Below, one piece after another: positions 1-33,538 of a stretch of 33,538 nt of DNA. The notes under the pieces were generated by a model, which saw nothing but the letters and a program-made list of their open reading frames with translations, made no database searches and had not been told where the DNA came from. The stretch covers positions 1-33,538 of the forward strand of contig JANXVU010000047.1 of NCBI GenBank assembly GCA_025351485.1, written 5' to 3'. Numbering within the stretch: position 1 is the stretch's first letter; every line of letters starts with the position of its first letter. This DNA comes from Candidatus Eiseniibacteriota bacterium. GTDB lineage: Bacteria; Eisenbacteria; RBG-16-71-46; JACRLI01. A program made the position numbers and the translations under genes.

Positions 1-2
1 GG

Positions 3-941
3 TCGCTCCTGGACCGGGCCGACGTGCTGGTGGAGAATTTTCGCCCGGGAACGCTGGAACGCCTGGGCTTTGGCTGGATTGCGCTGCACGAACGCAACCC
101 GCGCCTGGTGCTCACCCAGATCACCGGGTACGGCCAGCACGGCCCCTGGAGCCACCGGCCGGGCTATGATCTGGTGGCGCAGGGCGAGGGCGGCGTGATG
201 AGCCTGACGGGAGACCCGGACGGACCTCCCACCAAGGTGGGAGTCTCGCAGGCGGACGTGGTGGCCGGCATATGGGGGCTGAACGGAACCTTGCTCGCTC
301 TTTATGCCCGCGAACGCACCGGCGTGGGGCAGCGCGTGGACGCTTCGCTTTTTGACGGGCAGCTATCCTTGCACACCTACCAGGCGTCCAACTACTTTGC
401 GACCGGCAAACCGGGTGGACGCATGGGCAACCGGCACCCCAGCATCAGCCCGTACGAGAGCTACAAGGCGAGCGACGGGTGGTTCAACCTGGCGCTGGGG
501 AACGAGAGCTTCTGGCAAAAGTTTTGCGCCGTGGTGGAGATTCCGGGTCTCGCGGGAGATTCACGGTTCGCCACCATTTCGGATCGGCTCCAGAACCGGG
601 ATGCGTTGGAGACCGTGCTTGCCCCGTACTTCCATGGCCGCACCCTTGCCGATTGGCTGAAGCTCCTCGGCGACGCGGCGCTTCCTTGCGGGCCGATCCT
701 GGACGTGGGCCAGGCGCTGGAATCCGAGCATGCCCGCGCGCGAGAGATGGTGGTCACGGTGGACCATCCGACCATCGGGCCGTGGAGAATGGTGGGCGTG
801 CCGGTGCAATTGTCCGGGACCCCGGGCGCGCCCCGGAGCGCCCCGCCGCTCCTCGGGCAGCACACCGAATCGGTGCTGCGAGGCGACCTGGGAATCTCGG
901 AAGAGGAACTGCATTCGCTTCGCGCGGAAGGGGTTATCTAA
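3..941 (+). CDS. Class III (CaiB/BaiF) CoA-transferase, 5' end cut off by window
   Basis: The frame is open from the first bases of the window, so the start lies upstream; about 312 residues are visible where family members usually have about 380-410. The family moves coenzyme A between carboxylic acids in the cytoplasm through a glutamyl/aspartyl-CoA intermediate. Seen here: a GYDLVAQ block, ADVVAG (which should carry the catalytic Asp of the family), the RTGVGQRVDASLFDG block, GNRHPSISPYE, and the late CGPI and LGQHTESVL blocks, all in the usual order. The substrate cannot be read from the sequence; succinyl-, formyl-, carnitine- and racemase-type members look alike at this level. The gene ends at TAA 939-941 and is followed by a promoter-like sequence, so it is probably the last gene of its transcript. 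Confidence 0.9.
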   Translation, partial: SLLDRADVLVENFRPGTLERLGFGWIALHERNPRLVLTQITGYGQHGPWSHRPGYDLVAQGEGGVMSLTGDPDGPPTKVGVSQADVVAGIWGLNGTLLALYARERTGVGQRVDASLFDGQLSLHTYQASNYFATGKPGGRMGNRHPSISPYESYKASDGWFNLALGNESFWQKFCAVVEIPGLAGDSRFATISDRLQNRDALETVLAPYFHGRTLADWLKLLGDAALPCGPILDVGQALESEHARAREMVVTVDHPTIGPWRMVGVPVQLSGTPGAPRSAPPLLGQHTESVLRGDLGISEEELHSLRAEGVI

Positions 942-958
942 TGCTCCGAAGCTTTTCG

Positions 959-988
959 TTGACTCAACGTCCGCGCTCCGCGTAGTAT
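959..988 (+). promoter_or_regulatory. Candidate sigma-70 promoter for leader RNA and FMN reductase gene
   Basis: TTGACT (959-964), an 18-base spacer, then TAGTAT (983-988): five of six and four of six matches to consensus. A start near 995 would give a leader of about 250 bases before the ATG at 1245. It lies just after the stop of the CoA-transferase gene, where a promoter is needed for the next gene. The assignment rests on pattern only. Confidence 0.42.
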
Positions 989-994
989 CAAATA

Positions 995-1210
995 TTGGTT
1001 CCGGCTAAACCTTTTTGACTTGGAGACGATAACGAAGTCATGAGCGCGACCTTCATGCGAAACACTACCACGCGATTCTGTTGCACGTTCCCGTATGGGG
1101 ACTTGCGGCTTGGTGGTGTTTGCTCGAGGGAGCGGATCAGCTAGAACCAGACCTCAGCCGACGCAAAATCCAGAGCCGCGGTTCCCACAGGGACCGCGGC
1201 TCTTTCGTTA
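995..1210 (+). ncRNA. Structured leader or small RNA candidate
   Basis: The gap between the CoA-transferase and FMN reductase genes has no credible ORF but folds well. Hairpin 1 is TGACTT (1016-1021) with AAGTCA (1035-1040). Hairpin 2 is an 11-bp stem, 1060-1070 with 1111-1121, containing one G-U pair and extended by GC/GC across one bulged base. Inside it sits a nested hairpin: GCA-GTTCCC (1083-1092, one mismatch) paired to GGGGAC-TGC (1097-1106) with a GTAT loop. It ends in a 14-bp terminator-like hairpin (1172-1203). A promoter, a folded region and a terminator placed before a start codon fit either an attenuator or riboswitch of the downstream gene, or a free small RNA. I compared it with the FMN (RFN) riboswitch because of the gene downstream and did not find that consensus. 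The pairings are read directly; the function is inference. Confidence 0.4.
1172..1210 (+). terminator. Intrinsic terminator or attenuator hairpin
   Basis: AGAGCCGCGG... (1172-1186) pairs with ...CCGCGGCTCT (1190-1203): 14 base pairs with one bulged T and a three-base ACA loop. It is followed by TTCGTTA, a short T-rich run, and preceded by CAAAATCC. It sits 41 bases before the ATG of the FMN reductase gene and after the candidate promoter, which is the position expected for an attenuator. It resembles the hairpin at 13842-13873 read on the minus strand. Confidence 0.55.
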
Positions 1211-1244
1211 CCCCCACATCCAACCCGAGCCGAAGGAGAAGAAC

Positions 1245-1811
1245 ATGACGAACCCGAACCAGCACCGTGCCCTGAAGGCCGTGGGGATTTCCGGCAACCC
1301 GTCCCCCTACTCCTCCAAGTCCCGCACCCTGCTGTTGCGCGCCCTGTCGGAACTGCGTGCCGCCGGCGCGGAGGTGGAGCTGATCGACCTGGCCAAGCTG
1401 CCCGCCGGAGCGCTGCTGGGCCGGGAAAACGACCCGCGCGTGGACCACGCCGTCGGAGCTGTGGCCGGGGCGGACATCGTGGTGGCGTCCAGCCCCATCG
1501 CCCGAGAGAGCTACAGCAACCTGCTGGCGGTGTTCCTGGACCTGGTCCCGCGCAGCTCGCTGGAGGGAAAGGTCGCCGTGGCGCTCACCACCGGGCACGG
1601 CGCCGGAGAGCTCCTGGCCCCGCGGAGCGGCCTGGACGCGCTGCTGGAGCGCATGGGAGCGGTGCTCGCGGGCCCGGCGGTGCACGGATCCGAGAGTTGT
1701 TTTCCGAACGGATCTCCCGAGGTGGGACTGGTGCGGCAGGTGGATCATCGCGCCGCCGCGGCAATCAAGCTGGCGAAGCTGGAGGATCGGAGCGGGGCCA
1801 GGATCACTTGA
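1245..1811 (+). CDS. NADPH-dependent FMN reductase family protein (SsuE-like)
   Basis: This is a 188-residue flavodoxin-fold protein. Family members reduce free or bound flavin with NAD(P)H in the cytoplasm and feed flavin-dependent monooxygenases or quinone and azo reductions. Seen: the phosphate-binding start GISGNPSPYSSKSRTLL, GAEVELIDLAKLP, ADIVVASSPIARESYSNLLAVFLDLVP (the active-site block of SsuE/MsuE proteins) and the following VAVALTTGHGAGELLAPRSGLDALLERMGA. The frame is open 50 codons further upstream, to 1095, but that stretch runs through the terminator hairpin; GAAGGAGAA at 1232-1240 sits right before ATG 1245, so I use this start. No sulfonate genes are nearby, so an SsuE role proper is not supported. 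It converges on the subtilase gene. Confidence 0.85.
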   Translation: MTNPNQHRALKAVGISGNPSPYSSKSRTLLLRALSELRAAGAEVELIDLAKLPAGALLGRENDPRVDHAVGAVAGADIVVASSPIARESYSNLLAVFLDLVPRSSLEGKVAVALTTGHGAGELLAPRSGLDALLERMGAVLAGPAVHGSESCFPNGSPEVGLVRQVDHRAAAAIKLAKLEDRSGARIT

Positions 1812-1814
1812 GCG

Positions 1815-1830
1815 CGGCGGGCGACCGCCG
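1815..1830. terminator. Short GC hairpin between convergent genes
   Basis: CGGCGG (1815-1820) and CCGCCG (1825-1830) pair across a GCGA loop, a GNRA tetraloop on the plus strand. It lies between the stops of two convergent genes (1811 and 1860). No T-run follows on either strand, so termination by it alone is doubtful. Confidence 0.25.
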
Positions 1831-1859
1831 GAGGGAGCCCTGGAGCGCGCGGGCGCGGA

Positions 1860-4169
1860 TTAGCGGATCCGCACGAAGCGGAGCACCCGCGAGCGGCCGG
1901 GGGCCTGGAGCTGGAGGAAGTAGATTCCCGAGGCGGCGTGGACGCCGGCCATGGTGATGCCGTCCCAGGTGACCGGGCCCGCGATTGTGGCCGGGCGCGC
2001 AAGGCGCGCCACTTCGCGGCCGGTCACGTCCAGGATGCGCGGAGCCGCTCCGGATTCGAACCACGCCGGGCCCAGGGCGAAGCGCTGGCCAGATCCTTCG
2101 CCCCCGAGGGAACGGGCAGCGTAGGAGTCCTCCGCGCCGGCCCGAGGGTCGTGCACACGAGGCAGTGAGATCCTCCTGCCGGAAGAATCTCCGGGTGCGC
2201 TCCCGGCAGTGACCAGAAGATCGATCGCCAGATGGATCCGTGGAGTGCGGGGGTCGTTGGAGTCGATGTATCCGGGAAGTTGAAAATGAGCGCCCGCACT
2301 CAGGTCGCTCGCATCCACGGAAACTGTTGCCTGCAGGGAGTCGTGCGGGGCGATATGGAATACCACCCCGCTCTTCGAAGTCTGCCAACCGAAATGTGGG
2401 TCCGAAATCTGAAGAAGTTGACCCTCCAAGGGTTCGTTTCCACGATTGTGGATCCTGAACCTACCTGATCCACCATCACCCTGAAGCACGGAGAGAAACA
2501 ATACTTCCGGGTCCAGACGGATCGTGGCCGGGCTTCCGATCACGATCGTCGCATCGTTGGATACCGGTGATAGATTGTGGACCCGATCCCGTACCTTCAT
2601 GGCCACGTGCACCGCGCGGTCGAACGGCAACCCGCTGACCAGGATGGAATCACGAACCCCACTGAAGGAAGGTTTCTTCGTGTTTTCAATGACGGAGGCG
2701 GAGTCGAATGTCGCCGCGGCAATCGGATTGACGGACCAGCGAAGGAGGTAGCTTTCCGCCCTGCCAAGCCCTCCGTCTTCTCCAGATGCAGTGAAGATGG
2801 CCCACGCCGTGCCCCCACCCACGGGCACCAGTTTCAGGTCCCGGAGCGCAGCCGGCGGAAATGAATCGCCGAGGAACTGCTGGACGATCTCTCGGAAGTC
2901 GACACTTCGAAAACCGCCCACGTCTCCGCGCGTCCGATTCACTCCGGCATAAAGTGCGCCGATCACCTGGGGATAGGTCCAATCTTGCCAACGATCCCAG
3001 AGCATGGCGACTGCGCCGGTGACGATCGGCGCGGCGAACGAGGTGCCGCTTTCCGTTCCGTAGGATCCGCCGAGGAGCGTCGTGATCACACCCCCACCCG
3101 GCGCGGCGACATGGATCGGCCCTCCGAAGTTGGTGGTGCTCGTGCGGCCCCCGGTCAGCGCGTCCACGGCCGCCACCGCTACAATGTTGTCGAGGTCGAA
3201 AGAAGCCGGATAAGCAGGCGTGAAGCGAATGTCCCTGCCGTTGTTCCCGGCGGCACAGACCACGATCACGCGGTGATCGCGGGCAAAGCGGATCGCCTCG
3301 TAGAGGGGAGTGGAAAAGTCGTCTCCCGAAAGGCTGAGATTGATGATCCGCGCTCCGGCATCGACAGAATAGATGACCCCCGCGGCGATGCCGCTCCCCG
3401 TTCCATTGAGTCCGCTGTCCAGCACCTTCACTGCCAACATCTGGGTCTTCCAAAGAACCCCCGAGATCCCGATTCCATTGTTACCAACGGCGCCGAGCAT
3501 GCCCGCGACGGCCGTCCCGTGCCCGGCGTCATCCCTGGGGTCGTCATTGTTGGCGATGAAGTTCCAACCGAGGGTGTCATCCGTGAATTCGTCGCCCGGG
3601 TTGTCGCGGCTCTGGGGGTGGCGGTATGGACGGTGAAAGATGTTGGTTCGAAGGTCCGGGTGGGCGAAATCGATGCCTGAATCCAGGATGGCAAGGATGA
3701 TGTCCCCGGCGCCAGTCCTGTAGTTCCAGGCATCCTCGAGATTGATCCCCTGAGTCGAACTCTCCTGCTCGTAGAAGGAATTGGAATGGTAATAGATCGC
3801 CTGGTTGCTGGAGTACAGCGAATCATCCGGCACCCTCGCCGCGTGAAACGCCGCCTCCGGCTCCGCGAACCGAACCCCGGGCTCGAGGCGCAGCCGGTCC
3901 GCCCACGCCCGTTCCTGCCCCACCGGCACCGTCAGAGTCTGTATCCCCAGCTTTCGGATCAGCCGACCGGAGCCAAGCCCCAGCGAGGCGGCCCGCCCCC
4001 GTGCGAACTCCCGCGCGGCCGGCGCGCCGTCGAAGCCCACGACGACGACGCCGGGAACAATTTCCGCGCGCGCCTCTCCCGCCGCGCACAGCAGCGCGCA
4101 CAGCAACCATTCCCAAAAGACAAACCCCGCCACCCTCGGAAGGGGACGAGGCTTCGTCGCGAATCTCAT
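1860..4169 (-). CDS. Secreted subtilisin-like serine protease (S8) with C-terminal FlgD/T9SS-like tail
   Basis: The protein has 769 residues. A hydrophobic signal segment (about 15-35, ending GEARA) is followed by an I9-inhibitor-like propeptide (about 38-110) and the peptidase S8 domain (about 140-430). The catalytic triad is visible as Asp163 in LDSGID, His217 in GHGTAVAG and Ser377 in GTSFAAP, with the oxyanion Asn near 309 in AAGNNG. The region 440-690 looks like beta-sandwich linkers. The last 80 residues (ILDVTGREVARL ... GIYFLQLQAPG ... FVRIR) match the FlgD-like Ig or type IX secretion tail found in FCB-group secreted proteins. It should act outside the cytoplasm. It follows sufT by 36 bases with GGAGG before ATG 4169, so it could be read from the SUF operon, although its role has no evident link to cluster assembly. 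Confidence 0.92.
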   Translation of the reverse strand: MRFATKPRPLPRVAGFVFWEWLLCALLCAAGEARAEIVPGVVVVGFDGAPAAREFARGRAASLGLGSGRLIRKLGIQTLTVPVGQERAWADRLRLEPGVRFAEPEAAFHAARVPDDSLYSSNQAIYYHSNSFYEQESSTQGINLEDAWNYRTGAGDIILAILDSGIDFAHPDLRTNIFHRPYRHPQSRDNPGDEFTDDTLGWNFIANNDDPRDDAGHGTAVAGMLGAVGNNGIGISGVLWKTQMLAVKVLDSGLNGTGSGIAAGVIYSVDAGARIINLSLSGDDFSTPLYEAIRFARDHRVIVVCAAGNNGRDIRFTPAYPASFDLDNIVAVAAVDALTGGRTSTTNFGGPIHVAAPGGGVITTLLGGSYGTESGTSFAAPIVTGAVAMLWDRWQDWTYPQVIGALYAGVNRTRGDVGGFRSVDFREIVQQFLGDSFPPAALRDLKLVPVGGGTAWAIFTASGEDGGLGRAESYLLRWSVNPIAAATFDSASVIENTKKPSFSGVRDSILVSGLPFDRAVHVAMKVRDRVHNLSPVSNDATIVIGSPATIRLDPEVLFLSVLQGDGGSGRFRIHNRGNEPLEGQLLQISDPHFGWQTSKSGVVFHIAPHDSLQATVSVDASDLSAGAHFQLPGYIDSNDPRTPRIHLAIDLLVTAGSAPGDSSGRRISLPRVHDPRAGAEDSYAARSLGGEGSGQRFALGPAWFESGAAPRILDVTGREVARLARPATIAGPVTWDGITMAGVHAASGIYFLQLQAPGRSRVLRFVRIR

Positions 4170-4205
4170 TCTGTGGTCCTCCGGCTCCCGCCGGCAGTCA
4201 CGGTT

Positions 4206-4499
4206 CTACCAGTGCCCCAGCAGCGAGGGGTCCGGCATCATGCTCTGGTCCCAGGCATCGGGCAGGATCTCCACCTTGGCCGGGCCGCCGGTCACCTTCT
4301 CCACCGCCTCGGTCACGTTTTGGACCATCATCGGGGCGTACGGGCAGAACGGGGTGGTGAGCAGCATGTCGACTTCGGTCGGCTTGCCGTTCTCCCCCAT
4401 GCGCACGGTCTTGATCAGCCCCAGGTCGATCACGGAAAGTAGGATCTCGGGGTCCATGACCTCTTCAAGGGCGGTGCGAACATCGGCTTCAGTGGCCAT
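4206..4499 (-). CDS. sufT: MIP18/DUF59 metal-sulfur cluster assembly factor (SufT-like)
   Basis: This 97-residue protein covers one complete MIP18 (DUF59) domain and nothing more. Seen: VRTALEEVMDPEILLSVIDLGLIK, the family's opening; LTTPFCPYAPMM, with the conserved cysteine Cys52; and PDAWDQSMMPD near the end. SufT and PaaD-type proteins help mature or deliver Fe-S clusters to client proteins. It is last in the sufCBDSU-Rieske series, 13 bases after the Rieske gene, with GAGAGG before ATG 4499. The position is typical of SufT in Gram-positive and FCB-like SUF operons. PaaD is the main alternative, but no phenylacetate genes are present. Confidence 0.88.
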   Translation of the reverse strand: MATEADVRTALEEVMDPEILLSVIDLGLIKTVRMGENGKPTEVDMLLTTPFCPYAPMMVQNVTEAVEKVTGGPAKVEILPDAWDQSMMPDPSLLGHW

Positions 4500-4512
4500 G
4501 AATTCCTCTCGA

Positions 4513-4839
4513 TCAGTCCAGCGACACCAGCACGCGGCCGTTTTCCACTCGCACTGGAAACACCGCCGTGGGGGTCACCGCGGGAAAGCATAGGGCCTTG
4601 CCGGTCGGGACGTCAAACTGCGCGCCGTGCCGGGGGCAGGTGATGGTGGTCCCCTCGAAGGAACCGGTGGAGAGCTCTCCGCCGTCGTGGGTGCAGACGT
4701 CTTCGATCGCGTGCCACGTGCCGTTCAGGTTGAACAGCGCCAGGTTGCGCCAGCCGGCTTCCACGCTCTTGTGCTCGCCGGGCAGCAGGTCCGCCGGACC
4801 CAGGTCGGTCCACTTCTCAGTCTCGTTTGCGTCCGCCAC
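4513..4839 (-). CDS. Rieske [2Fe-2S] ferredoxin (NirD/BphF type)
   Basis: This is a stand-alone Rieske domain of 108 residues. The ligand pairs are plain: CTH (Cys49, His51) and CPRH (Cys68, His71) followed by GAQFDVPTG. Such small soluble proteins carry electrons in the cytoplasm. In SUF operons they are usually thought to supply electrons or redox control, but no partner can be read here. The frame is open to an ATG at 4875, inside sufU; the GTG at 4839 is one base after the sufU stop and has GGAGG 6-10 bases upstream, so I take GTG. There is no transmembrane helix, which excludes the Rieske subunit of a bc1 complex. Confidence 0.9.
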   Translation of the reverse strand: MADANETEKWTDLGPADLLPGEHKSVEAGWRNLALFNLNGTWHAIEDVCTHDGGELSTGSFEGTTITCPRHGAQFDVPTGKALCFPAVTPTAVFPVRVENGRVLVSLD

Positions 4840-4840
4840 G

Positions 4841-5230
4841 CTATTCGTCCTCCCCGGGCCAACCCTGGATGCCATAGACGCCCGCCTTGAGCACCTTGAG
4901 CGCCAGCAGCGCGCACTTCAGACGCACTGGCCCGAGCTCGATCCCCAGGTCTTCCAGGATGTCCTCCCGGGTCAGTTTCTTGAGCTCCTCCACCGACCGG
5001 CCCTTGATGTGCTCGGTGAGCATCGAGGCGGCCGCCATGCTGATGGAGCAGCCCTTGCCCGAAAAGCGCACATCTTCGACGACCCCGTCCTTCACCTTGA
5101 AGTCCATCCGCAGTTCGTCGCCGCACAGCGGGTTGGAGTCCTGAAAGGTGATGTCCGGGTTTTCGAGGGTGCCCTGGTTCCGGGGGTTCTTGTAGTGGTC
5201 CAGGATGTGTTCGCGGTAGAGATCTTCCAT
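4841..5230 (-). CDS. sufU: SufU iron-sulfur assembly protein (IscU family)
   Basis: The 129-residue protein shows the three zinc/sulfur-handling cysteines of SufU: Cys36 in NPLCGD (with Asp38), Cys61 in GKGCSIS and Cys106 in RLKCALLAL. The segment between the second and third cysteines is longer than in IscU, as in SufU. SufU accepts persulfide sulfur from SufS and passes it to SufBCD. The gene starts one base after the sufS stop and ends one base before the Rieske GTG, so the three are translationally linked. With no SufE gene in the cluster, SufU should be the SufS partner. Confidence 0.93.
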   Translation of the reverse strand: MEDLYREHILDHYKNPRNQGTLENPDITFQDSNPLCGDELRMDFKVKDGVVEDVRFSGKGCSISMAAASMLTEHIKGRSVEELKKLTREDILEDLGIELGPVRLKCALLALKVLKAGVYGIQGWPGEDE

Positions 5231-5231
5231 G

Positions 5232-6470
5232 TCAGACTCCGAACAGCGCTCGGGCGCGGTGCAGCCCGGCGATCAAGGCGTCGATGTCCGAGGGCTGGTT
5301 GTAGGCGTGGAAGCTGGCCCTGGCGGAAGCGTCCACGCCCAGCGCCTCGTGCAGCGGCTGCGCGCAGTGGTGGCCGGCGCGCACGCACACGGCGTCGCGG
5401 TCCAGCACCGCGGCCACGTCGTGCGGATGGATGCCTTCCATGACGAAACTAACCAGGCACACCCGCTCGGTGGACGGCGGCCCCAGCACCCGGACGCCGG
5501 GCTCCTGGCTCAGCCGCTCGTGCGCCTCGTTCACCAGGGCTCGCTCGGTCTCTTCCAGGTTGTCCCGGCCCGCGGACTCCATGAAGTCCACGGCGGCGCC
5601 CAGGCCGATGGCTTCGGCGATGGGCGGAGTGCCGGCCTCGAACTTGTGCGGCACCGAGTTCCACCTGGACCCGGAGAGCTTCACTTCCCGGATCATGTCT
5701 CCGCCGCCCATGAAGGGCGGCATGGAATCGAGCAGCTCCCGGCGCGCGATCAGGCCGCCGATCCCGGTCGGCCCGAACATCTTGTGGCCGGTCAATACGA
5801 AGAAGTCGCAGCCCAGGTCGGCCACGGAAAAGTGCAGGTGCGGAGCGCTCTGGGCCCCGTCCACCAGCACCAGCGCGCCGGCCGCGTGGGCCCGCGCGGC
5901 GATCTCCGCCACCGGGTTCACCGTGCCCAGCACATTGGAGACGTGGGTCAGGCCCAGGAGCTTGGCGCCGCTGAGGAGCGCATCCAGGTTGGACAGATCC
6001 AGCCGGCCTTCCGGCGTCACCGGGATGTAGCGGATCTCGATCCCGCGCTCGTCACGCAGGATGTGCCAGGGAACCAGGTTGGCGTGGTGCTCCATCTCGG
6101 TCAGCACCACCACGTCGCCCTGCTTGAGCCGGCTGCGCCCCCAGGAGTACGCCACCAGGTTGACGGCGGCGGTGGCGTTGCCGGTGAACACCAGTTCCCG
6201 CGGGCTCGCTCCCAGCGAGGCTGCAATGCGCTTGCGGGCTTGCTCGTACAGGGTCGTTGCGTCCTCGCTGATCTGATAGACGCCGCGGTGGATATTGGCG
6301 TTGGTGCGCTGGTAGTAGTCCTGCATCGCCTCCAGGACGGCGCGGGGCTTCTGGCTGGTGGCGGCGCTGTCCAGGTAGACCAGGGGCTTGCCGTGCACGG
6401 TCCTCGCGAGGATCGGAAACTCCTCGCGCAGCCGCGCCGCGGAAAACTTCGAGGCCTGCGCCAGTTTCAA
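5232..6470 (-). CDS. sufS: SufS cysteine desulfurase
   Basis: The 412-residue PLP enzyme removes sulfur from cysteine, yielding alanine and an enzyme persulfide. Seen: YLDSAATSQKP, NIHRGVYQ, FTGNATAAVNLVA, VLTEMEHHANLVPW, LVDGAQSAPH, the PLP lysine Lys230 in LTGHKMFGPTG, and the catalytic cysteine Cys369 in RAGHHCAQPL (SufS/type II pattern). No ATG or GTG is available at the right place. TTG at 6470 shares its last two bases with the TGA stop of sufD (TTGA) and has GAGAAGG upstream, giving the expected length. The open frame continues far upstream through sufD only as a shadow. Confidence 0.93.
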   Translation of the reverse strand: MKLAQASKFSAARLREEFPILARTVHGKPLVYLDSAATSQKPRAVLEAMQDYYQRTNANIHRGVYQISEDATTLYEQARKRIAASLGASPRELVFTGNATAAVNLVAYSWGRSRLKQGDVVVLTEMEHHANLVPWHILRDERGIEIRYIPVTPEGRLDLSNLDALLSGAKLLGLTHVSNVLGTVNPVAEIAARAHAAGALVLVDGAQSAPHLHFSVADLGCDFFVLTGHKMFGPTGIGGLIARRELLDSMPPFMGGGDMIREVKLSGSRWNSVPHKFEAGTPPIAEAIGLGAAVDFMESAGRDNLEETERALVNEAHERLSQEPGVRVLGPPSTERVCLVSFVMEGIHPHDVAAVLDRDAVCVRAGHHCAQPLHEALGVDASARASFHAYNQPSDIDALIAGLHRARALFGV

Positions 6471-7798
6471 ACCTTGACCCTTCTCTCCAGCCGGGTCCGC
6501 GCGTGGGAACGCAGCGTCTCCGAACCGATCCGGTCGAACACCGGCTCGTAGAACCCCTCCACGATCAGCCGCACCGCCTCCGCGCGGGTGATGCCCCGGG
6601 CGCGCAGGTAGAACAGCTGCTCCTCGTCGATCTGGCCCATGGTCGCCCCGTGGGTGCAGCGCACGTCGTTGGCTTCGATCTCCAGCGAGGGGATCGAGTC
6701 GGTGCGCGCCGTGGACGACAACAGTAGATTCCGGTTGGCCTGATAGGCATCCGAGCGCTGCGCTTCCTTGTGGATCTTGATCAGGCCCATGTACACCGAG
6801 CGGGCCCGGCCCGTCAGGGACCCCTTGTAGAGCAGGTCCGAGATGGTGTTGCCCTTCTCGTGGTTCTGGAACGTGTGGTGGTCCAGGTGCTGGGTGCCTT
6901 CGCCGTGGTAGAAGCCGGAAATCATGGCGTGGATGCCCTCGCCCAGCAGGTTGGCTTCCATGTCCGACTTGGCCATGGCCGAGCCCAGCGCACCCCACGA
7001 CCAGTCCACCTGGGAGTCGCGGTGGGCGTACAGGCGCTCGCGCGACAGGTGCAGCGTCTTCACGCCCAGCTCCTGCATGCGCAGGTAGCGGACATTGGAG
7101 CCCGCCCCGGCGATCACGTCCACCGCGGAGTGCACCAGGCCAGTGGCCTGGTCCGTGCCCGAGGTGACTTCCAGCACCGTCACCGAAGCGCCGGCCTCCA
7201 CGTGGATCACGGTGTGCAGGAAGGCCGCGCAATCCGTGCCCTGCAGGTGGTGCAGCACCACCAGCGGCTGTTCGACGACGATGTTCTTCGGGACCCGGAT
7301 GTAGGCGCCCGAGGTGGTGAACGCGGCGTTGAGCGCACTCCAGCGGTCCAGCGTGTCCATGGACGCGCCGTGGAACAGGTCCTTTCTCAGCGCCTCCCCG
7401 TGGCTGCGGGCGGCGGTGGCGAAATCGGTGAAGATCACACCGGCTTCCGCGAGCCCGGCCTGCGCGTCGTGGTGGGCCAACGCCCCGTCCACCGTGACCA
7501 GCAGGGCTTCGCGGAGCTCCGGCAGGCCCGCGGCTGCGACGGCCGCCATGGCCGCCTGCGGCGTGGCGGAAGCGCCCGGCCGGGGCAGGGTAAACGGGTC
7601 CAGCCTGAAGCGCGACGGGTTGGTGCGGCGCCACGCCTCGTCGTTCAGGGTCGGAAACGCGGTGGCCTCGGCTCGCACCAGCGCTTCGGCGCGCAGCTGC
7701 TTGAGCCAGTCCGGATCGGAGGCGGCCACGGCTCCCAGCGCCTCGGCGCCGAAGGAGGCGGGCAGCGCGGTGGTCTTTTCCAGGGTCGGCGTCGCCAT
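6467..7798 (-). CDS. sufD: SufD, Fe-S scaffold subunit
   Basis: The 443-residue protein is the SufD partner in the SufBC2D scaffold. Seen: the N-terminal helical part with WLKQLRAEALVRAEATAFPTLNDEAWRRT, the beta-helix core with VEQPLVVLHH and VHVEAGASVTVLEVTSG, and the C-terminal block ANDVRCTHGATMGQIDEEQLFYLRARGI, which holds the conserved cysteine and histidine of SufD. The ATG at 7798 overlaps the TAA of sufB (TAATG), and the end overlaps the TTG of sufS. A longer open frame to 9061 is a shadow of sufB in another frame. Confidence 0.94.
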   Translation of the reverse strand: MATPTLEKTTALPASFGAEALGAVAASDPDWLKQLRAEALVRAEATAFPTLNDEAWRRTNPSRFRLDPFTLPRPGASATPQAAMAAVAAAGLPELREALLVTVDGALAHHDAQAGLAEAGVIFTDFATAARSHGEALRKDLFHGASMDTLDRWSALNAAFTTSGAYIRVPKNIVVEQPLVVLHHLQGTDCAAFLHTVIHVEAGASVTVLEVTSGTDQATGLVHSAVDVIAGAGSNVRYLRMQELGVKTLHLSRERLYAHRDSQVDWSWGALGSAMAKSDMEANLLGEGIHAMISGFYHGEGTQHLDHHTFQNHEKGNTISDLLYKGSLTGRARSVYMGLIKIHKEAQRSDAYQANRNLLLSSTARTDSIPSLEIEANDVRCTHGATMGQIDEEQLFYLRARGITRAEAVRLIVEGFYEPVFDRIGSETLRSHARTRLERRVKV

Positions 7799-9204
7799 TA
7801 GCCCACCGATCCTTCCATCTGCAGCTGGATCAGCCGGTTCATTTCCACGGCGTACTCCATGGGCAGTTCCTTGACGATCGGTTCGATGAAGCCGCTCACG
7901 ATCATCGCGGAGGCCTCGGGCTCCGAAAGGCCGCGGCTCATCAGGTAGAACAACTGCTCCTCGCCGATCTTGGAAACCGTGGCCTCGTGGCCCACCGAGA
8001 CGTCGTCCTCCTCGATCTCCATGTACGGGTACGTGTCGGAGCGCGACTCCTCGTCCAGGATCAGCGCGTCGCAGCGCACGGTGGACTTGCAGCCCACGGC
8101 GCCCTTGGCCACCTTGATCAGCCCGCGGTAGCCGGCCCGTCCCCCGTGCTGCGAGATGGACTTGGAGACCACGCTGGAGGTGGTGTTCGGGGCGAGGTGC
8201 ACGGCCTTGGCGCCCGCGTCCAGGTGCTGGCCTTTGCCGGCGAAGGCGATGGAGAGAACCTCGGCCTTGGCGCCCTCCTCCATCAGGTACACCGACGGGT
8301 ACTTCATGGTGAGCTTGCTGCCCAGGTTGCCGTCCACCCACTCCATGGTGGCGTTCTTGTAGGCGGCGGCGCGCTTGGTCACCAGGTTGTAGACGTTGTT
8401 GGACCAGTTCTGAATGGTGGTGTAGCGGCACCGGCCGCCCTCTTTGACGTAGATCTCCACCACCGCCGAGTGCAGCGAGTCGCTGCTGTAGGTCGGGGCG
8501 GTGCAGCCCTCCACGTAGTGCACGTAGGCGCCTTCGTCCACGATGATCAGGGTGCGCTCGAACTGGCCCATGTCCTTGGTGTTGATCCGGAAGTAGGCCT
8601 GCAGCGGCACGTCCACCTTGACGCCCTTGGGCACGTAGATGAACGACCCGCCCGACCACACCGCGGTGTTGAGCGCGGCGAACTTGTTGTCGGCCGAGGG
8701 GATCAGCTTGCCGAAGTACTCCTTGAACAAGTGCTCGTGCTCCTTGAGCCCGTGGTCGGCGGACAGGAACAGCACGCCCTTCTTTTCCAAGTCTTCCTTG
8801 ATCTTGTGGTAGACCACTTCGGAGTCGTACTGCGCGCCGACGCCGGAAAGGAACTTCTGCTCGGCCTCGGGAATGCCCAACCGGTCGAAGGTGCGCTTCA
8901 TGTCGGCGGGCACGTCCTCCCAGGTCTTGGCCTCTTCGTCGGTCGGCTTCACGTAGTAGTAGATGTCCTGGAAGTTGATCGCCCCGACGTCCCCGCCCCA
9001 GGTGGGCATGGGCTTGGCCAGGAAGATGTCCAGCGCCTTGTGGCGGGTGTCGCGCATCCACTCGGGCTCGCCCTTCATGCGCGAGATCTCGTCCACGATG
9101 GAGTGGTCGAGGCCCTTGCGGATCTTGAATACGTGCTGCTCGGTGTCGTGGAAACCGTACTTTTCGGTGTAGGTTTCCCGCGAGATGTCGACTGCTTCTG
9201 CCAT
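7798..9204 (-). CDS. sufB: SufB, Fe-S scaffold subunit
   Basis: The 468-residue protein is one of the most conserved SUF components and the main site of nascent cluster building. Seen: [27 protein letters not shown] at the N terminus, [45 protein letters not shown] with the conserved cysteine, and near the end [33 protein letters not shown]. The ATG at 9204 has GGAG about 8 bases upstream and gives the usual start; an in-frame ATG at 9219 has no good binding site. A 47-base gap with a hairpin separates it from sufC. Confidence 0.96.
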
Positions 9205-9219
9205 GGTTCTTATCTCCAC

Positions 9220-9235
9220 CGCGGCCGGGGCCGCG
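9220..9235 (-). promoter_or_regulatory. Intercistronic hairpin between sufC and sufB
   Basis: CGCGGC (9220-9225) pairs with GCCGCG (9230-9235) across a CGGG loop in the only sizeable gap among sufC, B, D, S and U. It ends 15 bases before the sufB ATG. It could protect a processed 3' end or tune sufB translation; nothing in the sequence decides between these. Confidence 0.25.
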
Positions 9236-9251
9236 CGTTGGGAAACCCTGC

Positions 9252-10028
<777 letters not shown>

Positions 10029-10080
10029 GAGGCTCGTTTCCTATTCTTCGGTTTGCTATTCACATCAACGCATGCCGGGA

Positions 10081-10317
10081 TCACTTGACCCGCACGCCTT
10101 CTTCACTTCCGTCGGTCACCACCAGGCCGGCCGCGTGCTGCGCGATGCGGCTGGCCACGTACACGTAGGCCCACAGCGGGGCGCACCCGGTGAGCGTCAC
10201 GTCCTGGCCGCGATACTGCGTCCAGTCGTGCCCTTCCAGCGCCTGCTTGAACGGCGCTTCCTGCAGCAGCCCCGGAAGCACTTCGCCCAGGTCGAATTTC
10301 ACGCCCGTTTCCGCCAT
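10081..10317 (-). CDS. Small protein in SUF operon, distant resemblance to Csx3 (Crn3) fold
   Basis: The 78-residue protein starts at ATG 10317, four bases after the stop of the A-type carrier; the frame is open further up but only through that gene. I do not recognise it firmly. Residues 36-78 (RGQDVTLTGCAPLWAYVYVASRIA ... AGLVVTDGSEEGVRV) follow the shape of Csx3 proteins, in which a strand ending in Gly is followed by a P-[IL]-W-x-Y helix start and then a strand with an Asp and a final short strand. Family knowledge: Csx3/Crn3 are CRISPR-linked ring nucleases, but relatives occur outside CRISPR loci. There is no CRISPR array or cas gene in this window. One cysteine (Cys45) lies in the loop. 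A role in the SUF pathway is inferred from position only. Confidence 0.6.
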   Translation of the reverse strand: MAETGVKFDLGEVLPGLLQEAPFKQALEGHDWTQYRGQDVTLTGCAPLWAYVYVASRIAQHAAGLVVTDGSEEGVRVK

Positions 10318-10321
10318 GGCG

Positions 10322-10645
10322 CTAGATCCCGAAGCTCTCGCCGCAGGCGCAGCTTCGTTTGATGTTGGGGTTCCGGAATTTGAATCCGCCCGCCAGCAGC
10401 CCAACTTCGTAATCGAGCTCGGTGCCGTTCAAGTATAGATAGCTCTTGAGGTCCACCAGCACCCGGATGCCGTCCAGCTCGAACACCTCGTCGCCCGGTT
10501 TTTCCTTGTTGTCGAATTCCATCTTGTAGCTCATGCCGGAGCAGCCGCCCCCGGCGACGCCCAGGCGCACGGAACACTCCGACTTGCCCTCCCGCTCCAG
10601 CACCTCGCGGATGCGCTGCGCGGCGGACGGAGTCATGGTGATCAT
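10322..10645 (-). CDS. A-type Fe-S carrier (HesB/IscA/SufA/ErpA family)
   Basis: The 107-residue protein spans the whole HesB/IscA domain. The three cluster-binding cysteines are present: Cys35 in AGGGCSGMSY and Cys99 and Cys101 in the C-terminal SCACGESFGI. LNGTELDYEVGLLAGGFKFRNPN is the typical middle block. Such proteins carry clusters from the scaffold to client enzymes. ATG 10645 overlaps the TGA of the merR-like gene (ATGA) and has GGAGGAG 7 bases upstream. SufA and ErpA cannot be told apart by sequence alone. Confidence 0.93.
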   Translation of the reverse strand: MITMTPSAAQRIREVLEREGKSECSVRLGVAGGGCSGMSYKMEFDNKEKPGDEVFELDGIRVLVDLKSYLYLNGTELDYEVGLLAGGFKFRNPNIKRSCACGESFGI

Positions 10646-11211
10646 GTGCGGTTCTCCTCCGGGCTGCCCGCGGCGGGGCCGGGCTCGATCTGGATCAATT
10701 CGGGAACGCGACCGGCGCCGGAGGCCGGTTGACGATGAAGTCCCGCCACCAGCGCCGGCTGGTCCTCGGCATCGCGGTCCATGGGGCACGCCGCGCAGGC
10801 CGAAATGGCCGGCGCCGGATGGCACGAGCGGCAGGTCTGGAGATACTGGATGGACGACTCCAGTTCGCGGGCGAGCATCTCGTACTTGCGCGCCTGCGCC
10901 CTGGACTCCTCGAGCTTTTCGGCAAACACCTGGCGGAGCCGATCCATGGCCTGCGGGCCGTCGTCCTGGCTCCACCAGCTGTGCAGCAACTCCTGGATCT
11001 GGTGCAGGGACATGCCGGCCTCCTGCAGCAGCTCGATCCAGTGAATGCGCACCAGCACGTCTTCGTGAAACAACCGGAACCCACCCGTGGTGCGGCTCAC
11101 CGGCTGGAGCAGCCCCATCTCTTCATAGAGATGGAGCGCGCGCACGGATTTGCCCGACCGCTTGGCCAGGTCTCCGATCTTCAGGAGGGCGTCTTTGCGT
11201 TCAGCGCTCAT
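10642..11211 (-). CDS. MerR-family regulator with C-terminal four-cysteine motif, probable SUF operon regulator
   Basis: The 189-residue protein has an N-terminal MerR winged helix (about 11-80: LLKIGDLAKRSGKSVRALHLYEEMGLL ... GGFRLF), a long coiled coil (about 85-125) and then Cys127-x2-Cys130-x8-Cys139-x2-Cys142, followed by a low-complexity tail. MerR proteins bind DNA as dimers, and the cysteine cluster after the dimerisation helix is where family members hold metal or Fe-S clusters. It is the first gene of the SUF operon and overlaps the next gene by ATGA, so an Fe-S or metal sensor that controls the operon is the natural reading; this is inference. ATG 11211 has GAAGGA before it; ATG 11232 is possible. 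The canonical SUF regulators SufR and IscR are different families, so this would be an alternative solution. Confidence 0.85.
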   Translation of the reverse strand: MSAERKDALLKIGDLAKRSGKSVRALHLYEEMGLLQPVSRTTGGFRLFHEDVLVRIHWIELLQEAGMSLHQIQELLHSWWSQDDGPQAMDRLRQVFAEKLEESRAQARKYEMLARELESSIQYLQTCRSCHPAPAISACAACPMDRDAEDQPALVAGLHRQPASGAGRVPELIQIEPGPAAGSPEENRT

Positions 11212-11236
11212 CGTCGAATCCTTCGCTCTCATTCAT

Positions 11237-11252
11237 ACCCTTACGTATGGGT
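11237..11252. promoter_or_regulatory. Palindromic operator candidate of the SUF operon
   Basis: On the plus strand this reads ACCCTTACGTATGGGT, a 16-base palindrome with one non-matching symmetrical pair. It lies 14 bases downstream of the -10 element at 11272-11267, between promoter and first start codon, where a bound protein would block transcription. The MerR-like first gene product is the obvious candidate, although MerR operators classically lie inside the spacer. Confidence 0.45.
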
Positions 11253-11266
11253 CAGATTCAAAATAG

Positions 11267-11295
11267 AACATACTTCACCCTAATCGGCAAGTCAA
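11267..11295 (-). promoter_or_regulatory. Sigma-70-type promoter of the SUF operon
   Basis: On the minus strand, TTGACT (11295-11290), a 17-base spacer and TATGTT (11272-11267) give five and four matches to the consensus. Transcription would begin near 11260, about 50 bases before the ATG at 11211. This is the only good promoter seen ahead of the co-directional SUF genes. Confidence 0.55.
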
Positions 11296-11323
11296 GACCC
11301 AAGCGTTTGGATGCCACAAATGG

Positions 11324-11357
11324 CACAGGGGCGCGGGCGAAAGCCCGAGCCCCTGCG
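11324..11357 (-). terminator. GC-rich hairpin after the DUF4384 gene
   Basis: CAGGGGC (11326-11332) pairs with GCCCCTG (11349-11355), and inside it GGGC pairs with GCCC around a four-base loop, with a single mismatch between the two stems. It lies 25 bases beyond the stop at 11380 on the minus strand and before the SUF promoter. No T-run follows, so it may be a weak or Rho-assisted terminator. Confidence 0.4.
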
Positions 11358-11379
11358 CCTGGAATGAGTTGTGTTTCGA

Positions 11380-12801
11380 TTATTTCCCGTAGAACCTGCG
11401 GCCTTCGCCCCTGTCCCGGGCGCTGGCTCCGTCCCGGGGCTGCGCCTTGGGCTGGTCCGGCTGAGCCGGTGGGGCTGCCTTGGGCTCATCCCGGGGAGGC
11501 GGCTTGGGCTCCTCGCGGGGCGCCGGCCTGGGCTCGTCCCGCGGAGGGTTGCGCGGCTCCTCCCGCGGCTTGACCTCGTCGCGAACACGACCCTCGCCCT
11601 TGCGATCGGTGGGCGGATCCTCCCGGCGGCGCCGAACGATGCCGCCGTCGTCAGGCTTGGCGGGCGGCGTCTTTTCCACGGGAGGCCGGCGGTCGTAGTG
11701 CGGCGGTCCCGGGACCTCGTGGCTGCGGTCGCGGAATCTCACCGTCTCGTCGCCGCTCGGAGTCTTGCCGACCGGCGGCTTCACCGGCCGCTGGCGCACG
11801 CGGTCGCGCTCGTCCTTCGAGGGGCTCCTCGGCTTGCCCGAGCCTCCCCGGGGCGCCGTGAAGTAGCCTCCCGAGCCTCCCCCGGCCTTGGGATCTTCGC
11901 CGGGATTCTTCTTCCAGAGCACCCGCCGGTCAAAAGTGTCCTTGAACCTCACCCAACCGTCGTCGCTGCTCCAGCGCTGCTTGTACCCGTAGAAGCGCGG
12001 CGCGCAGTCCGCGCGCCGGAAGTAGTACCAATAGGGGTTGTGGTAGTAAGGGTATCCGCGGCGCCAACGCCAGTCGTAGTCCACCCGGATCTCGAACACC
12101 GAACATACGGACTGGTAGGGATCATGGTACATGTCCGCGTTCGGGCCGTGACAGTCGTTGCACAGGAAGCGCGGGTAGGCGACCTTGCGTTCCACGTAGA
12201 AACTGGTGTAGGCCGCCGCGTAGCAATCCTGTTCATCGCAATCGTAGGGAAGGATGGAGCGGTTGATGCGCTCCATTCCCAGGTACGGGTCCCCCACGAT
12301 GTGCCCGCCCTCCCGCCAGCCGGTCTCCGAATCCACGCCGTCCTGGGACGGGTCGTACTCGGGGTCCATGTAGTCCGGCAACTGCTGGAAGGGCTCCCGG
12401 CTGGCCAGGGCCTGGATGTATTCGATGCCCGGGGGCCCGTCGACGACCAGGTCGTAGCTGGACCGGGGCGCCGGCAGCACGTACTCGCGGCCACCCTCGA
12501 CCCAGTGCGGATCCAGGGGCCGGTATGGATAGAGCAGGTGGACGTTGCCCTGGGTGTCCACGTTGTAGATCACCGCGTAGCAGTCCCCCGAGGCGCGAAA
12601 GTGAACGCGGATGGGATCTCCCGTGTGATAGACCGCCCCATCACCCCGGTCGGTCCAGACATCCATGACCAGTTCCCCATCCGCGTGAATGCGGCGAACA
12701 TCCCTGTCCGGTGAGGAGGATGCCTTGACCGCGACCGCGCCCGCCGGCGCCGCGAGGAGCGCGGACAGCGCGAGTAGGAGCCACACAATCCTGGGTCGCA
12801 T
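11380..12801 (-). CDS. Secreted DUF4384-type protein with CxxCH motif and charged proline-rich tail
   Basis: The protein has 473 residues with a signal peptide (MRPRIVWLLLALSALLAAPAGAVA). Residues about 30-125 fit DUF4384 (VYHTGDPIRVHFRASGDCYAVIYNVDTQG, then LLYP and YDLVVDGPPG), a domain often fused to secreted or stress-linked proteins of unclear role. The middle is rich in Tyr, Trp and Cys and has CNDCH at 214-218, a possible c-heme attachment site, near CDEQDC at 188-193. Residues about 320-465 are Pro/Arg/Glu/Asp repeats of the PREEP/PRDEP kind and should be disordered. ATG 12825, two bases after the lipoprotein stop, is in frame, but the start at 12801 gives the clean signal peptide. 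It is the second gene behind the sigma-54 promoter. Confidence 0.8.
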   Translation of the reverse strand: MRPRIVWLLLALSALLAAPAGAVAVKASSSPDRDVRRIHADGELVMDVWTDRGDGAVYHTGDPIRVHFRASGDCYAVIYNVDTQGNVHLLYPYRPLDPHWVEGGREYVLPAPRSSYDLVVDGPPGIEYIQALASREPFQQLPDYMDPEYDPSQDGVDSETGWREGGHIVGDPYLGMERINRSILPYDCDEQDCYAAAYTSFYVERKVAYPRFLCNDCHGPNADMYHDPYQSVCSVFEIRVDYDWRWRRGYPYYHNPYWYYFRRADCAPRFYGYKQRWSSDDGWVRFKDTFDRRVLWKKNPGEDPKAGGGSGGYFTAPRGGSGKPRSPSKDERDRVRQRPVKPPVGKTPSGDETVRFRDRSHEVPGPPHYDRRPPVEKTPPAKPDDGGIVRRRREDPPTDRKGEGRVRDEVKPREEPRNPPRDEPRPAPREEPKPPPRDEPKAAPPAQPDQPKAQPRDGASARDRGEGRRFYGK

Positions 12802-12827
12802 GATCCCGCCTGACCTTTCTGCCATTG

Positions 12828-13628
12828 TCAGCGGCTCGCCCGGGCGATTTGCGCGGGCGGGCCCACCTTGAGTTCGCGATTGCTCTTGTCCACCTGGTAG
12901 GCCCAGTCGAGCACCACCGAATCGGTCGTAACCTGCTTCACGAACACCTTCGCATAGTGGTCGTCGTCGGTCCAGATCACGTAAGTGTGCTGCGGAACGA
13001 GCTCCAGCTGGCCGCCAAAAAGCCAGCCTGCGGTCGGAGCGAAGTCGTACTGCGAGATCCCGCCCGTGGTCACCCCGGCATCCTGGATCCCGGTCTGGCC
13101 ACTGCCGGCCACCAGATAGTTGTGGCCCGGGGGCGCCAGGTAGTAGACATCCGCATGCCCCGAGTTCCGTCCCACCAGGCTGAACGTCGCGAAGTGAATA
13201 CCATTCGCGGACTCGTAGTTCCCGTGCCGGGCGGTTTCGAAGTAGGCGTTGAACACTTCCAGGTCGCGGCCTTCGGGCCGAGGCGTGTCGTGCACGTTCT
13301 CGGTCGAGAGTTCGCTTTCCCGCCCCGAGGAGCTGACCGCGGTCACGGCGTACCAGTAGGTGGAGCCGTTCTGCACGTCGGAGTCCACGTAGCTCGTGTT
13401 GCGGGTCGAAGCCAGCGGGTTGTAGGGCCCGGTGGCGCCCTTCACCGAGTAATACACTTCGTAGTGGTCCAGGTCCCTCTCGGTGTTCTCCAGCCAGTAG
13501 AGGGTGACCTTGTGGTCCCCGGTGACGCTGTAGACGCCCCGCGGAGTCGCGGGAGCACGATTGTTGTCGGAGCCGCACCCGGCCGCAAATGGCGCCAGGA
13601 GGAGCAGAGCCAGGAGTGTTGATTTCAT
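12828..13628 (-). CDS. Lipoprotein with fibronectin type III domain
   Basis: The 266-residue protein begins with a lipoprotein signal (MKSTLLALLLLAPFAAGC, acylated Cys18 by the lipobox FAAGC) and a short Ser/Asp/Asn linker. An FN3 domain follows at about 24-115 (PRGVYSVTGDHKVTLYWLENTERDLDHYEVYYS ... YVDSDVQNGSTYWYAVTAVSSSGRES). The C-terminal 145 residues are a beta-rich region that I do not recognise. It should sit in the envelope. ATG 13628 has a purine-rich GGAAGGGGG upstream; the open frame extends to 13901 but runs through the promoter region. Its sigma-54 promoter ends only 34 bases before the start. Confidence 0.85.
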   Translation of the reverse strand: MKSTLLALLLLAPFAAGCGSDNNRAPATPRGVYSVTGDHKVTLYWLENTERDLDHYEVYYSVKGATGPYNPLASTRNTSYVDSDVQNGSTYWYAVTAVSSSGRESELSTENVHDTPRPEGRDLEVFNAYFETARHGNYESANGIHFATFSLVGRNSGHADVYYLAPPGHNYLVAGSGQTGIQDAGVTTGGISQYDFAPTAGWLFGGQLELVPQHTYVIWTDDDHYAKVFVKQVTTDSVVLDWAYQVDKSNRELKVGPPAQIARASR

Positions 13629-13661
13629 TCGCCGGTTTCCCCCTTCCATGCCCCACACAAC

Positions 13662-13677
13662 TGCATGGCCCGTGCCA
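13662..13677 (-). promoter_or_regulatory. Sigma-54 promoter of the lipoprotein-DUF4384 operon
   Basis: On the minus strand this reads TGGCACGGGCCATGCA. It has the -24 GG and -12 GC dinucleotides exactly 10 bases apart and differs from TGGCACG-N4-TTGCA at one base (A for the first T). Transcription would begin near 13651, leaving a leader of about 23 bases with a ribosome-binding site before ATG 13628. A sigma-54 activator gene lies just upstream in the same direction. Confidence 0.75.
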
Positions 13678-13784
13678 CGGAAGGAAGCAACGCGAGGGTC
13701 CCTCCAAAGAGCCTGCGACGGAAGGGCTTGCGGCGGGAACTCCTCCCGGCCCGCGCACGCCCACAAGGGCCGGAAGGCCCCACA

Positions 13785-13795
13785 GGTGTGACACC
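13785..13795. promoter_or_regulatory. Small dyad upstream of the sigma-54 promoter
   Basis: GGTGT and ACACC flank a single G. It lies about 110-120 bases upstream of the sigma-54 -24 element, within the usual range for enhancer sites, and shares GTGTG with the longer dyad next to it. Confidence 0.3.
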
Positions 13796-13805
13796 GCGGC
13801 AGACC

Positions 13806-13825
13806 GTGTGGCAGGCGCGCCACAC
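13806..13825. promoter_or_regulatory. Putative enhancer (UAS) dyad for the sigma-54 activator
   Basis: GTGTGGC and GCCACAC are perfect seven-base arms separated by six bases. The centre is about 165 bases upstream of the predicted sigma-54 start, a normal distance for an activator that works by DNA looping. The geometry, two arms in one double turn, resembles NtrC-type sites bound by Fis-like helix-turn-helix domains. Confidence 0.5.
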
Positions 13826-13841
13826 TGAGGGACGAAAACGA

Positions 13842-13873
13842 CAAGGCCGCGGTTCGTGAGAACCGCGGCCTTG
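13842..13873 (-). terminator. Perfect 14-bp hairpin, terminator-like on the minus strand
   Basis: CAAGGCCGCGGTTC (13842-13855) and its exact complement (13860-13873) flank four bases, GTGA on the plus strand. On the minus strand the stem is followed by TCGTTTTCG, a broken T-run, and preceded by TTTTTGGG. It matches the design of the hairpin at 1172-1203. It directly follows the folded region at 13882-13968 on the minus strand and comes before the enhancer dyads. Confidence 0.5.
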
Positions 13874-13881
13874 CCCAAAAA

Positions 13882-13968
13882 GGTGGGACATCAGCCTCCA
13901 CACCGGAGGCTCAGCCTGGACATTTGCCCATTGGTGGTCTGAAGCCCGCCAATCGCTGATGTCTCACC
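13882..13968 (-). ncRNA. Possible three-way-junction RNA
   Basis: Fourteen bases at 13882-13895 pair with 13955-13968 (one G-U or A-C pair, depending on strand), closing a region that holds two further hairpins: 13893-13899 with 13905-13911 (seven pairs, ACACC loop on the plus strand) and 13930-13937 with 13946-13953 (eight pairs, one wobble). The first inner hairpin competes for the last three bases of the outer stem. On the minus strand the fold is followed at once by the terminator-like hairpin, so a short RNA ending near 13835 is plausible. I found no good promoter upstream. Strand and function are uncertain. Confidence 0.4.
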
Positions 13969-14576
13969 CGCAACAAACTCTTATCCCAAACGCCGCCTCT
14001 CGGGACGGAACACTTTCAGCCTTCACGAAGAAGGTGCGCGCTCGGTGGCAGACGTCAACGGATTCGCCGTGCGCATTTCGAACCCGCCAGCAGGCCGGGA
14101 TCCCCTATCCACGAAGCGGCCCACTCGCCCACCCTCCTCGAGATGCTTGCTGATCAGGATGCGTGGAGTCTTTGCGCGCACTTAAGACTTCAAAGAACGA
14201 TTCAAATCGAAAATCGGGAACAAACCCTCCGGGCTAGTCGGTACAGCTTTCCGGATGCGTCTTGTGGACCGGGCCTAAGCCTGATCTGGAAACCTGACAC
14301 CCGACTAGCCCAGATGGAGTTTGTTTTTGGAGGTCCCCCCCCTCCGCAATCCAAGCATCGCAACCCGCGTGCCAATGGCGCGGAATTCGGCCAGTTTCAC
14401 GTTTCACAGCGCAAGCCGCTGCAAGACAATGCGATACAAATCAGGTCCCGGACGCGCACGAATGCGTACCCCGACGACCCGGGCTGTTCAACTATGAAGA
14501 GTGTTTACAACGAGAATGAAATGAGAACAAGATTCGAGGCGGGTATTGGAATTGCGGTTGTAAAGAAAGTTAATAC
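13969..14576. other. Gene-free intergenic stretch
   Basis: Open frames exist on the plus strand, the longest at 14143-14580, but they have no ribosome-binding site, no recognisable domain and an ordinary-chance composition, so I call no gene. The stretch is less GC-rich than its surroundings, particularly beyond 14480, where the plus strand is A-rich. It includes the long inverted repeat at 14220-14324 and a run of eight C at 14335-14342. Confidence 0.5.
14220..14324. repeat. Long inverted repeat with nested pairing
   Basis: GGGCTAGTCGG (14231-14241) and its exact complement (14301-14311) enclose 59 bases, within which TTTCC (14248-14252) pairs with GGAAA (14288-14292). Outside, ACAAA (14220-14224) and TTTGT (14320-14324) continue the arms, with CTCC and GGAG pairing between them across bulges. 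It could be a structured RNA or a remnant of a small mobile repeat. I saw no second copy in the window. Confidence 0.45.
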
Positions 14577-17500
14577 CTAACTATTAAGACTCTTGACCCT
14601 CACCCGGCGGTCGAGTCCGAACATCTTGATCTTCTGGAGGAGCGAAGGGTAGGAGATACCCAGCTCGCGCGCAGCCTGGCTCTTGTTCCAGCGGGATGCT
14701 TCGAGGGCCTGGCCGATGGCCTTGCGTTCCATTTCCGCGACCTGGGCCCACAGCTTTCCACGGGCTCCGGTGGTCACCGGGGGAGCGTCCAGGTAGAACT
14801 CCTCGGGCAGAAGATCGGCCCCCAGCGGATGGCGCGGATCGGCGAGCACCACCATGCGCTTCACGACCTTTTCAATCTCGCGCACGTTTCCGCGCCACGG
14901 ATGGTCCAGGAAGTGTTGCCGGACTTCGGGCGTGAACTCCCCAACGTCCTTGGTGAACTGGGCCGCGAACTGGTGGCGGAAGAAATCCGCGAGCAACGGA
15001 ATGTCTTCGCGCCGGGTGCGCAGGGCCGGCACCTGGATCAGGATGTCGTTGAGCCGGTAGTAGAGGTCCTCCAGGAATCGGCCCGAGGCGATGCGGATCT
15101 TGAGATCGGCATTGGTGGCGCAGATCACGCGCACGTTCACCGTCTTCCAGTGGTTGGATCCCACCGCCCGGATCTCGCCGCGGTCCAGCACGTGCAGGAG
15201 CTTGCCCTGCACCGCCTCCGAGAGCCGGTCCACCTCGTCCAGGAACACCGTGCCGCCTTCCGCCTCTTCGAACAACCCAAGCTTGTCCCGGCTGGCGCCC
15301 GTGAAGGCGCCCGAGACGTGCCCGAACAGTTCGCTCTCTAGCAGAGGCTCCGGCAGCGCGGCGCAGTTGATCGGCACGAAAGCCTTGTCGCGCCGGTGAC
15401 TTCTCTGATGGATGGCCCGGGCGATCAAGCCCTTGCCGGTTCCCGTCTCGCCCTGCAGCAGGACGCTGGCGGTGGCATCGCTGACCTTGTCCACCAGGCG
15501 CAGGATGTCGAGCATCTGCGGGCTCTGGGTGACGATGCCGTCGGCGGCGCCGCTCAGCTTGAGACCTTCCTTGAGACTCCGGTTCTCCTCCCACAGCGCC
15601 TGGCGGCGCGCTTCCACGGAAGCCGCCGCGATCAGGCTGCTCAACGCCACCAGCAGGTCCAGTTCCCGCTGGCGCAGCGGGCCGGTGGCGCTCTTCAGGC
15701 CCCGGCCGAGGAACAGGATTCCATGAACCTGGTCGCCCGCGCCGAGCGGAAGGGCGGCGATCGAACCCATGCCGGACAAGAGCGACGCGGCCCTGGCCGG
15801 AAGCATCGGGTCGGAAGCGGCCCGGGTGGAGAACACCGGCCGGCCGACCATCATGCACTGCTCGGAAAGGGCCACCGCGATGTCGAGCGCCGACTCGGCC
15901 CGCAGGCCGAGATGGGCGCGGAGCAGGCAGTCGCCGCCTTCACGCTCGGCCAGGAACACCACATCGGCCGGGAAACGCTCGGCCAGGAGCTGCACCAGCG
16001 CCTCGCTCCAGTCCCGCGATCCCGCCTCGCGGAAGACCCGGTTCACGTCCTCGAGCAGGCGGAAGTCGTTGGAAGAGGACGCCGACCCCTGCAGATAGCT
16101 GACTTCCAGGCTGGAACGCAGCTCGGCGGCGCGCTCCTCGATCGAGGATCGGAAGGAGCCGCTGTAATTGAGCGCTTCCTCGAGCTCCGTCAGCGCCTGG
16201 TCCAGCCGGCCCTGCGCCAGATCCAGCCGGGCCAGCTTCAAGGTGGTGTGCGCGAGGTAGTACTCGCAATCGAAGGAGACGAACAGGGCACTGGCACGGC
16301 GAAGGTGGCGGCCGGCGCGGTCGGCCATGTGGCCGTCCCGGCGGTCTTCGTAGAGTTCCGTTTCCAGGGAACCGGCCGCGTAGAGGGCCGAGGCCAGCTC
16401 GAAGCGCTCCCCCACCTCGGTCAGTTGCTGGATCGCCTGGTCCATCAGGGCCGTGTAGCCGGAGATGTCCCCGCGGCGTCCGGCGGCCAGGGCCAGCAGC
16501 CTCCAGGAAGCGGCCTCTTCCAGCCGGTCGTGCTGGCGACGGGCCAGGTCCAGGGCGCGGCGTCCGCAGGCTTCCGCATCGGCGAGGCGGCCCTGGCGAA
16601 GGCGCAGGTCACCGAGCCGGCGCACGATTTCAAGGGTCACATCGCCCTCGGGCGCGAGCTCTTCGGCGGCCTTCAATCCGGTTTCGTAGAGCGCATCGGC
16701 CTGCTCAAGCCGGCCGCGGTCGGCCTCGACTTCGCCCAGGAACTCCAGGGACAGGATGCCGTCGCGACGGTAGCCGTGTTTTTCACACAGTTCACGGGAT
16801 TCGCGCAGGGCGGCTTCGGCGGCCTCATAGGAACGCTTGCGGCGGAGCAGGCAGGCCAGCGAGTTGAGGGCGGAGGCACGCGCCAGATAGTCCTCGGTGT
16901 CGCGCGCCATCACCATGCATCGCTCCAGGTACTCGCGGGCAATATCCCACTCGCCCAGCTTGAAGCGCACGATCCCAAGATTGAGGCAGTTCAGGGTCAC
17001 GCGGGAGTAGTTGCCGAGCCGCTCGTTGATGCGCAGCGCCCGCTCCAGGAAGCGGAGCGCCCCGGCCAGATCGCCGGAGTTCTTCGCCACCAGGCCCAGG
17101 TTGTTGTAGGCCAGTGCCGCGCCTTCCTCGCTGTCGATGCGCTTGAAGGAGGCCAGCGCCCGCTCGAAGAAGTCCCGCGCCGTGGCAAAGTCGCCCTGCC
17201 TGGCGTGGCTGACTCCCATGGCCAGTTCCAGGTGCGCCACTTCAAGGTTCTCGTTGGAATCGCGCAGGAGGCGGTAGGAGATCCCGGCGGTTTCAAGGGA
17301 GTCGCGGTAGAGGCCGCCCAGATTGAGCAGCGCGGCCTTGCGCCCCAGGACCTTGCCCAGCGGAGCGCCGGGAGTCTCGGGGGCCAGCAGCGCTTCCGCG
17401 CGCGCGACGGCTTCCAGCGCGGCCTGGTACTGGCCGTGCTGCCGGTGAGCTTCCGCCACTTTGAGGAGGATTCGGACGCGATCGGACGGCTCGGCCTGCA

Positions 17501-17663
17501 CGGGCAGACCCCGGAGCGCATTCTCGTAGTACGCGACCGCGTCACCGAAATTGGCGCCGGCGAAATGAACGTCGCCTAGCGATTCGGGCTGACCCGGCTG
17601 CTGCTGCGTACTTGCGCCCGCTTCCATGGCGGACCGGTTCTTTGGATCCCTCGATGGGGCCAT
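14577..17663 (-). CDS. Sigma-54-dependent activator with TPR sensor region, GAF, AAA+ and Fis HTH
   Basis: The protein has 1028 residues. The first half (about 30-500) is a run of tetratricopeptide repeats (A-x-x-YYENAL, ALAYNNLGLVAKNSGDLAGALRFLERALRI and others). A GAF-like domain follows (about 520-690). The sigma-54 AAA+ domain has Walker A GETGTGKG from 738, the sigma-54 contact loop GAFTGA at 785-790, Walker B TVFLDEVD, and WRGNVREIEKVVKR. A Fis-type helix-turn-helix is at about 992-1017 (NKSQAARELGISYPSLLQKIK). There is no receiver domain, so it should respond to a ligand or protein partner through the TPR/GAF half. It is cytoplasmic. The ATG at 17663 is used; 17627 is possible. The sigma-54 promoter at 13662-13677, next downstream, is its likely target. 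Confidence 0.92.
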   Translation of the reverse strand: MAPSRDPKNRSAMEAGASTQQQPGQPESLGDVHFAGANFGDAVAYYENALRGLPVQAEPSDRVRILLKVAEAHRQHGQYQAALEAVARAEALLAPETPGAPLGKVLGRKAALLNLGGLYRDSLETAGISYRLLRDSNENLEVAHLELAMGVSHARQGDFATARDFFERALASFKRIDSEEGAALAYNNLGLVAKNSGDLAGALRFLERALRINERLGNYSRVTLNCLNLGIVRFKLGEWDIAREYLERCMVMARDTEDYLARASALNSLACLLRRKRSYEAAEAALRESRELCEKHGYRRDGILSLEFLGEVEADRGRLEQADALYETGLKAAEELAPEGDVTLEIVRRLGDLRLRQGRLADAEACGRRALDLARRQHDRLEEAASWRLLALAAGRRGDISGYTALMDQAIQQLTEVGERFELASALYAAGSLETELYEDRRDGHMADRAGRHLRRASALFVSFDCEYYLAHTTLKLARLDLAQGRLDQALTELEEALNYSGSFRSSIEERAAELRSSLEVSYLQGSASSSNDFRLLEDVNRVFREAGSRDWSEALVQLLAERFPADVVFLAEREGGDCLLRAHLGLRAESALDIAVALSEQCMMVGRPVFSTRAASDPMLPARAASLLSGMGSIAALPLGAGDQVHGILFLGRGLKSATGPLRQRELDLLVALSSLIAAASVEARRQALWEENRSLKEGLKLSGAADGIVTQSPQMLDILRLVDKVSDATASVLLQGETGTGKGLIARAIHQRSHRRDKAFVPINCAALPEPLLESELFGHVSGAFTGASRDKLGLFEEAEGGTVFLDEVDRLSEAVQGKLLHVLDRGEIRAVGSNHWKTVNVRVICATNADLKIRIASGRFLEDLYYRLNDILIQVPALRTRREDIPLLADFFRHQFAAQFTKDVGEFTPEVRQHFLDHPWRGNVREIEKVVKRMVVLADPRHPLGADLLPEEFYLDAPPVTTGARGKLWAQVAEMERKAIGQALEASRWNKSQAARELGISYPSLLQKIKMFGLDRRVRVKSLNS

Positions 17664-17704
17664 AGCAATCTCGACGGTTTGGGTCTAGGGGGACGCCGTG
17701 CTAT

Positions 17705-18055
17705 TTACGCCGTGATTCCGAAGAGAGCCTTGGCAATGAGCCGGATGATGCCCACCGTGGTCCGCGTTCCAAGAACGTGACCGGATGGAATCCGCCCGCT
17801 CAGCGAGTTGCGATTGTCGACGCTTCCCGGTCCCGGCACCAGGGTGACGGGCGGCGGGGTCGCAGACTTGGTGTTCGGCGTGTGGTTGTACTGGTCGGAA
17901 TCTCCGAAGGGTGAAATCGGTGTCGTGCTCACCTTTCGGTCTGGCGGATAGTCAGGGTCGTTTACACCCAGACCGGCCTTTACTGCGGGGGGGGACGAAA
18001 GGCAGGCCGCCGCCAGCGCTACTGCAAAGATGAATGCAGCACGTGGGCGATGCAT
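17705..18055 (-). CDS. Small secreted protein of unknown function
   Basis: I do not recognise this 116-residue protein. It opens with a clear signal peptide (MHRPRAAFIFAVALAAACLSSPPAVKA), followed by a Pro/Ser/Thr/Asn-rich mature part without cysteines and a C-terminal hydrophobic or amphipathic stretch (VGIIRLIAKALFGI). ATG 18055 has AAAGGAG 8-14 bases upstream; an upstream in-frame ATG at 18100 would spoil the signal peptide. It lies 41 bases ahead of the sigma-54 activator on the same strand and behind a strong promoter, so the two probably share a transcript. The pairing of a small exported protein and a TPR regulator hints at feedback, but nothing in the sequence proves it. Confidence 0.65.
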   Translation of the reverse strand: MHRPRAAFIFAVALAAACLSSPPAVKAGLGVNDPDYPPDRKVSTTPISPFGDSDQYNHTPNTKSATPPPVTLVPGPGSVDNRNSLSGRIPSGHVLGTRTTVGIIRLIAKALFGITA

Positions 18056-18092
18056 GGGCTTGTACTCCTTTCGCATCATGGGTCTACAGTAA

Positions 18093-18116
18093 ATGTCCAC
18101 TAGGGTTGGCGGACAT
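18093..18116 (-). promoter_or_regulatory. Hairpin at the 5' end of the transcript
   Basis: ATGTCC (18093-18098) and GGACAT (18111-18116) are perfect arms with a 12-base loop. The predicted transcription start is near 18117, so the hairpin would form at the very 5' end of the message or act as an operator. It ends 37 bases before ATG 18055. Confidence 0.35.
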
Positions 18117-18123
18117 CAGGGTA

Positions 18124-18152
18124 ATTATAAAAGGAGTTGCCAGTTCTGTCGA
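18124..18152 (-). promoter_or_regulatory. Strong sigma-70 promoter for the small secreted protein and sigma-54 activator
   Basis: On the minus strand, TCGACA (18152-18147), a 17-base spacer and TATAAT (18129-18124): five of six and six of six. It is the best sigma-70 match in the window. It lies downstream of the ppx terminator hairpin. Confidence 0.7.
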
Positions 18153-18196
18153 GTGGGAAAGAATGACTCAGCTGGGAAGAAGTGTCGAAATATGAC

Positions 18197-18214
18197 GGGT
18201 CGCTCAGGCGACCC
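18197..18214 (-). terminator. Terminator hairpin holding the ppx stop codon
   Basis: On the minus strand GGGTCGC and GCGACCC form seven pairs around the loop CTGA, and the TGA in that loop is the stop codon of the Ppx/GppA gene (18206-18204). It is followed by GTCATATTTCG, a weak T-rich stretch. Confidence 0.5.
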
Positions 18215-19151
18215 CAGGCGCGGCGGGGAACTCATGCAGGAGTCCATATCGAAGGCCCCGGGTCGAGACCTGCACCTCGGGCGCCTCGAAGAACCGGACC
18301 GCTTCGTCCAGGATGGCCGCCCCGGCCGCCACCAGGTCGGCCCTGCCATCCCCCACCCAGTGGCGCCGCTCCACGGGGTCCATGGAGCGGATCCGGGCGG
18401 AAACCCGCTGGACGTCCTCCCGGCTCATCCGGGTGCCGTCCAGCTCGTCGGGGTCGTAATGGCGGGTTCCCAGGTGGACCATGGCGAAGGCGGTCAGCGT
18501 GCCACCCACCCCCCGGATCGGGCTGCCGGTGAACTCGGCCTTCCATGAGCTGGCGGCCCCACCCAGGGCCTCTTCCAGGATGCCCCTCGCGAACTCGTAC
18601 CCGGAGTCGGATTCCACCCCCCCGCGGGAGGCGGCGCGCTCGTAGAGCCGCACGCACCCTATGTCCAGGCTGAGCAGCGCCTTGGGTTCGCTTCCGTACC
18701 CCGCGGCGAACTCGGTGCTGCCCCCCCCCACGTCCATGGCGATGACCCGGTCCGTGCCGGTGCGCCCGTGCTGGAGCGACCGGTACACCAGGCGGGCTTC
18801 GTCCAGGCCGGACAGGATCCTCAGGCTGAGACCGGTTTCCTGCTCGATGCGGCGGGCCAGCTCGGGGCCATTGGTCGCGGAGCGAAGCGCGCTGGTCGCG
18901 GCCATGACGATGCGCGAGGCGCCGGTGGAACCGGCCTCGGAAACGACTTCACGGATGGCTTTCAGGGTTCGTTCGGCAGGGCCGGGGGCGATCAGGCCCG
19001 TGGCTTCGAGGCCTTCCCCCAGCCGGGTGACGATTCCGCGGCGGACCAGGGCGCACACCCGGCCGTCCGGGTGGACATCTCCCACCAGGAGCCGCACGGA
19101 GTTCGTCCCTATGTCGATGGAGGCGCGGCGCTCGGAAACCTGGCGCGCCAT
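18204..19151 (-). CDS. ppx: Ppx/GppA phosphatase family (exopolyphosphatase-like)
   Basis: The 315-residue protein has the ASKHA fold of Ppx/GppA, cytoplasmic enzymes that split polyphosphate or convert pppGpp to ppGpp. Seen: the first phosphate loop ASIDIGTNSVRLLVGDV, ATSALRSATNGPELARRI, ILSGLDEARLVYRSL, the second loop AMDVGGGSTEF, LDIGCVRLYE and RGVGGTLTAFAMVHLG. It is the short two-domain form without the C-terminal HD-like part, so substrate preference stays open. ATG 19151 is six bases after the ArsR-like stop, suggesting one transcript. A run of nine G lies in the second phosphate loop. Confidence 0.9.
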   Translation of the reverse strand: MARQVSERRASIDIGTNSVRLLVGDVHPDGRVCALVRRGIVTRLGEGLEATGLIAPGPAERTLKAIREVVSEAGSTGASRIVMAATSALRSATNGPELARRIEQETGLSLRILSGLDEARLVYRSLQHGRTGTDRVIAMDVGGGSTEFAAGYGSEPKALLSLDIGCVRLYERAASRGGVESDSGYEFARGILEEALGGAASSWKAEFTGSPIRGVGGTLTAFAMVHLGTRHYDPDELDGTRMSREDVQRVSARIRSMDPVERRHWVGDGRADLVAAGAAILDEAVRFFEAPEVQVSTRGLRYGLLHEFPAAPGVA

Positions 19152-19157
19152 TCGTCC

Positions 19158-19568
19158 CTAGAGGAGGAAGTCTTCGCTGCCGTCGCGATTGACGGCAGCG
19201 GGCACACCGGCCTGGTTCATTTCCGGGAAGATGTCGGAATCGGCCGCCAGGGCGCCGTCGCGGGGTGAGCCGGCAGCGAGCCCCATGAGTTCCAGGCTGC
19301 GCCGGGCGGACCATTCCATGGCCACGGCCTCGTAGATCATATTCCGGCCCTTGCGGGTCACGCGAACCAGCCCCGCGCGCCGCAGGGCGTTCAGGTACTG
19401 GGAGACGGCCGGCTGGCTGCGCCCCGAAAGGGCCACCAGCTCGCTCACGGTGAGCGGCCGAAGACAGGCTTCGAGGTAGAGGCGGTAGCGCTGCGGATGG
19501 CCAAGCGCCTTGAAAACGCGGGCCCAGCGAACCTCTTCCGATTTCTGGGATGGGTCGGAATTCGGCAT
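19158..19568 (-). CDS. ArsR-family winged-helix regulator
   Basis: The protein has 136 residues. The wHTH lies at about 14-80 (RVFKALGHPQRYRLYLEACLRPLTVSELVALSGRSQPAVSQYLNALRRAGLVRVTRKGRNMIYEA). The metal-binding ELCVCDL motif of ArsR/SmtB sensors is absent, and the segment here is RPLTVSELV, so it is probably not a classic metal sensor. The C-terminal 45 residues are low in structure. ATG 19568 has GAGGG upstream. It is divergent from rlmN and shares the control region with it; ppx follows in the same transcript. The palindrome AATGGTACCATT ahead of it is a likely self-binding site. Confidence 0.85.
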   Translation of the reverse strand: MPNSDPSQKSEEVRWARVFKALGHPQRYRLYLEACLRPLTVSELVALSGRSQPAVSQYLNALRRAGLVRVTRKGRNMIYEAVAMEWSARRSLELMGLAAGSPRDGALAADSDIFPEMNQAGVPAAVNRDGSEDFLL

Positions 19569-19581
19569 TTGTTTCCCTCAT

Positions 19582-19611
19582 TTGACGGGTCTAGGCATCA
19601 ATGGTACCATT
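19582..19611. promoter_or_regulatory. Overlapping divergent promoters around a 12-bp palindrome
   Basis: AATGGTACCATT (19600-19611) is a perfect palindrome. On the plus strand, TTGACG (19582-19587), a 17-base spacer and TACCAT (19605-19610) form a promoter towards rlmN. On the minus strand, TTGGAC, a 17-base spacer and TACCAT (19606-19601) form one towards the ArsR-like gene. Both -10 elements lie within the palindrome, so one bound dimer would block both directions. Confidence 0.45.
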
Positions 19612-19666
19612 TCCTTTACCACAGTCCAACAAATATTCCTTATTTCTCACTCTCCGGAGCCCACAA

Positions 19667-20710
19667 TTGATCTCCCTGCGGCCCCACATCCTCAGCCGGG
19701 ACCCTCTCCAATTGGAACGCGACTTCGTGTTGCACGGCTGGGAGAAGTACCGGGCGGCCCAGATCCTGAAATGGGTCTACCGGGGCGTCCTGGATCCCAT
19801 GCAGATCCCGAATATTCCCAAGCACTTGCGCGAGGGACTTGACGATACCTATGAGTTCTCGATCCCGCTGACGGTCAAGGAATCCGAGTCCGAGATGGAC
19901 CGGAGCACCAAGCTGGCGCTACGGCTGCGGGACGGCCGGATCGTGGAGTGCGTCCACCTCCAGACCCCCCGGCTCCACACCCTGTGCGTCTCTTCCCAGG
20001 TCGGGTGCGCCATGGGGTGTACGTTTTGCGCCACCGGGAAAATGGGGTTGCTGCGCAACCTGGAAGTCTGGGAGATCCTGGCGCAGCTGCTGAAACTGAG
20101 GATGCGGGCCCCCGAAGACCGGCACGTCAACGTGGTGTTCATGGGGATGGGCGAGCCCATGGTCAATTACGACCGGGTTCTGGAATCGATCCGGGTGGCG
20201 AACGACCCGCGCACGCTGGGCCTGGGGGCGCGACATTTCACCATTTCCACTTCCGGAGTGGTGCCGGGGATCCGCAAGCTGGCCAAGGAAGCCATGCAGG
20301 TCAACCTGGCCATTTCGCTCAACGCCACCACCGACACGCAGCGCACCAAGCTCATGCCGGTGAACAAGCGCTGGCCCATCGCCGACCTGATGCTGGCTGC
20401 GCGCTACTACACCGAGAACACCCAGCGGCGGCTCACCTTCGAGTACGTGCTGCTGGGCGGGGTGAACGACACCCCGGGGGACGCGCGCCGGCTTTCCAAG
20501 CTCACCCGGGACCTGCCGCACAAGATCAACCTGATCAATTGGAACCCCACCCCCGGGGCTCCCTACCATCCCAGCAAGAAGCCCCAGGTGTTCCGCGATA
20601 TCCTGATGAACGAGGGTCACCAGGTGACGCTTCGCTACAGCCAGGGCAAGGACGTGAACGCCGCCTGCGGCCAGCTCGGCGCGGACCTGCTGGCCAAAGC
20701 CGGGAGCTGA
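19667..20710 (+). CDS. rlmN: RlmN, dual-specificity 23S rRNA/tRNA adenine C2-methyltransferase
   Basis: This is a radical-SAM enzyme of 347 residues that methylates A2503 of 23S rRNA and A37 of some tRNAs. Seen: the three cluster cysteines Cys114, Cys118 and Cys121 in CAMGCTFCATGKMG, GMGEPMVNYDRVL, HFTISTSGVVPGI, LAISLNATTD and the C-terminal mechanistic cysteine near 334 (VNAACGQL). The frame is open up to ATG 19601, but that ATG lies inside the promoter palindrome. TTG 19667 has GGAG seven bases before it and gives the normal N terminus, so I prefer it. The kinase gene follows after seven bases. Confidence 0.9.
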   Translation: MISLRPHILSRDPLQLERDFVLHGWEKYRAAQILKWVYRGVLDPMQIPNIPKHLREGLDDTYEFSIPLTVKESESEMDRSTKLALRLRDGRIVECVHLQTPRLHTLCVSSQVGCAMGCTFCATGKMGLLRNLEVWEILAQLLKLRMRAPEDRHVNVVFMGMGEPMVNYDRVLESIRVANDPRTLGLGARHFTISTSGVVPGIRKLAKEAMQVNLAISLNATTDTQRTKLMPVNKRWPIADLMLAARYYTENTQRRLTFEYVLLGGVNDTPGDARRLSKLTRDLPHKINLINWNPTPGAPYHPSKKPQVFRDILMNEGHQVTLRYSQGKDVNAACGQLGADLLAKAGS

Positions 20711-20717
20711 CGCGGCC

Positions 20718-22214
20718 ATGAAGACCGGGCGGCCCCCGCGGCGCCTGCGTCAGCGGCTGTTCCTTTCCTTCCTCGCGTTCGCCGTCCTTCCAAGCCTGCT
20801 GCTGACCTGGATCGCGTATCGTTCCATCGACGCGAGCCTGGACCTGTGGCGCACACCGGCGGTGAGCCGGGCCCTGGAGGGCTCCGTCCAGGTCGCCCGG
20901 CAGATTCTCGCCGACCGCCGGCCGGCGATGGAGGTTGCGCTGGACTCGCTGATCGCCGGGGGCGTGCTGCCATCCCCGCGGCTCCTCGGCGGCACGCGGT
21001 TCGAGGCGGTGGGACTCGCGACCGCCTCCGACCGGGACCACCCCGTCTGGTCGACAAGACCAGGCCACCTGGAGCTGATCCCCCTGCTGGAACGCCGCCT
21101 GGCCCGCATCGAGGCGGATACCCTGGTGGTGGCGGGCCCCGAACACCTGGCGCTGGTCCGGGTGCGGAACGGCCGCCGCTGGATCGCCCTCTCCCCGCTG
21201 CCCTCCGAAGTGAGTGGCCCGCTGGCGGAAATCCTCAAGGCCCGGTCCTTCTACGACGAACTGGACGACTACCGCACCGTGACCCGGCGCACGATCGGAC
21301 TGGCTTCCCTGGGCCTTCTGGCGCTGCTCCTGGTGGTGGCGTGGTTCTTCGCGCGCGGCACGGCCTCGGGCGTGACCCGGCCGCTGGAAGCCCTGGCCCG
21401 CGCCATGGCCGCCTTCAGCCGCGGCGAGCATGTGAAAATGCAGCCCGCCGGAGAGCTCGAGGTCCGCGAGCTCTCCGCCTCGTTTGAAACCATGCGCGAC
21501 GACCTGGCGCGCAGCCAGGAGAGCCTGGCCCGGGCCGAGCGCACCGCGGCCTGGCGCGAAGTTGCCCGGCGCATCGCCCACGAGATCAAGAACCCCCTGA
21601 CCCCGATCCGGCTCGCGGTGCACCGCCTGCGCTCCCTGGAAGGCTCACTCCCCGGAGCCGAACGCGGACGCCTGGCCGAGAGTCTGGACTCCGTGGACCG
21701 CGAGGTCGAAACCCTGCGCAACATGGCGGACACCTTTTCGCGATTTTCACGACTGCCCGAGCCGGACCGCCGTCGGGCCGCCCTGCTACCCATCGTCAAG
21801 TCGGTGGCGGAGATGTACGATGGCAGCGAAGTGGAGCTCGAACATCGCGTGGACGGAGACCTGGAGGCGGACGTGGACGAAGGCCAGTTGCGCCAGGCCC
21901 TGCACAACCTGATCCAGAATGCCGCCGATGCCACCGGCGGACGGGGCCCGGTGCGCATCGGCGCGGGCCGCGAAGCCCGCTCGGGCGTGCACGGTGTCTA
22001 TTTGCAAGTAGGGGACGCGGGCCCGGGATTCGGCAGCGAAGCACTGGCCCGCGCGGGCGAACCCTACTTCACGCAAAAGACCCACGGCACGGGCCTGGGC
22101 CTGGCCATGGTGCGCCGCATCGCCGAAGGGCACGGCGGCAGTCTGGCCATTGGCAATGCGCCGGCCGGAGGCGGGCTGGTGGAGATCTGGATACCCGTGA
22201 AGGCGCGGTCATGA
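20718..22214 (+). CDS. NtrY-like membrane sensor histidine kinase
   Basis: The 498-residue protein has two membrane helices (about 14-34 and 193-213) enclosing a periplasmic sensor region of about 155 residues, then a HAMP-like linker (about 212-265). The kinase core has the H-box RRIAHEIKNPLTPIRLAV (His288), N-box LIQNAADATGG, G1 GDAGPGFG and G2 GTGLGLAMV. The H-box pattern AHEIKNPLTPI is that of NtrY and NtrB relatives. It should phosphorylate the regulator encoded next, which it overlaps by four bases (ATGA). No PAS domain is evident. The signal is unknown; the envelope genes downstream suggest a membrane-related cue. Confidence 0.92.
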   Translation: MKTGRPPRRLRQRLFLSFLAFAVLPSLLLTWIAYRSIDASLDLWRTPAVSRALEGSVQVARQILADRRPAMEVALDSLIAGGVLPSPRLLGGTRFEAVGLATASDRDHPVWSTRPGHLELIPLLERRLARIEADTLVVAGPEHLALVRVRNGRRWIALSPLPSEVSGPLAEILKARSFYDELDDYRTVTRRTIGLASLGLLALLLVVAWFFARGTASGVTRPLEALARAMAAFSRGEHVKMQPAGELEVRELSASFETMRDDLARSQESLARAERTAAWREVARRIAHEIKNPLTPIRLAVHRLRSLEGSLPGAERGRLAESLDSVDREVETLRNMADTFSRFSRLPEPDRRRAALLPIVKSVAEMYDGSEVELEHRVDGDLEADVDEGQLRQALHNLIQNAADATGGRGPVRIGAGREARSGVHGVYLQVGDAGPGFGSEALARAGEPYFTQKTHGTGLGLAMVRRIAEGHGGSLAIGNAPAGGGLVEIWIPVKARS

Positions 22215-23551
22215 AGGGACGCCTGCTGGTGGTGGACGACGAGGCCAACGTCCGCCGGGCGATCCGCACGTTCTTTGAAGACCAGGGGCACGCGGTGGAG
22301 GAAGCCGCCAGCGTCTCGGAGGCGCGCGAGACCGCGCGCTCCGGAGGATTCGACCTGGTGCTCCTGGACGTGCGGATGCCCGGGGAAGACGGCCTGACCC
22401 TGCTGCGCGAGATGGGCGGGGACGCCGAAGGACCGCTGGTGCTCATGATGTCCGGCCAGGCCTCGGTGGAGCTCGCCGTGCAGGCCACCAAGCTGGGCGC
22501 GCACGACTTCCTGGAAAAGCCGCCCGACCCGGAGCGCTGGAGCCTCTCGGTGCGCAACGCGCTGGAAGTGCGCCGGCTGCGCCACGAAAACTCGCGCCTG
22601 CGCGGCGGAATCTCCGCCCCCGGACTGCTGGGCGACTCCCCCGCCATGCGCGAGCTCCGCTCGGGCATCGAGAAGATCGGTCCAACTCTGGGACGCGTGC
22701 TCATCCAGGGAGAGAACGGCACGGGCAAGGAACTGGTGGCCATGGCCCTGCATGCGGCCAGCCCGCGCTCGACCTCGCCGTTCATCAAGCTCAACTGCGC
22801 GGCCCTGCCGCGCGACCTGGTGGAGACCGAGCTGTTCGGCCACGAAAAGGGGGCCTTCACCGGAGCCGGTGCCGCGAGGCCCGGCAAGCTGGAGCTGGCC
22901 CAGGGCGGAACGATCTTCCTGGACGAAATCGGGGACCTTTCCGCCGAGGCGCAGGCCAAGTTCCTGCGAGCGCTCGAGACGGGCGAGTTCGAACGCGTGG
23001 GCGGCCACCGCTCGATGCGAAGCGACGCGCGCGTGATCTCGGCCACCAACAAGGACCTGCCGGCGCTCATCCGCAAGGGCGACTTTCGGGAAGATCTGTT
23101 CTTCCGCATCCACGTGGTGCCGCTGCGGGTGCCGCCCCTGCGGGAGCGCCGCGAAGATGTTCCCCTGCTGGCCCGCCACTTCCTGGGAGTGTTTGCGCAG
23201 TTGCACGGGCGCCGGCTGCGGGAGCTCACCGAGGGGGCCGCTGCGCTGCTCAAGGAACACCCCTGGCCCGGCAACGTGCGGGAGCTGCGCAACCTCATGG
23301 AGCGTTTCGTCATCCTCTCCGATGCGCCGGCGGTGGCGGAGGCCGAGGTGCGGCAGGCAATCCCCGCTTCGGACCCCCACGGCTCCGGCGATCTTCGCTC
23401 GCAGGTGGAGGAGGCCGAGCGCGACAGCATTTCGCGCGCACTGCAGGAATCCGGGTGGAACGTGAGCGCCGCGGCGGACCGGCTGGGCCTGGATCGGGCC
23501 AGCCTGCACCGGAAGATCCGCAAGTACGGCCTCAGCAGGGGGGAATCCTGA
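22211..23551 (+). CDS. NtrC/NtrX-family sigma-54 response regulator
   Basis: The 446-residue protein has a receiver domain (1-120) with phosphoacceptor Asp53 in LVLLDVRMPG and the acidic pair in VVDDE, a sigma-54 AAA+ domain (about 140-370) with GENGTGKELVA, the contact loop GAFTGA, FLDEIGDLS and WPGNVREL, and a Fis-type helix-turn-helix (VSAAADRLGLDRASLHRKIRKYG). It should activate sigma-54 promoters when phosphorylated by the kinase encoded just before. The stop TGA overlaps the start of the barrel gene (TGATG). No sigma-54 promoter is seen close by within this operon. Confidence 0.94.
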   Translation: MKGRLLVVDDEANVRRAIRTFFEDQGHAVEEAASVSEARETARSGGFDLVLLDVRMPGEDGLTLLREMGGDAEGPLVLMMSGQASVELAVQATKLGAHDFLEKPPDPERWSLSVRNALEVRRLRHENSRLRGGISAPGLLGDSPAMRELRSGIEKIGPTLGRVLIQGENGTGKELVAMALHAASPRSTSPFIKLNCAALPRDLVETELFGHEKGAFTGAGAARPGKLELAQGGTIFLDEIGDLSAEAQAKFLRALETGEFERVGGHRSMRSDARVISATNKDLPALIRKGDFREDLFFRIHVVPLRVPPLRERREDVPLLARHFLGVFAQLHGRRLRELTEGAAALLKEHPWPGNVRELRNLMERFVILSDAPAVAEAEVRQAIPASDPHGSGDLRSQVEEAERDSISRALQESGWNVSAAADRLGLDRASLHRKIRKYGLSRGES

Positions 23552-24885
23552 TGCTCCGCCCACCCAGGCTCTCCGGACTGCTCGCGCTGGCGCTGCTCGC
23601 GCTTCCGCACGCCACCCTGGCGCAGCGCCGGGACTGGTTCGCGGGCATCGTGCGCAAGAGCCGCGACAGCACCGCCGCCCTCAGCCCCGGCGCGGCCGTC
23701 GCGGACTCGTCGGATTCCTCCTCGCAGCTGTCCGCGCCGTCCGACACTTTTCCCTCGCCCCCGTCCGCGACGGAATCTCCGGACTGGTCGCTGGACGCTT
23801 CCGGCACGCGCCTGCACGCCCGCGAAGGGCGGGACCTGCGCGCCCGCATCGACTACAACCGGGTGGACCAGCTGCTTCTGGGACTCGCCACCTCGCCCCT
23901 GCCGGCGGATCCCTTCCTGCCGCGGCTGGACATCGAAGGCTCGTATTCGCTGGGGCGCTCGCAGTGGAACTATCTGTTTGGCGTGGAGCAACCGGTGATG
24001 CGCGGCCCCAGCCTGTCCCTTGGAGCACGCGTCTACCGCCTGACCGACTCCGACGACTGGGACCTGCTCAGCCGCGCCGAAAATGCGCTGTCGGCGCTCC
24101 TGGTGCGCCAGGACTACCGCGACTACTTCGGCCGCCGCGGCGCGCAGGGATTCGCGCGCCTCACCTGGGGCGATGGGGCCTCGATCCTGGCCGCGCTCCG
24201 CGCGGACGACCTCAAGTCGCTGGATGCCCAGCGCGGCACATGGAGCCTGTTCGGAGGCACGCGGCAGTTCCGGCCCAATCCCGTCATCCCCGAGGGCGCG
24301 CTCCACCTGGCGGAGGCCACGCTGCGCCTTTCCTCGCGCGCCGGCCGGCCCGCACCGCGGCCCGGCATGGACCTTCGGGCCACCCTGGAAAAGGCCGGCG
24401 GCAGCCTGGGCGGCGACTTCCGGTACTGGCGCCTGGAGGCCGAACACCGCTGGACGGTCAAGATTGCCCCGGGCGTGTGGGTAAACCAGCGGTTCGCGGC
24501 GGGGGACGTGCTTTCCGGCACGGCGCCGCCGGAATTTCGTTTCTACGTGGGCGGCGTCGGCACGCTGCGCGGTTACGACTACAAGGAATTCGGAGGCGAC
24601 CGCTACTATCTCTACAACCTCGAGTATGCGGCCAACCTGGGCCGGCACGTCGCGGCCTTCGACCAGGATGAGCTCCTGCGCGGCATCGAGGTGGTGATCT
24701 TCACCGAGTTCGGAAAGGCCTGGGACTCCGGTGACCATGGCGCGGCCCGCGGCTCGGGTCCCGCGTGGGACGTGGGCGCGGGGCTCCAGACCTCCGGGGA
24801 CGGATTTCACCTGTATCTCTCCCAGAACCTGCAGCAGCCCGGGAACGGCCCGCGCCTGAGCGTGCGCCTGCGGAGAAGCTTCTGA
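23551..24885 (+). CDS. Outer-membrane beta-barrel of the Omp85/bacterial surface antigen type
   Basis: The 444-residue protein has a signal peptide (MLRPPRLSGLLALALLALPHATLAQ), a Ser/Asp-rich linker (about 45-80) and then a beta-barrel of alternating strands. FYVGGVGTLRGYDYKEFGGDRYY (about 331-353) is the conserved signature of the Bac_surface_Ag (BamA C-terminal) barrel, and the chain ends in Phe like many outer-membrane proteins. The POTRA repeats of BamA are absent, so it is not BamA itself. The substrate is unknown. It overlaps the regulator stop by one base and the DUF4390 start by one base, so it is co-translated with a two-component system. Confidence 0.85.
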   Translation: MLRPPRLSGLLALALLALPHATLAQRRDWFAGIVRKSRDSTAALSPGAAVADSSDSSSQLSAPSDTFPSPPSATESPDWSLDASGTRLHAREGRDLRARIDYNRVDQLLLGLATSPLPADPFLPRLDIEGSYSLGRSQWNYLFGVEQPVMRGPSLSLGARVYRLTDSDDWDLLSRAENALSALLVRQDYRDYFGRRGAQGFARLTWGDGASILAALRADDLKSLDAQRGTWSLFGGTRQFRPNPVIPEGALHLAEATLRLSSRAGRPAPRPGMDLRATLEKAGGSLGGDFRYWRLEAEHRWTVKIAPGVWVNQRFAAGDVLSGTAPPEFRFYVGGVGTLRGYDYKEFGGDRYYLYNLEYAANLGRHVAAFDQDELLRGIEVVIFTEFGKAWDSGDHGAARGSGPAWDVGAGLQTSGDGFHLYLSQNLQQPGNGPRLSVRLRRSF

Positions 24886-25559
24886 TGCGGGCTCCCCACG
24901 TCCTGGCCGCCATGGTGGCCACCCTCGTCCTGCTGGCGCCATCCATGACGCCGGCCGACGACGGCGACAGGAACCTGCTCGCGCTGCGCCTGGAGCAGGT
25001 AGAGGCGGGCTCCGGATGGGCCTGGGTGGATTTCAGCCTGGAGCACGCGCTGGAAGGCAAGACCTGGGACGACCTGCGCCACGGCCGCCCGCTCACCTTC
25101 CTCTACACCGTGGAGCTGTGGCGGGAGCGGGCGCACTGGTTCGACTCGCTGGTCTCCTCGCGGGTGGTGGAGATCCGGCTGCGCTACGATCCGTGGCAGG
25201 AAATCTACGCCGTCGCCGGGCTCGGCCCCGACATCCGGCAGGTCCTCACGCCGGAGGAGGCGCAGGCCGTGGTGAGCAGTCATCTTCACCTGAAGGCCGG
25301 CGAGCTCTCCCGGCTCGGCACGGAGGGCCGCTACTACCTGGTGATCCGCGCCGACATCAAGACCCTCACCCTGCACGACCTGAACGAAGTGGAGGGCTGG
25401 CTGCGCGGCGAAGTGAAATCGGATTCGGAGAAAGAGGCCGGGCTTTCCATCCCCCGCTCCCTATTGCGCATGTTCCTGGGCGTGTCGGGCCTGGGCGACC
25501 GCACCGCGCTGCTCCGCAGCGAGCCCTTCGACCTCGCCCGCCTGGGACTGGGATCCTAG
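24885..25559 (+). CDS. DUF4390-type exported protein
   Basis: The 224-residue protein has a signal peptide (about 1-24, ending TPADD) and a single beta-rich domain: FSLEHALEGKTWDDLRHGRPLTFLYTVELWRER, IRLRYDPWQEIYAV and YYLVIRADIKTLTLHDLNEVEGWLRGEV match DUF4390. Family members are often encoded beside NtrY/NtrX-type pairs in proteobacteria, and the same neighbours occur here; the function is unknown. ATG 24885 shares its A with the stop of the barrel gene (TGATG). The stop is one base before the rqcH GTG. Confidence 0.82.
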   Translation: MRAPHVLAAMVATLVLLAPSMTPADDGDRNLLALRLEQVEAGSGWAWVDFSLEHALEGKTWDDLRHGRPLTFLYTVELWRERAHWFDSLVSSRVVEIRLRYDPWQEIYAVAGLGPDIRQVLTPEEAQAVVSSHLHLKAGELSRLGTEGRYYLVIRADIKTLTLHDLNEVEGWLRGEVKSDSEKEAGLSIPRSLLRMFLGVSGLGDRTALLRSEPFDLARLGLGS

Positions 25560-25560
25560 G

Positions 25561-27177
25561 GTGGACCTATTCACCCTCCGAAGGCTGTGCGCCGAACTCG
25601 CCGCCCCGCTGCGCGGCGCCCGATTGGAGTCGGTGGAGCGGCTGGACCCCCGCCGGATGCGGCTTTCCGCCGGCGGGCGCCGGCTGGTGCTGGTATTCGA
25701 CGAGAACCTGTGCGCGGGATGGCTGGAGCAGGAAGCCTCTCCGCGGCTCAAGCTGACCACGTCGCTCCGTTACATGGAAGAGGCCCTGGCCGGCTCGACG
25801 GTGCGCGAAATCCTGGCCGAGCCGGGGCGGATCCGAGTGCTCGCCGATTCGCGCGCCGGCGAAGTGGAGCTTTCGGTGATCGGCCCCCCGAGATCCTTCC
25901 TGATCGCCTTCGTGGCCGGCGAGGCGCGGGCCGGATACCGCCGCCCCATGGACCGGGAATGGCAGGCCCACCTGCCGGCCTTCGAGCCGGGAGCCCCGGA
26001 AGATGCCCCGACCGTGGAGGCCCTCGAAAAGTGGCGCGCCACGCACCCGGAGCCGCTCCGGGTCACCGCGCTCGCGCGGCTCTCGCTGGGCTTCACGCAA
26101 CCGCTGGCGAGGGAGGTGCTGCACCGCGCGGGTGGCGACGATCCCGGCGCGGTGCGCTCGGCGGCCCTCGAAGTGCTGGCCGAGGCGCGCGGCACCGGAC
26201 CGGTGTGGCTCTATCGCCCCGGCGATCGTCCGGGCCTGGTGTCCATGGTGAAGCTCGGCCACGATCCGAGGGAGCCGGCACGATTCGGCACTGTCGCGGA
26301 AGCCACCGCGGCCCTGGATTCCGGGGACCTGGAACCGGCGCGGCTCCAGGTGGCCCGAAGGGCGGCCGCCCGGCCGTTCGAGATCAAGGCGGCCCGGCTC
26401 GCCCGCGCGCTGGAAAAGCTGGACGTGGAGCGCATGGAAATGGCCGAGGCCCCGCTGCTGGAGCGCCAGGCCCACTCGCTGCTGGCCTTTGGCGCACGGA
26501 TCGGCCGCGGCTCCTCGAACGCCTCCCTTCCGGATGCGAGCGATCCCGCGGTGCAGCTGGAGATCCAGCTGGACCCCACCCGCACCGGGGTCGAGAATGC
26601 CACCGTGCTGCTCAAGCGAGCGGCCAAGATGGGCCGCCGGCACGACGCGCTGGAGCGCCGCCGTGCGGACGTGACGCAGCAGCATGCGAAGCAGGCGGGC
26701 ATGGCGGATTCGATCATCGCGGCGGCAACCTGGCAACGCCTGGAGGAACTCGGAGTGCTGGAAGAAGAGCGCAAAGCCCCGGAGAGCGAAGAGGACCGCG
26801 AGGACGCCGCGCGGGGCGAAGTGTACCGCGTGACCAGCATGGAAGGCTGGGCGGTTCTGATCGGAAAGAACGCGGCCCAGAACGAATTCCTGACCCACCG
26901 CCTGGCGCGCCAGAACGACTACTGGTTCCACGCCGAGCATGTGCCCGGATCGCACGTGGTGCTGCGCCGGGACAGCCAGCCCGGAGAGCCCAGCAAGGGC
27001 ACGCTGGAAGAAGTCGCGGGCTATGCGGCGTTCTTCAGCAAGGCCCGGACATCTTCACGCGCGCCGGTGATCGTGGCGGAAAAGAAGCACGTGAGAAAGG
27101 CGCGCGGCGCGCCGGGGAAGGTCACCGTGGAGCGGGGCAAGACGATCATGGCGCGGCCGGTGAAGCCGGCGGGGTAG
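25561..27177 (+). CDS. rqcH: RqcH/NFACT family ribosome quality-control protein
   Basis: The 538-residue protein is somewhat shorter than the usual 560-580. It has an NFACT-N region (about 1-200), a helical middle with coiled coil (about 265-400: KAARLARALEKLDVERMEMAEAPLLERQAHSLL) and the NFACT-R domain (about 425-535: GWAVLIGKNAAQNEFLTHRLARQNDYWFHAEHVPGSHVVLR), the clearest part. RqcH binds stalled 50S subunits and adds C-terminal alanine tails to blocked nascent chains. The Asp-Arg pair of RqcH that binds tRNA-Ala is not obvious: the matching region reads EPGRIRV. GTG 25561 starts one base after the DUF4390 stop. Older databases name it fibronectin-binding protein. Confidence 0.85.
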   Translation: MDLFTLRRLCAELAAPLRGARLESVERLDPRRMRLSAGGRRLVLVFDENLCAGWLEQEASPRLKLTTSLRYMEEALAGSTVREILAEPGRIRVLADSRAGEVELSVIGPPRSFLIAFVAGEARAGYRRPMDREWQAHLPAFEPGAPEDAPTVEALEKWRATHPEPLRVTALARLSLGFTQPLAREVLHRAGGDDPGAVRSAALEVLAEARGTGPVWLYRPGDRPGLVSMVKLGHDPREPARFGTVAEATAALDSGDLEPARLQVARRAAARPFEIKAARLARALEKLDVERMEMAEAPLLERQAHSLLAFGARIGRGSSNASLPDASDPAVQLEIQLDPTRTGVENATVLLKRAAKMGRRHDALERRRADVTQQHAKQAGMADSIIAAATWQRLEELGVLEEERKAPESEEDREDAARGEVYRVTSMEGWAVLIGKNAAQNEFLTHRLARQNDYWFHAEHVPGSHVVLRRDSQPGEPSKGTLEEVAGYAAFFSKARTSSRAPVIVAEKKHVRKARGAPGKVTVERGKTIMARPVKPAG

Positions 27178-27195
27178 ACCGGCCGGGGACGCGGG

Positions 27196-29103
27196 TCAGG
27201 CGGAGGGCGTCGAGGATTTTCCCGCCACCCGCCCTTCGCCTTCCCGCCGGGTGACGCCCAGCGAATCCAGGTGCTCCAGCAGCGGCATCATGTACTTCCT
27301 GGAGAGCCCGAAGATCTCCTTGAAGTCGGCCACCGCAAGGCGGGGCTTCGAACGGAGCGCTTCGGTGACGCGCCCCGCGGCCTGCTCCAGGGCTCCGGCG
27401 TCGAACACCAGGTCCCCGGCGAGCCTGGCCAGCTTGCGGTCAAAGACCAGCCGCAGCACCGTCTCCTGCCCGGAAACGCCACCCTCGGCGGCCAGCTCGG
27501 CCAGCCCGCGGGCCTCCAGGCCGGCCGTCTTCGCGACTTCAAGAATTCTTGCCGCGCCCACGGCTGCCGCCGCGGGAAGCGGCACTTCGGCGGCGCGCGC
27601 CAGCCGGTCTTCGCGCGCGTGCAGGGCTCCCTGCCCCAGGGCGCCCTGCAGCAGCGGGTCAAATAGCGAGGCCGGCAATTCCCGCTGCAGCCGGCTCTTC
27701 AGCTCGCCCTTTCCGATCCCGAATCGCACCGGAAATTCCGCCTGGTAGTGCTCCACTTCGGCCAGCATCCGCGCCAACGCGCCTTCCCAGTGGCTGGAGG
27801 AGACCACGCCATCCCCCGCCTCGCGCGCCCCCCCCCCCGATCGGAGTTCCGCCAGCGCCGCGGCGACCTCTGCAGGCTCCATCCCCACCTGCTTCGCGAG
27901 TTCTTCCACCCGCTTCGGTCCGGCCGCCTTTTCCAACGCCTCCAGCACTCTCTCCGCAGGCGAGCCGGCCTCGGAGCGCAGCAGCGCCGCCAGCGCTTCG
28001 CCGTCATGCGCGCGCACGCGCTCGGCCCGCGGTTCGATCACCGTTCCACCCCCAACGGTATGCTCCGCGGAAGCCGTCCTCAGCACGAACCGGTCGCCGC
28101 GCTCCACGGGGACCGGGTGTCGCAGTTCCAACTGGGCCACGCAGCCTTGGCCCGGTTCGAGTGTGTCCTGGCCGATCAGGCGCAGCACCGCCAGCGTGTC
28201 CCCGGCCCCGAGGTGAAAGCGCACCCCGGTGCGCGAGGTGAGAGCGCGCGGCGCGTCAGGCAGAAGTTCCACCCGCACCGAGGCGCGCCGCGACGGAGCT
28301 CCGGACGCTTCCGCCACCAGCCAGTCGCCCCGGCCGGCCTCTTCGCGCGAAAGCGGATGCAGCGAGATGGCCGCCCGGCGCCCCGCTCCCACCTCCTCCA
28401 CGCGACTGCCGTGGGACTCCACGGTGCGCACCCGCACCTTGCGGCCGGAAGGCTCGAGCACGAGCGTATCCCCCACCCGGACGGTTCCTCGCCACAGGGT
28501 GCCGGTCACCACCGTGCCGAAGCCATCCATGGTAAACACACGGTCGACGGGCATGCGCGCGGGGCCCGCGGAGTCCCGCAGCTCGAGACCCTCCAGCGCC
28601 GCCAGGATGGCCCCCCGCAGCTCCGGCTCGCCCTGGCCGGTCCGGGCGGAAAAACGCACCACCGGTGAGCCCTTGAAGCGGGTGGAGCAGAGGAAGGAGT
28701 GGAATTCCTCCTCCACCAGGTCGGCATAGTCGGCTTCCACCATGTCGATCCTGGTGAGCACGCCGACGCAACGGGGAATGCGGAGCAGATCCAGGATGGC
28801 GGCGTGCTTGCGGGTCTGCGGCATCACCCCTTCGTCGGCGGCGATCACCAGCAGCACCAGGTCCATGCCCCCGACGCCCGCCAGCATGTTGCGGATGAAG
28901 CGCTCGTGGCCGGGCACGTCCACCACGCCCGCCAGCAGGTCCTCCGACAGCGAAAGCGGGGCAAACCCGAGATCGATCGAGATGCCCCGCTGCTTTTCCT
29001 CCTTGAGCCGGTCGGTGTCCACTCCGGTCAGGCGCCGCACCAGCGCGGTCTTGCCGTGGTCGATGTGGCCGGCCGTGCCGATCACGGCGAAGCGTCCGCT
29101 CAA
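27196..29103 (-). CDS. selB: SelB, selenocysteine-specific elongation factor
   Basis: The 635-residue protein carries Sec-tRNA to UGA codons that have a SECIS hairpin. Seen: GTPase motifs GHIDHGKT (about 12-19), the switch-region [12 protein letters not shown] and TRID in the place of NKxD; EF-Tu-like domains 2 and 3 ([38 protein letters not shown]); and the C-terminal winged helices ([37 protein letters not shown]). The length fits the family. TTG 29103 shares two bases with the TGA of murA (TTGA), and no better start exists. A run of eleven G lies in its linker region. No selA, selD or tRNA-Sec gene is in this window. Confidence 0.92.
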
Positions 29104-30356
29104 GGCTCGCGCTCCCGGCGGATCTGCGCTCCCACGGCCTGCAGCTTCTTCTCGATCGATTCGTAGCCGCGGTCCACGTGGTACACGCGGGAAATGACGC
29201 TCTCCCCGTCGGCCCACAGCGCGGCCAGGATGAGCGCCGCGGAGGCCCGCAGGTCGGTGGCCATGACCTGGGCGCCGGTCAGCTTGCGCACGCCGCGGAT
29301 CACCGCGACGTTGCGGTCCACGCGCACGTCCGCGCCCATGCGCTGCAACTCGGGCACGTGGGTCCAGCGGTCGAAGTACACGGTGTCGGTCACGGTGCTC
29401 TGCCCGTGCGCCAGGGAAAGCACCGCGATCATCTGCGCCTGCATGTCCGTGGGAAAGCCCGGATAGGGCGCGGTGGTGACCGAGATGGCGTTCAGGCGGT
29501 TGGGACTGGAGACCACGATGTCGTCCCCCTGAACCATCAGGTGCACGCCGGCCTCCTCCATCTTGTTCATCACCGCGCGCATGTGGTCGGCGCGGGCCCC
29601 GGTGATCTTGAGGGTGCTCCCGGTGACCGCCCCGGCGGCCAGGAAGGTGGCGGCCTCGATCCGGTCGGGCATGACTGCGAAGGTCTGCTCGGAGAGCTTC
29701 GAAACTCCTTCGATTTCCACGCGGGAGGTGCCGTGTCCGGTGATGCGGGCCCCGCACTTGACCAGGAATTCGGCCAGACCCTCGATGTCCGGCTCGCGCG
29801 CGGCGTTCTCGATCACCGTGCGGCCTTCCGCCAGGACCGCGGCCATCATTAAGTTTCCGGTCGCGCCCACGCTGGAGACTTCGGAGAAGAAAGTTCCGCC
29901 CTTCAGCGGCCGGCCGTGCGCCAGGATGTAGCCGTGCTCCACGGTGACCTCGGCGCCGAGGGCCTCCATGGCCTTGATGTGCAGGTCCACCGGCCGCGGC
30001 CCCCAGGCGCAACCGCCCGGGAGCGAGACCTTGGCCTCGCCGAACCGCGCCAGCAGCGGGCCCAGCACGTAGATCGAGGCCCGCATGGTCTTCACCAGCT
30101 CGTAGGGAGCGACGGTGGAGGTGATATTGGTGGCGTCCACCCACACGGTGTTGTTCTCGAACCTGGCCTGGGCGCCCAGCGTGCGCAGCACGGTGAGCAG
30201 CGTGTGGACGTCCTTGAGGTCGGGGACATTGCGGATCTCGCTCCGGCCCTCGACCAGCAGCGCGGCGGCCAGGATGGGCAGGGCGGCATTCTTGGAGCCG
30301 CTCACGGGCAATGTGCCGCGGAGCGGGGCTCCTCCGGTGACGACGAATCGATCCAT
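29100..30356 (-). CDS. murA: MurA, UDP-N-acetylglucosamine 1-carboxyvinyltransferase
   Basis: The 418-residue enzyme makes the first committed step of peptidoglycan synthesis by adding enolpyruvate to UDP-GlcNAc. Seen: [12 protein letters not shown] (with Lys22), the catalytic cysteine Cys116 in [15 protein letters not shown], so fosfomycin sensitivity is expected, and [24 protein letters not shown] and TVFENRF-like [13 protein letters not shown] near the end. ATG 30356 is preceded by AAAAGAGAA. The open frame reaches 30503 but runs through the prmC end. The gene ends overlapping the TTG of selB. Confidence 0.96.
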
Positions 30357-30415
30357 GAGTTCTCTTTTCGGATGGAGCGGGGCGGGTGGGCCGGGCCGGA
30401 GCGGCGGGGCCGCGC

Positions 30416-31294
30416 CTACGTCCTTGCGAACACCATTCGGGGGCGGCCGGCGAGATCCGCCCGGCCCTCCCACGAGGCGTACCGCCCGGTCTCCCGGACG
30501 CATGATAGGGCATTATCCATTTGGGTCTCGCCGATTTCAAGGGCCAGCAGGCCCGGTGAGGAAAGCCAGCGCGGAGCTTCCCCCAGGATTCGCTCCACGT
30601 GCTCGAGCCCGGTGGGACCGGAAAAGAGCGCCTCGTGTGGTTCGTGGTCCACCACGTCCCGCGGAAGTGCCGGAGCCTCGGAGTGCGCCACGTAGGGGGG
30701 ATTGGAAATCACCAGCGAGGCCCCGTGTTCCGGAAACTCGATCGATTCGAGCGCGGCAAAAAGGTCGCTGTTGTAAAGGTCCACCCGGGAATCCAGTCCG
30801 TTTTCCCGCACGTTTCGCCCGGCCCAGCCGAGGGCCTCGGCAGAGATGTCGAGGCCGATCCACCGGAGCCGCGGCTCGGCCAGCGCCAACCCCGCGGCGA
30901 TGCAGCCGGACCCGGTGCCCACGTCCACGGCCACTCGGGGCTCCGGCGCCCCCATGGAGCGCCATACCTCCAGCGCGGTCTGGGCCAGGTATTCGGTCTC
31001 GGGGCGGGGCACCAGGACCCCCGGTCCCACCAGGATCCGGACGTCCAGAAACGGCACCCAGCCGATCAGGTACTGGAGCGGCTCGCCGGCGGCCCGGCGA
31101 AGGGCCATGGAGCGGAGCGCTTCGAGCTGGTCGTCGGTGGGTTCCACGGGATCGGTGTAGAGCCGGGAGCGCTCCACTGCCAGCACGTGGGCTGCGAGCT
31201 GTTCGGCTTCATGGGGAGGAATCCCCGGGATCTCCTGCAGCAGCCGGCGGATCCCGGAGCGGGAGGACATGGGAGGAGCGGGATCAGTCCGCAT
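30416..31294 (-). CDS. prmC: PrmC, release-factor glutamine methyltransferase
   Basis: The 292-residue SAM methyltransferase modifies the Gln of the GGQ motif in release factors 1 and 2. Seen: an N-terminal helical domain, PRPETEYLAQ, motif I DVGTGSGCIA (about 124-133) and the catalytic NPPY (198-201). It follows prfA, which encodes its substrate, and overlaps it by 11 bases if ATG 31294 is used; ATG 31270 is an alternative eight codons later. Neither has a strong ribosome-binding site, in line with coupled translation. Confidence 0.94.
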   Translation of the reverse strand: MRTDPAPPMSSRSGIRRLLQEIPGIPPHEAEQLAAHVLAVERSRLYTDPVEPTDDQLEALRSMALRRAAGEPLQYLIGWVPFLDVRILVGPGVLVPRPETEYLAQTALEVWRSMGAPEPRVAVDVGTGSGCIAAGLALAEPRLRWIGLDISAEALGWAGRNVRENGLDSRVDLYNSDLFAALESIEFPEHGASLVISNPPYVAHSEAPALPRDVVDHEPHEALFSGPTGLEHVERILGEAPRWLSSPGLLALEIGETQMDNALSCVRETGRYASWEGRADLAGRPRMVFART

Positions 31295-32390
31295 CGGCCG
31301 CGGCGGCGGCCTTCATATCCGCGAGGGTCTTGCCCTGGAGGCGCGCCTGCACGTCGGCCGCGCGCAGGGAGTCGTTCATCTCCCCCACGTCGCCGTTCAG
31401 GAATTCCGGAAGGCGATACAGGGTCAGCCCGATCCGGTGGTCGGTCACTCGCCCCTGGGCGAAATTGTACGTGCGGATCTTGGCGCTGCGGTCCCCGGTC
31501 GAGACCTGCTGCTTGCGCTCCTTGGCCAGCTTTTCGGCCTGCTCGCGCTGCATCTGGTCCAGCAGGCGCGCCTGCAGCACGCGAATGGCCTTCGCCCGGT
31601 TCTTGATCTGGGAACGCTCGTCCTGGCAGGTGACCACCATGCCCGTGGGAATGTGCTTCACGCGCACCGCGGAGTCGGTGGTGTTCACGCCCTGTCCGCC
31701 GGGGCCTCCGGCGCGGAACACGTCCACTTCCAGGTCGTCGTTCTTGATCTGGATGTCCACGTCCTCGGCCTCCGGCAGCACCGCCACCGTGGCGACCGAA
31801 GTGTGGATACGCCCGCTGGCCTCGGTGGCCGGCACGCGCTGCACCCGGTGCACCCCGCTCTCGAACTTGAAGCGGCTGTAGGCCTCGGGGCCGTTGATCT
31901 GGAAAATCACTTCTTTGAATCCGTTGAGCCCGGAAAGGGCGCTCGAGCTGAGCACTTCCACCGAGTAGCCCAGATTTTCCGCGTAGCGCGTGTACATCCG
32001 GTAAAGGTCGGCGGCAAACAGCGCGGCTTCGTCGCCCCCGGTGCCGGCGCGGATTTCCACGATCACGTTCTTCTTGTCGTTGGGGTCCTTAGGGAGCAGC
32101 AGCTCCTGGATCCGAGCCTGCAACGTGGCCTGCCTGGCCCGCAGCTCCGGCAGCTCGGCCTTGGCGAACTCAATCAGGTCGGGGTCGCCGCCGCGCAGCA
32201 CCGCCTCGTCGTCGGCGATCTGGCGCTCCACGCCGGCCAGCTCCGCGCCCCGCTTGACCACTTCCTCCAGCTCGGCGCGCTCGCGGGCCGCCTTCTGCAC
32301 CTCGCGGTGGTCGGCCAGCACCGCCGGGTCCATCAGTCGCTCCGACAGCTCGTTGAACCGGAATACCGCCTGTTCCAAAGCCTTCTTCAC
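31284..32390 (-). CDS. prfA: Peptide chain release factor 1
   Basis: The 368-residue protein ends translation at UAA and UAG. Seen: the GGQ motif (231-233, AGGPGGQGVNTTDSAVRV) and the PxT codon-reading motif as PAT (187-189), which marks RF1 rather than the SPF of RF2. The start is GTG 32390, which overlaps the TGA of the DUF1385 gene (GTGA) and has GGAGGGG five bases before it. The open frame reaches 32456 but only inside the neighbour. It is followed by prmC. Confidence 0.96.
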   Translation of the reverse strand: MKKALEQAVFRFNELSERLMDPAVLADHREVQKAARERAELEEVVKRGAELAGVERQIADDEAVLRGGDPDLIEFAKAELPELRARQATLQARIQELLLPKDPNDKKNVIVEIRAGTGGDEAALFAADLYRMYTRYAENLGYSVEVLSSSALSGLNGFKEVIFQINGPEAYSRFKFESGVHRVQRVPATEASGRIHTSVATVAVLPEAEDVDIQIKNDDLEVDVFRAGGPGGQGVNTTDSAVRVKHIPTGMVVTCQDERSQIKNRAKAIRVLQARLLDQMQREQAEKLAKERKQQVSTGDRSAKIRTYNFAQGRVTDHRIGLTLYRLPEFLNGDVGEMNDSLRAADVQARLQGKTLADMKAAAAADAD

Positions 32391-33346
32391 GGAGTCCCCT
32401 CCGCCGCGGCTGCCAGCGCGGCATCCGGAACCATCCGCGCGGTCTCGTCGTTCCACACCGCGTTCATGGCGGCGATGGCCACTTCCAGCTGGTCCAGCTT
32501 GGGCTCGCGGGTGGTGAGCCTTTGGAGATCCAGCCCCGGGCGGATCAGCCAGGCCACGATCGGCACGTGGTTGTAGCGGGCCGACAGGCGGATCAATTCA
32601 AAGGAAAGCCCGGCGATGACCGGGATGAACATGAACCTCACCAGGCGGTCGGTCCAGGTGACCGGCCGGCCCAGGAAGACGAAGATCAGGATGCTCATGA
32701 GCATCACGATGAGCAGAAAGCTGGTCCCGCAGCGCGGGTGAAAGCGGCTGAACTGTTGGGCATTTTCCGGGGTCAGCTCCACCCCGGCCTCCAGGGCATG
32801 GATGGTCTTGTGCTCGGCGCCGTGGTACTCGAACACCCGCTGCATCTCGCCCCACTGCCCGATGCCCCAGATGTAGAGCAGGAAGATGGCCATGCGGAAG
32901 ACGCCGTCCACCAGGTTGAACGCCAGGCTCCCCTTCAGGTGAAAGAGCCCGGTGAGCCACAGCGGCAGCAGGAAGAAGACGCAGAATCCAAGGCCCAGGG
33001 AAACCACCACCGTGAGCGGCAGCGCCAGCGAGGCGAACATGGAGTTGCCCTTCGCCGGCGCACCCTCCGGCCCCGGACCGGGTGTGGGGGCCGCCTCTTC
33101 GGTGGCCTTGTCCGCGGCATAGCTGAGAGCTTCCACCCCGAGCGCCATGGACTCCACCAGCACGGCGGCGCCCCGCAGCACGGGCCAGCCCAACGGCGGG
33201 ATCCGCCGGGTGACCGAGCGGAACGACTCGGTCTTGATGGCGATGCCTCCGTCCGGCTGCCGCACGGCAGTCGCAACCAGGCCCGGGGAGCGCATCATCA
33301 CGCCTTCGATGACCGCCTGTCCCCCTACCGGCAGAAAACGTCCCAT
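32387..33346 (-). CDS. DUF1385 membrane protein
   Basis: The 319-residue protein belongs to the DUF1385 family, present in many bacteria between rpmE and prfA. Seen: GGQAVIEGVMMRSP near the start, then about four membrane helices (about 104-125, 146-165, 210-230 and 236-256), and EYHGAEHKTIHALEAG with FSRFHPRCGTSF, the conserved His/Cys core. The biochemical role is not established. ATG 33346 has GGAG six bases before it. It lies downstream of the rpmE terminator, so it needs its own promoter or read-through, and I see no clear promoter in the 40 bases between. Confidence 0.92.
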   Translation of the reverse strand: MGRFLPVGGQAVIEGVMMRSPGLVATAVRQPDGGIAIKTESFRSVTRRIPPLGWPVLRGAAVLVESMALGVEALSYAADKATEEAAPTPGPGPEGAPAKGNSMFASLALPLTVVVSLGLGFCVFFLLPLWLTGLFHLKGSLAFNLVDGVFRMAIFLLYIWGIGQWGEMQRVFEYHGAEHKTIHALEAGVELTPENAQQFSRFHPRCGTSFLLIVMLMSILIFVFLGRPVTWTDRLVRFMFIPVIAGLSFELIRLSARYNHVPIVAWLIRPGLDLQRLTTREPKLDQLEVAIAAMNAVWNDETARMVPDAALAAAAEGTP

Positions 33347-33382
33347 GGATCTCCACGGCGCGGCTCCCCCGGGGGGCCGCCC

Positions 33383-33422
33383 AAAAAAAGGCGCACGAGG
33401 GGATGGTCTCCCCCCGCGCGCC
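33383..33422 (-). terminator. Rho-independent terminator of rpmE
   Basis: On the minus strand, GGCGCGCG at the start of the stem pairs with CGTGCGCC, with GGGG/CCCC pairs inside, and is followed by seven T (33389-33383). This is the only fully classic terminator in the window. A second hairpin (33360-33364 with 33376-33380) follows before the DUF1385 start. Confidence 0.85.
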
Positions 33423-33436
33423 CGGAACTTGCGTCG

Positions 33437-33538
33437 TTAAGAGGTGGCCTTGGCCGCCTCGTCCTTCTTCGCGTCCTTCTTCTCGTACTTGCGACGGAAA
33501 CGCTCCACGCGACCGGCCGTGTCGATCAGCTTCTGCTT
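33437..33538 (-). CDS. rpmE: Ribosomal protein L31, C-terminal part
   Basis: The 33 visible codons read KQKLIDTAGRVERFRRKYEKK, which is the conserved L31 end (GRVERFRRKY), followed by a Lys/Asp/Ala tail (DAKKDEAAKATS). The N terminus with any zinc-binding cysteines is beyond the window edge, so the C+ or C- form cannot be told. The terminator follows 14 bases after the stop. The order rpmE, DUF1385, prfA, prmC is common across bacteria and supports the call. Confidence 0.88.
   Translation of the reverse strand, partial: KQKLIDTAGRVERFRRKYEKKDAKKDEAAKATS

Follow-up and report, generated by a model that had tools for sequence, protein, structure and literature searches.

The window (the whole stretch of 33,538 nucleotides that was analysed) comes from a 3.44-Mb draft genome that is 98.6% complete and whose class has its named matches in Candidatus Eisenbacteria. 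The genome contains rpoN and about 21 sigma-54 activators. On the minus strand of the window lie genes for a small secreted protein, a sigma-54 activator, an FN3-like lipoprotein and a DUF4384 protein, with a set of predicted regulatory features between the activator and the lipoprotein. In the direction of transcription these are:

17705-18055, minus strand: small secreted protein of 116 aa, directly upstream of the activator, with a signal-peptide-like N-terminus and an NDPD motif
14577-17663, minus strand: TPR-GAF-AAA+(sigma-54)-Fis activator of 1028 aa (from translation and Pfam), GAFTGA and Walker motifs intact
14492-14600, minus strand: UAS1, AT-rich palindrome-like sites (14600-14581, 14576-14557 and 14511-14492), proposed activator sites at P1
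14359-14374, minus strand: P1, predicted sigma-54 promoter of the RNA (TGGCACGCGGGTTGCG), one mismatch, GG/GC intact
13840-14348, minus strand: predicted non-coding RNA of about 0.5 kb, putative start about 12 nt past the GC of P1
14329-14345, minus strand: RNA module A, 5′ hairpin GGAGG-G(n)A-CCUCC, invariant in the 38 loci with the motif
14225-14317, minus strand: RNA module B, long stem CUGGGCUAGUCGG...CCGACUAGCCCGG (inverted repeat I1), fold z-score -3.9, covariation in relatives
13877-13966, minus strand: RNA module C, stem at the 3′ end whose inner motif reads UGGGGGAUGUCCAGGCU in relatives and GGGCAAAUGUCC in the window
13840-13875, minus strand: predicted intrinsic terminator separating the RNA from P2 and the dyad, 16-pair stem with a T-rich tail, combined fold z-score -6.0
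13806-13825, minus strand: UAS2, perfect 7+7 dyad GTGTGGC-N6-GCCACAC upstream of P2, recovered de novo
13785-13795, minus strand: smaller 5+5 dyad GGTGT-G-ACACC
13662-13677, minus strand: P2, predicted sigma-54 promoter of the FN3 operon (TGGCACGGGCCATGCA), GG/GC spaced correctly, one mismatch to TGGCACGN4TTGCW
12828-13628, minus strand: FN3-like lipoprotein, lipobox AAGC, fn3 match below Pfam's cut-off
11380-12801, minus strand: secreted DUF4384 protein with CxxCH (PF14326, E = 8e-19; synteny)

A first-pass annotation had named the gene at 14577-17663 as a TPR-GAF sigma-54 activator, and Pfam matches to TPR, GAF, AAA+ and Fis HTH domains bore this out. The AAA+ domain with its GAFTGA motif and the Fis-type HTH are those of NtrC-family enhancer-binding proteins. 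Pfam detected only TPR and GAF in the N-terminal part and no receiver domain, setting the protein apart from response regulators, in agreement with the earlier proposal that a TPR-based sensor takes the place of a phosphorylation switch. The FN3-like lipoprotein and the DUF4384 protein had likewise been identified correctly. Activator homologues at E<=1e-150 were found in 39 of 59 related genomes. For eight activators of the host genome, including the TPR-GAF protein, a sigma-54 site lies no more than about 270 bp downstream; activator genes that directly precede their own sigma-54 targets are a common layout there. At two loci (L154, G000:C27 and L163, G000:C63) the activator is followed some 50-270 bp on by a sigma-54 promoter that precedes a type IV pilin or a flagellar FlgB-like gene.

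A short ORF of the small-secreted-protein kind was present just upstream of the activator in all 31 loci inspected, compared with 24/620 shuffled and 1/31 reverse-complemented controls, which are biased because the motif was taken from the same set as was tested. These ORFs share a signal-peptide-like N-terminus and a G(E/D)PD or GDGDG-like motif, and their C-terminus is usually aromatic, basic or hydrophobic. The protein is fast-evolving and had no match in Pfam or NCBIfam. Its position beside the activator hints at possible peptide sensing by the TPR domain; in a sequence search of the PDB, the TPR part matched generic TPR proteins, kinesin light chain and LGN, and no RRNPP receptors.

Homologues of the FN3 lipoprotein were detected in 47/59 related genomes. 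In about 30 divergent genomes the activator and FN3 genes are adjacent on one strand, usually followed by the DUF4384 gene, with local protein identities of roughly 35-60% between genomes. This adjacency is widely conserved and compatible with shared control. The intergenic gap in these genomes measures about 630-1400 bp, and its retention despite such divergence led us to suspect a hidden element. In one genome outside the class (G049, L187), a homologue of the FN3 lipoprotein is preceded at about 150 bp by a sigma-54-like promoter; no TPR-GAF activator was found within the 10 kb examined around it.

Predicted sigma-54 promoters and enhancer-like sites

Both P1 and P2 have the GG and GC dinucleotides at the fixed spacing of the TGGCAC-N5-TTGC consensus, and P1 is the better sigma-54 match of the two. 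The promoter that the first-pass annotation had placed at 13677-13662 was correct in its coordinates, in its GG/GC spacing and in its single mismatch. The window by itself nevertheless provided weak evidence for it: sites with up to three mismatches numbered 33 in the window versus 53 in shuffled sequence, showing no excess, and genome-wide sites with zero or one mismatch numbered 24 versus 16 for a reversed-pattern control. The significance of the P2 element therefore comes from comparison between genomes. Across 41 oriented intergenic regions, strict GG/GC elements numbered 65 on the strand of the genes and 2 on the opposite strand, and they clustered at two positions, P1 after the activator and P2 before FN3.

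P2 recurs before the FN3 gene in 32 loci of divergent Eisenbacteria. P1 lies 202 bp past the activator stop codon in the window and typically 200-290 bp past it in relatives; its GG/GC is intact in 37/38 loci, and its distance to the 5′ hairpin of the predicted RNA is a constant 28-30 bp in all 38 loci with the motif, while a comparable test on shuffled upstream sequence was passed in 23 of 7000 cases. Comparison thus bears out both the predicted promoter P1 and its spacing. The first-pass annotation had proposed a scan of related genomes for the activator beside the same promoter and dyad, and the outcome was divided: P2 and the dyad are conserved and the activator-FN3-DUF4384 order holds in about 30 genomes, but neither P2 nor the dyad was recognisable in families f6, f10 and f11, which keep the activator, P1, the RNA and FN3. 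As a side observation, the only perfect match to TGGCACGN4TTGCW in the host genome lies at C135:14143, about 140 bp after csrA; in the stretch G000:C135:11000-17000 (L171), this csrA belongs to a flagellar cluster that also includes FlgK/FlgL-like genes and a FliW-like gene.

Enhancer motifs were sought by de novo palindrome searches upstream of P2 and, separately, upstream of P1. The P2 search returned GTGTGGCg....cGcCACAC with a log-likelihood ratio of 144 compared with 36 for shuffled sequence; 28 of the 32 P2 loci score above 7, and the window dyad, which occurs as a perfect 7+7 repeat once in the host genome, is the best example. The dyad reported earlier at 13806-13825 was thereby recovered independently, whereas the 5+5 dyad at 13785-13795, although present in the sequence, did not emerge as a conserved motif. 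Upstream of P1 (35 loci) the search yielded an AT-rich palindrome, approximately TATAAA-n-TTTATA, often in two or three copies. The P2 dyad motif was found upstream of P1 in none of 30 loci. Matches to the P1 motif numbered 67 upstream of P1, 1 between the promoters (9.4 kb) and 1 upstream of P2, counted with a matrix that had been trained on the region of enrichment. For this reason a class-wide search for the AT-rich pattern together with a sigma-54 site is the better control, and it gave ten matches, all at the activator/RNA locus, and zero with the reversed pattern.

The equivalent class-wide search for the dyad with P2 gave few matches outside the FN3 locus, perhaps by chance. A wider dyad regulon in the host genome was considered and rejected, since copies with one or two mismatches were no commoner than in a reversed control; among the host-genome copies, only the window dyad is accompanied by a good sigma-54 site at an appropriate distance. 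To judge from this comparison of motifs, UAS1 and UAS2 are two unrelated classes of putative enhancer. Judged by position and motif only, UAS1 would belong to the activator, and UAS2 probably serves another sigma-54 activator. A single activator could bind both classes, or the AT-rich repeats could be sites of a nucleoid protein.

A predicted structured RNA

Between the two promoters lie features that were absent from the first-pass annotation, namely the sigma-54 element at 14374-14359, the terminator at 13875-13840 and a structured RNA between them. Because sigma-54 transcripts start about 12 nt past the GC, an RNA from P1 would open with the GGAGG-G(n)A-CCUCC hairpin. Modules A, B and then C follow in this order in the window and in several other families, and the predicted length is about 0.14-0.45 kb in most relatives. 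In the short form of family f5, module B runs directly into GGGGCUCA-T(n). Two loci of family f8 (L106 and L111) contain a diverged RNA with a GGAGCGUGGGGCUUCC 5′ hairpin and a different 3′ stem, and lack the standard 5′ hairpin.

The predicted fold is supported by comparison. In module C, 15 of 19 pairs showed two-sided changes, compared with 6.7 in shuffles (0/500), and sliding the partner strand abolished pairing. For the short form, 9/38 pairs had two-sided changes versus 3.6 in shuffles (0/500). A covariance model of module C (R1) scored 51.7 bits in the window, whose sequence was in the training set; in 24 of 47 class genomes it returned a single strong match, placed at this locus, and it gave E-values of 8e-6 to 8e-4 on four loci outside the training set (L105, L110, L117 and L122). 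The inner motif of module C reads GGGCAAAUG in the window and GGGGGAUG in relatives, and this deviation indicates that the motif is not indispensable. Rfam 15 at the gathering threshold detected no family in the window or in 20 relatives; at relaxed thresholds, weak miRNA matches below threshold reflected the long hairpin and were discarded. A coding explanation of the region was also rejected, as ORFs on that strand reach at most 52 aa and the stems covary instead.

A pattern combining P1 and the hairpin was searched in 84,980 species and matched 29 contigs, of which 27 are named Eisenbacteria. One match labelled Latescibacterota has the same sequence as class member G041, and the match at L125 (TGGCAGTCGTCGTGCT) was judged to be probably chance. 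The activator lies 195-300 bp upstream of the pattern in 26/29 contigs; apart from L125, the contigs in which none was seen upstream (L133 and L139) are known loci where the examined stretch ends too soon. The RNA appears confined to Eisenbacteria in this search.

Comparison also ties the predicted RNA to the activator. The activator keeps P1 and the RNA in G021, where there is no clear FN3 homologue; in G027, whose FN3 operon has a P2 and dyad of its own and sits about 14 kb off; and in G037, where no FN3 gene follows before the contig ends 1.6 kb on. Together with the families that lack P2, these genomes indicate that the RNA goes with the activator while P2 and FN3 are separable. Since the RNA stays with the activator and survives without P2, it is the likeliest direct output of the activator, rather than the dyad favoured in the first-pass annotation, and by position P1 would be the likeliest cognate promoter.

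The GGA-containing loops (GGGGGA and ACACUGGGGGAUGU) raise the possibility that the RNA titrates CsrA by mimicking its consensus. CsrA was found in 34/47 genomes, the inner motif ACACUGGGGGAUGU is similar to the RUACARGGAUGU consensus of CsrA (PMC7652899), and all three f8 genomes lack detectable CsrA while both f8 RNAs that were read lack GGA loops. However, there are just two conserved GGA loops, GGA is only mildly enriched in the RNA, module C of the window lacks the GGA although csrA is present in the genome, some CsrA-negative draft genomes keep the loops, and csrA adjoins fliW, an alternative CsrA antagonist. We therefore regard CsrA titration as a doubtful special case; the two G-rich GGA loops, like the small secreted protein upstream, are leads only. 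CrcZ titrates Hfq/Crc through repeated A-rich motifs, and a CrcZ-like Hfq decoy was rejected here, as the RNAs hold no motif array and 0-1 copies of AANAANAA each rather than several.

Control of the locus and comparison with known systems

The arrangement is best described as two tandem sigma-54 switches (probability about 0.75), one consisting of the activator, UAS1, P1 and the RNA, and the other of P2 with the FN3 and DUF4384 genes and a different enhancer, UAS2. The TPR-GAF activator would bind the AT-rich palindromes of UAS1 just past its own stop codon and remodel sigma-54 polymerase at P1 (14374-14359). P1 would then transcribe a non-coding RNA of about 0.5 kb, comprising the GGAGG-G(n)A-CCUCC hairpin, one or two further stems and the terminator, which presumably acts in trans as a regulator. 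P2 (13677-13662) would drive the FN3 lipoprotein and DUF4384 protein from UAS2, most likely bound by another sigma-54 activator.

The first-pass annotation had described a self-contained unit in which the activator switches on P2 by binding the dyad at 13806-13825, with FN3 and DUF4384 as its main targets; P1 and the RNA would then be secondary or co-controlled. Conservation of the dyad and P2, and an activator-FN3 order kept in most loci, are consistent with this scheme. However, P1 intervenes between the activator and the dyad, the sites on the activator side are AT-rich, and the dyad motif never occurs at P1 (0/30 loci), observations that argue against the dyad as the enhancer of this activator. 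FN3 as its direct target is disfavoured by G021, G027 and G037, which keep P1 and the RNA without an adjacent FN3 and P2 (in G027 the dyad stays with the separated FN3 operon), by the lack of a recognisable P2 in f6, f10 and f11, and by the G049 homologue with its sigma-54-like promoter and no such activator nearby. Dyad-mediated control of P2 by this activator thus appears unlikely, though it deserves serious consideration, and two sigma-54 switches side by side describe the locus better than one unit. Alternatively, the P1 transcript could be the long, structured leader of the FN3 genes, with riboswitch-like control of read-through and no free RNA, as might be expected from an RNA that shares the strand of the operon, immediately precedes it and finishes in terminator-like hairpins. 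This is improbable, as FN3 has its own P2 past the terminator, G021 has the RNA without a clear FN3 homologue, and the G027 FN3 gene is about 14 kb away; moreover, no antiterminator alternative was noticed, albeit without a systematic search.

An extension of the two-switch reading is that the secreted protein, after export and processing, is sensed by means of the TPR domain, whereupon the activator would fire P1 to produce a new class of structured regulatory RNA. We hold this extension only tentatively and consider it on balance unlikely. The secreted-protein gene beside a TPR sensor does make a peptide-signalling hypothesis testable and, if it is true, Eisenbacteria would combine RRNPP-like logic with sigma-54 and an RNA output. 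Known RRNPP receptors carry an N-terminal HTH or a Rap-type effector domain, whereas the effector here is a sigma-54 AAA+/Fis module in an unrelated phylum. In RRNPP systems of Firmicutes (PMC10075063), an intracellular TPR receptor is encoded beside a small exported propeptide gene, and the locus shares a TPR protein with an adjacent small protein that looks exported, as judged by its signal-peptide-like N-terminus only; at about 80-135 aa the small protein is unlike those of RRNPP systems, and the likeness is a resemblance only.

Almost all knowledge of Eisenbacteria comes from metagenomes, and the literature that was searched contained no paper naming both Eisenbacteria and small RNA. The locus provides this group with a candidate family of structured RNA that Rfam does not contain and whose promoter, enhancer and terminator are defined by comparing many divergent genomes. 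Csr/Rsm sponge RNAs likewise present GGA in conserved loops, but they have many such loops rather than two, and the RNA here differs further in its sigma-54 control and in a CsrA that is linked to FliW. Qrr RNAs are Hfq-dependent, base-pairing RNAs of about 100 nt, and LuxO has a receiver domain. In Vibrio quorum sensing, the LuxO-Qrr system also couples an NtrC-family activator to a sigma-54-dependent small RNA; the activator here has no receiver and the predicted RNA is longer in the window (about 0.5 kb).

The closest likeness is with CbrB-CrcZ of Pseudomonas, in which a regulatory RNA, itself dependent on sigma-54, is encoded as a separate gene immediately behind that of a sigma-54 activator (PMC8871633, PMC6296734); here too, the predicted sigma-54 promoter of the RNA comes straight after the activator gene. 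CbrB belongs to the two-component response regulators, whereas the present activator combines TPR and GAF domains without a receiver; the sensor architecture, the sequence and fold of the RNA (neither of which is in Rfam) and the phylum all differ. The best reading of the locus by this analogy is a CbrB/CrcZ-like activator with an adjacent sigma-54 RNA, featuring a new RNA family and a new sensor type, which would extend the design of an activator with an adjacent regulatory RNA to a TPR-GAF sensor and a different RNA fold.
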